Positions 1 through 64,000 of a stretch of DNA of 64,000 bases are shown piece after piece (positions within the stretch are counted from its first letter, which is position 1; every line of letters begins with the position of its first letter). The notes beneath the pieces were generated by a model. The model did not search any database, was not told where the DNA came from, and was given only the letters and a program-made list of their open reading frames with translations. The translations under genes and the position numbers were made by a program. The stretch lies in NCBI RefSeq assembly GCF_015100155.1, contig NZ_JACKZA010000004.1:62001-126000 (forward strand). Direction: 5' to 3'. The DNA comes from Acidithiobacillus sp. HP-2 (GTDB lineage Bacteria > Pseudomonadota > Gammaproteobacteria > Acidithiobacillales > Acidithiobacillaceae).

Positions 1-576
1 CGTTTTTGGACGGGCATTGAAATTCATCCTGGTGCCTGCATTGGGCAGCGCTTTTTTATTGATCATGGCATGGGTGTAGTGATCGGTGAGACGGCAGAAA
101 TTGGTGACGATTGTACGCTTTATCATGGCGTTACCCTGGGTGGAACGTCCTGGCAACCGGGCAAGCGTCATCCCACATTGGGTAATGGCGTGATTGTCGG
201 CGCGGGGGCCAAAGTGCTGGGACCCATTATGGTTGGCGATCAGGCCCGGGTTGGTTCCAATGCGGTCGTGGTCAAATCGGTTCCGGCAGGGGCGACAGTG
301 GTGGGGATTCCCGGCCGGATCGTGAATAAAGGGGAACAACACCCGGATAATTTTGAGGCCTATGGACTGACCGGGCAGATGCCTGACCCGGTAGCGCGAG
401 CGATAGAATGCATGCTTGAACACATGCATCGTCAGGATGCCGAAATCACCCAGATCAGGTCCGGATTGCAACAATTACAGCCGCGTGAAGCCTTGATGCC
501 GGTCGAGGAAATCGCTTGTTCTCTGGAAGCAGAGCCGGATTCTGCTGAACAGGGAACTTCAAAACAGAATACTTGA
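1..576 (+). CDS. cysE: Serine O-acetyltransferase (5' end outside window)
   Basis: Makes O-acetylserine from serine and acetyl-CoA, the first step of cysteine synthesis in the cytoplasm. The reading frame is open from the first base, so the N-terminal helical domain lies outside the window and only the left-handed beta-helix and tail are seen. Visible are the hexapeptide-repeat signature TGIEIHPGA, the active-site segment [27 protein letters not shown] and a C-terminal tail rich in Glu and Gln. It sits directly upstream of iscR, a common arrangement that places cysteine supply next to the cysteine-consuming Isc system. The iscR promoter overlaps its last codons. Confidence 0.95.
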
Positions 577-600
577 CTAAATTAGTACAGATAGTAGGAT
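569..600 (+). promoter_or_regulatory. iscR promoter with overlapping IscR type-1-like site
   Basis: A -35 TTGACT (573-578) and a -10 TAGGAT (595-600) are separated by 16 bases. The -35 lies inside ATACTTGACTAAATTAGT (569-586), which agrees with the left and central part of the known IscR type 1 site (ATA-S-YY-GACT-R-WWW-Y-AGT); the right end is degenerate. This predicts that [2Fe-2S]-IscR represses its own operon, as in Escherichia coli. The promoter overlaps the cysE stop codon. Assignment is by eye. Confidence 0.6.
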
Positions 601-621
601 GTGCAGCAGAGGTTATCTGAT

Positions 622-1113
622 ATGAAATTGACGACGAAAGGCCGCTATGCCGTGACAGCCATGCTGGATTTGGCTCTGCACCAGAGTGACGGCGTGGTGA
701 CGGTAGCGGATGTTTCCCAACGTCAGCAAATATCAGTGGCTTATCTGGAGCAGTTGTTTGGACGTATGCGGCGCTTCGGGCTGATTGAAAGTGTACGTGG
801 GCCTGGTGGGGGTTATCGGCTGGCTGTGCCGGATTCGGAAATTCCCCTGACCATGATTGTCGAGGCGGTTAATGAGTCCATCAGTACAACCCAATGTGGT
901 GGAGAACCACAAAACTGCTGCAAGGGTGAAGGCCAGCAATGCCTGACCCATGATTTGTGGGAAGAATTGGGCGAGCGTATCGCCAGTTTTCTCGGGAATA
1001 TCACCTTGGGTGATCTGGTTGCCCGACATTTACAAAAAGAATCGGCGCAGGGTGTGCCGGTTCGTATGCAAAATCGTCATGCGTTGCGTGCGGCAACACA
1101 TGATACCGCTTGA
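622..1113 (+). CDS. iscR: Rrf2-family Fe-S cluster regulator IscR
   Basis: Transcription factor that senses [2Fe-2S] cluster supply and controls the isc operon. The N-terminus [19 protein letters not shown] and the winged-helix segment [12 protein letters not shown] are typical of IscR. Cluster ligands are present: C92, C99 or C100, C107 and the following H110 in the motif CLTH, matching the Cys3-His ligation known for E. coli IscR. An upstream in-frame GTG at 601 is possible, but ATG 622 gives the family N-terminus and has AGAGG just upstream. Length from this start is 163 residues, normal for the family. First gene of the isc operon. Confidence 0.96.
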
Positions 1114-1131
1114 TACCGTGAGGTGCAGAAA

Positions 1132-2397
1132 ATGAATCAACCCCAAATTATCGACCTGGAAAGCAAGAAACCCTTGCTGATTGACCCGGATCGTCCCATT
1201 TATCTGGATTATCAGGCGACCACGCCGGTAGACCCACAGGTGTTGGAACAGATGCTGCCTTATTTGACCCATGATTTTGGCAATGCAGCGAGCCGTTCCC
1301 ATGCTTATGGCTGGACAGCAGAAAAGGCCGTCGAAAAAGCCCGTCAGCAGGTGGCGGATGCGCTTCATGCGGATCCCCGGGAAATTGTCTGGACCTCAGG
1401 CGCAACAGAAGCCACCAATCTGGCCCTGAAAGGCGCGGCGCATTTTTATTCCGGCAAGGGCAAGCACATTATCACCCTGCGCACCGAGCACAAAGCGACT
1501 CTGGACACCTGCCGTCAGTTGGAGCGGGAAGGTTTTGAGGTCACTTATCTGGAGGTTCAGGAAGATGGTCTGCTCGATCTGAAGGCTTTCGAAGCCGCCA
1601 TTCGCCCGGATACCATCATCGCCTCGGTGCTGTTCGTGAATAATGAGATCGGTGTCATCCAGCCCATGGAAGAAATTGGCCGGATTTTGCGGACGCACAA
1701 GGTACTTTTTCATGTGGATGCGGTGCAGGCCCTGGGTAAGATACCAGTAGATGTAGAAGCCATTCAGGCGGACATGATGAGCGTGTCCGGACACAAGATT
1801 TATGGCCCCAAAGGCATCGGTGCTCTGTATGTCCGGCGTAAGCCCCGAGTGCGCGTGGAGGCTCAGGTGCATGGTGGTGGTCACGAACGGGGCATGCGTT
1901 CAGGCACTTTGCCCACGCACCAGATTGTTGGTATGGGAGCAGCTGCGGAACTGGCCGTTCAATTGATGGATGCTGATGCCCAAAGAATTGGTAAATTGCG
2001 CGATCGTCTGCTCAAAGGCATTCAGGATCGTGTTGAGGAAACCTATATTAATGGCAGCATGGAACATCGGGTTCCGCATAACCTGAACATCAGTTTTGCC
2101 TTTGTTGAAGGCGAATCTCTGATTATGGCGCTGAAGGAAATCGCGGTTTCCAGCGGTTCAGCCTGTACTTCAGCCAGTCTGGAGCCGTCTTACGTGCTTC
2201 GGGCACTGGGTAAGTCCGATGAGTTGGCCCATAGTTCCATTCGTTTCGGTATTGGGCGCTTTACGACCGAGGCGGAAATCGATGCCACCATCGAGTTGAT
2301 TGCGGGCAAGGTGGGCAAATTGCGGGAGTTGTCACCGCTTTGGGAAATGCATCTGGAAGGCATAGATCTTAACAGTATTCAGTGGGCCGCACATTAA
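1132..2397 (+). CDS. iscS: Cysteine desulfurase IscS
   Basis: PLP enzyme that takes sulfur from cysteine, forms a persulfide, and passes it to IscU for Fe-S assembly and to MnmA (encoded downstream) for tRNA thiolation. The PLP lysine lies in [10 protein letters not shown] (about K222) and the persulfide cysteine in [13 protein letters not shown] (about C345). The N-terminus shows [16 protein letters not shown] 1132 is preferred because GAGG lies about nine bases upstream; a GTG at 1123 in frame is the alternative. At 421 residues it is slightly longer than E. coli IscS because of an N-terminal extension. Confidence 0.97.
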
Positions 2398-2421
2398 GGC
2401 CCTCAAGCAAGGAGAATAGTC

Positions 2422-2847
2422 ATGGCATACAGCGAAAAAGTGATTGATCATTATGAAAATCCCCGGAATGTCGGGGCGATGGACAAGGATGATAGTGGGG
2501 TTGGCACCGGCATGGTAGGCGCGCCCGCATGTGGAGACGTCATGCGTCTGCAGATCAAGGTAAACGAGCAGGGCATCATCGAAGATGCCAAGTTCAAGAC
2601 TTATGGTTGCGGTTCGGCCATTGCCTCCAGCTCACTGGTTACCGAGTGGGTCAAGGGTAAAACACTTGACGAGGCCATGACGATCAAAAACAGTCATATT
2701 GCCGAAGAGCTGGAACTGCCCCCCGTCAAAATCCACTGTTCTGTGCTGGCAGAAGATGCTATCAAGGCGGCTGTGGAAGACTATCGCAGCAAGCAGGGTG
2801 CCGGGCACAGTCATGCTGAAGTGGCTGCCGCCCAGGTGGCACACTAA
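2422..2847 (+). CDS. iscU: Fe-S cluster scaffold protein IscU
   Basis: Scaffold on which the [2Fe-2S] cluster is built with IscS and from which it is released by HscA/HscB. The three cluster cysteines C37, C63 and C106 and the key D39 are present, as is the HscA recognition motif LPPVK (residues 99-103). The 141-residue length is slightly above E. coli IscU because of a C-terminal tail with His and Ala. A good ribosome site (AAGGAG) precedes ATG 2422. Second assembly gene of the operon, between iscS and iscA. Confidence 0.97.
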
Positions 2848-2857
2848 GGATACGGTC

Positions 2858-3181
2858 ATGGCTTTGACTTTATCGGAAAGCGCAGTCCAGCAGGTTCGCA
2901 AGAGCATAGCCAAACGTGGTAAAGGCTTGGGAATCCGTATTGGTGTCAAAACCAGCGGCTGCTCCGGCTTATCCTATGTGATGGAATTTGTGGATGCCCC
3001 CAATCCGGAAGATATGGTTTTTCCCCATGATGATGTGAGTCTGTTCGTGGATCCGAAAAGCCTTATTTATCTGGACGGGACGGAGCTGGATTTTACCCGT
3101 GAAGGCCTGAATGAAGGGTTTCGCTTCAACAACCCCAATGTGAAGGACTCCTGCGGCTGCGGCGAGAGCTTCACGACCTGA
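2858..3181 (+). CDS. iscA: A-type iron-sulfur carrier IscA
   Basis: A-type carrier that receives iron or clusters and delivers them to apo-proteins. The conserved cysteines are C35 (SGCSGLSY) and the C-terminal pair C99 and C101 (SCGCGESF). The frame is open upstream into iscU, but the family N-terminus [10 protein letters not shown] begins at ATG 2858, giving 107 residues, the usual size. The stop codon overlaps the hscB start by one base (TGATG), so the two genes are probably translationally coupled. Confidence 0.96.
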
Positions 3182-3798
3182 TGGCGGAAGTATGCATTCA
3201 GTGCGGGGCGGAGCTCAATGCTCCCCCCGCACTTTGTCATTCCTGTGGGGCCATTCAGCCCTTTCGTGCGGAGTTGTCACTGTTCGGTGTGGTCGGGTTG
3301 CCGGAAAGCTATGATCTGAATCTGCAGGAATTACGGAGTCAGGTATTGCAGTTGCAGAAAATCCTGCATCCCGACCGCTTTGCCCGGGCAGATGCGACGA
3401 CCCGGCGCTTTTCCCTGGAGTGGAGTACCCGGCTGAATGAAGCGCTGGCGGTACTGCGTGATCCCCTGAAGCGTGCGGACTATTTGTTGCAACGTCAGGA
3501 AATTGATGCCCTGGGTGAGCAGGTCAAGGTAGCTGATCCGTCACTGCTGATGACCCAGATGATGTATCGGGAGCGTCTGGAAGATGTGCTTGCAGCCAGG
3601 GACCAGAACGGGTTGGACCAATTGCGTGGAGAAGTGGAAGACGCTTCATCCAAAGCGGTAAACAAGCTTCACATCCTCTTGAAAAAGCTGCCCTGTGAAC
3701 AGGTTGACGAGGCTGGATCTGTACTGCGTGAGTTACAGTTTCTGGACAAACTCCTGGGTGAAATTGATCGTGGCGAAGAGTCTTTGCAAAATCTGTAG
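3181..3798 (+). CDS. hscB: Fe-S co-chaperone HscB with N-terminal Cys4 motif
   Basis: J-domain co-chaperone that brings IscU to HscA and stimulates its ATPase. The J-domain signature HPD is at residues 64-66 (KILHPDRF), and a C-terminal helical IscU-binding domain follows. Unlike E. coli HscB, the protein starts with two CxxC pairs (C5, C8, C19, C22), resembling a small zinc or rubredoxin-like knuckle as found at the N-terminus of eukaryotic HSCB. Length 205 residues compared with about 170 in E. coli. Start is set by the one-base overlap with iscA. Confidence 0.94.
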   Translation: MAEVCIQCGAELNAPPALCHSCGAIQPFRAELSLFGVVGLPESYDLNLQELRSQVLQLQKILHPDRFARADATTRRFSLEWSTRLNEALAVLRDPLKRADYLLQRQEIDALGEQVKVADPSLLMTQMMYRERLEDVLAARDQNGLDQLRGEVEDASSKAVNKLHILLKKLPCEQVDEAGSVLRELQFLDKLLGEIDRGEESLQNL

Positions 3799-3901
3799 TT
3801 TTTGGATATGTCACACGAACTTTTAAGATAAAGCCTGGCGTAGTTGCTTTGCAGGGACCATACGCAGAGCTTTTTATCATGAACAAACAAGGTGCTATAG
3901 C

Positions 3902-5767
3902 ATGGCTTTAATGCAAATTGCAGAACCGGGCATGACTGCTGATCCGCATCAGCGGCGGCTGGCTGTCGGGATTGATCTGGGAACTACCCATTCTCTGGTA
4001 GCTTCCGTTTTGTCTGCGCTGCCGACGGTCATGCGCAACCATGATGGGCAATATTTGTTACCCTCGGTGGTGCGCTACTGCGAAGACGACAAGGTGGTTG
4101 TGGGTTATCCGGCACAGGCGGCAGCGGGGCAGGATCCCCACAACACTATTGCTTCGGTCAAGCGTTTTATGGGTCGTGGTCATGAAGACGTCCAACTTTT
4201 GGCCGGGCACTTACCCTACGATCTGGTACCCGCTGAAGGCATGATTCGTCTGCGCACGCGTGCGGGTGAAAAGTCCCCCGTTGAGGTTTCTGCAGAAATT
4301 CTTAAGGTTCTGAAAGATCTGGCCGTGGAAACGCTGGGATCTGAGCCCGAGGGTGCCGTCATTACCGTGCCCGCCTATTTTGATGAGGCGCAGCGGCAGG
4401 CGACCAAAGATGCTGCCCGACTTGCTGGCTTGAATGTTTTGCGCCTGCTGGCCGAGCCCACGGCGGCGGCAGTGGCGTATGGACTGGATAAAAAAAGTGA
4501 AGGTCTTTTTGCCATTTATGACCTCGGCGGCGGCACTTTTGATATCTCCATTTTACGCCTGCAGGCGGGAGTGTTTGAAGTGCTGGCAACTGCCGGCGAT
4601 ACGGCCCTGGGTGGCGATGACATGGACCATGCCATCGCTGAATGGTTGATGGCGGAGAGTGGTATCCATCTGGATGATCCACTCTGGCGTCGTCAAGTTC
4701 TGCAACAGGCGCGGCAGGCCAAGGAAGCCCTGACAGATCAGGAGCAGGTTGAGCTGACGCTGGACTCCGGGCAGGGTGCTCCCCGCGTCATCCAATTGAC
4801 GCGAAAGCAGCTTGAAACCCTCATTCAGCCTGTTTTGCAGCGCACCCTTCCGGCCTGCCGGCGCGCCCTGCGTGATGCGGGTCTGAAAGTGGCGGATGTG
4901 GATGGGGTGGTGTTAGTGGGAGGGGCAACCCGGGTTCCGGCCCTGCGTCGTCTGGTATCCGAATTTTTTCAGCAGCCGGTATTGACTGATATTGATCCTG
5001 ATCAGGTGGTGGCTTTGGGTGCGGCCATTCAGGCCGATGCGTTGGTGGGCAATCAGCGTGAAGATTTACTGTTGATGGATGTTTTACCCCTTTCTTTGGG
5101 CCTGGAGACCATGGGCGGGTTGGTGGAAAAAATTATACCCAGGAATACCCCTATCCCCGCTGCCAAAGCCCAGGAGTTCACGACTTTCAAGGACGGCCAG
5201 ACGGCCATGAGCATTCATGTGCTCCAGGGGGAGCGGGACCTGGTGCAGGATTGTCGCTCTCTGGCGCGTTTCAGTTTGCGGGGGATTCCCCCTATGGTAG
5301 CCGGAGCTGCCCGGATTCGCGTGACCTTTCAGGTTGATGCCGATGGCTTGTTGACGGTATCTGCAGAAGAAACTAGTACGGGCGTGCGTTCCGAGGTGCT
5401 GGTTAAACCCAGTTTTGGCCTCAATGACGAGGAAATTGCCCGCATGCTCCAGGATTCTTTTGCGCATGGAGCTGAAGACATAGCGCATCGGCGTCTTTCC
5501 GAAGCACGGGTGGAAGGGGAAAGGGTGCGTGAAGCCTTGCAAGGTGCCTTATCGACTGATGCTGCCTTGCTGCAAGCGGACGAAAAAGCCCAATTGGATG
5601 CCGCCAGTGAGCATTTAGAGCAGTGTTTGGCAGGCAGTGACGCAGATGCCATCAGTAAAGCCGCCGAGGCAGTGGAAGCTGCAGCCGAACCTCTGGTGCA
5701 ACGACGCATGGATAGTGCCTTGCGGCGGGCTATTGCCGGCCGTTCCATAGATGACCTGGGAGAGTGA
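3902..5767 (+). CDS. hscA: Hsp70-type Fe-S chaperone HscA
   Basis: Specialised Hsp70 that, with HscB, drives cluster transfer from IscU by binding its LPPVK loop. Seen in order: nucleotide-binding motif IDLGTTHS (residues 24-31), [13 protein letters not shown], phosphate-2 motif [21 protein letters not shown], then a substrate-binding domain with [14 protein letters not shown] and a helical lid. Length 621 residues, as expected. A 103-base gap separates it from hscB; it contains a weak promoter-like stretch (TTGGAT near 3801) but no obvious terminator, so it may be read with the operon. The stop codon is followed immediately by fdx. Confidence 0.97.
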
Positions 5768-6106
5768 ATGACTAAAATACAAGTACTGCCCAATGCTGAA
5801 CTTTGCCCCGAAGGAGCGGAGTTTGAGGCGGAGCCGGGAGAAACCATTATTGCTGCGGCCATGCGCAACCATATAGCGATTGAACATGCCTGTGAAATGT
5901 CCTGTGCCTGTACGACCTGTCATGTCATTTTGCGGGAAGGTTTTGACAGCCTCGAAGCCGCCGAAGAAAAAGAGGAGGATCTTCTTGACAAGGCCTGGGG
6001 TCTTGAGCCCACTTCGCGCCTGAGTTGTCAGGCCAAAGTGGCGGAAACCCCTCTCGTCATTGAAATACCCAAGTACACCATCAACCTGGAAAAGGAGCGG
6101 CACTGA
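5768..6106 (+). CDS. fdx: ISC-type [2Fe-2S] ferredoxin
   Basis: Adrenodoxin-like ferredoxin supplying electrons during Fe-S cluster assembly. The four cluster cysteines are C42, C48, C51 and C87 (HACEMSCACTTCHV and SRLSCQAK). An extra C46 in the loop is typical of the Isc ferredoxin group. Length 112 residues. It starts directly after the hscA stop codon and its own stop overlaps the iscX start by one base. Confidence 0.96.
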   Translation: MTKIQVLPNAELCPEGAEFEAEPGETIIAAAMRNHIAIEHACEMSCACTTCHVILREGFDSLEAAEEKEEDLLDKAWGLEPTSRLSCQAKVAETPLVIEIPKYTINLEKERH

Positions 6107-6300
6107 TGCATTGGGGTGATACCATGGATATTGTTTTCGCGCTGGATGAAGCACATCCCGATGCGGATGTGCAGTTGCTCCGATTTACAGATTTGCATCG
6201 CTGGATTGTCGAACTTGCAGATTTTGATGATGATCCTGAAAAGTCCAGTGAAGGGGTTCTCGAAGCCATCCAGATGGCCTGGCTGGCAGAGCGGGACTAA
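6106..6300 (+). CDS. iscX: Fe-S assembly protein IscX
   Basis: Small acidic protein that binds IscS and iron and modulates cluster assembly; last gene of the classic isc operon. The sequence matches the family throughout: DEAHPDAD, RFTDLHRW and DFDDDPEKSSEG. Length 64 residues. ATG 6106 overlaps the fdx stop (TGATG) and gives the full family N-terminus; an internal ATG at 6124 would truncate it. Confidence 0.95.
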   Translation: MHWGDTMDIVFALDEAHPDADVQLLRFTDLHRWIVELADFDDDPEKSSEGVLEAIQMAWLAERD

Positions 6301-6312
6301 GGACAGATTAAC

Positions 6313-7371
6313 ATGACGGCACCCAAGGCATTGGTGGCACTTTCCGGCGGTGTGGATTCAGCGGTAGCGGCGATTCTCATGCAGGAACAAGGCTATGACC
6401 TGGTCGGCGTCACCATGCGTCTCTGGCCGAAAAGTCGTTGTTGCGACGAGAAAGATATTGAAGACGCAGCCGAAGTCTGTGCCCGGCTCAATATCCCTTA
6501 TCAGGTTCTGGATTACCGCGAGGCTTTTCGCCAGCAGGTTGTGGATGTGTTTGTGGCAGAATATCAGGCGGGGCGAACGCCCAATCCCTGTGCCCGCTGC
6601 AATCAGTTTCTCAAGTTCGAAGCCCTGTTGAAAGAAGGTAAAAAGCTGGGTGCCACGATTCTGGGTACGGGTCATTATGCCCGTCTTCAGGAAACCCCTT
6701 CCGGGATGTCTTTGCTGCGGGGTGAGGACGCAGCAAAAGATCAGTCCTATTTTCTGTTTGCGCTGAATGCCGGTCTGTTGCCGCAGCTGCGTTTCCCGGT
6801 GGGTGAAATGAACAAGGACGCGGTTCGGGCCATCGCCCGGCGGCACGCTTTGCCGGTGGCAACCAAGCAGGACTCTCAGGATATCTGTTTTGTTCCGGAC
6901 GGGGACTACCGGCGTTTCCTGGCGGATTATGCCGGCCTTGATATGGAGCAGGAAGGGGAGATGGTCGATAGCAGCGGTCAAATCATCGGGCATCATTCCG
7001 GAACCCTGAATTTTACCGTAGGACAGCGCAAAGGTCTGGGTGGCGGCAATGGCCAGCCGCGCTACGTGCTGGCTCTGGATCCGGTTCGTAATCAGGTGCG
7101 AGTCGGTAGCGAAAATGAATTGTATCAGCCTCAGGCCTTTTTGCAGGACTGCAACTGGCTGACGCCCCTGCCTGCTTCGGATGAACACCCTGTGACCGTC
7201 AAGTTGCGTTATCGCTCGCGCCCGGAGCCGGGGCTGTTGCTCCTGAAGGAAGATGGTCGTGCCGAAATTCGCTTTCATGAAGCACAACGGGCTATTACTC
7301 CCGGTCAGGCGGCGGTGTGTTATCAGGGCGAGCGTCTGATTGGTGGTGGCTGGATCAGATTGAAGGTTTGA
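6313..7371 (+). CDS. mnmA: tRNA-specific 2-thiouridylase MnmA
   Basis: Adds sulfur to U34 of Glu, Gln and Lys tRNAs using ATP and sulfur that originates from IscS. The PP-loop SGGVDS is at residues 11-16. The two catalytic cysteines are about C96 (CARCNQFLKF) and C192 (SQDICFVPDGDYRRF). HHSGTLNFTVGQRKGLG is also characteristic. Length 352 residues. It follows iscX by 12 bases, so tRNA thiolation is probably co-expressed with the sulfur donor. Confidence 0.96.
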   Translation: MTAPKALVALSGGVDSAVAAILMQEQGYDLVGVTMRLWPKSRCCDEKDIEDAAEVCARLNIPYQVLDYREAFRQQVVDVFVAEYQAGRTPNPCARCNQFLKFEALLKEGKKLGATILGTGHYARLQETPSGMSLLRGEDAAKDQSYFLFALNAGLLPQLRFPVGEMNKDAVRAIARRHALPVATKQDSQDICFVPDGDYRRFLADYAGLDMEQEGEMVDSSGQIIGHHSGTLNFTVGQRKGLGGGNGQPRYVLALDPVRNQVRVGSENELYQPQAFLQDCNWLTPLPASDEHPVTVKLRYRSRPEPGLLLLKEDGRAEIRFHEAQRAITPGQAAVCYQGERLIGGGWIRLKV

Positions 7372-7438
7372 CGGCGAAATTTGCCGATTAACTCATTTTA
7401 TTCTAGTATTTATGTTTATATTCTGATAAAGTCCGTTC

Positions 7439-7466
7439 GCCATCATGATACAGTCTATATGATGGC
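7439..7466. repeat. 8-bp inverted repeat in mnmA-rhlE gap
   Basis: GCCATCAT and ATGATGGC flank a 12-base spacer in the 180-base gap between mnmA and the helicase gene. It could be a hairpin in the helicase leader or an operator. No T-run follows, so it is not a typical intrinsic terminator. Confidence 0.35.
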
Positions 7467-7551
7467 CCTTTGCATTGGTCCCCACCTTGAGAAGCGTCTG
7501 CCCAGACTGACGCCCTAGCGGCGAGGCCGGTGTTTTTTTGGAGTAAATCCC

Positions 7552-8814
7552 ATGTCGTCTGATTTTGCATCTCTCGGTCTTTCCGAGCCCATCTGGCGTG
7601 CTGCAGCGGAACGCGGTTATACCACCCCCACACCTATTCAGGAACAAGCCATACCGGTGGTCATGTCAGGCGTGGATTTGCTGGCTGGTGCGCAAACCGG
7701 CACGGGCAAAACGGCTGCTTTTGCCATGCCCATTCTCCACAAACTGGCCGCCACGTCGGAAACTGCGTTTCATGGTCCCTCCAGCGTGCGCGCCCTGGTG
7801 TTGGTCCCTACCCGGGAACTGGCTGCCCAGGTAGAAGAAAGCGTGCAGCTTTACGGAAAGAATTTGTCTTTGCGCTCCCTGATTCTGATCGGTGGCGTCA
7901 AAATCAATCCCCAAATGCAGAAGTTGCGACGCAGTGTGGATGTGCTGGTGGCGACGCCAGGGCGCCTTCTGGATCATATTCAGCAACGCAGTGTGGATTT
8001 GTCGCATGTTGAAATTCTGGTTCTGGATGAAGCGGATCGTATGCTGGATATGGGTTTTATCCGGGATATTCGACGGATTCTGGCAGTGTTGCCCAAAAAG
8101 CGTCAGAACCTGTTGTTTTCTGCAACTTTTTCCCCGGAAATCAGAACCCTGGCAGACGGCCTCCTGAATAATCCGGTCAGTGTCGAAGTGGCCAGTCGTA
8201 ACGCCACTGCCGATACGGTTTCCCAGCGCTTTTTGGCGGTGGATCAGGATCGTAAAAGAGAACTCCTGACACATCTTATCGGTGAACAGCAATGGCATCA
8301 GGTGCTGGTGTTTACCCGAACCAAGCATGGTGCGGATCGACTGGCGAAACATCTCTCCCAGGGGGGCATGCAGGCCATGGCCATTCACGGTGATAAAAGC
8401 CAGGGTGCCCGTACTCGTGCCTTGGCTGAATTTAAGGAAGGTAAGGTGCGGGTGTTGGTGGCTACGGACATTGCAGCACGAGGTATTGATATCAGTGAGT
8501 TGCCCCATGTAGTGAACTTTGAACTGCCGCATGTGCCGGAGGACTATGTGCACCGCATTGGGCGTACCGGCCGCGCCGGGAATAATGGTCAGGCGGTTTC
8601 TCTGGTCAGCGTCGATGAACGTAAACAATTGGCGGACGTAGAGAAACTTCTGAAGCGCTCCTTTACTAAAGAAACCATTGTGGGTTTCGAGCCCAAGCAA
8701 AGCTTTTCCAGTCAGCCGCATGCGCCGCATACGCGTCGTCCGACCGCGCCCGGCGTTCAGCGCCGGGCGCCTTCACGTCCGACTGGTGGTGGGAATCGGT
8801 TTCGGGATCGATAA
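7552..8814 (+). CDS. rhlE: DEAD-box RNA helicase, RhlE type
   Basis: ATP-dependent RNA helicase probably acting in RNA remodelling or ribosome assembly. Motifs in order: Q motif with [10 protein letters not shown], motif [12 protein letters not shown], Ia PTRELAAQV, Ib [54 protein letters not shown]. The tail is short, basic and Pro/Arg-rich, which fits the RhlE group rather than DbpA or CsdA, which have longer RNA-binding domains. Length 420 residues. Preceded by a 180-base leader and followed by an intrinsic terminator. Confidence 0.9.
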
Positions 8815-8833
8815 AATCCGCTCATAAATGTTG

Positions 8834-8857
8834 CTGGACAGTATCTGTCTGGTTTTT
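8834..8857 (+). terminator. Intrinsic terminator after rhlE
   Basis: Arms CTGGACAG and CTGTCTGG can pair over 8 positions (two G-U) around a TAT loop and are followed by TTTTT (8853-8857). The perfect core GACAG-TAT-CTGTC spans 8837-8849. It separates the helicase from phoB. Confidence 0.6.
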
Positions 8858-8928
8858 CGGCTTGGCAGACCCCCCGCTGATCAGTCACAATGCCGGGGGA
8901 AGGGGCGTCAATCCGAGATAAGGCAGAT

Positions 8929-9645
8929 ATGGAAGAAGAAAAGATTTCCTCTGCACGCATTCTGGTTGTTGAGGATGAAGAGGGTATTCAGGAATTGTTG
9001 CGGGTTGCCCTGAATCGTCAGGGTTTTGAGGTGCGTTGCGAAGGCAGTGTGGAATCCGCTGAGCCGGCGCTCCAGAGTTGGGCACCTCAGCTCGTTATTC
9101 TGGACTGGATGCTACCGGGTGAAAATGGTCTTGCCTGGTGTCGGGCCTTGCGTCGTTGTGAAGAAACCCAAAAACTGCCGATCATTCTTCTGACTGCCCG
9201 GGGTGAGGAAGGGGATAGGGTGCATGGCCTGGAATCGGGGGCAGATGATTATCTGGCCAAGCCCTTTTCACCACGTGAGCTGGTGGCCCGCGTCAACGCC
9301 TTGTTGCGCCGCAGTTATGGTAATAATTCTGCCGGTGTGGTGAAGCTGGGTGAGTTGCATGTCGACCTGCGCGCGCATCGGGTTTATGTCAAAGATGTCC
9401 AGTTGCATCTGGGGCCCACGGAATTTCGTTTGTTGCGCCTGTTTGTGACCAATCCTGATCGGGTTTTTTCTCGCGACATGTTGTTGGATCAGATTTGGGG
9501 CAGACAAAGTTTTATCGAAGAACGCACTGTCGATGTCCATATCCGCCGTTTACGGCGGGTTCTTGACGAATACGGTCACGCGCCCTTGATTGAGACAGTT
9601 CGTGGTGAAGGTTACAGATGTAGTGCAGTGGTCGGTGACGTATGA
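8929..9645 (+). CDS. phoB: Phosphate regulon response regulator PhoB
   Basis: OmpR-type DNA-binding response regulator for phosphate starvation. The receiver domain has VVEDEE, the phospho-acceptor about D59 (LVILDWMLPGENG) and K111 (LAKPFSPREL). The C-terminal winged helix shows LGPTEFRLLRLFV, DQIWG, RTVDVHIRRLRR and ETVRGEGYR. ATG 8929 gives 238 residues and has AAGG eight bases upstream; an in-frame ATG at 8890 would add 13 residues not usual for the family. The gene overlaps phoR. PhoB identity rests on the phoR-pstB-phoU context as well as sequence. Confidence 0.9.
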   Translation: MEEEKISSARILVVEDEEGIQELLRVALNRQGFEVRCEGSVESAEPALQSWAPQLVILDWMLPGENGLAWCRALRRCEETQKLPIILLTARGEEGDRVHGLESGADDYLAKPFSPRELVARVNALLRRSYGNNSAGVVKLGELHVDLRAHRVYVKDVQLHLGPTEFRLLRLFVTNPDRVFSRDMLLDQIWGRQSFIEERTVDVHIRRLRRVLDEYGHAPLIETVRGEGYRCSAVVGDV

Positions 9646-11017
9646 ATATGGCACTACCCAAAATTCTGAACAAACTCTTTTTGTTTTTGTGAAAACCTTG
9701 CGCGCATGGTTTTATCCGCTGGCCGTATGGGCGCTGATTCCCCTTTTTCTGACCGCAGACAGTTTGCGTGCCTGGTCTTATTTACCTCCAGTGATCATCG
9801 CCTTGATTCTGGCGATCTGGGTTGCCTGGCATCGGCAACAATCCCAAAGTTTCAGTGCCTGGTTCCGTAATCCCGATACTCATCTTCCCCCCCTCGCTGG
9901 AGGGCTCTGGGAGGAAACGTTTGCCGACGGTTATCACTGGCGGCGGGACCAGGAGGCCCGACAACGTCAGTTAAGTGCCCAGATTCTTCAGCTGCGCGAT
10001 GCGCTCCAGGCAATGCCAGACGTGGTAGTGCTCATGGATGAGCGCGGTCAGTTGGTCTGGGTTAATCCTTCAGGTATTCGCCTCTTGCAACTGCAATGGC
10101 CGGATGATGTTGGCAAACCCCTGGCCTTCTGGTTGCGTACTCCCAATCTGCGGGCATTTTTAAGCGGTGAGGGCCCTTCAAGTTTGCAACTGGCTGCTCC
10201 ATCAGATGCCCAGTTGTTTTTGGAGGGCGTGCGTTATCCTTTGGCTGATGCCGGAGCTTTGGTGATTTTTCGGGATGTGACCCGCATTCGCCAACTGGAG
10301 CAGGTACGTCAGGATTTTGTGGCCAATGTTTCCCATGAACTACGCAGCCCGCTGACCGTGGTGCGGGGCTTCCTTGAAAACCTGTTGGATGGCCCTCTTG
10401 CCGATGATGAAGAAGTTGGCAGCCAGTTGCATTTGATGGAGCAGCAAACCCTGCGGATGCAATCCCTCGTTGAGGATTTGCTTTCGCTGGCGCGTATGGA
10501 GGCGGCTGAAGCCGAACCAGAGCGCTGTGATACCGTCATTTTCAGTGCACTGATTGAGGGCGTGCTGGACACGCTCAAGCCCAATATATCCGAAAAAAGG
10601 CTGAAAATTCACACGCAGCTGGACGAGACTCTGGGTATTTTTGCGGAGCAGGTAGACTTGACCAGTATCATCCGTAATCTCCTTGAAAATGCTATCAAGT
10701 ACACGCCCGCAGGACGCAGCATCACCATCAGTTGGGGCCGTGTTCCCGATGGTCTCATGCTGATGGTGCAGGATACGGGAGATGGGATTGCTGCAGAGCA
10801 CCTGCAAAGAATTACGGAACGTTTTTATCGGGTGGACAAGGGAAGATCCCGGCGGATGGGAGGTACGGGTCTGGGACTTGCCATTGTTCGCCATGCGGTA
10901 GAACGCTATCAGGGCCATTTGGATGTACATAGCGAAATTGGCCAGGGAACGGTATTTACCGCACTGTTCCCCTTGTCTCTGGCGCGCAGTGCAGTCAGCG
11001 GTGAAGATCTGTCATAA
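9635..11017 (+). CDS. phoR: Phosphate regulon sensor kinase PhoR
   Basis: Membrane histidine kinase partner of PhoB. Order: two closely spaced membrane segments near the N-terminus, a PAS-like domain (LQAMPDVVVLMDERGQLVWV), dimerisation/phospho-acceptor helix with about H234 in VSHELRSPLTVVRG, N box NLLENAIKYTPAG, G boxes DTGDGIA and MGGTGLGLAIVRH. There is no periplasmic sensor domain, as in classic PhoR. The start is uncertain: GTG 9635 gives an 11-base overlap with phoB; the frame is open to 9590, and GTG 9686 is another option. The stop codon lies within a Pho box. Confidence 0.88.
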   Translation: MTYEYGTTQNSEQTLFVFVKTLRAWFYPLAVWALIPLFLTADSLRAWSYLPPVIIALILAIWVAWHRQQSQSFSAWFRNPDTHLPPLAGGLWEETFADGYHWRRDQEARQRQLSAQILQLRDALQAMPDVVVLMDERGQLVWVNPSGIRLLQLQWPDDVGKPLAFWLRTPNLRAFLSGEGPSSLQLAAPSDAQLFLEGVRYPLADAGALVIFRDVTRIRQLEQVRQDFVANVSHELRSPLTVVRGFLENLLDGPLADDEEVGSQLHLMEQQTLRMQSLVEDLLSLARMEAAEAEPERCDTVIFSALIEGVLDTLKPNISEKRLKIHTQLDETLGIFAEQVDLTSIIRNLLENAIKYTPAGRSITISWGRVPDGLMLMVQDTGDGIAAEHLQRITERFYRVDKGRSRRMGGTGLGLAIVRHAVERYQGHLDVHSEIGQGTVFTALFPLSLARSAVSGEDLS

Positions 11018-11042
11018 AACGGTAATAAAACTCTGCTATTGT
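11009..11042 (+). promoter_or_regulatory. Pho box and -10 upstream of pstA remnant and pstB
   Basis: CTGTCATAAAACGGTAAT (11009-11026) has two 7-base direct repeats (CTGTCAT, CGGTAAT) separated by AAAA, the 7-4-7 layout of the PhoB box. Ten bases further is an extended -10, TGC-TATTGT (11034-11042). The box overlaps the phoR stop. It would have served the lost pst transport genes and now faces the PstA fragment and pstB. Confidence 0.6.
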
Positions 11043-11117
11043 AGGCTGCTTATGTTGGTAGGCTTCACCCCAGAAGGTTGCGGATCAATTTGAAAATTAA
11101 AAATGAATGCAAGACAC

Positions 11118-11275
11118 GTCGGCGTCAGTGTGTTGCCGAAAATATTTCAGTTTGCCATGAGTCCTGCGATGAGTGGCAAAATCTTGCCTGGGCGGGTGCG
11201 TTAATGGCTACCCTCGCCGTGTTGGTTTTGAGCCTTGGATCACGTTTAATTATTAAAGACAGGAGCCCGCGTTAA
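11118..11275 (+). pseudogene. pstA: C-terminal remnant of phosphate permease PstA
   Basis: The last part of the region reads EWQNLAWAGAL followed by a hydrophobic stretch and a basic end, matching the C-terminal end of PstA (E. coli has EWQQLAWAGVL at this point). Just upstream, in another frame, 11133-11165 reads LPKIFQFAMSP, matching the preceding PstA segment (IFKFAMSP in E. coli). The two halves are joined by a two-base excess (GC at 11166-11167), so the fragment is frameshifted as well as 5'-truncated. The stop overlaps the pstB start by one base (TAATG), the normal pstA-pstB junction. An open frame from TTG 11078 (65 codons) is only the second half plus unrelated sequence. Confidence 0.75.
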
Positions 11276-12042
11276 TGTCGGAACTTCAGAATACCAAAAT
11301 TGCTGTTCGTCACCTGGATTTTTACTACGGGAGTAATAAATCCCTCAAGGATATCAATCTGGAAATGCCGGAGAAGCAGGTCACCGCTTTTATCGGTCCT
11401 TCGGGTTGTGGCAAGTCAACCTTGCTACGGGTATTTAACCGGATGTATTCACTTTATCCCGGGCAACGCGCTACCGGTGAGGTGTTGCTGGATGGGGAAA
11501 ATATTCTTTCCCCCAGTATGGACGTCAACATGTTGCGGGCCAAAATCGGCATGGTGTTTCAAAAGCCGACACCTTTCCCGATGTCGATTTACGATAATAT
11601 CGCCTTCGGCATCAAGCTCTATGAAAAACTCCGCAAGGTGGAAATGGATGAGCGGGTGGAAGAAGCCCTGCGTCAGGCCGCTCTCTGGGATGAGGTCAAG
11701 GATAAACTCAAGACCAGTGGTTTGGGTCTTTCCGGAGGGCAACAGCAACGTCTGTGTATTGCCCGCGCCGTTGCGGTAAAACCCGAAGTGATTTTGCTGG
11801 ATGAACCCACTTCCGCTCTCGACCCGATAGCAACCCTGAAAATTGAAGAACTGGTCAGTGAGTTGCGCAATCAGTTCACCATTCTCATTGTGACCCACAA
11901 TATGCAGCAGGCTGCGCGCGTGTCTGATTACACGGCCTTTATGTATATTGGCGAAATGGTAGAGTTTGGCCAGACCAACCAATTATTTACCAATCCGGCC
12001 AAGAAACAGACGGAAGATTACATCACGGGTCGTTATGGTTAA
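11275..12042 (+). CDS. pstB: Phosphate ABC transporter ATPase PstB
   Basis: ATP-binding subunit of the high-affinity phosphate transporter and part of the PhoR signalling complex. Walker [10 protein letters not shown] (residues 41-49), Q-loop [16 protein letters not shown], signature [13 protein letters not shown], Walker [14 protein letters not shown] and H-switch [13 protein letters not shown] are intact. Length 255 residues. Its membrane partners PstC and PstA are not present here apart from the PstA fragment overlapping its start, so it must work with components encoded elsewhere or only in signalling. phoU follows by 12 bases. Confidence 0.95.
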
Positions 12043-12054
12043 GGAGAACTGAAC

Positions 12055-12768
12055 ATGGATAAAGATCAGCATATTTCCCAACGTTTCAATGATGACTTGA
12101 ACGAAGTTCATGAGCTGGTTCTGGCGATGGGTGGGGTCGTTGAAGAACAAATCAGCAATGCCATTCGCGCATTACAGACCGGGGATAATGACCTGGCCAG
12201 GGAAGTGGTAGCCCGGGACCATGAAGTCAATGGATATGAAGTACGGATTGAAGAGGAATGTATCAATATCCTCGCAATGCGCCAGCCGGCGGCCTCGGAC
12301 TTACGTCTGGTCATGACGCTCATCAAAAGTATTGCCGATCTTGAGCGCATGGGCGATAAGGCCAGCAAGATTGCGGATATGGTGTTGGCCATGGGGCATG
12401 GGACGCGCAATTCCAACCCGGCCTTCATGCGCGATGTGGGCGTCATGGCAGATTATGCGCTGAATATGCTGCGTCGGGCCATGGATGCCCTGGCTCGGGC
12501 AGACGCTGAACAGGCCATTGCCATTGCCAAGGGTGACGAGGTTCTCAATCAGGAGTACCGGTCTGCCCTGCGTCGCCTGATTACCTACATGATGGAAGAT
12601 CCACGCACCATTACACCAGCAATTGATGCCCTGTTTATTGCCAAGGCCATAGAGCGTATTGGCGATCATGCCCGCAACATTTGTGAGTATGTGATTTATC
12701 TTGCCAAGGGCAAAAATGTCCGGCATCTTCCCCTGGATCAGGTTGAGCAAAGCCTCCAGGGGAAATAA
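12055..12768 (+). CDS. phoU: Phosphate signalling regulator PhoU
   Basis: Peripheral protein of two three-helix bundles that transmits the transporter state to PhoR and lowers phosphate uptake. The metal-binding signature of helix bundles is visible: LIKSIADLERMGDKASKIA in the first half and AKAIERIGDHARNICEYVIY in the second. Length 237 residues, normal. It lies between pstB and ppx, linking phosphate signalling with polyphosphate breakdown. Confidence 0.95.
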   Translation: MDKDQHISQRFNDDLNEVHELVLAMGGVVEEQISNAIRALQTGDNDLAREVVARDHEVNGYEVRIEEECINILAMRQPAASDLRLVMTLIKSIADLERMGDKASKIADMVLAMGHGTRNSNPAFMRDVGVMADYALNMLRRAMDALARADAEQAIAIAKGDEVLNQEYRSALRRLITYMMEDPRTITPAIDALFIAKAIERIGDHARNICEYVIYLAKGKNVRHLPLDQVEQSLQGK

Positions 12769-12770
12769 TC

Positions 12771-14282
12771 ATGTCGGAACCCGTGACCACTGCTGTATTG
12801 GAAAATTATTTGGCAGCAGTGGATCTGGGTTCCAATTCTTTTCATATGGTAGTGGCGGAAGAGCTGGGTTCAGAAATTCGCTTGCTCGACCGCCTGCGGG
12901 AAGGTGTGCGTCTTGCCGAAGGTTTGCGGGAGGATGCCACGCTGGATCCGGCCGTCGAAAAACGGGCACTGGATTGTCTGGCACGTTTTGGTCAGCGCCT
13001 TCGTGGTATACGTCCCGACCGGGTACGCATCATTGGTACCAACACGTTGCGTCAGGCGAGCGCTGCTGAGGGCTTTGTGCAGGCTATTGAAGCCACTCTG
13101 GGTTTTCCTCTGGAAATTGTTGCCGGTCGGGAAGAAGCACGACTGGTCTATCTGGGTGTCGCCCACAGTCTGGCGGTAGATGCGGATGAACGCCGCCTGG
13201 TCATTGATATTGGCGGGGGCAGTACCGAAGTCATTGTGGGTCAGGGATTTGTGCCGAACAATCGTGAGAGTCTTCATTTTGGATGCGTAGGTTCCAGCCG
13301 CGCCTTTTTCCCGGATGATCTGATCACCACGGCGTCCTGCGAACGCCTTGAAAAAAAAGTGCGTATGGCCGTAGAGCCGATGCTGGATGAATTCACTGGC
13401 CATGGTTGGGATCAGGCAGTAGGTTCTTCCGGGACCATCAAAGCAATTAATCGGATCCTAATCGAGAATGGTCAGGGTAGCCGTATTACCCGTCATGGTA
13501 TGTACTGGTTGCGAGAGCAAATTCTGCAGTTGGGCTCAGTGCGGGCCTTGTCCCGTCTGAAAGGTTTGAAGTCGGATCGTGCCGCTGTTTTTGCGGGTGG
13601 ATTCATGATTCTTTTCGCCTTGTTCGAGGCCTTGAATATTCAGGAAATGCGGTTTTCAGAGGGTGCGTTGCGGGAAGGTGCCATTTATGACCTGCTCGGC
13701 CGGATTCACCAGGAAGACACCCGCGAACTCAGTATTCGCAGTCTCCAGGAGCGCTTTCACAGTCAAACCGGGCGCAACCAGGGTGTGGCAGCCTGGGCGG
13801 ATCAGTTTTTTGCGGCAGCAATGGCGAACTGGTCTTTACATGGTGCCCATCGGCAATGGCTGCAGTGGGCGGCGTTAACCCATGATATTGGTCTGGATAT
13901 TGCCCATTCCGGTTTTCACAAGCACGGCGAATACATCTGGCGGAATGCCGATTTGGCGGGCTTTTCCCGCCGGGAACAGGGGGTCGTGGCCGCTCTGTTG
14001 CGAACCCAGCGCAAGCGGCTTCCGCATCTGCAGTTCTATGCGGCTTTAGGCATTGCTGCGGAAGACCTGCTGGCAATTCAGCGCCTGGCGGTATTGCTGC
14101 GACTTGCCATTGTTTTCCATCGGGGTGCGCAAATTTCGGCTACAGCACCCGCCTTGCAGGTGGTGGACAAAGTCCTGCGCCTGTCACTGCCTGATCATTA
14201 CAAGGATAAAATGCCTCTGCTTTTTGCGGATCTTGAGCAGGAACAGGAAAATATGGCTCCTGATTTTCATCTCCATTGGTAA
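12771..14282 (+). CDS. ppx: Exopolyphosphatase (Ppx/GppA family)
   Basis: Releases phosphate from the ends of polyphosphate, or hydrolyses pppGpp in related members. ASKHA-type motifs are present: AVDLGSNSFHMVV near the N-terminus, REEARLVYLGV, DIGGGSTEVIVG and the GSSGTIKAI segment; the C-terminal part has HD-like residues (LTHDIGLDIAHSGFHKHG). Length 503 residues fits full-length Ppx. It starts two bases after phoU, so it probably belongs to the phosphate operon. GppA function cannot be excluded from sequence alone. Confidence 0.92.
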   Translation: MSEPVTTAVLENYLAAVDLGSNSFHMVVAEELGSEIRLLDRLREGVRLAEGLREDATLDPAVEKRALDCLARFGQRLRGIRPDRVRIIGTNTLRQASAAEGFVQAIEATLGFPLEIVAGREEARLVYLGVAHSLAVDADERRLVIDIGGGSTEVIVGQGFVPNNRESLHFGCVGSSRAFFPDDLITTASCERLEKKVRMAVEPMLDEFTGHGWDQAVGSSGTIKAINRILIENGQGSRITRHGMYWLREQILQLGSVRALSRLKGLKSDRAAVFAGGFMILFALFEALNIQEMRFSEGALREGAIYDLLGRIHQEDTRELSIRSLQERFHSQTGRNQGVAAWADQFFAAAMANWSLHGAHRQWLQWAALTHDIGLDIAHSGFHKHGEYIWRNADLAGFSRREQGVVAALLRTQRKRLPHLQFYAALGIAAEDLLAIQRLAVLLRLAIVFHRGAQISATAPALQVVDKVLRLSLPDHYKDKMPLLFADLEQEQENMAPDFHLHW

Positions 14283-14312
14283 GAGGACGTTCCCATCGAA
14301 TTTCTGAATCCG

Positions 14313-14915
14313 TTGTTGCACTGGCTGCATCTGCAACCGGTTACCCTGAGCGTTATCAAGGAGTTTCTGCGCCAGTATGGATATTGGATCCTGTTCATCG
14401 GGACCCTGCTGGAAGGTGAGGCGGTAGTCATCATCGCTGGGGCTCTTGCCCATGCCGGGGTGCTGGATTTGCCCCTGGTCATTGCCGTTTCCTGGCTGGG
14501 AAGCACCATTAATGATCAGGTTTTGTATCAGGTAGGTTCCCGCTATGGCGAGCGGATTCTCGACTGGCTTCCCGCCTTTCTCAAGCGCCATGTAACCCAG
14601 GCAGAGGGTTTAATTAGGCGCTTCGGCGATTGGGTGACGCTGCTGTTTCGCTTTATTTATGGGACCCGAACCATCACCCCGATACTCCTGGGTGTGCATC
14701 ATTATCCACCCCGACGCTACCTGGTCATGAATCCACTGGCTGCTGCTGTCTGGGCCGGCGTCATCGCCGGTATCGGTTATGTTCTCGGGGCTTCCTTGCA
14801 AAGCCTGCTGAATGGGGTGCGCCAGGTGCAGATTATTTTGTTGCTGCTGCTGTTTATGGGTGCTTTGCTTTACTGGTTTTGGCATCGCTGGAATAAATCC
14901 AAAACCGGTACTTAG
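14313..14915 (+). CDS. DedA/YohD-family membrane protein
   Basis: Integral inner-membrane protein of the DedA (SNARE-associated) family, members of which support envelope homeostasis and undecaprenyl-phosphate or lipid recycling. Visible: GTLLEGEAVVIIAGALAH, GSTINDQVLYQVGSRYG, RFIYGTRTITPILLG and two C-terminal hydrophobic segments, all as in YohD. The first standard start is TTG 14313. A better ribosome site (GAGG, 14283-14286) is eight bases before an in-frame ATC at 14295, which would add six residues; an unusual start is possible. It follows ppx by 30 bases. Confidence 0.82.
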   Translation: MLHWLHLQPVTLSVIKEFLRQYGYWILFIGTLLEGEAVVIIAGALAHAGVLDLPLVIAVSWLGSTINDQVLYQVGSRYGERILDWLPAFLKRHVTQAEGLIRRFGDWVTLLFRFIYGTRTITPILLGVHHYPPRRYLVMNPLAAAVWAGVIAGIGYVLGASLQSLLNGVRQVQIILLLLLFMGALLYWFWHRWNKSKTGT

Positions 14916-14960
14916 CACGGCTGTTTTGCAGCCGACCTGGCCCTAGTGCGCGGTCCAGTC

Positions 14961-14988
14961 TTGCTCTAGTGGGGTAACTTGTGATAAA
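14961..14988 (+). promoter_or_regulatory. Possible rpsB promoter
   Basis: TTGCTC (14961-14966) and GATAAA (14983-14988, preceded by TGT) are 16 bases apart, giving a moderate sigma-70 match. It lies in the 192-base gap before rpsB, leaving a leader of over 100 bases. No further elements recognised. Confidence 0.3.
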
Positions 14989-15107
14989 ACGCGCTGGGCT
15001 TTGCCCTAATACGCACACGTAGCCTGAGAGGATTTCCGGGTGTCCGCAAGGATGGAATTCTCGGCCGCGTGGTGGATCTTAACCCTATGAAAACTGGAGA
15101 AATCTCT

Positions 15108-15860
15108 ATGAGCAGCAATGTAAGCATGCGTGCCCTGCTGGAAGCCGGCGTGCACTTTGGTCATCAAGCCCGTTACTGGCATCCCAAAATGGCCCCTTAC
15201 CTGTTTGGTGAGCGCAATCGCATTCACATTATCAATCTTGAACATACTCTGCCCATGCTGCGTTGCGCGCTGGCTTTTATTGAGCAGGTGTCGCGCAAAC
15301 ATGGTCGGGTTCTTTTTGTGGGTACCAAACGCCAGGCGCGTGAAGCGGTAGAGCAGGAAGCTCGTCGTTGTGGCGCCTTTTTTGTCAATCAACGCTGGCT
15401 TGGTGGTACCCTGACCAACTTTAAAACCATTCGCCAGTCTATTCGTCGTCTGGACGAGTTGGACCAGATGTCAGCCGATGGCACGCTTGAAAAGCTGACC
15501 AAAAAAGAAGGCCTAACCCTGTCGCGTGAGCGTGACAAACTGGAACGCAGTCTTGGTGGTATCAAGGAAATGAATGGTCTGCCCGATGCTATTTTTGTGA
15601 TTGATGTGGGTCATGAAAATATTGCGGTGCTGGAAGCGCGCAAGTTGGGTATTCCGGTAATTGGTGTGGTCGATAGCAACTGCGATCCGTTGCTGATTGA
15701 TTACCCCATTCCAGGCAACGATGATGCTACCCGTGCTATCCGTCTTTATGCTTCGCTGGTGGCCGATGCCATTTTGGCCGGTCGGCAAGGTGGTGAAGTG
15801 GATTTGCTGGACGAATTCGTCGAAGTGGACGAAGAAACCATTGAAATTGACGCCGATTAA
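15108..15860 (+). CDS. rpsB: 30S ribosomal protein S2
   Basis: Structural protein of the small ribosomal subunit. The sequence has [49 protein letters not shown] and [20 protein letters not shown], diagnostic for S2, and an acidic tail. ATG 15108 has GGAGA seven bases upstream; an in-frame GTG at 15069 would add 13 unusual residues. Length 250. First gene of the long operon rpsB-tsf-pyrH-frr. Confidence 0.96.
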
Positions 15861-15889
15861 CGCATTCACCACATAACCGAGGAGTTTAC

Positions 15890-16768
15890 ATGGCTATTAG
15901 TGCACAACAGGTTAAAGAACTGCGTGAGCGCACCGGCGCCGGCATGATGGAATGCAAAACTGTTCTGACTGAAGCGGACGGAGATATGGAAGCGGCCATT
16001 GATCTGCTGCGCACCCGTGGTTTGGCCAAGGCCGACAAGAAGGCCAGCCGGGTAGCGGCGGAGGGCGTCATTGTTACTGCGCTGAGTGCAGACCAGAAGC
16101 AGGGGGTGGTGCTGGAAGTGAACTGCGAGACCGATTTTGTGGCCAAGAATGATGATTTTCTGGCCTTGGCCAAGGATTGTGCCGGGCAGGCTCTGCAACA
16201 GGGTCTGAAACAAATAGAGGCACTGGTGGCGGATGCGTCCATTGAAGAGCGGCGCAAGACCCTGGTCAGCAAGCTGGGTGAAAACATCAGTTTGCGGCGT
16301 TTGCAGCACTTGCAGGTCAAGGAAGGCGTGGTTGGAGCCTATATACATGGCAGCCGCATCGGGGTGATAGTGGCACTGGAAGGTCAGGCGGCTACGGAAG
16401 AACTCGGTAAGGATGTGGCCATGCACGTGGCTGCAGCCCGTCCGGAAGTGGTTCGTCCTGATCAGGTCTCTGCAGAACGTCTGGCCCGGGAAAAGGATAT
16501 TCTGGTCGCCCAGGCCGCTGATAGTGGCAAGCCTGCTGATATTGTTGAAAAAATGATATCCGGTCGGCTCAACAAGCTGGTCAATGAAATTGCGCTGACC
16601 GGGCAACCTTTTGTGAAAGATCCGGATAAGAGCGTAGGGCAGTTGGTCAAGGGTTTTTCGGGAGTGGAAGTCGTCGAATTCATCCGTTTTGAGGTGGGTG
16701 AAGGTATCGAAAAAGCACCCACGGCAGACTTCGCCAGCGAAGTAATGGCGCAAGTCCGGGGGTCCTGA
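15890..16768 (+). CDS. tsf: Elongation factor Ts
   Basis: Nucleotide exchange factor for EF-Tu. Shows the UBA-like N-terminus VKELRERTGAGMMECKTVL, the core VNCETDFVAKND and a C-terminal dimerisation region with LTGQPFVKDPDKSVGQLV. Length 292 residues. Strong ribosome site (GAGGAG) before ATG 15890. Its stop is directly followed by the pyrH start. Confidence 0.97.
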   Translation: MAISAQQVKELRERTGAGMMECKTVLTEADGDMEAAIDLLRTRGLAKADKKASRVAAEGVIVTALSADQKQGVVLEVNCETDFVAKNDDFLALAKDCAGQALQQGLKQIEALVADASIEERRKTLVSKLGENISLRRLQHLQVKEGVVGAYIHGSRIGVIVALEGQAATEELGKDVAMHVAAARPEVVRPDQVSAERLAREKDILVAQAADSGKPADIVEKMISGRLNKLVNEIALTGQPFVKDPDKSVGQLVKGFSGVEVVEFIRFEVGEGIEKAPTADFASEVMAQVRGS

Positions 16769-18051
<1,283 letters not shown>

Positions 18052-18056
18052 GTATT

Positions 18057-18821
18057 ATGGCTGTACTGCCTGGATCAGAAGCGCCTAAGTTCCCTCGCCA
18101 TGTTGCGGTCATTATGGATGGCAATGGCCGCTGGGCGTATCGGCAGCATTTACCCCGTGTGGCCGGTCATCGACGGGGAGCTGAAGTCGTCCGGGAGATG
18201 GTTCAGTCCTGTGTAGACCTGGGTATTCCCCATCTCACTCTCTTTGCGTTTAGCACTGAAAACTGGCGGCGGCCTCCTCTGGAGGTGCGTCTGCTCATGA
18301 ATCTGTTCCGCTTGCTCCTGAAGCGGGAAGCCCGCAAGTTGCATGAAAATGGGGTGCGCTTACGGATTATCGGCGATCGCAGTGCGCTGGAACAGGATAT
18401 CCGTCAGTTGATTGAAGAAGCTGAAAATCTTACCCGGGATAATACACGTCTGCAACTCAACCTCGCAGTAAATTACGGTGGACGTTGGGATATCGCCCAG
18501 GCTACACGCGCTGCAATTGCTGCCTATCAGTCTGCAGACTTGAATCTGCAGGATCTCAGTGAGCAGGATATTGCCCAACATCTGAGTCTTGCCGATGGAC
18601 CCGAGCCGGATTTGTTGATTCGTACGGGTGGGGAAGAACGCATAAGTAATTTTCTGGTCTGGCAACTGGCGTACACAGAATTCTATTTTACCGACACGCT
18701 CTGGCCGGATTTTGATCGCGCCTCTCTGGAACACGCACTGCATTCTTTTGCACATCGTCAAAGGCGTTTTGGACGTACTGGTGATCAGGTTCTGGAGGGC
18801 GATTGCTTCGTCAGCGACTGA
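18057..18821 (+). CDS. uppS: Undecaprenyl diphosphate synthase
   Basis: Cis-prenyltransferase making the C55 lipid carrier for peptidoglycan and O-antigen. The catalytic Asp is D21 in VIMDGNGRWA; other signatures are HRRGAEVVREMVQ, LTLFAFSTENWRRP, LAVNYGGRWDI and LLIRTGGEERISNFLVWQLAY. Length 254 residues. It overlaps cdsA by 19 bases. Confidence 0.97.
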   Translation: MAVLPGSEAPKFPRHVAVIMDGNGRWAYRQHLPRVAGHRRGAEVVREMVQSCVDLGIPHLTLFAFSTENWRRPPLEVRLLMNLFRLLLKREARKLHENGVRLRIIGDRSALEQDIRQLIEEAENLTRDNTRLQLNLAVNYGGRWDIAQATRAAIAAYQSADLNLQDLSEQDIAQHLSLADGPEPDLLIRTGGEERISNFLVWQLAYTEFYFTDTLWPDFDRASLEHALHSFAHRQRRFGRTGDQVLEGDCFVSD

Positions 18822-19621
18822 TCACCGCCGCCTTTTTGTTGCTGCTGGTTTTTGTCCTGATTTTTCAGGCTTCCTCTCAGATTTTCCTGGTTTTTTTAAT
18901 GCTGCTCGCCCTGCTTGCCGGACAGGAATGGGGTCGCCTCAGCTTATTCTCCAGGTCTCTTGCCCTGCTTCTGGGGCTGTCGCTCGCGCTGCTTTTGCTG
19001 CTGCCGCTTTGGTTAAAAAACCTGATCGGTCCCATGTTGGCAGATGTTTCGGTAGCCGCATGGTTATTATGGGCGGTGCTGATGCTTGCTGCGTCACCCA
19101 GCATGCTACATAGAGCTTCACTTTGGCAGCGTCCGCTTACGGGTTTCCTGCTTTTGCCAGCTTTTTTGCCCGCTTTCTGGTTTGCCTTGCAACTTCAGCG
19201 TCAGTCCCCCCATCAACTTTTGTGGGTGATTTTGATAATCAGCGCAGGAGATGTAGGTGCCATGACATTTGGGAAACTGTGGGGCCGGCGGCGGCTGATC
19301 CCACAGGTCAGTCCGGGCAAAACCTGGGAAGGCCTCCTGGGTGGCTTGCTTGCCAGCGCCATTGTGGGCACACTGGGCGCATGGATCTGGCTGGGGGCTC
19401 ACCCTCTCGTATTATGCTCAGGGGCTTTGCTGGGAGTGGTGACAGCAATATTTGCAGTCATTGGTGACCTGGCAGAAAGTTATCTCAAACGCCGCGCAGA
19501 TCGTAAGGATAGCGGGCAATTACTGCCGGGACACGGTGGTTTGCTTGACCGTCTGGACAGTATCAGCGCGGGTATTCCGGTTTTTGTAGCCGGGCTTTAC
19601 TATCTGGGTTGGTGGAAATGA
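18803..19621 (+). CDS. cdsA: Phosphatidate cytidylyltransferase
   Basis: Integral membrane enzyme forming CDP-diacylglycerol, the branch-point phospholipid precursor. Several hydrophobic segments fill the N-terminal two thirds; the family signature lies near the C-terminus ([20 protein letters not shown] followed by GLLDRLDS). A TTG at 18803, with GGAGGG shortly upstream and inside uppS, gives the usual [10 protein letters not shown]-terminus. Length 272. Stop overlaps the dxr start (ATGA). Confidence 0.94.
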
Positions 19622-20796
19622 CAAGAGGCATCTGCATACTCGGAGCCACGGGCTCCATTGGGAAAAGCACCCTGGACGTGCTTTCACGCCATTCCGATGT
19701 ATTCCGGGTGGTGGCCTTAACGGGTAATCATCGTGTTGCGGAGATGCTGGCACTCTGCACAATCCATCAACCCGAACAGGTCGTCATGGCAGCACCCGAA
19801 GCAGCGCAACAATTGCGGGTGCTCTTACGTGATGCCGGTCTCAAACAAATAAATGTGGAAAGTGGTCCCGAGGCATTGGCAGCCGTTGCCCGTATGGACG
19901 GTGTTGACGAGGTAATGGCCGCAATAGTTGGAGCAGCTGGCCTTTTGCCTACTCTGGCTGCGGTGGAAGCCGGCAAAAAGGTTTACCTGGCCAACAAGGA
20001 ATGTCTGGTGATGGCTGGCAAGCTGTTTATGGACCGGGTGCGGGCGTGTCAGGTGACCCTGCTCCCTATTGATAGTGAGCATAATGCCGTTTTCCAGTGC
20101 TTTGCCGATGGCCGCGGGGTGCGCCGCATCCTCTTGACGGCTTCTGGCGGTCCTTTCCGGACCTGGCCTTTGGAGCGTCTCGCGGGAGTGACTCCGGATC
20201 AGGCCTGTGCGCACCCTAACTGGGTGATGGGCCGGAAAATTTCTGTAGACTCGGCGACGATGATGAACAAGGGCCTGGAAGTGATTGAAGCCCATTGGCT
20301 GTTCAATCTTCCGGCAGAACAAATTGATGTGCTCATCCATCCCCAAAGTATTATTCATTCCATGGTGGAATACGTAGACGGTTCGGTATTGGCCCAACTG
20401 GGCAATCCGGACATGCGTACGCCCATTGCCCATGCCCTGGCTTACCCGGAGCGCATCGAAAGTGGGGTGTCCTCGCTGGATCTGGCCAAGACCGCAGATT
20501 TGCAATTTGAAACCCCTGACCTGCAACGTTTTCCTTGTTTGGCTTTGGCTTTTTCAGCCCTTAAAGCGGGGGGGGCTGCAGCTACCGTCCTCAATGCTGC
20601 CAATGAAGTAGCAGTTCAGGCTTTTCTGGACGAGGCTTTACCTTTTGCACGGATTGCTGCTGTTGTGGAAAATACCCTGACCGATTTGCAACCTGCTGCA
20701 CCGGATGAACTGGATGCCGTTCTGGCGATTGATCAGCAGGCCAGAGTGATAGCCGGCAAACATCTGCGCCGTTACGCCGAATCTGCTTTGGCCTGA
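19618..20796 (+). CDS. dxr: 1-deoxy-D-xylulose 5-phosphate reductoisomerase
   Basis: Second enzyme of the MEP isoprenoid pathway; NADPH-dependent conversion of DXP to MEP. NADPH-binding motif [14 protein letters not shown] near the N-terminus, then ALANKEC-type motif [54 protein letters not shown] and the metal-binding region with [12 protein letters not shown] 19618 overlaps the cdsA stop and gives 392 residues. Lies next to uppS, which uses isoprenoid precursors. Confidence 0.96.
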
Positions 20797-20808
20797 TTTC
20801 GGGATACT

Positions 20809-22164
20809 GTGCACATACTCGAAACCATAGGCGCTTTTATTCTCGCAATTGGCATTCTGGTGCTGATTCATGAATCCGGACATTTCTGGGTCGCCAAATT
20901 CATGGGCGTGAAGGTGCTGAAATTCAGCATCGGCTTTGGTCCTGCTTTGATCAGTCGGCGTTGGGGCAAGGATCGCACAGAATATGTCATCGCTGCGTTA
21001 CCTTTGGGTGGTTACGTCAAAATGCTCGGTGAACAGGCCGATGAACAAGTAATACCTGAAGACCGTACCCGGACTTTTGAGCAACTGGCTCCCGGTAAAC
21101 GCTTTCTTATTGCTCTGGCTGGCCCTGCAGCCAATCTCCTTTTTGCCATCATTGCTTATGCCGGAGTTGCCTGGATTGGTATTCCCGGGCTGGCTCCCAT
21201 TGTTGGTCTGGTGAATGATCATTCTCTGGCCGCTCAGGCCCATTTGCAGCCGGGCCAACGCATTACCTCCCTGAATGGGCAGCAGGTTTATACCTGGGAA
21301 GACATGCGTATGGGTTTATTGTCGGCGGCCATTGCCCGGGTGCCGGCACATCTTGAGACTACCGAGCAGGGCAGGTTGGCAACCCATACCCTACCTTTGC
21401 AAAATCTGAAGGCAGATTCGGTGGGGCCGGACTTTCTTGGCAAGATCATCGGAATGGAGCCTTACCTGCCAGCAACTGTGGGAGCAGTCGAAGCCAAAAG
21501 TCCGGCCGCCCGGGCAGGACTGGTAGCTGGCGATCGTATTACCGGCATCGATCATCATCCTGTCCCGAGCTGGGAGAGTCTGGCGCGTCACATTGAATCG
21601 CATCCAGACAAAACGGTGGAGATGACTTACCGGACGGCTGCGGGGATCAGCAAAACCATTCAGATCAAACCACAAATGTTTCTCGACAAGGTCGGCAAGG
21701 CGATTGGCAGGATCGGCATTGTCATGGCGCCCCTACCCAAGGATCTCATCGTTATACGCCAGCGGGGACCATTTGAGGGGTTGCTCTATGGTGCGCACAG
21801 TACCTGGCAGATGTCCTGGATGACGGTGGAGATGATGGTTCGGATGGTGCAGGGTTTTGTTTCACCGGATAATATCAGCGGGCCTATTAGCATTGCCGAA
21901 TATGCGGGGCAATCGGCTCAGGCTGGCGTGGCGCCATTTCTGTCTTTTCTGGCTTTGGTCAGCATCAGTCTGGGTGTTCTGAATCTGCTTCCTATTCCCA
22001 TACTGGATGGCGGTCATCTGGTGTTTTATGCTCTGGAAATGTTACGGGGTAAGCCGCTTTCGCCGGCGGTGGTGCAAAAAGCCCAACAGATCGGTATAGT
22101 GCTGCTTCTGATGCTGATGTCCTTCGCTTTTTACAACGATATTACGAGATTGATGACTCCGTGA
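20809..22164 (+). CDS. rseP: Site-2 membrane metalloprotease RseP
   Basis: Intramembrane zinc protease that cleaves anti-sigma factors in the envelope stress response. The HESGH motif is at residues 21-25 in the first membrane helix; the third zinc ligand is in NLLPIPILDGGHL near the C-terminus. Two PDZ-like regions lie between (around ITSLNGQQVYTWEDM and AGLVAGDRITGIDHHPV). GTG start at 20809; length 451. It overlaps bamA by four bases (GTGA). Confidence 0.95.
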   Translation: MHILETIGAFILAIGILVLIHESGHFWVAKFMGVKVLKFSIGFGPALISRRWGKDRTEYVIAALPLGGYVKMLGEQADEQVIPEDRTRTFEQLAPGKRFLIALAGPAANLLFAIIAYAGVAWIGIPGLAPIVGLVNDHSLAAQAHLQPGQRITSLNGQQVYTWEDMRMGLLSAAIARVPAHLETTEQGRLATHTLPLQNLKADSVGPDFLGKIIGMEPYLPATVGAVEAKSPAARAGLVAGDRITGIDHHPVPSWESLARHIESHPDKTVEMTYRTAAGISKTIQIKPQMFLDKVGKAIGRIGIVMAPLPKDLIVIRQRGPFEGLLYGAHSTWQMSWMTVEMMVRMVQGFVSPDNISGPISIAEYAGQSAQAGVAPFLSFLALVSISLGVLNLLPIPILDGGHLVFYALEMLRGKPLSPAVVQKAQQIGIVLLLMLMSFAFYNDITRLMTP

Positions 22165-24506
22165 AAAAATTCAGCCTGACTTCACCTTCGCCTCTTGTTC
22201 TTGCCTCGGGTATTGCCTGTGTAGCTGCCGTTTGGACAGCGCCAGCCTGGGCATTTACACCCTTCACTGTGAAAAACATAGAGATAAGAGGATTGCAGCA
22301 CATTGCCCCTGGGACGGTTTATAACTATCTGCCCATTCATATCGGGGAAGAAGTAGATGACCAGAAAGCGCAGCAGGCGATTAAAGATCTTTACTCTACA
22401 GGTTTTTTCAAGGACGTGACTATCGCCCGTTCGGATGACAATTTGCTGGTGGTCGTCCAGGAACGTCCGATCATTGCCAGCATCAGGATGCACGGCATCA
22501 AGGCCTTTTCCAAAAAAGAAGTGGAAGGAACCCTGAAAGGCATTGGTCTGGTGGACCGCCATATTTTCAATCAGTCCCTGCTTGACGAAGTCGTACATGG
22601 ACTGCAGCAGCAGTATGAAGGCATGGGTTATTATAATGCGAAAATTCATGCCAAGGTGGATAAACTGCCACGTAATCGTGTAGCCATTTATCTGGATGCC
22701 AACGAGGGAGAGCAGGCTACCATCAAGCAGGTGACCATTGTCGGTAATCATGCTTTCAGTGAAAGCCGTCTGCGTGGACTTTTCGATATTGGTGCCCCTG
22801 ACGCCTTTTCATTTTTTACCAAAAATGATCGTTATTCTCAGGAGAAATTGATGAAGGGCCTGGAAGCCCTGCACAATTTCTATCTGGATCGTGGCTATCT
22901 GAATTTTGATATTGAATCCAATCAGGTACAGGTCACACCAGATCGTCGTTTTGTCTACATTACGGTCAATGTGCATGAAGGACAGGTTTATCATGTGAAG
23001 TCGGTGAATTTGACGGGAAATCTGGTGATTCCCAAGCCAGAGCTGGAAAAACTGGTCGAAATTCATCCAGGTGAAGTGTTTTCCCGGGCAAAAATCAATG
23101 ACACCAACAGTGCCATCGCCAACAAGCTGGGTGATCTGGGTTATGCTTTTGCCAATACCACTCCGGTGCCGACGGTGGATGAAAAAACCCGTGAGGTGGC
23201 TCTGAATTTTGAAGTGGACCCAGGGCGCAAAGTGTACATTCGCCGGATTGAAATTACTGGCAATGATCGCAGCCGGGACTATGTAGTCCGGCGTCAGTTC
23301 AGGCAGATGGAAGGATCTCTTTATAATGGCGCGCAGATCAGGCGTTCCAAGGAGCGGCTCCAGCAGACTGGTTTTTACGATAAAATCGACACTAAAACGG
23401 TTCCGGTTCCCGGTCATCCTGATCAGATGAATCTGGATGTGCATGTCAGCGAGCGGCCGACCGGCAGTTTCAGTCTGGGTGTGGGCTATTCCAACGCGCA
23501 GGGTATTTTGTTCAATGGTTCCATCAGCCAGAACAATTTTATGGGTACTGGAAATGCGTTGTCTTTTTCGGCCAATGTGGGCGGATTGGGCACAGCATTC
23601 AACCTATCTTATACTGATCCTTATTTTACCCCGGATGGCATCAGTCTGGGTGTTAATCTTTATCGGAATGATACCAATCTTTCCACCCTCGCTGTCGCGC
23701 CCTATCAGGAAATTGACTATGGTGCTACGGGCACGCTGGGCATACCCATCATGCGGTATGTCTATGACTATATGTCCTTGGGCTATAGTAATACGACCAT
23801 TAATCTGACTTCTGGTAGTCCACAGATTTATAACCAGTATGTAACTACGTTTGGTAATACGGCTACTGCTGTGACCATAGGTAATAGCCTGGTGTACGAT
23901 AGCCGCAATTCGCCCATTTTCCCGACGAAGGGTTTTTATGGCAGTCTGGATCTGAAGGCAGCTGTTCCTCCCGGAAAACTAAAATGGTATAAGGCTGAAG
24001 TCAAAGCTGAATATTATCATCCCATCACTTCCTGGTTGACTGGCGGACTGAGTGGTCGCTATGGCTTCATCAATGGTTATGGTGGCAAGCCGGTTCCTTT
24101 CTTTAACAACTATTATCTGGGTGGTCCTACAACACTGCCGGGCTATCAGACTTATGCACTGGGTCCGCAGGTTGGTGGTTATCCTGTAGGTGGTACCCGT
24201 GAGTTGTTGTTTAATGCCAGCCTTTACTTTCCATTGCCGGGCCTGGCCGATAATCCTAATTTCCGGATGTCTATTTTTGCTGCCAGCGGTTGGGTTTATG
24301 GTGTACAGTCCAATACGGACGGCTCTATTTATAATTATACTAATAACTATTTCCCCAGCCTGAGTGATATGCGCACAACAGCTGGAATAGGCTTTCTATG
24401 GATCAGCCCCCTCGGTCCTCTGCGCCTGTCCCTGGCGATTCCCTTGGACAAGAAGCCCGGAGATCTTACCCAACCCCTGCAGTTCACTGTGGGAAACAAT
24501 TTCTGA
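22161..24506 (+). CDS. bamA: Outer membrane assembly factor BamA
   Basis: Central outer-membrane protein of the BAM complex that folds beta-barrel proteins. GTG start, then a signal peptide ending near APAWA, five POTRA repeats over roughly residues 30-430 (for example FTVKNIEIRGLQ and KVYIRRIEITGNDRSRDYVV) and a C-terminal barrel with YFPLPG and a final Phe (FTVGNNF), the barrel-insertion signal. Length 781 residues. Overlaps rseP and is followed by skp. Confidence 0.96.
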   Translation: MKKFSLTSPSPLVLASGIACVAAVWTAPAWAFTPFTVKNIEIRGLQHIAPGTVYNYLPIHIGEEVDDQKAQQAIKDLYSTGFFKDVTIARSDDNLLVVVQERPIIASIRMHGIKAFSKKEVEGTLKGIGLVDRHIFNQSLLDEVVHGLQQQYEGMGYYNAKIHAKVDKLPRNRVAIYLDANEGEQATIKQVTIVGNHAFSESRLRGLFDIGAPDAFSFFTKNDRYSQEKLMKGLEALHNFYLDRGYLNFDIESNQVQVTPDRRFVYITVNVHEGQVYHVKSVNLTGNLVIPKPELEKLVEIHPGEVFSRAKINDTNSAIANKLGDLGYAFANTTPVPTVDEKTREVALNFEVDPGRKVYIRRIEITGNDRSRDYVVRRQFRQMEGSLYNGAQIRRSKERLQQTGFYDKIDTKTVPVPGHPDQMNLDVHVSERPTGSFSLGVGYSNAQGILFNGSISQNNFMGTGNALSFSANVGGLGTAFNLSYTDPYFTPDGISLGVNLYRNDTNLSTLAVAPYQEIDYGATGTLGIPIMRYVYDYMSLGYSNTTINLTSGSPQIYNQYVTTFGNTATAVTIGNSLVYDSRNSPIFPTKGFYGSLDLKAAVPPGKLKWYKAEVKAEYYHPITSWLTGGLSGRYGFINGYGGKPVPFFNNYYLGGPTTLPGYQTYALGPQVGGYPVGGTRELLFNASLYFPLPGLADNPNFRMSIFAASGWVYGVQSNTDGSIYNYTNNYFPSLSDMRTTAGIGFLWISPLGPLRLSLAIPLDKKPGDLTQPLQFTVGNNF

Positions 24507-24518
24507 TGCCCCGGTGAT

Positions 24519-25055
24519 ATGGGTATGATGCGTCAGTTACTTCTGGGTCTGGGTTTGCTGCTGTTTGCCGTGATGGCCTTCGCGGACCCCATGAAAATCG
24601 GCTTTGTCGATCTTGATAAAGCCCTGCGCGAGCTTCCAGAAGCGCAGGTCGGCGCGGCGAACCTCAATAAGCAGGTGGAGGCCAAGCAAAAGGAAATAGA
24701 ATCCAAGCGCCAACAGATAGATACTTTTCAGAAATCGCTGGAAAAAGATTTCCCGCATTTGAGTAACGCCCAGCGGCAGGATCGTGAAGCACAATTGCAA
24801 AATATGATTCTCAGTCTTCAGCAATTTCAGCGCCAGGCTCAGGATAGCCTCAACTATCAGCGCAATCAGATCCTCAAGAATATTCAGACCCAACTGGTCA
24901 AGGTGGTCAGTCAAATTGGCCGTGCCGGGCATTATACGGTCATCCTCAATGACAAGTCGGTATTGTATGTCAGTGGTGCCATTGATTTGACCGGGCAGGT
25001 GGTGGCAGCCATGAACAGCACGATGAGTGCGGCAAAGTCCGCAGGTAAAAAATAA
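24519..25055 (+). CDS. skp: Periplasmic chaperone Skp/OmpH
   Basis: Periplasmic holdase that escorts unfolded outer-membrane proteins to BamA. A signal peptide ends near VMAFA, followed by [11 protein letters not shown] and a long, charged coiled-coil region (about residues 45-120) rich in Gln, Lys and Glu, as in the tentacles of Skp. Length 178 residues. Alternative starts at 24525 and 24528 would shorten it slightly. Stop overlaps lpxD by one base. Confidence 0.9.
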
Positions 25056-26119
25056 TGAGAGCAACCGGCGCGCATCGTCTCCAGGATCTGGCACAACACA
25101 TCGCTGGAGAAGTGCGCGGCGATGCGGAATACCTGATTACCGGAATGGCGCCTCTTGATACCGCCGAGGCTGGGGATATTACTTTTTTCCAGGCGAGCAG
25201 CCTGCGCAGCTGTTTGCAGTCCAGTCAGGCTGGTGCCGTTATTCTCAGTCCTGAATCTGCCGATGAATTTTCTGGAAACTGCATTGTTGTCAAAAATCCC
25301 TATGCGGCTTTCGCTAAAATCATGCAGTACCTGTTTCCTGTGGCCCGGCATGAACCGGGTATTCATCACAGCGCCCAACTGGATCGAAATGTACAGATCC
25401 ATCCTGAGGTACGCATGGATGCTTTCGTCAAGGTGGCGGCGGGGGCACAGATTGCGGCCGGAGTTTGGCTGGAGGCAGGGGTATTTGTGGGCGCTGACGT
25501 TCAGATAGGAGCGGGAACCCATGTTTATCCCGGTGCAAAAATCTATTCTGGTTGCCGCATAGGCGAACGTTGTATTCTCCACGCGGGTGCGGTTATTGGT
25601 GCGGATGGTTTTGGGTTTGCGGAAGAAAACGGGAAATATCTGAAAATTCCCCAGATAGGCGGGGTATTGATCGGCAATGATGTGGAGGTAGGTGCCAATA
25701 CCTGTATTGATCGTGGTGTTCTGACCGATACAATCCTTGCCGACGGGGTCAAGATCGATAATCTGGTGCAAATCGGTCACAATGTACAAATAGGCGCGCA
25801 TACCGTGATTGCTGGTCAAGCTGGCATAGCGGGCAGTACCCGTATTGGCAGCCATTGCCGGATTGGCGGGCAGGTTGGCGTTACCGGACATGTTGAAATA
25901 GCGGATAACTGCGTGATTGCCGGACAAAGTGCGATTACCCATTCCCTGCGTAGCCCGGGGGTTTATTCGGGAGTGGTCCCAGCCCATGAAATTACGCGTT
26001 GGCGGCGCATTGTTGCCCGCTTTGACGGGCTGGATACCTTGTTCCGGCGGGTAAAAACTCTGGAGAAAAAATCTGCGCACCAAGCATCATCTGACGGAGA
26101 GCCATTTCATGGAGAGTGA
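25055..26119 (+). CDS. lpxD: UDP-3-O-acyl-glucosamine N-acyltransferase LpxD
   Basis: Third acylation step of lipid A synthesis. The N-terminal uridine-binding domain is followed by many hexapeptide repeats of a left-handed beta-helix, with the catalytic His in [12 protein letters not shown] and the motif GADGFGFA. Length 354 residues. The gene overlaps fabZ by 11 bases. In this organism the substrate is probably the 3-amino analogue made by GnnA/GnnB. Confidence 0.95.
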
Positions 26120-26558
26120 ACTGAATATTCAGGATATTATGAAGCGATTACCGCATCGCTATCCTTTTTTGCTGGTAGATCGTGTGCTGCATTTGGAGAT
26201 AGGAAAGTCGTTGCGGGCAGTCAAAAATGTTACCATGAATGAGCCTTTTTTTCAGGGACATTTTCCGGCCATGCCCGTCATGCCGGGGGTTTTGATTATT
26301 GAGGCCCTGGCCCAGGCAGCCGCTCTGCTGGCTTTTGTTTCGGAAGATAAATATGGTGAAAATGCCGCCGTATATTTTGCCGGTATTGATAAGGCCCGCT
26401 TCCGCAAACCGGTCACTCCAGGCGATCGCCTGGAACTGCTGGCTAACGTCAGTCGGCGTCGTTCGGGAATGTGGCAAATGGAAACCCAGGCACTGGTAGA
26501 TGGTCATGAGGTGGCTTCAGCCCTGTTGCTAGCGACACTTCGGGAAACTGCTCAATGA
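26109..26558 (+). CDS. fabZ: 3-hydroxyacyl-ACP dehydratase FabZ
   Basis: Hot-dog fold dehydratase of fatty acid synthesis, competing with LpxA/LpxD for hydroxyacyl-ACP. Shows [13 protein letters not shown], the catalytic His in [15 protein letters not shown] and the catalytic Glu in [11 protein letters not shown]. Length 149 residues. Start lies within lpxD; the stop overlaps the lpxA start (ATGA). Confidence 0.96.
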
Positions 26559-27337
26559 GCGTGAATATTCACCCTACGGCCATCGTTGATCCAAGTGCCA
26601 TTGTTGGTTCTGATTGTAAAATTGGTCCTTACGCAGTGATCGGTGCTGAGGTAGAGCTGGGCGCTCATTGTCAGATTGGTGCGCATGCGGTACTGGAAGG
26701 TCCGACCCGGATTGGCAGCCATAACCATATTTTTCAGTTTGCTTCGGTGGGTACGGCCCCTCAGGATTTAGGCTACAAGGGCGAGCCTACGGCACTGGAA
26801 ATCGGTTCGCACAATACCTTGCGGGAGTTCGTGACGGTGAATCGCGGCACGATAAAGGGTGGCGGTGTGACGCGAATTGGTAGCCACAATCTGCTCATGG
26901 CCTATTGTCATGTGGCCCATGACTGCCGCATCGGCGATCAGGTAGTGATGGCCAATGCAGCCACGCTGGCCGGACATGTATGTATTGAAGACCATGCCAT
27001 TCTGGGTGGTCTTACTGCTGTACATCAATTTGCGCGTATTGGTTCGCACGCTATTCTGGGTGGGGGGACCATGGCGCCCCTGGATATTCCACCCTATATG
27101 ATGGCTGCCGGGAATCATGCCAGTCTTCATGGTATTAATGTCCGTGGTCTGGCCCGGAGAGGCATTTCCCGTGAGACCATTTTACAAATCAAACGCGCTT
27201 ACAGAATTTTGTTCCGCTCTGGACAGCGTCTGGATGATGCTATGGAAGAGGTGCGCAAGCGTGGTCTTGATGCCCCGGAAATCGCCCATCTACTGGACTT
27301 CATCCAGAACAGCAAGCGAGGAATTACCCGGCCATGA
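26555..27337 (+). CDS. lpxA: UDP-GlcNAc-type acyltransferase LpxA
   Basis: First acyltransferase of lipid A synthesis. Hexapeptide repeats run through the first 190 residues, with the catalytic His in YCHVAHDC and the C-terminal helical region (ALFRSG-like RILFRSGQ). Length 260 residues. Because gnnA and gnnB follow, its likely preferred acceptor is the 3-amino analogue of UDP-GlcNAc, as shown for A. ferrooxidans LpxA; this preference is inference here. Overlaps gnnA by four bases. Confidence 0.95.
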   Translation: MSVNIHPTAIVDPSAIVGSDCKIGPYAVIGAEVELGAHCQIGAHAVLEGPTRIGSHNHIFQFASVGTAPQDLGYKGEPTALEIGSHNTLREFVTVNRGTIKGGGVTRIGSHNLLMAYCHVAHDCRIGDQVVMANAATLAGHVCIEDHAILGGLTAVHQFARIGSHAILGGGTMAPLDIPPYMMAAGNHASLHGINVRGLARRGISRETILQIKRAYRILFRSGQRLDDAMEEVRKRGLDAPEIAHLLDFIQNSKRGITRP

Positions 27338-28275
27338 AAAATCTCAAAACAGCCGTGATCGGTGTGGGTCATTTAGGTCGCTTTCATGCCCAGAAATATG
27401 CCAATTTGTCCGATCTGCAAGGCATTTATGACGCCAATCCGGATCGTGCTGCTGAAGTGGCCAGGGAACTGGGTTGTCGGGCTTTCGCCAGCATTCCTGA
27501 GCTGCTGGCATCAGTAGAGGCCATATCCATAGCAACTCCAACTTCAACGCATCATGCGGTGGCTGAAGAAGCATTGCGTGCAGGAGTGCATTGCCTGGTT
27601 GAAAAGCCGTTCACGCTGGATATTCCGGAAGCAGATGCCCTGATTGCCCTGGCTCAGGAACGTCAACTGGTTCTGGCTGTGGGGCATATCAAAAGAGTGC
27701 ATCCAGCCATTCGCCATTTGCGTCAGGCGGGTTATGGCGCCCCGCGTTACCTGGAGGCAGAGCGTCTGGCACCGTTCAAACCCCGTTCTCTGGATATTGA
27801 TGTCATCATGGATCTTATGATTCATGATCTGGATCTGACCTTACTGTTGACCGGGGCCGAACCTGTTGATGTGCGTGCGGTAGGCGTTGCCGCAGTGACC
27901 GACAAGGCCGACATGGCCAATGCCTGGATTACTCTCAGTAACGGTACCGTAGTGAACCTCGCGGCCTCCCGGGTGGTGCGCGAACCGGCACGACGCTTGC
28001 GGATTTTCTGGCAGGACCGTTACGCTTCTGTGGATTTTATCCAGAATACCCTGCACATTTACCATCGCGGAGAAGGCGCCGTCCCAGGTATTCCCGGTGT
28101 TCGGGATGAAGCCGTCAATTTGGCTAAAACCGATGCCCTGGCCGCAGAAATTGAAGATTTTCTGGGTGCGGTGCTTAATCAAACTCCAGTATTTTGTGAT
28201 GGTATGGCGGGTCGCCGGGTATTGGCGGCAGCGCTGCACGTACGCAAGGCGGTGGATGGTTTTCTTTCCCGCTGA
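27334..28275 (+). CDS. gnnA: UDP-GlcNAc 3-dehydrogenase GnnA (Gfo/Idh/MocA family)
   Basis: NAD-dependent oxidation of the 3-hydroxyl of UDP-GlcNAc, giving the 3-keto sugar that GnnB aminates. Rossmann motif VIGVGHLGRFHAQKYA at the N-terminus, IATPTSTH, and the family EKP motif in HCLVEKPFTLD; catalytic His region DLMIHDLDLTLLL. Length 313 residues. Function is taken from the location between lpxA and lpxB plus the aminotransferase partner, an arrangement known from A. ferrooxidans. Overlaps lpxA (ATGA). Confidence 0.88.
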   Translation: MKNLKTAVIGVGHLGRFHAQKYANLSDLQGIYDANPDRAAEVARELGCRAFASIPELLASVEAISIATPTSTHHAVAEEALRAGVHCLVEKPFTLDIPEADALIALAQERQLVLAVGHIKRVHPAIRHLRQAGYGAPRYLEAERLAPFKPRSLDIDVIMDLMIHDLDLTLLLTGAEPVDVRAVGVAAVTDKADMANAWITLSNGTVVNLAASRVVREPARRLRIFWQDRYASVDFIQNTLHIYHRGEGAVPGIPGVRDEAVNLAKTDALAAEIEDFLGAVLNQTPVFCDGMAGRRVLAAALHVRKAVDGFLSR

Positions 28276-28323
28276 GGGATGGACCAGACCCAGTCAATGG
28301 ATTTTTAAACAGGATATCAATAC

Positions 28324-29433
28324 ATGAGCCATAGTACAGCCATTCCCATGGTCGATTTGCGTGCACATTTTCAGCCACTGCGTGAAGAAATTCTTGCCGG
28401 ACTGGGAAAAATTCTGGATCAGGCGGGTTTTATCCTCGGTGAACACGGTCGTGCTCTGGAACAGGATGTGGCTCAACTCTGTGGAGTAGCCCATGGGGTA
28501 GGCTGCGCGTCGGGAACAGATGCATTGTTGCTGGCTCTGCGTGCTTTGGGGATTGGGCCTGGGGATGAGGTCATTGTGCCTACCTTCACCTTTATTGCTA
28601 CGGCAGAAGCGGTCCTTTACGTGGGTGCCAAGCCGGTCTTTGTAGACGTGGACCCGCAAAATTATGTGCTGACCGCGTCACTCATTGAAGCGGCCATCAC
28701 CGACCGCAGCAAAGCCATTATTCCGGTTCATCTTTATGGGCTGCCTGCCGATATGCCCGCCATCATGTCTTTGGCGCAGCAGCATCATCTGAAGGTCATT
28801 GAAGATTGTGCCCAGGCTATCGGGGCCAGTATTCATGGGCGTGCGGTGGGAAGCTTTGGTGATATCGGCTGTTTTTCCTTTTTCCCCAGCAAAAATCTTG
28901 GCGGTGCTGGTGATGGCGGCATGGTGGTGACCAATGATCCGGAACTGGAAAAACAATTACGGGGCTTGCGCAATCATGGTTCATGGCAGACTTATCATCA
29001 TGATGTGTTGGGTTATAACAGTCGTCTGGATGAAATGCAGGCATTGATTTTGCGCACGGAATTTCCGCATCTTTCTACTTTTAATGCGGGTCGTCAGCAG
29101 GCGGCTGCCTGGTATGCCGAGCATCTGGCGGGCCTGGATCTGCAGTTGCCCCATGCACCAGAAGCTTATCAGCATGTATACCACCAATATACGATTCAGC
29201 TGGAAGGTCGGGATGCGGTAAAAGCCGCCTTGCAGGCAGAGCACATTGCCAGTGCCATTTATTATCCCATACCCGGTCATCGCCAGAAAATGTTTGGTGA
29301 TCAGCCTCAAGGTCATTGTCCGGTAGCGGATAAGCTGGCCGAGCGGGTTTTGTCCTTGCCCATGTTTCCCGAGCTGCAAGAGGCGCAGGTTGCCCGGGTG
29401 GCAGAGGTGATTCGCCGCACGCTGAAGGATTAA
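28324..29433 (+). CDS. gnnB: UDP-3-keto-GlcNAc aminotransferase GnnB (DegT/DnrJ family)
   Basis: PLP-dependent transaminase that places an amino group on C3 of the keto sugar made by GnnA, giving UDP-GlcNAc3N and so amide-linked acyl chains in lipid A. Typical motifs: CASGTDALLLALRALGIGPG, VIVPTFTFIATAEAV, EDCAQAIGAS and the PLP lysine K190 in FFPSKNLGGAGDGG. Length 369 residues. Lies 48 bases after gnnA and four before lpxB. Confidence 0.88.
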   Translation: MSHSTAIPMVDLRAHFQPLREEILAGLGKILDQAGFILGEHGRALEQDVAQLCGVAHGVGCASGTDALLLALRALGIGPGDEVIVPTFTFIATAEAVLYVGAKPVFVDVDPQNYVLTASLIEAAITDRSKAIIPVHLYGLPADMPAIMSLAQQHHLKVIEDCAQAIGASIHGRAVGSFGDIGCFSFFPSKNLGGAGDGGMVVTNDPELEKQLRGLRNHGSWQTYHHDVLGYNSRLDEMQALILRTEFPHLSTFNAGRQQAAAWYAEHLAGLDLQLPHAPEAYQHVYHQYTIQLEGRDAVKAALQAEHIASAIYYPIPGHRQKMFGDQPQGHCPVADKLAERVLSLPMFPELQEAQVARVAEVIRRTLKD

Positions 29434-29437
29434 AGCA

Positions 29438-30565
29438 TTGGGCAAGGTGTTTATCCTTGCTGTAGAGCGTTCCGGGGAAAATCTCGGACTGGAAATCATG
29501 GAAAATGCGACTGCTGCTGGCCTGAATTTACATTGGTCAGGAGTAGTGGGTTCGCGTTTGCAGGCCGCCGGCGTTGAAAATATTGCCGACGGGGAACCAC
29601 TTGCCATCATCGGTCTGGTTGAGGTTCTGCGCCATTATGGGGCGCTACGCCGACTGTATCATCAGGTTGTATCGCATCTGAAAAAAGAAAGGCCCACTTG
29701 TGTCATTCTGATTGATCACCCAGCATTCAATATGCGCATTGCCAAGGCGGCCAAGGCACTGGGCATTCGCGTTCTTTATGTGGTGGGGCCGCAGATTTGG
29801 GCCTGGCGCGGGCAGCGCATTCATCAAATCAAGCAGATTGTTGATCAAATGCTGGTGCTTTTTCCCTTCGAAGTGCCCATTTATGCCGAAGCCGGTGTTC
29901 CGGTGCAGGTTCTGGCCCATCCTTTGCTGGCACAGACTACTGCTGCACCCGATCGTTTGACTGCTCGGGCGGCTCTGGGGCTCGAAGCGGAGGATCAGGT
30001 CCTCGCCTTGCTGCCCGGCAGCCGGCGTGGTGAGCTGGAAAAACTTTCCCGCCGTTATGCACAAACCGCAAGTATTCTGCGAGAACAAATGCCCCGGTTG
30101 AAAATTGTCGTGGCACTGGCTCGTGATGAACTGGCGTCGGCTTGGAACCACCAGTGGCAACAGGGAGCAGGCCCCTGTGATGCTCTGGTGGTTATTGCCC
30201 AAACCCGCACAGTACTGTCAGCCGCCAATGTGGTACTGGTGGCTTCCGGAACCGCGACCCTGGAAACCGCACTGATGGAACGTCCGGCGGTAGTGGTTTA
30301 TGCCCTGAATGCCCTGACCTACGCTTTTGCGCGGCGCCTGGTTAAAACCCCTTTTGTGGCTATGCCCAATATTTTACTCAAAGAGTCTGTTTATCCGGAG
30401 TTTTTGCAGGATGCCTTTAAACCCGGACAAGTTGCTGCAGCTCTGTTACCCTTATTTACCGAGGCTGGGCACAAACAGGTCCAGCGCCTGAAGCAGATAC
30501 GTGACTTGTTGCAGGGGGATTCCCCGGAGGCGCTGCAACAGGTATTACGGAAAATGCTTTCATGA
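29438..30565 (+). CDS. lpxB: Lipid A disaccharide synthase LpxB
   Basis: Condenses UDP-2,3-diacyl-glucosamine and lipid X to the lipid A disaccharide at the inner membrane. GT19 motifs: AVERSGENLG, DHPAFNMRIAKAAK, VGPQIWAWRGQRIHQIKQ, LLPGSRRGELEKL and ASGTATLETALMERPAVVVY. Start is TTG 29438 with AAGGA upstream. Length 375 residues. Closes the lipid A gene block. Confidence 0.95.
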   Translation: MGKVFILAVERSGENLGLEIMENATAAGLNLHWSGVVGSRLQAAGVENIADGEPLAIIGLVEVLRHYGALRRLYHQVVSHLKKERPTCVILIDHPAFNMRIAKAAKALGIRVLYVVGPQIWAWRGQRIHQIKQIVDQMLVLFPFEVPIYAEAGVPVQVLAHPLLAQTTAAPDRLTARAALGLEAEDQVLALLPGSRRGELEKLSRRYAQTASILREQMPRLKIVVALARDELASAWNHQWQQGAGPCDALVVIAQTRTVLSAANVVLVASGTATLETALMERPAVVVYALNALTYAFARRLVKTPFVAMPNILLKESVYPEFLQDAFKPGQVAAALLPLFTEAGHKQVQRLKQIRDLLQGDSPEALQQVLRKMLS

Positions 30566-30606
30566 CGGGTAAATCCAAAAATGGCCAGTGGCATGAATAA
30601 TTGAGG

Positions 30607-31209
30607 ATGAGTACAGCCAGAATATCTCCGGTTTTGGAGCACTGGGGACCCTCGTGCGCGGGTGTGGATGAAGCCGGTCGTGGTCCGCTGGCGGGGCCGG
30701 TCATTGCGGCGGCGGTGATTTTGCGTGAACCTCTGTACGGCCTGAATGACTCCAAGAAAATGACCGCCAAGGCCCGCCTGCAATGGGCTGCCAGAATTCG
30801 GCAGGAAGCGCGGGCCTGGTCGTTGAGCTGGGCGGCAGTGTGGGAAATTGAGCGCTACAATATTTTACAGGCCTCTTTACGGGCCATGTCCCGGGCTATT
30901 GCTGCCCTGCCAGTGCGTCCGGAGCTTGTTGTTGTGGATGGTAACCAGTCACCGCCGGGCTGGCAGGTTGAGACTCTGGTGGGCGGTGATGGTCGGGTAG
31001 ATGCTATTGCAGCGGCCAGTATTCTCGCCAAGGTGGCCAGAGATCAGACCATGCAGGTGTTGGATGCTTATTATCCGCATTATGGCTTGGCCCGGCACAT
31101 GGGTTATGGAACCGCAGTCCATATGCAGGCATTACAGCGATATGGACCTTGTCCGCTGCATCGACGTGGTTTTGCTCCGGTGGATCGAGCCTGGGAGGCA
31201 AAGCAGTGA
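30607..31209 (+). CDS. rnhB: Ribonuclease HII
   Basis: Removes misincorporated ribonucleotides and RNA-DNA hybrids. Active-site motif AGVDEAGRGPLAGPVIAAA with the DE pair, and VVDGN and SILAKVARD downstream supply the remaining acidic residues. Length about 200. The start is doubtful: ATG 30607 has GAGG too close, and TTG 30601 is in frame. The end overlaps dnaE by four bases. Confidence 0.94.
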   Translation: MSTARISPVLEHWGPSCAGVDEAGRGPLAGPVIAAAVILREPLYGLNDSKKMTAKARLQWAARIRQEARAWSLSWAAVWEIERYNILQASLRAMSRAIAALPVRPELVVVDGNQSPPGWQVETLVGGDGRVDAIAAASILAKVARDQTMQVLDAYYPHYGLARHMGYGTAVHMQALQRYGPCPLHRRGFAPVDRAWEAKQ

Positions 31210-34200
31210 GTGAACCGACTTTTGTCCATCTTCATGTGCATTCCGAATATTCGCTGGAGGATGGCATTATTCCGGTCAAGGCGCTGGCCAAGCGCTGTGC
31301 CGAAAAAAATATGCCGGCAGTGGCGATTACGGATCACGGTAATCTTTTTGCTCTGGTGAAGTTTTATAACGCCGCCCGCAGTCAGGGCGTGAAACCACTG
31401 ATCGGGAGTGAAATCTGGGTCCACGATGAGGGCGATGCAGACCGCCCCGCCAGCCTGATCTTGTTGTGCATGAACAAAACCGGTTACGCCAATCTCAGCC
31501 GTCTGTTGAGTCGCGCCTATCTGGAGGGACATCAGCAGGGCCGCCCGCAAATTGCCGCCGAATGGTTGCAGCAGGCCAGTGATGGATTAATTGCCCTTTC
31601 CGCAGCGGGGCAGGGTGAAATCGGTCGGGCTTTGCTGCGCCGCGATCATGCGCAGGCTGAACGGTTGGCAAAACGCTATGCAGACTGGTTTCCCGAACGC
31701 TTTTATCTGGAACTGCAACGGAATGGCGAAAAAGATCAGGAAAGTCTGCTGCAAGCAACCCTCGGGCTGGCCGAAAAGCTGGATTTACCGGTGGTGGCTA
31801 CCAATAATGCCCATTTTCTGGATGCCGCCGATTTTGCCGCCTTTGATGCCCGGCAATGCATTTCTGCAGGGCTGACACTGGATGATCCACGCCGGCCAAG
31901 ACGTTTCACCGCCGCGCATTGTTTGCCGGATCCAGAGGAAATGCGCACACTTTTTGCGGATTTACCCGAAGCTTGTGACAACACGGTAGAAATTGCCAAA
32001 CGCTGTAATATGGAGTTGGTGTTGGGCCAATACGCCTTGCCTGATTATCCGATTCCTGAGGGCCAGTCTGTGGATGAATATCTGCATGAAGCGGCTCAGA
32101 AAGGGCTGCAGACGCGTCTGGATGCGCTGCAGATTCGTGCCCAGGATAGCCTCCCCTACCATGAACGCCTGCTGCGTGAAGTAGGCGTTATTCAACAAAT
32201 GGGTTTTCCCGGCTATTTTCTGATTGTGGCGGACTTCATCCAATGGGCCAAGAACAATGGGGTTCCGGTCGGACCCGGACGCGGTTCGGGCGCCGGTTCT
32301 CTGGTGGCTTATGCTTTGGGAATCACCGATCTGGACCCGATCAGTAACGGCCTGCTTTTTGAACGCTTTCTGAATCCAGAACGGGTATCCATGCCCGATT
32401 TCGACGTGGATTTCTGTATGGATCAACGCGATAGGGTCATTCAGTATGTCGCCGAAAAATATGGTCGCGAACGGGTCGGCCAGATCATTACCTTTGGAAC
32501 AATGAAAGCGCGGGCGGTGGTCCGGGACGTCGGCCGGGTGCTGGGACTGCCCTACGGGTTTGTGGACCAGCTCGCCAAGCTGGTGCCCGGTGATTTGGGC
32601 ATGACCCTGGCCAAAGCCCTGGAAGAATCCGAAGAGTTGCGGCGCCGCCAGACCGAAGAAGACGACGTACGCGATCTTCTGGATATTGCCTTGCGTCTGG
32701 AAGGGTTGCCGCGCCATGCCTCCACCCATGCGGGGGGGGTTGTCATCTCTCCAGAGCCGCTGGCGGATCGTTTACCGCTATTTACGGACAGTTCTGGTGG
32801 TGGTGGTAATGTGACCCAGCTCGACAAGGATGATGTCGAAAAAATGGGTCTGGTCAAATTCGACTTTTTGGGTCTGCGCACCCTGACCATTATTGATATG
32901 GCGGTAAAACTCATTAATGCCGCTGCCGTCACGGAGGACCTTGCGCCCCTGGATATTCAGCAACTCCCGCTCGATGATCCAGACACTTTTGCACTGCTGA
33001 AATCCACGGAAACCGTGGCCGTGTTTCAGCTGGAATCATCGGGCATGCGTGATCTGGTGCGGCGTCTGCAACCCGATACTTTTGAGGATATTGTCGCCCT
33101 GGTGGCCCTGTTTCGTCCCGGTCCTTTGCAGTCGGGCATGGTGGACGATTTTATTGCTCGCAAGCATGGCAAGGCCCAGGTCAGTTATTTGCACGCCAAT
33201 CTCGAACCCATTCTCAAGGAAACCTACGGCGTTATTGTTTATCAGGAGCAGGTCATGCAATCGGCGCAGGTCCTGGCAGGCTATTCCCTGGGGGGTGCCG
33301 ATTTGCTGCGCCGCGCCATGGGCAAGAAAAAACCCGAAGAAATGGCCAAACAACGCAGTATTTTTCTGGAGGGCGCACATAAAAATGGCCTGCATCCCGA
33401 TCAGGCAGGAGCTATCTTCGATCTGATGGAAAAATTTGCGGAATATGGTTTCAACAAATCCCATTCTGCGGCCTACGCTCTGGTTTCCTATCAGACGGCT
33501 TATCTCAAGGCCCATTATCCCCAGTTTTTCATGGCGGCGGTTCTGACTGCAGATATGGACCATACCGACAAGGTCGTGGCGATGATCGCCGAATGTCAAC
33601 GCATGGGCCTACGCATTGCCCCGCCCAGCGTGCAATGCAGTGGTCTGGAGTTTAAACCCGAAGGCAGGCAGGATATCCGTTTTGGTTTGGGGGCGATCAA
33701 GGGCCTGGGACGGGCGGCGATTCAGAGTATTCTGGAAGCGCGTAAAGAAGGTCCTTTCCAGAGCCTCTTTGACCTGCTTTGTCGGGTAGATAGCCAAAAA
33801 ATCAATCGCCGCGCGCTGGAGGCCTTGATTCGGGCCGGCGCCATGGATGACTGGCAGGTGTCCAGAGCGGACCTGATGGCTTCTCTGGAAAGCGCCATTG
33901 AAGCAGCCGCCCAATTTCAGCAAAGCCAGGCCAGTCTGCAGGAGTCCCTTTTTGACGGGCTGGAAGCACTGCCTGTCGCACCCCCCATTTGTCATGCTGA
34001 GCTGTGGACCTCCACAGAAATACTGCGTCAGGAACGGGAAACCCTGGGCTTTTATTTCAGCGGCCACCCCATGGATGATCTCCGTGCGGAACTTGCCGAG
34101 CTGGGCGTGCAGCCTTTGAGCAATATTGCGGTGGGAACCGTTATGTTGGTTGCCGGATTGGTGGTGGCGCGGCGCAGCACCCGTACCAAAAGGGGCGATC

Positions 34201-34712
34201 GTATTTATTTTCTCACTCTGGATGACGGTGTGGGGCGTCTGGAGGTGGTGGTATTTGCCGAAGTCTGGGCCCATGCGGGAAAAATCGGAGAAGGTGAAGA
34301 ACCCGTGCTGGTCCTGGGTGAGGTCGGCGAAGACAACTATTCCGGTGGTCTGCGGCTCAGCGCCCTGAGGGTGCTGGATCGCCAGCGGGCTCGTGAAGAG
34401 TTGGCAACACAATTGGTCGTGGAAATTCCTCAGGGTGAGTCGCTGGCTCCCGAGCTTTTGCATGACTGGCTTCAGCAATATCCGGGCTCTGTGCGTCTGC
34501 TCCTGCGTTTACCGGTGGACAATGACCTGCAGGTGCTGTTAAAAGTTCCGGAAAGCTTAAGTTTTGTGGCGAGTGAAGAAGCCCTGGCGGCACTGCAGGC
34601 GCATATGCCCGAGGGATATCAATGGCAGTGGACGTACCGTGCTGCCACTTCGCTGGTAAATAATGTGATTCCTCTGGAACGTGGACAGCGCAAGACCCGG
34701 CGTCCCGCCTGA
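31206..34712 (+). CDS. dnaE: DNA polymerase III alpha subunit
   Basis: Catalytic subunit of the replicative polymerase. N-terminal PHP domain (FVHLHVHSEYSLEDG), polymerase core with GPGRGSGAGSLVAYALGI and catalytic Asp pair in PDFDVDFCMDQRD, YQEQVMQ, RRAMGKKKPEEM and FNKSHSAAYALVSYQTAYLK, then an OB fold near the C-terminus. GTG 31206 overlaps the rnhB stop and has GGAG upstream, giving 1168 residues; the frame is open further upstream inside rnhB but lacks family sequence. Confidence 0.96.
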   Translation: MSEPTFVHLHVHSEYSLEDGIIPVKALAKRCAEKNMPAVAITDHGNLFALVKFYNAARSQGVKPLIGSEIWVHDEGDADRPASLILLCMNKTGYANLSRLLSRAYLEGHQQGRPQIAAEWLQQASDGLIALSAAGQGEIGRALLRRDHAQAERLAKRYADWFPERFYLELQRNGEKDQESLLQATLGLAEKLDLPVVATNNAHFLDAADFAAFDARQCISAGLTLDDPRRPRRFTAAHCLPDPEEMRTLFADLPEACDNTVEIAKRCNMELVLGQYALPDYPIPEGQSVDEYLHEAAQKGLQTRLDALQIRAQDSLPYHERLLREVGVIQQMGFPGYFLIVADFIQWAKNNGVPVGPGRGSGAGSLVAYALGITDLDPISNGLLFERFLNPERVSMPDFDVDFCMDQRDRVIQYVAEKYGRERVGQIITFGTMKARAVVRDVGRVLGLPYGFVDQLAKLVPGDLGMTLAKALEESEELRRRQTEEDDVRDLLDIALRLEGLPRHASTHAGGVVISPEPLADRLPLFTDSSGGGGNVTQLDKDDVEKMGLVKFDFLGLRTLTIIDMAVKLINAAAVTEDLAPLDIQQLPLDDPDTFALLKSTETVAVFQLESSGMRDLVRRLQPDTFEDIVALVALFRPGPLQSGMVDDFIARKHGKAQVSYLHANLEPILKETYGVIVYQEQVMQSAQVLAGYSLGGADLLRRAMGKKKPEEMAKQRSIFLEGAHKNGLHPDQAGAIFDLMEKFAEYGFNKSHSAAYALVSYQTAYLKAHYPQFFMAAVLTADMDHTDKVVAMIAECQRMGLRIAPPSVQCSGLEFKPEGRQDIRFGLGAIKGLGRAAIQSILEARKEGPFQSLFDLLCRVDSQKINRRALEALIRAGAMDDWQVSRADLMASLESAIEAAAQFQQSQASLQESLFDGLEALPVAPPICHAELWTSTEILRQERETLGFYFSGHPMDDLRAELAELGVQPLSNIAVGTVMLVAGLVVARRSTRTKRGDRIYFLTLDDGVGRLEVVVFAEVWAHAGKIGEGEEPVLVLGEVGEDNYSGGLRLSALRVLDRQRAREELATQLVVEIPQGESLAPELLHDWLQQYPGSVRLLLRLPVDNDLQVLLKVPESLSFVASEEALAALQAHMPEGYQWQWTYRAATSLVNNVIPLERGQRKTRRPA

Positions 34713-34742
34713 GGCAAGTTTTCAGATTGTTCAGGAGTACCT

Positions 34743-35693
34743 ATGAAAATCAGTTATCTGGATTTTGAACAGGGTGTAGCGGAGCTGGAAGCCAAAGTAG
34801 AAGAGCTGCGTGCTCTGGATCAGCCCGGTATTGCCGATGAAATCAAACGCCTCGAAGTGAAGGCCCGCAAGGAGCTGCAGCGCATCTACAGTAAGTTGGG
34901 TGCCTGGCAGACTGTACAGGTGGCGCGGCATCCCCAGCGCCCCTATACCCTCGATTATGTGCAGGCCCTGTTCAGTGAAGTGCAAATTCTGGCCGGAGAC
35001 CGCGCTTTTGCCGATGATCAGGCCATCATCGGCGGCTTGGCCCGCTTCAATGATCAGCCGATTGTCTGGATGGGGCATCAAAAAGGGCGCGATACCAAGG
35101 AAAAAATCCAGCGTAATTTTGGTATGCCTCGCCCTGAGGGGTATCGCAAGGCACTGCGCCTCTTGCGTCTGGCCGAACGCTTTCAATTGCCGGTATTTAC
35201 TTTTATTGATACGCCTGGTGCCTATCCTGGAATCGGTGCGGAGGAACGCGGTCAAAGTGAGGCCATTGCCCGGAATCTGGCGGTCATGTCCGATCTCGCC
35301 GTTCCCATCATCTGTACCGTTATTGGCGAAGGCGGGTCAGGCGGCGCGCTCGCCATAGGCGTGGGTGATCGGATGCTGATGCTGGAATACAGTGTTTATT
35401 CTGTTATTTCACCAGAAGGCTGTGCGTCCATTCTCTGGAAAGATGCCGGAATGGCAGCAGAAGCGGCAGAAACCCTCGGCATTACCGCTCGCCGTTTACA
35501 GTCTCTCGGACTGGTAGACGAAGTCCTGGTCGAGCCCATGGGCGGTGCCCATCGTGATCCGGAAGCCGTTTTCACTCTGGTCCGGGAGCGGTTCGCCCAG
35601 CATCTGGACGAATTGAAAGCGATGGATACCAGCAAATTACTGACCACCCGTTATGAACGCCTGATGCACTATGGAGTGGTCGGCGCGGCCTGA
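34743..35693 (+). CDS. accA: Acetyl-CoA carboxylase carboxyltransferase alpha subunit
   Basis: With AccD transfers the carboxyl group from biotin to acetyl-CoA, the committed step of fatty acid synthesis. Signatures: [69 protein letters not shown] and [17 protein letters not shown]. Length 316 residues; AGGAG precedes ATG 34743. The dnaE-accA-tilS order is common in gammaproteobacteria. Overlaps tilS by 23 bases. Confidence 0.97.
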
Positions 35694-37020
35694 TCTGGAG
35701 CTAAAGCTCCAGATCATTCTCCAAAAATGGGAACTCCTGCCTCGGGAGCGCCCGTTTTTTGTGGCCTATAGTGGCGGATCAGATTCAACCGCTTTGCTGG
35801 TCGCCCTGGTGGCATTGGGTTGTCCTGTGCGGGCCTTGCATGTAGATCATGGCTGGCACGCCGAGAGCCCGGACTGGGCGCGTTTTTGCGTCGCGCAGGC
35901 CAGCGCCCTGGGTGTCTCCTGTACGGTGCTGCATTTACCTCCAGAAACTTCAGGAGAAGGCCCGGAAGATCGGGCGCGTCGCGGTCGCTATGCGTTGCTG
36001 GCGGCGCAGCTTCAGGCCGGGGACTATCTGCTGACCGCTCAACATCAGCAAGATCAGGCCGAGACTTTTTTCCTGCAGTTATTGCGGGGTACGGGTATTG
36101 CCGGACTGTCTGCCATGCCCCGGCAGAAACCCCTGGGGGCAGGGGTGTTGCTTCGTCCTTTTTTGCAGTTTCCCAAACAGGCACTGCTGGATTACCTCCA
36201 GGAAAAGAAAATCCCCTATATTTCCGATCCTGCAAATCAGGATCCCCGTTATGACCGGACCCGTGTCCGTGAGCAGCTGTTACCTCTGCTCGAAAACCTC
36301 GGCTGGCCGCATGCCGTGACTACCGTGGCCCGAACGGCAGAAAATCTGGGCGATGTTCACGAACTCGTCGATGACTGGTTTGCCTTGTATTGGGATCGGC
36401 ACCAGTCAGAACACCCCGGGTTGAAGGAAGACGCGTTGTCCTTAAGCTTTTTGCAGCAGTTATCTCCAGCCCGGCAAAGGATGTTTTTGCGGGGCTGGCT
36501 GCAACGTCTTCAGTGTCCATTACCCTCCCGGGCGCGTCTGGAGGTCCTTCAGGACGCACTGCAGACCGCTACAGCCAAAAGCATTCAATGGGAGGGAGGT
36601 GCCGCCTGCAGGATTCAGGGGAAAGTACTCTATCTAATTCGTGCCCCGGAGTTTGATGATAATTGGCAAGAGGGTAGCTGGGATATTTCCCGGCCCCTTC
36701 CTTTTCGCGGCTGGGAATGCCGGTTACTGGCGCAAGGGTCTGGGGAAGGAGTCAGTCATGCTTTGCTCGCGGAGTGTGCCCAGGTCAATTTATATTGGCG
36801 GCGCCGTCAAAACGGTGAGCGGTCACGGATGGCTAACGGACAGCATCGAACGGTGAAAAATATCATGCTGGAGGCTGGCATACCGCCAGAGTGGCGAGCG
36901 AATATTCCCCTGCTGTGGGATGAAGCCGGGCACTTGTTGTGCATTCCCGGTTATTATCTGGCGTCGTGGGTGCGCGCCCCGATGGGGGCGCGCGCTGCGC
37001 TCTGCCTGCTCCGAAAATAA
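35671..37020 (+). CDS. tilS: tRNA(Ile)-lysidine synthase TilS
   Basis: Modifies C34 of tRNA-Ile to lysidine, so that it reads AUA. The PP-loop SGGSDS is at residues 34-39; further motifs are [34 protein letters not shown] and [17 protein letters not shown]-terminal domains resemble those of long-form TilS. Length 449 residues. ATG 35671 lies inside accA; a slightly later start cannot be excluded. Confidence 0.94.
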
Positions 37021-37026
37021 AAGTTT

Positions 37027-37491
37027 TCAGTCCTGCGCCATTTGTTTTTCACGTTTTTCTTCAAGTGTTTTGCAATCAATGCAAAGCGTGGCCGTTGGTC
37101 TGGCTTCAAGGCGCCGCAGACCAATTTCCACACCACAGGATTCGCAATAACCGTATTCATTTTCTTTGATGCGACCCAGAGCCTGGGTGATTTTGCGAAT
37201 CAGTTTGCGTTCCCGGTCTCTTGCCCGTAATTCCAGACCCATGTCGGTTTCGAGACTGGCGCGATCATTGGGATCCGAGTAGTTGACGTTTTCCATTTGC
37301 ATGTGTTGCACAGTACGATCGACCTCAGCCATGAGTTCGCCGCGCCAGTCTTCCAGAATTTTCTGGAAGTGAGCGATTTGCGCGTCGTTCATGTATTCTT
37401 CGTCAGGCTTTGGTTCGTAAGGAACAAATGCGGTGTATTGCTGAACATTTTTGGGGCTGATGCCAGCAGTTTGAGAGGCTTGGTCTGCCAT
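37027..37491 (-). CDS. dksA: RNA polymerase-binding transcription factor DksA
   Basis: Binds the RNA polymerase secondary channel and works with ppGpp to retune transcription. Central coiled coil with DPNDRASLETDMGLELRARD at its tip (the conserved Asp residues) and a C4 zinc finger CESC-x17-CIDC near the C-terminus. Length 154 residues. It converges with tilS from the opposite strand, leaving only six bases between the stop codons. Confidence 0.96.
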   Translation of the reverse strand: MADQASQTAGISPKNVQQYTAFVPYEPKPDEEYMNDAQIAHFQKILEDWRGELMAEVDRTVQHMQMENVNYSDPNDRASLETDMGLELRARDRERKLIRKITQALGRIKENEYGYCESCGVEIGLRRLEARPTATLCIDCKTLEEKREKQMAQD

Positions 37492-37546
37492 GTGATCTTC
37501 CTGTCCTTGTAATAAATCCGCTTACGTTTAACAGAGATCAGCCATT

Positions 37547-37575
37547 TTGGCAATCTTGCAGCTTGCGTTTACAAT
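37547..37575 (+). promoter_or_regulatory. Sigma-70 promoter of the HAD phosphatase gene
   Basis: TTGGCA (37547-37552) and TACAAT (37570-37575) with a 17-base spacer, five of six matches each. Start of transcription would fall about 30 bases before ATG 37612. Confidence 0.6.
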
Positions 37576-37611
37576 GCCAGCTCCTTCAACTCTGTACCAG
37601 GAATAAAGCTT

Positions 37612-38376
37612 ATGCCCTTGCGCGCCCTGATTTTTGATGTGGACGGAACTCTTGCGGATACCGAGCGGGATGCTCACCGTGTGGCTTTCAACCAGGCCTT
37701 TGCCGCTGCAGACCTTCCCTTTGAATGGGATGTGCCTACGTACGGGCATTATTTGAAGGTGACCGGTGGCAAGGAGCGATTGCGCAGCTTTTTGAATGAT
37801 CATCCTGATTATCCGCAGCTTGGTGATGCGGATATTGCCAGAATCCACAAGCAGAAAACGGGTTTTTATGTGGAGATGATGGAAGCGGGTCTTTTACCCT
37901 TGCGCCCCGGTGTAGAACGTCTGCTGAATGCGGCCAGAGATGCCGGTCTGCCCGTAGCCATAGCGACCACGACCACCCCAGCCAATGTGGAGTCCCTGCT
38001 GAAAAGCACCCTGGGTAAAGATGGACCCGGGCGTTTCCAGACTATTGGCGCTGGGGATATTGTGCCGCATAAAAAACCTGCCCCGGATATTTACTTGTAT
38101 GTGTTGCAGCAACTGGGTTTTCCGGCCCCAGACTGTCTGGCTCTGGAGGACTCGGAAAATGGCTTGCGTTCTGCCGCCTCTGCCGGTTTGGCTACGGTGA
38201 TTACGCAAACGGAATACACGCAACACCAGAATTTTTCAGCGGCTCTGCGGGTGCTTGATCAACTCGGCGAGCCCCAGGCTCCTGCACAGATTCTGCAGGG
38301 ACGCGAAGCGGGTGCACGCGTTGTGGTGGATGTGGATCTGCTGACCCAATGGTGGGAAGAAAAAACGCAGCATTAA
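37612..38376 (+). CDS. HAD-superfamily phosphatase, CbbY-like
   Basis: Probable sugar-phosphate phosphatase with the HAD fold. Motif I FDVDGTLADTE near the N-terminus, motif II ATTTTP, motif III with KKPAPDIY and motif IV LALEDSENGLRSA are all intact; a helical cap domain follows motif I. The closest named group by eye is CbbY, an enzyme linked to Calvin-cycle operons that removes inhibitory xylulose bisphosphate; that role is inference, since no Calvin genes are nearby. Length 254. The stop codon is directly followed by an inverted-repeat element. Confidence 0.82.
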   Translation: MPLRALIFDVDGTLADTERDAHRVAFNQAFAAADLPFEWDVPTYGHYLKVTGGKERLRSFLNDHPDYPQLGDADIARIHKQKTGFYVEMMEAGLLPLRPGVERLLNAARDAGLPVAIATTTTPANVESLLKSTLGKDGPGRFQTIGAGDIVPHKKPAPDIYLYVLQQLGFPAPDCLALEDSENGLRSAASAGLATVITQTEYTQHQNFSAALRVLDQLGEPQAPAQILQGREAGARVVVDVDLLTQWWEEKTQH

Positions 38377-38574
38377 CCTGGAAACGGCCGTTGGCCGTTA
38401 AGCTTTTTGCGCCAACGTCCCTTGCCTGTTGTTCTACGGCTCATCCTGCTGTCAGGAGAGAACTCGCCCTTTGGGCTCAAACAGCTCTTCTGAAGGGCGC
38501 AGGATTTCACGAAGAACAACAACGGCGCGGGCCAAAGTCGCGGCAAAGCTTAACGGCCAACGGCTGCTTCCAGG
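38377..38574. repeat. About 200-bp inverted-repeat element (MITE-like or structured RNA)
   Basis: The two ends are inverted copies of one another: the 20-base core GCCGTTGGCCGTTAAGCTTT at 38387-38406 recurs exactly on the other strand at 38545-38564, within near-identical arms of about 36 bases (38377-38412 and 38539-38574, both ending CCTGGAA/TTCCAGG). Inside, GTTGTTCT (38428-38435) pairs with AGAACAAC (38513-38520), and GCCC-TTT-GGGC forms a central hairpin. I could not find a clear target duplication. It begins one base after the HAD stop codon. Short open frames inside are by-products of the symmetry. Confidence 0.7.
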
Positions 38575-38585
38575 ATTTATCAACC

Positions 38586-38614
38586 AAGAACACCCGAAGA
38601 TGATGGGTGTTCTT
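38586..38614. terminator. Bidirectional intrinsic terminator
   Basis: AAGAACACCC and GGGTGTTCTT form a 10-bp stem with a 9-base loop; the plus-strand arm ends in T-rich sequence (TTCTTTCTT) and the minus-strand arm also ends in TTCTT. It lies between convergent genes (HAD plus, DUF465 minus). Confidence 0.6.
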
Positions 38615-38633
38615 TCTTCGGGAATGTACAGGC

Positions 38634-38873
38634 TTAATCCGATGTGAGCATCCGGTATATTTCATCTTTCAGGAGCAGGCGTTTTTTCTTCATTTCTTCC
38701 AGACTTTGTGAACCGCTAGCCGCATCATTGCGCTCAATGTGCTCAATGTGGGCGGTCAGTTCATTGAACTCTTCATAGCGCCGGGCAAAATGCCCTTGTT
38801 CTGCCAGGAGTTGGTCCATGTGTTCAGCCAGTTCAGGAAATTCTGCTTTCAAGTCTTGATGTTCAGTAATCAT
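38634..38873 (-). CDS. DUF465 (YdcH-like) small protein
   Basis: A 79-residue, charged, helical protein of unknown molecular role. The C-terminal signature LEEMKKKRLLLKDEIYRML is typical of DUF465. The rest is predicted coiled coil (LAEHMDQLLAEQGHFARRYEEF). A TATACT -10-like sequence for this strand lies at 38942-38947. It converges on the HAD gene across the terminator. Confidence 0.85.
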   Translation of the reverse strand: MITEHQDLKAEFPELAEHMDQLLAEQGHFARRYEEFNELTAHIEHIERNDAASGSQSLEEMKKKRLLLKDEIYRMLTSD

Positions 38874-39221
38874 ACATATTCTCCGGTAGTGATTGGATCC
38901 ACTGGCTGCCTGTGGGGCAACAGGACACGCCCTCTGCGATCAGTATAGCCTGCTGTTTTGCGCACGAAAAGCAGACAAAACCTGTTTCACAGGGATAGCG
39001 TGTTTCAATTTTGTTAAAGTTTTGGGTTTATTTACTGTTTTGGTTTTAATCAAAAATATTTTTCTGAGAATAAATATGTATCACATTTTTTACGCCTGGC
39101 ATCTGTCTATGGATGATTTTTTAGAAGAAGGGACGGTGAAGAACACCATTTGCTTTGCATGGTATAAGAATTGCTAATGCTTGGTAACTAAAATTTTGAC
39201 CCTGCAAAAATGAGGTGTGTC
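38874..39221. other. Intergenic, AT-rich towards galU
   Basis: About 350 bases between divergent DUF465 (minus) and galU (plus). The left part holds small inverted repeats (CCTGT-GGGGCA-ACAGG) and a minus-strand TATACT; the right part is strongly AT-rich with several T-runs. An open frame over 38893-39177 has no recognisable family sequence or ribosome site. No RNA gene recognised. Confidence 0.5.
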
Positions 39222-40166
39222 ATGCAGAAACATGTTCCGGATGTGGCAAAAAAATCTGTTTCGACCGCAGTCTTTCCGGTGGCAGGCATGGGTACCCGTT
39301 TTCTTCCTGCTACAAAAGCAACTCCTAAGGAAATGATGCCCGTGGTGGACAAACCGCTGATTCAATATGCCGTAGAAGAGGCTTTGGCAGCAGGTTGTGA
39401 TCGTCTGGTATTCATAACGGGGCGGGGCAAACGTGCTATTGCCGACCATTTTGATGTCGCCTATGAGCTGGAAACAGAACTTGAAAAGCGCGGTAAAACA
39501 GCTCTACTGAAGGAAATTCAGAATATTGTGCCGCGCGGTGTGACTACGACATTTATTCGCCAGCCTCGGGCTTTAGGGCTTGGTCATGCGGTGCTTATGG
39601 CTCGTGATGTGGTTGGCGATAATCCCTTTGCGGTGCTCTTGGCGGATGATCTGATTCTTTCAGAAAAGCCGGTGCTTTTACAGATGAAAGAGCAGTATAG
39701 CCGTTATCAGACGGCTATACTGGCAATTCAACAGGTTCTGAGGGAAGAATGCAGTCGTTATGGAATAATCGCTTCATTGGGTCAGGAAGAACAAATTGTG
39801 CGTATCGGCGGGATCGTTGAAAAACCATCGCCTAAGTCAGCTCCTTCCAATTTAGGGGTGGTGGGCCGCTATGTGCTTCCTGCAAGAATTTTTGACCTTC
39901 TGGAAGAATTGCCCTCGGGCGCTGGAGGTGAAATTCAATTGACGGATGCCATTGCCCGTTTAGCTCTTGAGCGTCAGGTGCTTGGTTATGAATTTGAAGG
40001 ACAGCGCTTTGATTGTGGCGATAAGTTTGGTTACCTCCAGGCCATTATCGAGTTTGCACTCAGGCATCCTGAATTTGGTAAAGAGTTCAAAGCATATCTC
40101 GTTAAAAGAATGGTTCAGACAGGGAAAAAGAGTAGGTCAGTTGCCAAAGTCACTTGTGCTGGATGA
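39222..40166 (+). CDS. galU: UTP-glucose-1-phosphate uridylyltransferase GalU
   Basis: Makes UDP-glucose for exopolysaccharide, LPS core and other glycans. Nucleotidyltransferase motif VFPVAGMGTRFLPATKATPK, then MPVVDKPLIQYAVEEA, RQPRALGLGHAVL, LLADDLI and VEKPSP. ATG 39222 has GAGG upstream; ATG 39210 in frame adds four residues. Length 314. The sugar nucleotide and the two glycosyltransferases nearby suggest a polysaccharide function for the region. Confidence 0.95.
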   Translation: MQKHVPDVAKKSVSTAVFPVAGMGTRFLPATKATPKEMMPVVDKPLIQYAVEEALAAGCDRLVFITGRGKRAIADHFDVAYELETELEKRGKTALLKEIQNIVPRGVTTTFIRQPRALGLGHAVLMARDVVGDNPFAVLLADDLILSEKPVLLQMKEQYSRYQTAILAIQQVLREECSRYGIIASLGQEEQIVRIGGIVEKPSPKSAPSNLGVVGRYVLPARIFDLLEELPSGAGGEIQLTDAIARLALERQVLGYEFEGQRFDCGDKFGYLQAIIEFALRHPEFGKEFKAYLVKRMVQTGKKSRSVAKVTCAG

Positions 40167-40171
40167 AGCAT

Positions 40172-40921
40172 ATGGCTAGCACTGAGAGCACTACAAATGA
40201 TCTGAGCCTCATATTGCCTCCCCGCGCCGGACAAACATTTAGAGAGTATCTGCAAGTAATTGAAAAAATTTTTCAGGAAATAGTACATGAAGATCAGGCT
40301 ACTCTTCTCAGTGCCATGCTGACTCGTGAAGTAATCGTATTTTCATCCGCCGAAGCGGATTCCGGGCAGCTGTGCAGTCTTTATAGCGTGAGTTCAAGTA
40401 CTATTTCTCTAAAATTTAGTGTTTCCCAGAGATTAAGTCATGTTACTAATAATGAGCGAATTATGGTAATTATTGGATATGGTAACAACTTCTATGCTTT
40501 TTTCGCGAAATTTTTATACAATTATGATAACATCGCGATAGTTGCCGCGCCATTGGCTGTTTATAAGCGATCAGTGCGAAAATATTCGCGAATTAATATA
40601 ACAGAACCGCTTAAAATATCTTGTAAAAATGGTCAGAATTTTGATGGTGAAATGGCCGACTTTAGCCCTACTGGGATACGTTTTATTATGCCAACTATCA
40701 AAGTTAAGAAGCGAGATACCATGTTAGTGGAATTTACATCGGGTGAGTGTGGGACTTGTGAAACGCTTGTTCAGGTGACTCGCAGTCAAAGGCTTTCTTC
40801 CGGTACGCGCAGTCAGATGGCTGTGCGTATGTTATTGACCGGGATGATGAAGAATAAAATGGAGTATATGTATTGGTGTTGCCGCAAGGTGCAATCAGGT
40901 AGCGCTCAATTGAAATACTGA
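40172..40921 (+). CDS. PilZ-domain c-di-GMP receptor
   Basis: Probable c-di-GMP-responsive effector. The PilZ binding signature is complete: RKYSR (residues 136-140) and, 23 residues on, DFSPTG (163-168). The N-terminal 120 residues resemble the extra domain of YcgR-type flagellar or cellulose regulators but no close match is recognised. The coding sequence is visibly more AT-rich than its neighbours. Start is chosen at ATG 40172 with GGATG upstream; ATG 40163 (overlapping the galU stop) and GTG 40154 are alternatives. Being next to galU and glycosyltransferases, it may control polysaccharide output. Confidence 0.82.
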   Translation: MASTESTTNDLSLILPPRAGQTFREYLQVIEKIFQEIVHEDQATLLSAMLTREVIVFSSAEADSGQLCSLYSVSSSTISLKFSVSQRLSHVTNNERIMVIIGYGNNFYAFFAKFLYNYDNIAIVAAPLAVYKRSVRKYSRINITEPLKISCKNGQNFDGEMADFSPTGIRFIMPTIKVKKRDTMLVEFTSGECGTCETLVQVTRSQRLSSGTRSQMAVRMLLTGMMKNKMEYMYWCCRKVQSGSAQLKY

Positions 40922-40953
40922 AGCAATGTATGTGCATGTTGAATGTGCAGATA

Positions 40954-42132
40954 TCATAATTTTTGCTTAGTTCTGTTTTCGTTAATGGTCTCTCGGTAAA
41001 ATTCTGCCAGTTTTGCGACCATGGCGCTTTCTGCCCAATCCTGGGCGAGCTTTCGGGCCTCATCGGATAATTGCTGACGTAAATTTTCATCGGCGAGAAG
41101 TTCAGCGCAAGTTCGTGCGAACGTATTGGCTTCGGCAGGCGCTGATCGGGTGCCTAAACCGCTGCGGAGAACATCTGCTGCACCCATGGCCGGAACGGCA
41201 ACAATGGGCAGTCCTGCGGCCAGAGCTTCCAGTAATACCATACCCTGTGTTTCCGTTTCCGATGCGAACACCAGCAGGTCTGCAGCCGCATACGCCTGAG
41301 GTAATTCAGCAACATGATCAAGGTAACCCAAAAAGCGGACGTTTTGTGCCAACTGGCTTGATTGCACCTCGTTTTCCAGGTGAGATCTGGCTGGCCCATC
41401 ACCAACGAGTAGCAGCAGAATATCGGGAAATTGTTGCCTGAGCCGCTTTAACATGGACAGGAGCAGTCCGATATTTTTTTCGGGGGCCATGCGTCCTGCG
41501 TACAGCAGGACAGGACAGTTTTGGTCCATATTATAGCGCATTCTAAAATCCTGGCGATGACCTGTATTATGGGTCTGATGGCTTATGCGGATGCCGGTGG
41601 GAATCACTCTTGTGGGGGTACGGATACCATAATTCCAGAGAACTTCAGCCATAGCTTGGGACGGAACAATTAAACCGTTTATGGCTGCACATTGCTGGCG
41701 CGATGGAATGCGTGCCATAGCTTTACGCAGCGGACCGGGGATTTTTCCGTAGTAGTGGCCGAGATACGCTTCAAAATAGGTATGGTAGGAACTGATGACG
41801 AGCAATCTCAAACTTCGTGCCAGATGATTTCCCAGATAGTGGGCGACAAAAGGGGTCTGGATATGCAGGATATCGTAGTGGCGAGCTTTGAGACCGGATT
41901 TTATTTTCAATAAGGCGAGGGGTTGCATGAATCGTTCTTCGGGGAAAAAAGGGATTTTACGTGCCGGAATACGGTAAATTCCGCTCTCTTCAGAAGTGCA
42001 GTAGCCATAATCCGGAATCAGTAAATCGACCTCGTGTCCCAGCAATTCCAATCCTTGGCGAAAGCTGCGAATAGAAGTGGCCACACCACTGATGCGTGGA
42101 AAATAAGTATCAGAAATCATGAGAATACGCAT
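40954..42132 (-). CDS. GT4-family glycosyltransferase
   Basis: Retaining glycosyltransferase with the GT-B fold. N-terminal ISDTYFPRISGVATSIRSF, acceptor-domain HTYFEAYLGHYYG, and donor-domain YAGRMAPEKNIGLLL, LLVGDGPARSHLE and the ExxxxxxxE motif around FASETETQGMVLLEALA. Length 392. It follows a second GT4 gene on the same strand by 15 bases; the pair probably acts in one pathway, such as lipid glycosylation. Substrates cannot be read from sequence. Confidence 0.88.
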   Translation of the reverse strand: MRILMISDTYFPRISGVATSIRSFRQGLELLGHEVDLLIPDYGYCTSEESGIYRIPARKIPFFPEERFMQPLALLKIKSGLKARHYDILHIQTPFVAHYLGNHLARSLRLLVISSYHTYFEAYLGHYYGKIPGPLRKAMARIPSRQQCAAINGLIVPSQAMAEVLWNYGIRTPTRVIPTGIRISHQTHNTGHRQDFRMRYNMDQNCPVLLYAGRMAPEKNIGLLLSMLKRLRQQFPDILLLLVGDGPARSHLENEVQSSQLAQNVRFLGYLDHVAELPQAYAAADLLVFASETETQGMVLLEALAAGLPIVAVPAMGAADVLRSGLGTRSAPAEANTFARTCAELLADENLRQQLSDEARKLAQDWAESAMVAKLAEFYRETINENRTKQKL

Positions 42133-42147
42133 GGGTTGTCCGAAAAT

Positions 42148-43272
42148 TCAGCGAGCTGAAAGTTGTTGTTGATAGGTGGCTTCGAGAATGTCAAAGCTGC
42201 GTGTCCAGCTTTGTGATTCCGCACGCAGGCGTCCGGCATTGCCCAAACGCTGGCGTTCAGCGGAATTGCCATAGAGTGTTTGCATAGCTGTTTCCATGTC
42301 GCTATTGCGCGGAAGCAGCAGTCCATGTTCGCCATGAATGACTTGTTCGCAGACGCCCGGACAGTCATAGGCAATGATGGGCAAGGCGCTGGCTTGTGCT
42401 TCAAGCACCACATTACCGAAGGTTTCACTACAGGATGGAAAGCAGAACAAATCGGCGCTGGCGTACCAGCGGGCGAGATGCATGCCGCTTTGCATGCCCG
42501 CACAATAAATCCGTTCATTGGCGTCCTGGTCGATTTCACTGCGTAGCGGGCCATCGCCGACCAGAACGAGGATTGCCCGGGGATGGTTCCTGCTCAGTTT
42601 GCGAAAGGCTGCGATCAGGGGCGGCAGGTTTTTTTCCCGCGCCAAGCGTCCTACATAAAGCAATAGCAAATCCTCATTACCCAGTCCCAGATCCTGACGG
42701 ATTTGGGTATCACGCCATTGCGGATTAAAGCGCTGCGTATCTACCCCGCGTCCCCACAGCTGCAGGCGCTGAAATCCCTGTTGTCGGAGTCTTTGCAGGG
42801 TACCGTGACTGGGTACCAGCGTTTGCCGGGTCGCATTATGAAAATGACGTAAATAGAGACGCGCTATGTGGCGTAGGGCAGGAATCCCATAAAACGAAAA
42901 GTATTGGTCGAAATTGGTGTGGAAGCTGGTCACAACGGGCAAACCCAGTTTGCGCGCAGCGATGAGTGCCGCATAACCCAAAGGTCCTTCAGTAGCAATG
43001 TGTACCACCTCACTGCGCCAGGTCTGCAAGCAGCCAGTCAGATAGCCTGGATGGGTCCAACCTAATTTGACCTGGGGATAAAAAAACAGAGGGAATGCTT
43101 TCACCAAGCCTTCCTGATCAGCCTCGTCAGATTGGCGGGGTCGAATGACCTGAACTTCGTGACCGCGTGTCTGGAGTTCTTCGACAGCCTTCCCTAAGGT
43201 AAGCGCTACGCCATTAATTTCTGGAGGATAAGTCTCGGTGATCAGAGCGATTCTGAGTTTGCCTGTTATCAT
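42148..43272 (-). CDS. GT4-family glycosyltransferase (MgtA-like)
   Basis: GT-B glycosyltransferase of 374 residues. Shows LITETYPPEINGVALTLGKAV, VVTSFHTNFDQYFSFYG, YVGRLAREKNLPPLIAAF, LVLVGDGPLRSE and FPSCSETFGNVVLEAQASALP. This pattern resembles group-1 transferases that add mannosyl or related residues to glycolipids. First gene of a two-gene minus-strand unit divergent from parE. Acceptor and donor unknown. Confidence 0.88.
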   Translation of the reverse strand: MITGKLRIALITETYPPEINGVALTLGKAVEELQTRGHEVQVIRPRQSDEADQEGLVKAFPLFFYPQVKLGWTHPGYLTGCLQTWRSEVVHIATEGPLGYAALIAARKLGLPVVTSFHTNFDQYFSFYGIPALRHIARLYLRHFHNATRQTLVPSHGTLQRLRQQGFQRLQLWGRGVDTQRFNPQWRDTQIRQDLGLGNEDLLLLYVGRLAREKNLPPLIAAFRKLSRNHPRAILVLVGDGPLRSEIDQDANERIYCAGMQSGMHLARWYASADLFCFPSCSETFGNVVLEAQASALPIIAYDCPGVCEQVIHGEHGLLLPRNSDMETAMQTLYGNSAERQRLGNAGRLRAESQSWTRSFDILEATYQQQLSAR

Positions 43273-43474
43273 GCCTTACCGTTTGCTGAATGACTTGCAG
43301 GGCGAAGCTGCTCTGCAGCTTTTCCACCTGACCTCGTCCTGATGATAACGGAGAAATATGACAATTTGATGAATCCTGATGACATGCTGCTCAAAGACAT
43401 TATTCCGTTTATGATGGGCCCGGTAGCCAGCCCGAACTGAATTTAGGACACGATGATTAAGGAACCCTACTGTT

Positions 43475-45445
43475 TTGAACTATAGTGCTGAACAATTCAC
43501 TGTCCTTAAGGGCCTGGAGCCCGTGCGTTTGCGCCCGGGCATGTACACGCGTACCACCTGTCCGACGCATATGGTTCAGGAACTCATTGATAACTCTGCG
43601 GATGAAGCGCTGGCCGGACATGCGACCCGAATTGAAGTCACCGTGCTCAGTGATGGGTCGGTCGTTGTCGAGGACAATGGTCGGGGGATTCCGGTAGGGA
43701 TTCCTCCCGGTGAGACGCGTCCTGCAGCAGAATTGGCCTTTACTACCCTGCATGCAGGGGGAAAATTCGACAAGACTGACAAGTCTTCGGCTTACCGCTT
43801 TTCGGGCGGTCTGCATGGGGTGGGTGTGGCAGTCACCAATGCACTGTCCAGTCGCTTGCTGGTGGAAATTCATACCCGGGATCCGCAAGGGGGTGGATAT
43901 GGTCATTATCGTTTGAGCTTTGTGGACAGTATGCTTCAGGAAGCCTTGACCCGCGTGGAAAACAGTCAGGCCCGCCGTCATGGGACTCGGGTTCAGGTTT
44001 GGCCGGATCCCCAGTATTTTGATTCAGCTCGGGTCAATACTCGGGAGTTGACGCACTTGCTGCGTGCCAAGGCTATTTTGCTGCCCGGTTTGCAGGTGAT
44101 TCTGAATTTACCGGAGCAGGAGGCGCTGGTCTGGCAGTATGATTCTGGCCTGGCGGAGTATCTGGAGGAAATGCTTGCGGAAGCAGAGCCCATTACCCCG
44201 GTTTTTGCAGGTGAAATGTATCAACACGATGATAGTAATGGTTTCGCTCAGGGAGAGGGGGCGAATTGGGCGTTGTGTTGGGGTGCCCAGGGTAATCCAC
44301 GTCCGGAAACCTACGTCAATCTGATTCCAACACTCGATGGTGGAACCCATGAATCGGGGTTCCGCGCTGGTGTTTTTGAAGCTGTGCGCAGCTTTATGGA
44401 ACACCACAGTCTGGTGCCGGCCAAGGTGAAGCTGGTGCAGGATGATGTCACCGGCAAAATGGCTTTGGTGCTTTCCGCACGGATTCTTGATCCCCAGTTT
44501 CAGGGGCAGACCAAGGACAAACTCACCAGTCGCGAAGCCTATAAGCTTATGGTGCAGACCATTCGCGATCCTCTGGATTTGTGGCTGAACAGCCATCCCG
44601 AGGCGGGCAGGGCCATTGTCGAGCAGGCTATTCAGAGCGCACAGCTGCGCAGTCGCGTGGCGCAAAAGATAGAACGCAAGAAAGGCTCGGGTTTGGCGAC
44701 CTTGCCGGGCAAGCTGACAGATTGTGAAAGTGAGGATATTCAACGCAATGAACTGTTTCTGGTAGAAGGAGATTCTGCGGGGGGGTCTGCCAAAGCGGCT
44801 CGTGATAAAGAATATCAGGCGCTTTTACCGCTCCGGGGCAAGGTGCTGAATACCTGGGAGGTGGATGCAGACCTGATTTTCAAAAATCAGGAAGTCCACA
44901 ATATGGCCGTGGCACTGGGTATTGAGCCGCATGGTGTCGCGGCGGATCCTGAGCAGGTGCTGGCGGGGTTGCGCTACGGCAAAATCATGATTCTCTCTGA
45001 TGCGGATGTGGATGGGAGTCATATTCAGGTGCTGATTTTAACGCTGTTTCTGCGCCATTTTCCGGCACTGCTCAGACGTGGGCATGTATTTGTGGTGAAG
45101 CCGCCCCTGTATCGGGTAGATGCTACCTGGCGCGGCAAGGCCCGCAAAATCTATTGTGAAGCTGAAGCAGAGCGGGATGTGGCCATGGATCGTCTTCGCG
45201 CAGAAGGCGTCAATGAGTCTGCTATTGCGGTGCAGCGTTTCAAGGGCCTGGGCGAGATGAATCCGGATCAACTCTGGGAAACGGCCATGTGTCCCGACAC
45301 CCGGTCTCTGGTGCCCTTGACCATGTCGCTATCTGATCAGGCTGCTCTCCATGAACGCTTCAGTCTGCTCATGAGCAAACAGTCGGCGGGCGGGCGTCGG
45401 GAATGGATGGAAAGAGATGGCTGGACGGCCGATCTGGATATTTGA
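43475..45445 (+). CDS. parE: DNA topoisomerase IV subunit B
   Basis: ATPase subunit of topoisomerase IV, which decatenates daughter chromosomes. GHKL motifs: QELIDNSADEALAGHA, VEDNGRGIPVG and GGLHGVGVAVTNALS; TOPRIM motifs LFLVEGDSAGGSAK and ILSDADVDGSHIQ; C-terminal QRFKGLGEMNPDQLWET. The PGMYT N-terminus and 656-residue length indicate ParE rather than GyrB. Start TTG 43475 with AAGGA about 11 bases upstream. parC follows. Confidence 0.93.
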   Translation: MNYSAEQFTVLKGLEPVRLRPGMYTRTTCPTHMVQELIDNSADEALAGHATRIEVTVLSDGSVVVEDNGRGIPVGIPPGETRPAAELAFTTLHAGGKFDKTDKSSAYRFSGGLHGVGVAVTNALSSRLLVEIHTRDPQGGGYGHYRLSFVDSMLQEALTRVENSQARRHGTRVQVWPDPQYFDSARVNTRELTHLLRAKAILLPGLQVILNLPEQEALVWQYDSGLAEYLEEMLAEAEPITPVFAGEMYQHDDSNGFAQGEGANWALCWGAQGNPRPETYVNLIPTLDGGTHESGFRAGVFEAVRSFMEHHSLVPAKVKLVQDDVTGKMALVLSARILDPQFQGQTKDKLTSREAYKLMVQTIRDPLDLWLNSHPEAGRAIVEQAIQSAQLRSRVAQKIERKKGSGLATLPGKLTDCESEDIQRNELFLVEGDSAGGSAKAARDKEYQALLPLRGKVLNTWEVDADLIFKNQEVHNMAVALGIEPHGVAADPEQVLAGLRYGKIMILSDADVDGSHIQVLILTLFLRHFPALLRRGHVFVVKPPLYRVDATWRGKARKIYCEAEAERDVAMDRLRAEGVNESAIAVQRFKGLGEMNPDQLWETAMCPDTRSLVPLTMSLSDQAALHERFSLLMSKQSAGGRREWMERDGWTADLDI

Positions 45446-45483
45446 GGAGATAACTGTGGTGGATGTTCAGAAAGGAATCCCGC

Positions 45484-47805
45484 ATGAGTAATACCCTGGA
45501 CTTGTTTGATGGCTTGAATCCTGAGCCGGCATCCAGCCCGCCAAACGAGCCCCCGCTGCCGACTGCAGAAGGGGGGAACCCCGAGGACCCTTCACCGCCT
45601 CTTGCGGAATATGCCGCCAAAGCCTACCTGGCATACGCGATGAGCGTCGTGACCGGGCGCGCCATTCCCGCGCTTGCCGACGGACAAAAGCCGGTGCAAA
45701 GACGCATTTTATATGCCATGCGCGATATGGGCCTGCAGCGTTCTCCCAAACACGTCAAATCTGCCCGGGTGGTGGGTGAGGTGATCGGCAAGTGGCATCC
45801 CCATGGGGACAGTTCTGTATATGATGCCATGGTGCGCATGGCGCAGCATTTTACCTTGCGTTATCCCGTGGTGGATGGACAGGGTAATTTTGGTTCTCTG
45901 GATGGTGATTCTGCTGCAGCCATGCGCTACACCGAAGCCAATCTGACCCCCATCTCCGAGTTGTTGCTGGGTGAAATTGATGAGGGCACCGTCGATTTCC
46001 GCAGTAATTATGATGGTACCCTGGAAGAACCGGTGACGCTTCCTGCGCGCCTGCCATTTTTGTTGATGAATGGTGCCTCCGGCATTGCCGTCGGCATGGC
46101 GACAGAAATCCCGCCCCATAATCTGCGCGAGCTGGCGGCCGTTTGCGCGCAGTTGGCAGCAAATCCGGAGACGTCGGATGACGCTATTCTTGAGCAGATA
46201 CCCGGCCCGGATTTTCCCGGGGGAGGGCAGATTATTTCACTGCCCGAACAAATTCGTGAAGCTTATCTGTCGGGGCGGGGCAGTATTCGGGTGCGGGCCC
46301 GCTGGGAAGTGGAAAAGCTGGCGCGGGGTGAGTGGCGCATCAGTATCCATGAACTGCCTCCAGGCGTTTCCACGGCACAGGTGCTCTCGGAAATAGAAAA
46401 TCTTTCCAATCCGCAGCCGAGGGGTGAGGGCAAGAAAAAAGCCCTGACGCCTGAGCAGCAGTCCACCAAAACGGCCATGCTTTCCCAGATAGATACGGTG
46501 CGCGATGAGTCCGGCAAGGATCACGCCGTACGCATTGTGGTTGAGCCCCGTTCCCGGAATCAGGACCCCCAGCAACTGATGACCTATTTATTGGCACGTA
46601 CTTCGTTGGAATCCAATCAGTCCGTCAATTTGACGGTGCTGGATCTGGAAGGCCGCGCACCCTGTCTGCCGCTAACGGCCATTTTGCGGCAGTGGGTAAC
46701 TTACCGTCTGCGCACGGTTCGCCGCCGTAGCCAGTTTCGTCTGGACAAGACGTTGGCGCGTATCCATATTCTCGAAGGACGACTCCGGGTTCTTCTGGAT
46801 ATTGATGCCGTTATCCGGGTCATTCGGGAGTCCGATGATCCCAAAATAGATCTCATCCAGCACTTTGATCTGACAGAAGTTCAGGCCGAAGACATTCTTG
46901 AAATCCGTTTGCGTCAATTGGCCAGGCTGGCTGGCATTGAACTGGAAAAAGAACTCAAGGACAAGCGGGATGTGGCCGATTATCTGACTGGCCTGCTGGC
47001 TCACGAGGAACGCCTGAGAGACTTGCTGGTTGAGGAAATCAACGCCGATGCCCAGAAGTTCGGAGATGATCGACGCAGCTTGTTACAGGCGGATGTGGCC
47101 ATTACCAGCAAGACTGCTCAGACTATTGTGGCCGCTGTGACCGACGAGCCAGTGACGGTCATAGTGTCTCGCAAAGGCTGGTTACGCAGTCGAGCCGGAC
47201 ACGGTATTGCCACGGAGAGTCTGAACTTCAAGGAAGGCGACCAGCTCCTGCAGGTTTTTGAAGTACGCTCTGTGGATCAACTGGTGTTGCTGGATCAAAC
47301 CGGTCGCGCATATTCTGTTCCGGTCAGTCAGGTTCCCGGTGGCCGTGGGGACGGGGTCCCCGCCTCCAGTCAGGTAGATTTTCAGGCCGGAGCCTCCCTT
47401 CAGGCGGCGGCTTGTGGTCCGGCCGACAGTTTGTGGCTGGTAGCGAGCAGTGGTGCATATGGCTTTGTCACTGCACTGGAAAACATGGCCGGGCGCAATC
47501 GTGCCGGGAAAGCTTTCCTGTCTCTGGATAAAGATGAGTATCCTTTGCCGCTGCTTCCTGTTTCTGATCTGTCTGCAGAAATATTGTGCGTCTCTTCAGA
47601 TTATGCGGGATTGATATTTCCGCTGGCAGAAATCAAAAGCCTGCCGAAAGGGAAGGGGGTGAAACTGATGGCGCTGGCGCCCCAAGCCCATTTGCAAAGC
47701 CTTTATATTCATCCCGAGGGACAGACTTTGCCGCGCACTATTCGTAAAAATCGCCTGGAGATTTGTCGCGGCAAGCGGGCTGGTAAGGGTCGATCATTGC
47801 GCTAA
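45484..47805 (+). CDS. parC: DNA topoisomerase IV subunit A
   Basis: DNA cleavage subunit of topoisomerase IV. The winged-helix/tower domain shows [35 protein letters not shown] (quinolone-resistance region with Ser) and the catalytic Tyr in [13 protein letters not shown]. The C-terminal domain has shortened beta-propeller-like repeats and lacks the GyrA box, favouring ParC. ATG 45484 has AGAAAGGA upstream; ATG 45463 in frame is the alternative. Length 773 residues. Confidence 0.92.
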
Positions 47806-47820
47806 TGGAGTGCAGCCATT

Positions 47821-47857
47821 GTGCACCAATATGGTGCTTGCGCACTAAAATAGTGCA
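47821..47857 (+). promoter_or_regulatory. Two NtrC-type enhancer sites
   Basis: TGCACCAATATGGTGCT (47822-47838) is nearly the consensus NtrC dyad, and CGCACTAAAATAGTGCA (47841-47857) is a second, weaker one. They lie about 60-90 bases upstream of a sigma-54 promoter, the spacing used at glnA in enteric bacteria. NtrC is presumed; no such gene is in the window. Confidence 0.55.
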
Positions 47858-47910
47858 AAAGTCGAATCCTGTGCAATAGGATAAAACCCCGGCAATGCAC
47901 TTGGTCCTAC

Positions 47911-47928
47911 CTGGAATCGTTCTTGCAT
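47911..47928 (+). promoter_or_regulatory. Sigma-54 promoter
   Basis: CTGGAATCGTTCTTGCAT keeps the invariant GG (47913-47914) and GC (47925-47926) with exactly ten bases between, and the -12 TTGCA block is perfect; the -24 block is TGGAAT instead of TGGCAC. Predicted start about 47938, leaving a leader of roughly 50 bases before ATG 47986. Confidence 0.6.
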
Positions 47929-47985
47929 ATGCATCAACATGCCGACGATAAACGGCAGGTTTATTTGCTGAATCAGGAGTCGATA

Positions 47986-48510
47986 ATGTCTATAAAGGAT
48001 TTGCTGCGCCGTGATCCCCAGTTGTACGTCTTGCGCGATAGTTTGGGAGACGTGCATACCCCGGTTTTTTACAGCTCGCTGGCGGATAATGTGAGTGCTT
48101 TGCACGACCCCATTACCGGATCGGTATTTTTATCCCCGGCGCTTGCTCAACAGCCTCAGGAGTGGCGGCAGGCACTCCTGGCCAGGGAACTGGGGCGTGC
48201 TACAGCTCCCAAGCGCAGCAGAAGATGGCGTCTGGGAGTTACGGCTTTTCTTGTCTGTGTGATTCTGGATGTAGTGCTCATGCAGGTTCCCCTGGCAATG
48301 GTGCCCAGACTGGGCGACGCAGGAATGGCCACCGTATGTTTCTGGCTGGCTATCTGGCAATTTAGAGGCTTGTACGCGCGAAATACCATTCAACAAACGG
48401 AACAGCATGCCAACGCATGGGCGCGTGATCGGATTGAGAATTACAATGAATTGATCGCGCAAGCCACTACGCGGCAAAGCATTGCGCGTTATTTGCGGCC
48501 CGCTCGCTGA
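47986..48510 (+). CDS. Membrane protein resembling a catalytically dead M48 peptidase
   Basis: A 174-residue protein without an assigned family. The layout is like M48 (HtpX/Oma1-type) peptidases: GSVFLSPAL, then ALLARELGRA where the active peptidases have the zinc motif HExxH, two hydrophobic segments (LGVTAFLVCVILDVVLM and ATVCFWLAIW), then TEQHANAWARD in the place of the third ligand. Both His of HExxH are Arg here, so zinc peptidase activity is not expected. The start at ATG 47986 has AGGAG seven bases upstream and lies downstream of the sigma-54 promoter; in-frame ATGs at 47923 and 47929 lie inside or next to the promoter. The relation to M48 is inference by eye. Confidence 0.6.
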   Translation: MSIKDLLRRDPQLYVLRDSLGDVHTPVFYSSLADNVSALHDPITGSVFLSPALAQQPQEWRQALLARELGRATAPKRSRRWRLGVTAFLVCVILDVVLMQVPLAMVPRLGDAGMATVCFWLAIWQFRGLYARNTIQQTEQHANAWARDRIENYNELIAQATTRQSIARYLRPAR

Positions 48511-48518
48511 CCGGACAG

Positions 48519-48797
48519 TTACATATCCCAGCTGCCACTGGGTAGTTTCTGTAGATGAATATGGCGGGCGAGCCGGATCACCGGTCTTATTAACAGTTCG
48601 GCGCTGCCAATCACAAAAAGCCAGACTCCAGCCGTTTCCATGGAGGGATAGAAGAAAAAGAAACTGCCTACCAGAAATAATATGCCGATCATGAAATCAT
48701 TGGCGATGCTGATGGTTTCGTAACGGTTACGAATCAATAATTCGTCGTGACCCATGCAGATAGTGAAATTGCTGTTTGACGAACTGTTTTCTGACAA
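48519..48797 (-). CDS. YrhK-like small membrane protein
   Basis: A 92-residue protein with two hydrophobic segments (DFMIGILFLVGSFFFFYP and AGVWLFVIGSAELLI) and the flanking family residues RNRYETISIAND and RPVIRLARHIH, which match the YrhK-like domain. Role unknown. Start is TTG 48797, supported by a strong AGGAGAAGG upstream. A pair of direct repeats with a TATACT -10 precedes it. Confidence 0.75.
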   Translation of the reverse strand: MSENSSSNSNFTICMGHDELLIRNRYETISIANDFMIGILFLVGSFFFFYPSMETAGVWLFVIGSAELLIRPVIRLARHIHLQKLPSGSWDM

Positions 48798-48810
48798 CGC
48801 CTTCTCCTGA

Positions 48811-48840
48811 TAATGTTAACAGTATACTTTAATGTTAACA
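48811..48840 (-). promoter_or_regulatory. Repeat operator with -10 upstream of the YrhK-like gene
   Basis: TAATGTTAACA occurs at 48811-48821 and again at 48830-48840, 19 bases apart, each containing the palindrome GTTAAC. Between them lies GTATAC, so a TATACT -10 can be read on the gene's strand. This looks like a repressor operator straddling the promoter. The regulator is unknown. Confidence 0.45.
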
Positions 48841-48862
48841 TAGACTGGCATTCATGCCGATC

Positions 48863-49444
48863 TCAAGCCGCCAGTGCCATCACCTGACGCGCATAAACTT
48901 TTGCCGGTATGGGAATTACGCCTTGGGCCACTGTGGTGGGTCCGGCATTATAAGCTTCCAGCGCCAGGCGAAGATGTCCATGAAAAATTGAGAGCAGACG
49001 ACGCAAATAGCGGGCACCACCCACGATATTCTGGCGAGGCTTCCACGGATTGACATGAAGTATGCGCCATGCAGTGCTGGGCATGAGCTGCATAGGACCA
49101 ACAGCCCCAGCATAGCTGACGACGTTACTTGCACGACTTTCGACATGAATCACGGCGGCCAACAATTTGCGGGAAACGCCCGTTTGATTGGAAGCATACA
49201 GTACATCTTTACTGTAGATGCCGGCGAGCTTCTGCCATGCACGTCCCGTCAGGGGGTTGGCAAGAGCAGCAGAAGATTGTGATTGGGAACTGTGTGAGCC
49301 TCTAGAACTACTTAAAGTTACCCTTGTTTTCAACAGGGCGATATTCGCAGGCAGTCCGGGAATGCTGCGCTGCAAAGGTTGCGGCGCGATGATAAACAGG
49401 AAGCTGATTCCGGCCGTCACTGCGGCCACAAAAAGTTTTTTCAA
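48863..49444 (-). CDS. Lytic murein transglycosylase (SLT domain)
   Basis: Cleaves peptidoglycan glycan strands in the periplasm. SLT signatures: catalytic Glu in VIHVESRASNVVSYAGAVG, PMQLMPSTA, and ALEAYNAGP. The N-terminus is a signal peptide or anchor (MKKLFVAAVTAG followed by a hydrophobic run), then a Ser-rich linker. TTG 49444 gives this N-terminus; TTG 49468 is also in frame after a stop and would add eight residues. Short for the family at 193 residues, so it is a minimal single-domain enzyme. Confidence 0.85.
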   Translation of the reverse strand: MKKLFVAAVTAGISFLFIIAPQPLQRSIPGLPANIALLKTRVTLSSSRGSHSSQSQSSAALANPLTGRAWQKLAGIYSKDVLYASNQTGVSRKLLAAVIHVESRASNVVSYAGAVGPMQLMPSTAWRILHVNPWKPRQNIVGGARYLRRLLSIFHGHLRLALEAYNAGPTTVAQGVIPIPAKVYARQVMALAA

Positions 49445-49583
49445 ATCAAAATAACCACATAGCTGCAAGGGCTATAGGTTATACATGGTTTTTTTAGCGG
49501 GTGCAAGTTTTAGCTGATGCTAATATGCTTGGGCGTTTCCGATTATCAAGCCCGGCCAGTCCGTTGCGTTTTCATTATCCTGA

Positions 49584-50918
49584 TCATGATAAAAGCATTG
49601 CGACATGGGCTCCTCCATTCTGTTTGACCTGATAAAGAGCCCGATCTGCTCGAGCCAGTGCCAGAGAAAATGGCAGGTCTTCTTCACGCAACTCGGTCAA
49701 GCCGATGCTGGCTGAGATGTAAACTTCATTATCGGAGAGTCTAATGCTGATTTTCTGCATTTTTTCCTGGATTCGTTCCAGGATTTCCAAGCCTTCTGTC
49801 ATCGTGCACTTTCTGAAAATAATCGCGAATTCATCTCCACCCAGGCGACCAAAAACGTCTGTTTCCCGAAGGGTCTCCTTAAAGAGTGATACAAACACTT
49901 TCAGAACACGATCCCCGCTCAAGTGTCCATAGCGGTCATTGATGGGTTTGAATTTATCCAGATCAATCACGGCGAGCAGACTATATTCTGGGTGTCTACG
50001 CAACTGTTTGATAAGGTGATTGGCTTTTTCCAGAAAGGCCCTACGGTTCAATATGCCGGTCAATTCATCAATGGTGGCAAGTCGATGCAGCTTTTCCTTA
50101 ATGCCGACCTGTTCGCTCACATCTCTGAACAGGCCTTCCATACCCAGAAATTGCTTATCTTCGCTATAAATTGCACTACTGGTAATTTCGACATCCACAA
50201 TATGCCCATCTTTATGTTTCAAGCGTGCCGGGAAGTTTTGAACTTTCCCATGTTTCTTAACGGCGGTTACGATATTTTCCCGTGCTTGTGGATCAATATA
50301 GAAGCTGGAGGCAGGAAGACCAATAACTTCTTCGGGTAAATAACCTAATACGCCTAAGGCTGCAGGGCCCACCAAGGTCAGGTTTTGCTCACTATCGGTA
50401 CGATAGAAAACGTCGAGCATATTTTCAAAAAGACGCTGAAAATTCTGCTCAGATTGGCTGATTTCATGTCCCATTTCTTCACTGAGCTCGGTAGCTGCTG
50501 CCAGAACCAGAGTATTCCCGGCAAATTCTATTAATGAGCTGACGGATATGATGTGTTTGATTTTGCCATTGAGTGTATAAACACGGGCTTCTGTAGGACT
50601 GTTTTTAGGATTTTCATTGTTCAGTACCTCAAGACGATTAAGAATGCGTCCATGATCTAGAGGATGAATAAAAGAGGTGAGGTCCTTACCCAAAAAATAA
50701 TCTGGATTATCTCCCTCAAAAAGTTTAACAGCAGATTTGTTGACAAATAGTAATTTTCTGTTGTGTGTTAATGCATGGGGTACCGGATGTTGCTGTAATA
50801 ACTCCAATGCGGGGAAACTGTTTAAAATTTCCTGAATAGTCGGGGCATCCAATTCATCTGGCTTCTCTGGATATTTCAATGGACTTTCGACTCCACTTGG
50901 ATAGGAAGCTTTTGCCAA
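49584..50918 (-). CDS. PAS-GGDEF diguanylate cyclase
   Basis: Makes c-di-GMP from two GTP. Two PAS-like sensor regions (about residues 30-150 and 155-275, the second with FQRLFENMLDVFYRTD and LKHKDGHIVDVEITSSAIYS) precede a GGDEF domain. The active site GGDEF is intact at residues 360-364, and the inhibitory I-site RETD (351-354) lies five residues before it. No membrane segments are evident, so it is probably a soluble redox, light or small-molecule sensor. Length 444. The PilZ protein encoded at 40.2 kb is a possible effector. Confidence 0.92.
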   Translation of the reverse strand: MAKASYPSGVESPLKYPEKPDELDAPTIQEILNSFPALELLQQHPVPHALTHNRKLLFVNKSAVKLFEGDNPDYFLGKDLTSFIHPLDHGRILNRLEVLNNENPKNSPTEARVYTLNGKIKHIISVSSLIEFAGNTLVLAAATELSEEMGHEISQSEQNFQRLFENMLDVFYRTDSEQNLTLVGPAALGVLGYLPEEVIGLPASSFYIDPQARENIVTAVKKHGKVQNFPARLKHKDGHIVDVEITSSAIYSEDKQFLGMEGLFRDVSEQVGIKEKLHRLATIDELTGILNRRAFLEKANHLIKQLRRHPEYSLLAVIDLDKFKPINDRYGHLSGDRVLKVFVSLFKETLRETDVFGRLGGDEFAIIFRKCTMTEGLEILERIQEKMQKISIRLSDNEVYISASIGLTELREEDLPFSLALARADRALYQVKQNGGAHVAMLLS

Positions 50919-51014
50919 TACATGGTCTATCAGTAAAGACTATCATGAGGACTGCAGAATGTCACCATAAGTAAATGATAATAATGTCTTATATTAATGT
51001 ACCAAACATTCTGA

Positions 51015-51221
51015 TTACAGACCCTTGGCTTTTCTTTGTTGATCCCACCAGCCATTTTTGCGAATGCGGTTCCAGTTAGCCGCTTTCTGCTCAGGAGTCA
51101 TGGTTATCCAATGGCAAACTTCTTCAAAAGTTCGGCCACAGGATTTACACACGTCATCGCCGAGAGCGGTAGTGCAAAATCCCAGGCATGGGGAATCAGG
51201 TAGAGAGGAATTAGTGGGCAT
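51015..51221 (-). CDS. DUF1289 cysteine-rich small protein
   Basis: A 68-residue protein with the DUF1289 pattern SPCLGFCTTALGDDVCKSCG followed by RTFEEVCHWITMTPEQK. The four cysteines probably bind a metal or Fe-S cluster. Function unknown. Its start overlaps the end of the antiporter gene by 11 bases, so the two are probably co-transcribed. Confidence 0.85.
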   Translation of the reverse strand: MPTNSSLPDSPCLGFCTTALGDDVCKSCGRTFEEVCHWITMTPEQKAANWNRIRKNGWWDQQRKAKGL

Positions 51222-53025
51222 CTGCAGAGGGAGCTACGTCAGGGGCAACCAGAGCCAGAATCTGATCACCAGCACGCGGCTCCGGCTGGTTTTGGTCACT
51301 GTTTATGACTTGCAGTTTTCCATTTTTATCCAGAATAAATAATGCCAGAAAGCCTGTGGTAAATTGTTGCTGGTATTGTGACCAGTCAAACTGCTCAGTC
51401 AGCCCTGTTGCTTTCAGGGCCCAGCCCTTTTCCATTTTATCCAGCAAAGAACCAGCGGTAGCGTCTTCACTGAAAAGATGAAGACGTCGATGTTGTTTTG
51501 CTGTGCGGTTACGGGCACTGGTTTTGCGACTGCTGCCATCGGCCAGGGTAAACACAGAACGATGACCGAATTCGGGATCATAACGCAGTGAGGCGATCAG
51601 ATTTCGGGCGGCATCGGTGGATAAAGCCAGCAGATAACCAAATCCAATCAGATTGAGTTGACGATCAGCGGCCTCTGAAACCGGGCTACCCAAAAAAGTA
51701 TCCAGTCCTGCCATGCGTGCCGCCTGGATTTGCCGATATTCATCATCCACCAAAAGTGGCCTGAACCCCCATTCCTTGAGCTTTTCAGCAACGGCGATGG
51801 CAAAAGCGTTGGCCCCCACAATGAGGATGCCACGGGGGTCTTTTTCAGAAACACCCAGAAGCCTTGCCATGGGACGCGCTGTAAAACTGGCCAGGAGTAC
51901 GGTGACAATGATGAGCGCGAAAGTCAGAGGCACAAACAAGTGGGCCTTGGGATAATTCAGTGCTTCCAGTTGCCCGGCATATACGGGGGCGCCTGCTGCT
52001 GCGACAATTCCGCGTGGGGCGATCCATCCGGTCATGAATCTTTCTTTCCAGTTCAGTTCCTTGCCATCGTAAGCCAGTAACACTTTGACAGGCTGGGCGA
52101 TCAGTTGAATAACCAGCGTGAGCAGTACGCCGGAGATGATGACTTCTTTCAAGGCCAGCAGATTCAGGCGCGCAGCGAGGAGAATGAAAAGAATGGAGAT
52201 TAATAAAATGGAGAGACTTTCCTTGAAATTCAGGATGTTTTCCAAAGGAATGTCACGCATGTTGGCGAGCCAGACGCCCATCAGCGTAACAGCGAGTAGT
52301 CCGGATTCGTGGGCGATCTGATTGGCTGCTGCAAAAATAATAAAAACACTACCCAAGGCCACTACGCCATGCAGATAATCGGGGATAGCCCGTTTTCTGA
52401 GTAACCACCCCAAGCTTTGACCGGCCAAAACGCCCAATACCAGACCCGCTGCAAGCATTTTGAGAAAAACTTCTACGGCAGAGCGGAGTCCTGTGGAGCC
52501 ATGATGCGCAATAATGGCTTCGAAAACCAGAACGGCCAGCAGGGCCCCAATGGGATCAATGAGGATGCTTTCCCACATTAATACATTGCTGATTCGCGCA
52601 TTGGGTCTGGCTGCTCTTAACACCGGGCCGATGACGGTTGGTCCGGAAACGACCACAACTGCGCCAAAGAGGATCGCCATGGACCAGTTAAAATCCGCAA
52701 TCCAGTGAGTAGCTACTGCCAGTATCAGCCAACTGCTGATGGCCCCCAGGCTGACCATTCTGCGGATAACGGAGGCGAGACCACCTAGTTCCCGCAGGCG
52801 TAAATTCAATGCGCCTTCAAACAAAATAACAGCTACAGCCAAAGAAATACCGGGAAACAGAAGTGGGCCAAATAGCTGGTCCGGTTGAATCCAGCCGGTG
52901 ACCGGGCCGGCAATAATGCCAATACCCAGAAGAAATATAATGGCGGGTAGTTTGACCCGCCATGCCAGCCATTGGCTGGCCGCGCCCAAAATAACCAGCC
53001 CAGCCAGAATCAGCATGATGTTCAT
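51211..53025 (-). CDS. Cation/proton antiporter (CPA family) with TrkA-N domain
   Basis: Membrane antiporter of about 604 residues exchanging Na+ or K+ for H+. The first 400 residues contain 11-12 hydrophobic segments, with family motifs FEGALNLRLREL, ESILIDPIGALLA and GWIAPRGIVAAAGAP. A cytoplasmic Rossmann domain (GILIVGANAFAIAVAEKL) and a C-terminal TrkA-C-like region follow, suggesting nucleotide regulation. The ion is not predictable; in an acidophile, potassium or pH homeostasis is plausible. An alternative start nine bases downstream (53016) exists. Confidence 0.88.
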   Translation of the reverse strand: MNIMLILAGLVILGAASQWLAWRVKLPAIIFLLGIGIIAGPVTGWIQPDQLFGPLLFPGISLAVAVILFEGALNLRLRELGGLASVIRRMVSLGAISSWLILAVATHWIADFNWSMAILFGAVVVVSGPTVIGPVLRAARPNARISNVLMWESILIDPIGALLAVLVFEAIIAHHGSTGLRSAVEVFLKMLAAGLVLGVLAGQSLGWLLRKRAIPDYLHGVVALGSVFIIFAAANQIAHESGLLAVTLMGVWLANMRDIPLENILNFKESLSILLISILFILLAARLNLLALKEVIISGVLLTLVIQLIAQPVKVLLAYDGKELNWKERFMTGWIAPRGIVAAAGAPVYAGQLEALNYPKAHLFVPLTFALIIVTVLLASFTARPMARLLGVSEKDPRGILIVGANAFAIAVAEKLKEWGFRPLLVDDEYRQIQAARMAGLDTFLGSPVSEAADRQLNLIGFGYLLALSTDAARNLIASLRYDPEFGHRSVFTLADGSSRKTSARNRTAKQHRRLHLFSEDATAGSLLDKMEKGWALKATGLTEQFDWSQYQQQFTTGFLALFILDKNGKLQVINSDQNQPEPRAGDQILALVAPDVAPSADAH

Positions 53026-53038
53026 AACATTTTATTTT

Positions 53039-53296
53039 TTAGAGTTTTTTGATGAGCTTGACGATAAACAAAAGAATAATGGCACCAATAAAGGCAACAA
53101 TAATGGCACCGATAATGCCCGCCCCAAAAAGACCAATCAAGCCAATCGTCGTCAGGACGAATCCACCGATGAAAGCACCGATGATGCCGACAATGATGTC
53201 TCCGATAATGCCAAACCCCCGGCCTTTGATGAGCAATCCGGCCAGCCAGCCAGCGATTCCACCGACGATGAGAAAAACAATAATGTTCATTAACAT
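53039..53296 (-). CDS. GlsB/YeaQ/YmgE-family membrane protein
   Basis: An 85-residue, Gly/Ile-rich membrane protein of the 'transglycosylase-associated' family, often induced by stress. Typical repeats: GGIAGWLAGLLIKGRGFG, GDIIVGIIGAFIGGF and GAIIVAFIGAIILLFIVKL. AGAGG lies eight bases before ATG 53296. It precedes the antiporter gene by 13 bases on the same strand. Confidence 0.88.
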   Translation of the reverse strand: MLMNIIVFLIVGGIAGWLAGLLIKGRGFGIIGDIIVGIIGAFIGGFVLTTIGLIGLFGAGIIGAIIVAFIGAIILLFIVKLIKKL

Positions 53297-53634
53297 GGTT
53301 CAATCCTCTCTATTTGTAATATCGTCTTGTCAAACTAACACATAACGCGTTTCCAGGTCATTATAAACACATAAGAATTCTTTTATATTTTATAAACCAA
53401 ACTTCGTTTGTTCTATAAAAATGGATTTTCATATTTCTTAACAATTTTTATTACGGCCATGTCTTATCTGGAGAGGCCTTGAGACCTTACACTGAGCGCT
53501 GAAAACTGGGATTTTATCCTGTTTTCAGGTGGATCAAGTGTTTGTGGAACTTTTTGGGTACAACATTACAGAATGCAATAGACGTTACATTTATTATTGA
53601 AGAAACCCACTGAAAAATTTGCGTAATAAACTGT
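53297..53634. other. Intergenic stretch with one long hairpin
   Basis: About 340 AT-rich bases between the HdeD-like and GlsB-like genes, both on the minus strand. It must hold the promoter of the GlsB-like gene and any terminator of the HdeD-like gene. The only clear structure is a hairpin at 53499-53528 (see separate entry). No open frame or RNA gene recognised. Confidence 0.5.
53499..53528. repeat. Perfect 8-bp inverted repeat with inner stem
   Basis: CTGAAAAC and GTTTTCAG flank a 14-base centre that itself contains GGAT-TTT-ATCC. There is no T-run on either side, so it is not a standard terminator; an operator or RNA hairpin are alternatives. Confidence 0.4.
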
Positions 53635-54183
53635 CTACCCGGGTTTTATATTGCGCAACATCAGCAGAATGATCCCATCAAATATCAGGTTGACGCCCAC
53701 AAATATGCCGACCAGGATCAATGAACCCCGAGGCCAGGTGACCACGAAGAGAAGGGCAATGAAAATGTCAATAATACCACTGAAAATGGACCAGCCCCGA
53801 CCATGTCCCGGATAGATTTTCATTTGCGTGAAATTTCGGTAGGCATCAATGATGAAATACAGAACGAACATCAAACCAATTGCCGCAATTCCTGCTTTCG
53901 GTAAGGCAATCATGATGCCACCGGTGATAAAAAGCAGTAAGGGTTTCAGCCAGTCAGCCATTTGATGCTGATGCATCTGGATGCTGTGGGCAATCCAGGT
54001 GAATCCGGCAATAATCAGCATGGCGGCAATAATGCCATCGGTGACTGCAGAAAGAATAATTGGGCTTAAAATTCCAAATATCCCAATAATGATTAATAAG
54101 ATAGCTACAGGAACCAAATATTTACCGAACATTTTCTTTTCGGTTTCTATAATATTTTGCAGGTCAGGAATGTTGGGATTCAA
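53635..54183 (-). CDS. HdeD-like (DUF308) membrane protein
   Basis: A 182-residue protein with six hydrophobic segments typical of HdeD, an acid-resistance membrane protein of E. coli. Seen: VAILLIIIGIFGILSP, AAMLIIAGFTWIAHS, GGIMIALPKAG and VTWPRGSLILVGIFVGVNLI. The role in acid tolerance is known for E. coli HdeD and only inferred here, but fits an acidophile. A second gene of this type begins at 63902. Confidence 0.85.
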   Translation of the reverse strand: MNPNIPDLQNIIETEKKMFGKYLVPVAILLIIIGIFGILSPIILSAVTDGIIAAMLIIAGFTWIAHSIQMHQHQMADWLKPLLLFITGGIMIALPKAGIAAIGLMFVLYFIIDAYRNFTQMKIYPGHGRGWSIFSGIIDIFIALLFVVTWPRGSLILVGIFVGVNLIFDGIILLMLRNIKPG

Positions 54184-54195
54184 TTTTTGTTCCTT

Positions 54196-56721
54196 TTAAC
54201 GGTACCAGAGTATTTCCGCACTCTCCATGGGCACCAGGCAATTTTGATGGCAAGGAATGATGCGCGGAGTATAGTCTGCCAAGTGACGATCAGCAGGGAT
54301 GTCCAACGTGTAATTGTAACTGTTGACTGCTCCACTCAGTGCTTCACCACGCTGCATGGGAACCACTTCTAAAGGATATTGGTCACTTCGGTTGGCAAAT
54401 AGTTCCACGCTGATAGATTCAGCATCCAGATCGTCCAGATAAACATGCACTTCAAAATAATGGCGATTATTTTCGGTACGTACATGCAGATCGCCAAAAT
54501 GCAGAAGGGGCCAGTGTTGGCGAATATTTTTCTGCCAGGTACAAATTTCCTCAATTCGACTTTTTTCGCTACGCGCTGCAAGAAGACGTCCAGCGGGTTC
54601 GTATAGTGTCGATACATAATCGCGGAGCATTCGATTACTGCTGAATAAGGGGGTAAGCCGACTCATGCTTTCGCGAATTTTCTGAATCCAGGCTTGTGGA
54701 CAGCCGCTGGCATCGCGATCCTGATAAAAAAGAGGCACAATCTCGTTTTCCAACAAATGATAGAGAGCTTCTGCTTCCTGAATATCCCATTGTGGATCAT
54801 CATCATGTTCGGCGCGATCACCGATAGCCCAGCCCGTTTCCGGACAGTAGGCTTCCGCCCACCAGCCATCGAGCTCGGATAAATTCAGCCCGCCGTTGAC
54901 CAACACTTTCATGCCACTGGTCCCGCTGGCTTCCCAGGGGCGGCGCGGCGTATTAATCCACAAATCGACGCCCTGGACCAGATGTTCGGCCACCAGCATG
55001 TCGTAATCGGCAATAAAGACAATGTGATTGGCCAGCTCGGGATGTTGATGAATAAACAAGGTCCACTGCTGAATCATGTTTTTGCCCACTTCGTCCCGAG
55101 GATGGGCCTTTCCGGCAATGAGAAGTTGTACCGGGTGATGTGGATTGGTCAGCAATTGCCTCAGTCTGTCGGGATTAGTCAAGAGCAGATTGGGGCGTTT
55201 ATAGGCAGTAAAGCGCCGTGCAAACCCGATCGTCAGGGCATTAGGGTCCAATGCCAACGCTGCACGCTCTTGGTCCTCCAGCGGCGCGTGCGCCTCCGCC
55301 AGTTGTTGCTGAAGCCGTTGCCGCGCGAAATGAATGACCTGCTGACGGCCTTTGCTGCGTAATTCCCAAATTAATCCGTCGGGAGTTTCGCGGAATTCTG
55401 CTTCGAGTTTTTGCAAATCGCCCAGCCAGCGTTGTTTACCACAAGAGGATGTCCACAAGGCATCTGCTTCAGCTGAATCCCAGGAGGGCATATGCACACC
55501 ATTGGTGACATGGGTTACCGGGACCTCGTCTGCAGGCCAGCGTGGAAAGAGCGGTTGAAACAGGCGTCTGCTGACTTCTCCATGAAGGCGGCTCACGGCG
55601 TTGACAATAATGCTGCCGCGAATCGCCAGCCAGGCCATATTAAATGGTTCTTGCGGATCATCGGGATTTTCCTGTCCCAGTGCCAGGATGCTTTCCACAT
55701 CGACACCAAATGCTTCTGGCGCTCCGGCAATGTAACGCGTCATTAATTCTGTCGGGAAACGGTCAAAACCAGCAGATACGGGGGTATGCGTGGTAAAAAT
55801 GTTCCCGACCCGAGTAGCATTGAGAGCACATTCAAACGCCGAACCATGATCGCGCATATGGCTGTATGCGCGGGCCAGAATGGCAAATGCGGCATGCCCT
55901 TCATTAAGGTGACAAATTTCAGGTTGGACACCCAGGCGGCGCAATAATAACCAGCCGCCGATGCCCAGACAGATTTCCTGCTGCAAGCGGGTTTCCGGGC
56001 CTCCGCCATATAACTCAGCGGTTATACCCCGATCCGCCGGGGTATTCAGGGGGTCGTTACTATCCAGCAAATACAAAGTCACCCGGCCTACCTGGGCTTG
56101 CCAGGCGCGTAAAATGACTTTTCGGCCAGGGAAGGGGAGTTGCAGGCGCAACCATTCTCCTTCGCTGTCACGCACCGGTGTAACCGGCATTTGGGTTGGA
56201 TCGTTATAGGGATAAAATTCCTGTTGCCGACTGTTTTCATCGAGCGTTTGGCGAAAATAGCCTTGTTGCCAGAGCAGGCCGATACCCAGCAACGGGATGC
56301 CCAGGTCACTGGCAGTTTTCAGGCAATCGCCAGCCAGGATTCCCAGCCCTCCAGAGTATATGGGCAGGGCTTCGGAGAGGCCGAATTCCATGCTGAAATA
56401 AGCAATCTGTTGGAAGGAAGCCTGGGCGTGATTCTGTTCAAACCAGCTGCTTTGGGCTAATTGCTCCTGATGCAGCGCATTAAAAGCCTTAAGTTTTTCA
56501 ATGAATGCTGTATTTTGCGCCAATTCTTGCAGGGTTTGACTACTGATATTTTGTAAAATTAACCAGGGATTGCGCGTTTGCTCCCATAGTTCTGGCGCTA
56601 TTTCGGCCCAGAGGGAGTCGGCGGCATGACTCCACGCCCAGCGTAAATCCAGCGCCAGCTCCGTCAGACCACTGAGCGATTCCGGCATTTGCGGAAGCAG
56701 ATAGCATGGTGCGATAGTCAC
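54196..56721 (-). CDS. glgP: Alpha-glucan (glycogen) phosphorylase
   Basis: PLP enzyme releasing glucose-1-phosphate from glycogen or maltodextrin. The N-terminus LALDLRWAWSHAADSLW and FSMEFGLSEALPIYSGGLGILAGDCLK are typical of the shorter phosphorylase group without the vertebrate-type regulatory extension. The PLP lysine lies in WEASGTSGMKVLVNGGLNL. Length 841 residues. It precedes the HdeD-like gene by 12 bases and follows aldolase, unknown and ppk2 genes on the same strand. Confidence 0.94.
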   Translation of the reverse strand: MTIAPCYLLPQMPESLSGLTELALDLRWAWSHAADSLWAEIAPELWEQTRNPWLILQNISSQTLQELAQNTAFIEKLKAFNALHQEQLAQSSWFEQNHAQASFQQIAYFSMEFGLSEALPIYSGGLGILAGDCLKTASDLGIPLLGIGLLWQQGYFRQTLDENSRQQEFYPYNDPTQMPVTPVRDSEGEWLRLQLPFPGRKVILRAWQAQVGRVTLYLLDSNDPLNTPADRGITAELYGGGPETRLQQEICLGIGGWLLLRRLGVQPEICHLNEGHAAFAILARAYSHMRDHGSAFECALNATRVGNIFTTHTPVSAGFDRFPTELMTRYIAGAPEAFGVDVESILALGQENPDDPQEPFNMAWLAIRGSIIVNAVSRLHGEVSRRLFQPLFPRWPADEVPVTHVTNGVHMPSWDSAEADALWTSSCGKQRWLGDLQKLEAEFRETPDGLIWELRSKGRQQVIHFARQRLQQQLAEAHAPLEDQERAALALDPNALTIGFARRFTAYKRPNLLLTNPDRLRQLLTNPHHPVQLLIAGKAHPRDEVGKNMIQQWTLFIHQHPELANHIVFIADYDMLVAEHLVQGVDLWINTPRRPWEASGTSGMKVLVNGGLNLSELDGWWAEAYCPETGWAIGDRAEHDDDPQWDIQEAEALYHLLENEIVPLFYQDRDASGCPQAWIQKIRESMSRLTPLFSSNRMLRDYVSTLYEPAGRLLAARSEKSRIEEICTWQKNIRQHWPLLHFGDLHVRTENNRHYFEVHVYLDDLDAESISVELFANRSDQYPLEVVPMQRGEALSGAVNSYNYTLDIPADRHLADYTPRIIPCHQNCLVPMESAEILWYR

Positions 56722-56810
56722 TCACTTTTCTCCGTTGTGTCAGGGTGTGAACTTGCCGGCGGTACCGATGGGCATTTACAAACGCCAGCGGGTATGGCCC
56801 ATCGGGTTGA

Positions 56811-57731
56811 TTAAGACGCTTCTCCCATAAGTTTTGCGGCTTCTTCCACGCTCTGATTTTTGACGACCAGGGCATGGATCGCCCGACAGAAGCGGATAGC
56901 ATCCGGCTGGCTGCGTTGATGGACATTTCGGCCTGTGGCACAGCCTTGGGTTCCACCTATATGTAATTGCGCATCCAGACGTTGCAAAAAGGTTTTCGAG
57001 TCGGTTTCCGAGCCACCAGCACAAATGACTTGCGTGCGTCCGGCTGCCGCAACGGCTTCACCCAGCAGGCGGGCATCCATATCTCCTTGTTCATTCAAGG
57101 GCGGATTGACTTTGGCGAAATCAGCCCCGAGACAGGCAACCAGACCACTGGCACCGGCTATCAGGTGCGAATCCTGCTCTTTGTTGCCTACCGCCTGTCC
57201 CCGGGGGTAAGCCCAGATGACCGCCAAAAGACCCATGGCGTGGGCATCCTGGATGATACGCGCGGCCTCGGAAAGCATTTCGGGCTCATACAGTGAACCG
57301 GGATAGATGGTATAACCGACGCCCACAACTTTCAGGCCGGAGTGCCGGACGAAATCGCGCACCTGGACCATGCTCTGCCATTGCAAACTGGCAGGGTCAC
57401 GCTGGGCGGTTTTCACCAGGTGGGTTTTGCTGTTGAGTTTAAGTAGATAGGGCACTTCGGGATAATCCATGGCGTAATGGCTGATCAGCCCCATCTGGGC
57501 GGCGAAACAACCCACAGGAGCCGCGCTGGCAATACGAAACAGATGTTCAGGATCAGCGTCGTCTGCAGCGACGCGTTCGCCAACAAAGTCATCATTCAAA
57601 TGCTCGACCTTCTGATCGCCCGCCATCAAAAAAAGACGCCCGCTTTCCTGGGTGGCGAGTTGATAATTTTCAGTCCAGCGCCGGGCACTGTCAGCGGGAA
57701 TCCCTAAAGGAGGGCGTTTGAATGGAGACAT
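56811..57731 (-). CDS. Class I fructose-bisphosphate aldolase, archaeal/DhnA type
   Basis: Schiff-base aldolase family. Shows FLMAGDQKVEHLNDDF, VGVGYTIYPGSLYEPEML, AVIWAYPRGQAV and the presumed Schiff-base lysine in GADFAKVNPP, plus ICAGGSETDSKTFL in the phosphate-binding region. ATG 57731 has AGGAG nine bases upstream and gives 306 residues; the frame is open to 57803. With glgP it would feed glycogen breakdown into glycolysis. Substrate is inferred. Confidence 0.82.
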   Translation of the reverse strand: MSPFKRPPLGIPADSARRWTENYQLATQESGRLFLMAGDQKVEHLNDDFVGERVAADDADPEHLFRIASAAPVGCFAAQMGLISHYAMDYPEVPYLLKLNSKTHLVKTAQRDPASLQWQSMVQVRDFVRHSGLKVVGVGYTIYPGSLYEPEMLSEAARIIQDAHAMGLLAVIWAYPRGQAVGNKEQDSHLIAGASGLVACLGADFAKVNPPLNEQGDMDARLLGEAVAAAGRTQVICAGGSETDSKTFLQRLDAQLHIGGTQGCATGRNVHQRSQPDAIRFCRAIHALVVKNQSVEEAAKLMGEAS

Positions 57732-57827
57732 GGTTGCTAACTCCTGCGTCGTGGTTAGTGTGCGATATTGCTGCCACAAGTATAGGAGATGGACGCGAAC
57801 CACGTGTGATTGCGTCCATGCAGCATT

Positions 57828-58172
57828 TTATTGACCTGCATCCCTTTGCTTGGCGATGCGATGACTCAGTACGGCTATTTCATGGGCGAGCAGATATTGA
57901 TCCTTGGTGACCTCCCATTCCCGAGCCTGTTCCGCATCGTAGCTTTCCGGATCACAGAGGGCAGAAAGTTGTTCACAGTTCATGCTGTCATTCAGGAAAC
58001 CGATCAGTTCAACAAGCTGATCGTTGCCGAGAACGCCCACGGCAGCATTCAGTGACAGTCCTTCCTTTTTGCTGAGTTGTTCCGCTGCGGCAATGGTTGC
58101 TGCATCCAGGGCGTCCTGGTTTCTGAGAGAGAGGGCACGAGTTAAAGCTGACTGTAAATCAATAATGGACAT
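57828..58172 (-). CDS. Hypothetical protein, 114 aa
   Basis: I do not recognise this family. It is a mostly helical, acidic protein with LNAAVGVLGNDQLVELIGFL in the middle and DPESYDAEQAREWEVTKDQY towards the end; no membrane segment or signal peptide. A ribosome site (AGGAGG) precedes ATG 58172. It lies between ppk2 (53 bases away) and the aldolase gene, so a link to energy-storage metabolism is possible. Confidence 0.65.
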   Translation of the reverse strand: MSIIDLQSALTRALSLRNQDALDAATIAAAEQLSKKEGLSLNAAVGVLGNDQLVELIGFLNDSMNCEQLSALCDPESYDAEQAREWEVTKDQYLLAHEIAVLSHRIAKQRDAGQ

Positions 58173-58224
58173 ATTTCCTCCTGGTCAAAATCAATTGGGA
58201 AAAGTAATGAAGATGGATGCGTCA

Positions 58225-59052
58225 TTATTCCTGGATCATGCCATTATCCAGGTACAAAGATTCATATTCAAAAATGATGGATTGGTCAGGAAGCACCTGC
58301 ATTTCATCCTTGCCGGTGTAGGACAGCCGGCTTAAAAACCCTTTGATGAGTTGCAGGCGGGCCGTTTTCTTGTCGTTGGCATTGACAATAATCCAGGGTG
58401 CGAAAGGAGAATGGCTGCGGGCAAACATGACATTGCGTGCTTCGCTATAATCCTTCCAATGTTTCAAAGCTTTTTCATCAATGGGACTGGTTTTCCATTG
58501 CTTGAGTGGATCATCCTTGCGAGACTCAAGGCGTTTTTTCTGTTCCTCGCGGGAAATGTCCAGATAGAACTTGAACACATGAATGCCGGACCGAATCAGC
58601 ATGCCTTCAAAATTATTGACTTCGGCGAAAAATTCTTCGTATTGTTGATCTGAACAAAAGCCCATCACTTTTTCAACGCCGGCACGGTTGTACCAACTGC
58701 GATTAAAAAAGACCATTTCTGCGGCAGAAGGCAAGTGTTCAACATAGCGCTGAAAATACCACTGACTTTGTTCCTTGTCCGAGGGCTTGCTTAACGCAAC
58801 TACCCGGGTTTCGCGCGGGCTGAGGTGCTCAATAATACGCTTGATGGATCCATCCTTGCCTGCCGAGTCCCGTCCTTCAAGGATCACCAGTATTTTTTCA
58901 TTATTGCGAATAATATCTCTTTGCAACTTGACCAATTCAATTTGAAGGGCACGCAGTTCTGCCTTGTAACGGGCTTTTTCCTCTTCCTGCCGTTCTTCGT
59001 GGAATTCAGTCTGGTGCGACTGCGTTGTACTATTTTTTCTGGTTTTGGACAT
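58225..59052 (-). CDS. ppk2: Polyphosphate kinase 2
   Basis: Transfers phosphate between polyphosphate and nucleoside mono- or diphosphates. Walker A LEGRDSAGKDGSIKRI, Walker B-like FFNRSWYNRAGVEKVM and lid SRKDDPLKQWKTSP are intact. The N-terminal charged helix is normal for the single-domain group. Length 275 residues. Together with ppx at 12.8 kb it shows active polyphosphate turnover; whether it makes ATP/GTP or polyphosphate cannot be read from sequence. Confidence 0.93.
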   Translation of the reverse strand: MSKTRKNSTTQSHQTEFHEERQEEEKARYKAELRALQIELVKLQRDIIRNNEKILVILEGRDSAGKDGSIKRIIEHLSPRETRVVALSKPSDKEQSQWYFQRYVEHLPSAAEMVFFNRSWYNRAGVEKVMGFCSDQQYEEFFAEVNNFEGMLIRSGIHVFKFYLDISREEQKKRLESRKDDPLKQWKTSPIDEKALKHWKDYSEARNVMFARSHSPFAPWIIVNANDKKTARLQLIKGFLSRLSYTGKDEMQVLPDQSIIFEYESLYLDNGMIQE

Positions 59053-59151
59053 TTCGGGACTCCTGCATTATTTCTGCTACTCAAGTAACTGCCAAAGCAT
59101 ACCCGACAACTATAGAACATTTCCATATGATTATGTGAAGTCAACATCGGT

Positions 59152-59174
59152 AAAAAAAGGGGCCATACGGCCCC
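59152..59174 (-). terminator. Intrinsic terminator of cydB
   Basis: Read on the minus strand: GGGGCC-GTAT-GGCCCC followed by seven Ts (plus-strand A-run 59152-59158). It lies 27 bases after the cydB stop codon. Confidence 0.85.
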
Positions 59175-59200
59175 AAACAGAACATCACCAGGGAAATGGT

Positions 59201-60280
59201 TTAATGGCTTTCATAACCGGCCAGATGGGTGATGCGCTTGCGGAACACCCAGATTTGATAAACGTTATAAGTAATCATCACCGGCACGAATCCCGTCATG
59301 AACAGGGTAAGGATAGCCAGGTCATTGGCCGGGTTACCGCCCTGACTGATGGTCCAGGTCTGCGGAATGATGTAGGGGAAATTGGTGGCCCACATCCCGC
59401 CCCACATGAACAAGACAATGGCGCCACACCAGAGCAGTGCCGCGAAATCGCGGTGGGCTGCGTGATTGCTCATCATTTTGTAGGCAGAAATCAGGATGGC
59501 AATGAGCAGGATCAGCCAGCCAAACCAGCCGCTCCCCGTCCACTTGGCGGCATCGGGCATGATCGCGTAGGACCAGATCAAGGTGATGACTACCGCCGCC
59601 AGCGCCAGGAAAGAAAACAGAGTGGCAGACTTGTGAGCCTTCTGGTAGATGGGATCATCCTGCTCAAAACGGGCACAAAGGTACAAGGTGCCTGCCAGAC
59701 CGCCGGCGATCAACGCCCCAATCCCTGTCCAGATGCTGAAAGCAGAAAGAAAGCTCAGGGCGTTGCCGGAAAAGTGGGGAACCGTATTCACAAACGGGTC
59801 ATTGGCCACCTGAATGCCTTGCGCGTTGCCGGTATTCATCTGAAAGCCCAGCAAGGTAGCTCCAAGTGCAATCCCCGCAAAAAGGGCCGCGACCAGACTG
59901 CCAAGGCCAAACATGAAGCCCCAGAATTTGCGGCTGCTTTTGGCGTGGACATGAAATTCAAAGGCCACCGCCCGGGAAATGATGCCCCAGAGCGCAAACA
60001 TCAACGGGATCATCAGATAATTGAATGTGGACCCATAAACCAGAGGAAAGGCCCCGAAAATCACACCACCGGCCACCACCAGCCAGGTTTCGTTGGCATC
60101 CCAGGTGCCTGCCATGGAAGACATGACGGCCGCCCGATCATTCTCATTATTGAGGAGCAGGGAAAATACGCCGGCCCCCAGATCCGCACCGTCGAGAACA
60201 ATGTAAATGACGAAGAAAACCCCCAGCAGTATCCACCAGAATGTACTTAAGGTGCTATGTATACGAAATATTTCATGCAT
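59201..60280 (-). CDS. cydB: Cytochrome bd-type quinol oxidase subunit II
   Basis: Second subunit of a bd-type (or cyanide-insensitive CIO-type) quinol oxidase. Eight or more hydrophobic segments; motifs WWILLGVFFVIYIVLDGADLG, GTWDANETWLVVAGGVIFGAF and FALWGIISRAVAFEF are typical of CydB. Length 359 residues, complete. Its partner gene cydA, 11 bases upstream, is truncated at the 5' end by the IS200-like element, so this copy may be untranslated or without a working complex. Followed by an intrinsic terminator. Confidence 0.93.
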   Translation of the reverse strand: MHEIFRIHSTLSTFWWILLGVFFVIYIVLDGADLGAGVFSLLLNNENDRAAVMSSMAGTWDANETWLVVAGGVIFGAFPLVYGSTFNYLMIPLMFALWGIISRAVAFEFHVHAKSSRKFWGFMFGLGSLVAALFAGIALGATLLGFQMNTGNAQGIQVANDPFVNTVPHFSGNALSFLSAFSIWTGIGALIAGGLAGTLYLCARFEQDDPIYQKAHKSATLFSFLALAAVVITLIWSYAIMPDAAKWTGSGWFGWLILLIAILISAYKMMSNHAAHRDFAALLWCGAIVLFMWGGMWATNFPYIIPQTWTISQGGNPANDLAILTLFMTGFVPVMITYNVYQIWVFRKRITHLAGYESH

Positions 60281-60291
60281 GGTATCGATCC

Positions 60292-61200
60292 TCAGTCCAG
60301 CTTGTTCATGGTCGGTTTGGCGAAAGTCGGCTTGGCAATTCCGCCACCGGATGGATGTGCATCATGATCCGAAGCACCAATGACCGGGCTGGTCATATCG
60401 GGTCCTTTTTGGATAACCCGGGTAAAGAAGTACCAGGCACCCCCCCAAACCATCAGTTCGAAAATGATGTAGCCAATCAGCCAGAAGGATTCAGCAGTCA
60501 CCCCCATGTGGCTGACACCCTGCCAGGTCCGCATCAGGTTATAAACAACCCAGGGCTGGCGGCCGATTTCACGTGTCCACCAGCCGGTCCAGACGGCGAG
60601 ATAAGGCAGGAATCCACTGAACACCAGCAGACGCAGGAACAACGGGTTCTTACGCAGATGTTCTGCAGTCAATTTCCCCCGCAAGCGCAACCAGTTACCC
60701 CAGAGTGCCATGAAAAACAGGAAGAAGCCGATGGTGACCATCACCCGGAAGGCATAAAAGGGCACCCAGACATTGGGTCGATCATTCGGAGCAAAATGAT
60801 CCATACCGGTGACTACTCCGTCCCAGGTATGGGTTTCGAGCAAGCTGAGAACATGGGGAATCTGGATGGAGAACAGATTTTTTCCTGCTGAAACATCGGG
60901 AATGGCAATCAGATTCCAGGACGTATTGGGTTTGCCGTTCGGTAGATAGGTGTGGAAATGGCCTTCCATGGCTGCGAGCGAGGTGGGCTGGTCGTGTGCC
61001 ACTTCCCGACCCAGTTCGTCACCAATAAAAATCTGCAGTGGCGTGATAATGATCAGCGCCAGTAAAGTGGGCTTCAGGAGCTTGGTAAACAGATCTGCAT
61101 GACGATTTTTGAGGATGAACCAGGCGCTGACTGCCGCAAAGAAAAACAGCGCTAATTCTACGGTAGCTACCCACATATGCGGAAAGCCGATAGTAAATAT
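60292..61200 (-). pseudogene. cydA: 5'-truncated cydA (quinol oxidase subunit I)
   Basis: Encodes only the C-terminal 300 or so residues of CydA. The frame enters from the insertion element with IFTIGFPHMWVAT, whose His corresponds to a haem ligand, and continues through FIGDELGREVAHDQPTSLAA, VPFYAFRVMVTIGF and GRQPWVVYNLMRT. The missing N-terminal part would contain the first membrane helices and another haem-ligand His. Family members are about 450-520 residues long. An internal ATG at 61176 gives a 294-codon frame but not a working subunit. Break lies at about 61200. Confidence 0.85.
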
Positions 61201-61840
61201 CTCCCGGCAAAGCCGGGAGCTTTAGTTCGTGAGCCGCTCAAAGCGGCTTAAAACGGGGACGCTAACGCGGCCCCTCAGTTTTGGCGCCACCACTGGGTGG
61301 CCCGGATCAACTCCATATGTTCAACTGATCTACTCGTTCATCCTCTTTTTCCTGATGGCGAATATAATCTCGAATCATCGCCTCATCTCTACCCACCGTC
61401 GATACAAAATACCCACGCGCCCAAAAATGCTGGCCCACGAAATTACGCTTCCGTTCACCGTAAGTCCGCGCTATATGGATCGCGCTCTTGCCCTTGATGT
61501 AACCCACCACACTGGATACTGCGTACTTCGGCGGTATCGAAATCAGCATATGAACATGGTCTACCATCAGATGCCCTTCTTCTATCCGGCTTTCCTTATG
61601 CCGGGCCAAAGCCCGAAATACCTCCCCAAGATCATTCCGTAACTGACCGTACAACACCCTACGTCGGCACTTCGGAATAAATACTATGTGATATTTGCAC
61701 TCTCACTTGCTGTGCCTTAGGCTCAATCCTTCGTCCATCGGTTTCTCCTTCATCGTGTGCTTGGCGGCTCACAACGTCGGTTCTCCGATGGACTCCCCTA
61801 TATGTCAAACATCTACTGTCACCCCGGCAGAGCCGGGGGA
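61201..61840 (-). mobile_element. IS200-like insertion element
   Basis: About 640 bases with one transposase gene (minus strand) and no tnpB, as in the IS200 group. Hairpins lie at both ends: CTCCCGGC-AAA-GCCGGGAG (61201-61219) and CCCCGGC-AGA-GCCGGGG (61822-61838); the first is downstream and the second upstream of tnpA. A further hairpin (AGCCGCT-CAA-AGCGGCT, 61232-61248) follows the gene. Exact ends are uncertain by several bases since this family makes no target duplication. It joins truncated cydA to truncated soxA. Confidence 0.8.
61307..61753 (-). pseudogene. tnpA: IS200-type transposase with in-frame stop
   Basis: Y1 HUH transposase by DHVHMLISIPPKYAVS (HUH-like HVH), GYIKGKSAIHIARTYG, HFWARGYFVSTVGR (catalytic-Tyr region nearby) and EDERVDQLNIW. 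The true N-terminus begins near MDEGLSLRHSK, but the next codon, Trp in relatives, is TGA here (61703-61705). The open part downstream starts at 61657 and lacks the first strand. Thus one base change has probably inactivated the gene, unless the stop is read through. Confidence 0.8.
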
Positions 61841-62357
61841 TTTCCTATTTTTGGTTAACAACAAAACCGGTCAGGTGGTCACGACTCAGATGCGTTTGAA
61901 TAGTTGTCGGGTTGAAAATCATCTTCAACCTCTCAAGTATGGGAGCGGCTCCATGATTGCTCTGGATACCTACTTTACTTCGCTGTCCAACGGTATGCCG
62001 GTGGATATCAAAGTACAGGGGCCAGGCGCCGTTAAAGCCTTTGAAGAAGGGAAGGCCAATTACTTCATGAAACGCGGACAACTCAACTTCAGTTGCGCGA
62101 CCTGTCATGTGGCTTATGCTGGTAAGTATCTGCGAGCCCAGATTATTTCTCCATTGTTGGGCCAAAGTGCGCATTATCCGACTTATCGGGCCGCTTGGGG
62201 AGCAGTCAATACCTTTGAAAAACGTTTCCAGGGCTGTGACAAAAAAGTGGGTGCGATGCCGCAAAAACTGGAAAGCGTCAATTATCGCAATCTGGAATAT
62301 TTTATGTCCTACATCAGTAATGGCATCAAAATCAATGTGCCTGGTTACCGCCCTTGA
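61841..62357 (+). pseudogene. soxA: 5'-truncated soxA (thiosulfate oxidation cytochrome)
   Basis: Encodes the last 170 residues of SoxA, a periplasmic c-type cytochrome that, with SoxX, attaches thiosulfate to SoxYZ. Visible: KTGQVVTTQMRLNSC, LKYGSGSM, the haem motif SCATCHV and the active-site cysteine region KRFQGC, ending INVPGYRP. The signal peptide and first half are missing; the open frame only continues upstream through IS sequence to 61695. It is followed by a cytochrome c maturation gene, as in sox clusters. Confidence 0.8.
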
Positions 62358-62425
62358 TAACTCATTTAATGTGAATGGATGCTGAACGATCAGGTTAATC
62401 TGTCAGCATCTGCAGGAGTATATAT

Positions 62426-63607
62426 ATGTCTACCGAAAGCTCTGAAATCCGACACCTACTGACCTTTGGTGGTATGCGTGCTGAAGGACGTCTTGCCGCT
62501 CAGTTATGGGCAGCTTTTCTGACCATCGGTGCTTTTTTGGTCTGGTATTTGTTTCGGGCCGATTTTTGGATGTGGCAGTTTATTGTTTTGGGTCTGTGGT
62601 ATGTGGGCCTGATGTGGTTTGGAATCCGCTGGCCGGCCTTCAGAATCCTGTTTTTGACCGTTATAGGGATTGCGGCGATTGGTGTGGCGCTTTATCAGTC
62701 AGGATACACAGCCGCAAATAATGCGCTGCTGTATTATGTGCTCCAAAGTAACGCCATGTTTTACTGGATGAGTGGGGCGATACTGATCAGCGCCATAGGA
62801 TATTATCGTTATTTATTCAGCGGTAATCAATCGGCTGGGGACTGGGGGCATCGTTTTGCCTGGATTACTGTAGCTCTGGGTTTTGCGGGCCTCGCCATTC
62901 GTTGGCAGCAGACTTACGTCGGTCATCCCTCCTGGGGACATATTCCGGTAACCAACATGTACGATGCGATGGTTCTCTTGTGTACGACTACGACCCTTTT
63001 TTACCTGTATTACGAAGGCCAGAGTAAAAATCGGGGGCTGGGTGCTTTTGCCATGCCGATGATTCTTGTTGCCGATATTTTTCTGGTCTGGGTGGGTGTC
63101 GCCTATCATCAGAATCAGATTCAGCCCGTGATTCCGGCGTTGCAGAGCTTCTGGATAAAACTGCATGTTCCCTGTGAATTTGTTGCCTATGCCAATTTTT
63201 ATCTGGCCGCCATGGTGGGTGTTGCTTATTTGTTGAGAGATCGGGCGGAACGTACCGGAAATGCTTTGGTGCGGCGTCTTCCGGACTTGAACCGGCTGGA
63301 ACGCATTATGGGTTCCATGGTGATGTTCGGGTTTCTCTTTTTCACGGCAGGCACCATTCTCGGCGCCGTGTGGGCCGCCAAAGCCTGGGGCGGTTTTTGG
63401 TCCTGGGATCCCAAGGAAACCTGGGCCTTGATTGTCTGGTTGAATTACGCGGCTTATTTGCATATGCGCAGTAACAAGTCTTTTGGGCAACATAACAAGG
63501 GACGCAAACTGGCTTGGTGGGCGGCTATCAGTCTGGTCACGGTCACGTTCTGCTTTATTGGTGTGGATCTTTTCCTGGGCGGGCTTCATTCTTACGCCAA
63601 GCTGTAA
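62426..63607 (+). CDS. ccsA: System II cytochrome c maturation protein, ResC/CcsA type
   Basis: Polytopic membrane protein that handles haem and, with ResB/CcsB, attaches it to CxxCH motifs on the periplasmic side. About eight hydrophobic segments; the haem-binding WWD-type motif is GGFWSWDPKETWALIVW, and His residues occur on the neighbouring loops. Length 393 residues. AGGAG is eight bases before ATG 62426. Related genes sit in Acidithiobacillus sox clusters, so it probably served the cytochromes of the truncated sox locus. Databases often name this type CcsB. Confidence 0.9.
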   Translation: MSTESSEIRHLLTFGGMRAEGRLAAQLWAAFLTIGAFLVWYLFRADFWMWQFIVLGLWYVGLMWFGIRWPAFRILFLTVIGIAAIGVALYQSGYTAANNALLYYVLQSNAMFYWMSGAILISAIGYYRYLFSGNQSAGDWGHRFAWITVALGFAGLAIRWQQTYVGHPSWGHIPVTNMYDAMVLLCTTTTLFYLYYEGQSKNRGLGAFAMPMILVADIFLVWVGVAYHQNQIQPVIPALQSFWIKLHVPCEFVAYANFYLAAMVGVAYLLRDRAERTGNALVRRLPDLNRLERIMGSMVMFGFLFFTAGTILGAVWAAKAWGGFWSWDPKETWALIVWLNYAAYLHMRSNKSFGQHNKGRKLAWWAAISLVTVTFCFIGVDLFLGGLHSYAKL

Positions 63608-63901
63608 GGTATTGTGGTTTATGTTGGACATCGCTCCGGTCGGCGTTGCCTAATGGTTTGTTAATGATTTTAAAAGACTAAATGCTTCAGTATAGGGGTT
63701 CTAAAAAATAACTATATTATTATAATAATATATACTGCTTATTCTACATTCATATATTCACAATCCTATTAAAAAATTTATTGTTGTTATCAGGGAATGC
63801 ATAAGCTATAAACTAGATAACAGTATCTCATGTGGATGAATAATATTTCATTCCAAAAGCGATGATACTGCGTAATAGCTCTGATAAAAAGAGGTGTCGA
63901 T
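63608..63901. other. AT-rich intergenic region
   Basis: About 290 bases, strongly AT-rich in the middle (63700-63790), without an open frame. It should contain the promoter of the gene starting at 63902; no single promoter stands out. No RNA gene or repeat recognised. Confidence 0.5.
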
Positions 63902-64000
63902 ATGAATTCACAAGCATTAACGCAGCCAGCCCGCCTGACCCTGTTCTCCTGGCCATTACTCGCCGCACGGGGTGCTGCCGCCTTATTATTTGTAATTGCA
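63902..64000 (+). CDS. HdeD/DUF308-like membrane protein (3' end outside window)
   Basis: First 33 codons only. ATG 63902 has GAGGTG upstream. The segment LFSWPLLAARGAAALLFVIA looks like the first membrane helix of HdeD/DUF308 proteins, which begin with a short polar head followed by LLLRG and a hydrophobic run. Too little is present for certainty. Confidence 0.5.
   Translation, partial: MNSQALTQPARLTLFSWPLLAARGAAALLFVIA

Follow-up and report, generated by a model that had tools for sequence, protein, structure and literature searches.

Insertion sequences of the IS200 group encode a Y1/HUH transposase of about 130-150 aa with an HVH motif and a tyrosine at its usual position, carry a hairpin near each end in place of terminal inverted repeats, lack tnpB and insert 3′ of a fixed tetranucleotide without target duplication. 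For IS608 this target tetranucleotide is TTAC. In the IS200/IS605 family a guide rule applies, according to which the tetranucleotide located 5′ of each hairpin foot matches the cleavage site (PMC6006769). Chromosomal inversion and translocation mediated by insertion sequences (IS) are reported for Shigella (PMC8072062). Misassembly at repeats equal to or longer than the reads is documented as well, even in finished genomes (PMC5771137).

The present analysis concerns a window of 64,000 nucleotides from Acidithiobacillus sp. HP-2, corresponding to bases 62001-126000 of contig C43 in a genome of 48 contigs and 3.2 Mb. A preliminary description had noted an IS200-like element flanked by cydA on the minus strand and soxA on the plus strand, each without its 5′ part, and this arrangement is confirmed as present in the assembled sequence. 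The 3′ part of cydA, encoding cytochrome bd subunit I, lies at 60292..61192 on the minus strand and covers positions 177-418 of the PF01654 profile (E 3.7e-72); it is followed downstream by an intact cydB (59201..60280, minus strand). The 3′ part of soxA lies on the plus strand at 61855..62357, covers TIGR04484 positions 46-211 (E 2.2e-53) and starts with TTAA, the target site of the element, and an intact ccsB (62426..63607, plus strand) is found downstream of it. The element between them was placed correctly in the preliminary description, but its extent, given as 61200-61840, was off by about 10 bases: it comprises 662 bp at 61193..61854 on the minus strand, with the left end (LE) at 61854 and the right end (RE) at 61193. 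These boundaries were set by means of empty sites in relatives and of full-length matches (1-662) in other genomes of the genus; full-length relatives with 90-96% identity occur in four of these genomes.

The only gene of the element is tnpA (61307..61738, minus strand), encoding a Y1/HUH transposase with the HVH motif and the tyrosine in the usual place. In profile searches the uninterrupted 143-aa allele of other copies matched PF01797 at positions 2-121 (E 1.1e-38) and the interrupted fragment of the window copy matched NF033573 (E 2.5e-31). The nearest solved chains are the transposases 2ec2 and 2f4f and the IS608 TnpA. A subterminal hairpin is located at the left end (CCCCGGC-TCT-GCCGGGG, 61822..61838, minus strand) and another one at the right end (CTCCCGGC-TTT-GCCGGGAG, 61201..61219, minus strand), and in DNA folding both are more stable than shuffles, with z values of -2.2 and -5.7, respectively. 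Immediately 5′ of the hairpin feet we found AAAT(C) on the left and AAAG on the right; as judged by eye, AAAT with the site TTAA and AAAG with the end TTAC agree with the guide rule (PMC6006769). In each of the seven copies of the genome the left end directly follows TTAA. In the complete relative G016, the empty sites of cydA and soxA consist exactly of the left flank, ending in TTAA, and the right flank, with no base lost or duplicated. On account of the subterminal hairpins at both ends, TTAA before LE, the exact empty sites and the Y1/HUH tnpA, the element bears the hallmarks of the IS200 group of the IS200/IS605 family, and like the members of this group it inserts 3′ of a fixed tetranucleotide without target duplication and has no tnpB. 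It differs from IS608 in its target, TTAA instead of TTAC, and in the window copy tnpA is interrupted by a nonsense codon.

This nonsense codon, TGA at codon 12 (61703-61705), is shared by the copy on C6, whereas the other three of the five full copies read TGG (Trp). The five full copies vary at one base only, G or A at element position 152, and the A allele is found on the left ends at cydA 5′ and soxA 3′. Of the two copies with the nonsense codon, that in the window bears the left end of the soxA insertion and that on C6 the left end of the cydA insertion, so one of these insertions may be derived from the other, moved by transposase provided in trans or made from an internal start. As a linkage marker the G/A position was uninformative on which right end belongs to which left end.

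Searching the contigs of the genome, we found both missing 5′ halves beside other copies of the element. That of cydA (profile positions 1-175 at C6:32866-33387, the half itself at C6:32866-33383) and that of soxA (C1:71694-71813, profile positions 1-44, ending at C1:71814) each directly abut a further copy. When joined via the empty site, the cydA halves give one open frame that covers the cytochrome bd profile in full (1-418, E 5e-143), and the soxA halves give one open frame encoding a whole SoxA; in both cases the reading frame continues across the joint without loss or gain of a base, as in G016. Since each pair of joined halves gives one open frame, the insertions into cydA and into soxA are real, which bears out the earlier proposal that each of the two genes had received a copy of the element. 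Relative to G016, the cydA copy is inserted in plus and the soxA copy in minus orientation.

Altogether, the genome holds seven near-identical copies, of which five are assembled through (C43, C6, C44:3185, C13 and C1) and two end in broken contigs; four contig ends (C14, C4, C17 and C27) stop inside the element. By comparison with relatives, the 14 flanks were sorted into left and right partners, the gene names FIST, anmK, aroE, pstC/pstA and ndvB-like being assigned by reading translations. The natural pairs are C6.LE with C43.RE at cydA, C43.LE with C1.RE at soxA, C1.LE with C44.RE upstream of aroE, C13.LE with C6.RE at the FIST gene, C14.LE with C13.RE at pstC/pstA and C4.LE with C27.RE at the ndvB-like gene. 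Relatives support these six of the seven pairs; the seventh, C44.LE with C17.RE in an accessory ORF, was assigned by elimination and by an open frame across the joint, with no confirming relative. At the FIST site the left flank includes about 7.3 kb of extra DNA absent from G016, and the bases adjoining the site match. The partners of each pair always lie on different contigs. All five spanned copies join flanks that are not partners, shifted by one step along the chain C14-C13-C6-C43-C1-C44-C17; under a random matching of seven, the chance that all five spanned copies are mispaired is 48%.

The junction in the window had originally been explained by recombination between the copies in cydA and soxA, with inversion or deletion; in the case of inversion, the reciprocal junction 5′ soxA - IS - 5′ cydA is predicted. 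This junction is absent from the genome. Instead, the 5′ half of cydA is joined to the FIST-domain gene (C6) and the 5′ half of soxA to the region normally upstream of aroE (C1), which on C1 ends in anmK and a dispersed repeat. A single inversion between the cydA and soxA copies would account well for a 3′-3′ junction and is in line with the opposite orientations of the two sites in G016; as in IS-mediated events of the kind reported for Shigella (PMC8072062), two unrelated half-genes would then flank one IS. However, a two-copy event of this kind leaves a reciprocal junction, and here each 5′ half has a third party as its neighbour, in joins which are themselves mispaired. With five of five spanned copies mispaired, a single two-copy recombination cannot explain the junction, and, with the assembly taken at face value, we rejected the simple inversion as a complete account and ascribe hardly any probability to it. 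The fused cydA-soxA order was not seen in any of 17 named soxA loci, which with few exceptions come from Acidithiobacillus or its close relatives: here the two parts of soxA stand side by side (in one locus, a contig end cuts the 5′ part), and neither cydA nor a related tnpA was found within their fetched flanks.

To the real, ordinary IS200 insertions in cydA and soxA, a short-read assembler quite probably added wrong joins at the 662-bp repeat, whose copies are identical to one base. The preliminary description had named a join made in assembly at a repeated IS as a serious alternative; with all five spanned copies mispaired it has become the better reading. According to this explanation, the seven copies entered cydA, soxA, the ndvB-like gene, the accessory gene and three intergenic sites, each 3′ of TTAA, which the exact empty sites in G016 show for cydA and soxA, and presumably by the single-stranded mechanism of the IS200 family. 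Coming from one flank, the assembler would then have passed through the element and continued into the flank of another copy, because the 662 bp of identical sequence were presumably longer than the reads. With each flank used once, all five spanned copies would have been given an exit that belongs to another copy, and the flanks that remained would appear as broken contig ends. Most likely, the cydA-soxA join does not reflect an event in the chromosome; the two genes are probably each just interrupted at their own locus in the cell.

Several observations favour misassembly. The 14 flanks form seven natural pairs, and no such pair is joined by any of the five spanned copies; the two parts of cydA, and likewise those of soxA, meet in frame exactly as in G016; and the natural pairing restores the G016 order around the sites (C1-C43-C13-C6 at about 803-994 kb and C1-C44 at about 174-447 kb). 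Signs of trouble within the element itself point in the same direction: the last 30 bases of the C17 end are the Nextera adapter sequence CTGTCTCTTATACACATCTCCGAGCCCAC, retained in the public assembly, the C14 end is a fold-back, and C4 and C27 stop there as well. The adapter points to Illumina reads. Moreover, the five full copies vary at one base only, and misassembly is documented for repeats at least as long as the reads (PMC5771137). Contig breaks, wrong joins and genes cut at the repeat are shared with the IS repeat misassembly in Porphyromonas gingivalis described there; in contrast to that case, the wrong joins could here be traced to their partners as one chain of shifted flanks from the contigs alone. 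On the other side, if the library inserts exceeded 662 bp, one would expect a good assembler to resolve the copies, and five wrong joins out of five would then be odd. Scrambling of bacterial chromosomes by IS is also well known, and the genome differs from G016 at about 43-57 kb of C1 without an evident repeat, so the lineage may have real rearrangements.

A rival reading is a real permutation of the chromosome by serial homologous recombination that involved six or more copies of the element, in which case cydA 3′ and soxA 3′ would now be true neighbours. The copies are near-identical and lie in opposite orientations compared with G016, an inversion between cydA and soxA would yield the observed 3′-3′ junction, each flank is used once in the assembly as in a true permutation, and further differences from G016 are present. 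If the loose ends C14 and C17 are joined, the pattern becomes a six-member cycle that needs at least five exchanges. We regard this history as unlikely: at least five events would have to have occurred in very recent copies and to have left no natural junction among the spanned ones, the simple reciprocal junction is absent, and the adapter and the fold-back at contig ends within the element show a failure of the assembler at this place. A mixed population, with the natural order in some cells, IS-mediated inversions in others and minority paths taken by the assembler, would not show in the assembled contigs, which give a single path per flank. The contamination estimate is low (0.17), however, the full copies differ at one base, and minority paths would have to win at five of five copies, which makes this possibility very improbable.

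Over long distances the order departs in part from that of G016: the stretch of C1 below about 50 kb corresponds to 2.29-2.42 Mb there, and for the far ends of C6 and C44 matches elsewhere were obtained as well. At about 43-57 kb of C1 there is a switch from sequence matching G016 at 2.29-2.42 Mb to sequence matching it at 0.80 Mb. We considered another misjoin at a repeat for this break, and the 40-52 kb searched held no strong repeat save a 327-bp match of 90% to C45; the break may be a real rearrangement. A topology test, in which the assembled joins were placed on G016, would give two circles under the assumption of full colinearity. It was dropped as a proof, since colinearity with G016 is lost in the far parts of C1, and possibly in those of C6 and of C44, and since G016 offers no clear place for the accessory site.

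If the junction is an artefact, the gene order, the synteny breaks and the broken genes at the five spanned copies are unfit for inferring rearrangements, and what is left is ordinary, namely IS200 insertions in one of several cydA copies and in one of two soxA copies. Genes for subunit I of bd-type oxidases are numerous in the genome, with six further full-length cydA-type genes (C4, C25, C6, C33, C11 and C22), and there is a second complete soxA. With these other complete copies at hand, neither the loss of cydA nor that of soxA need be harmful. If, on the other hand, the assembly is true, a tiny element with tnpA only would be a major driver of rearrangement in Acidithiobacillus. The pairing of flanks over all copies of an element, in which left and right flanks are matched via a complete relative, offers an inexpensive check on findings of this kind.

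We also observed a dispersed sequence, about 135 bp long and predicted to form strong hairpins, in the window between two ORFs (38438-38549, C43:100438-100549) and on C1 adjoining the element (C1:72477-72627). The one stretch tested gave no convincing Rfam match. Many copies of this sequence, roughly 85-97% alike, are present in the genome and in three relatives.
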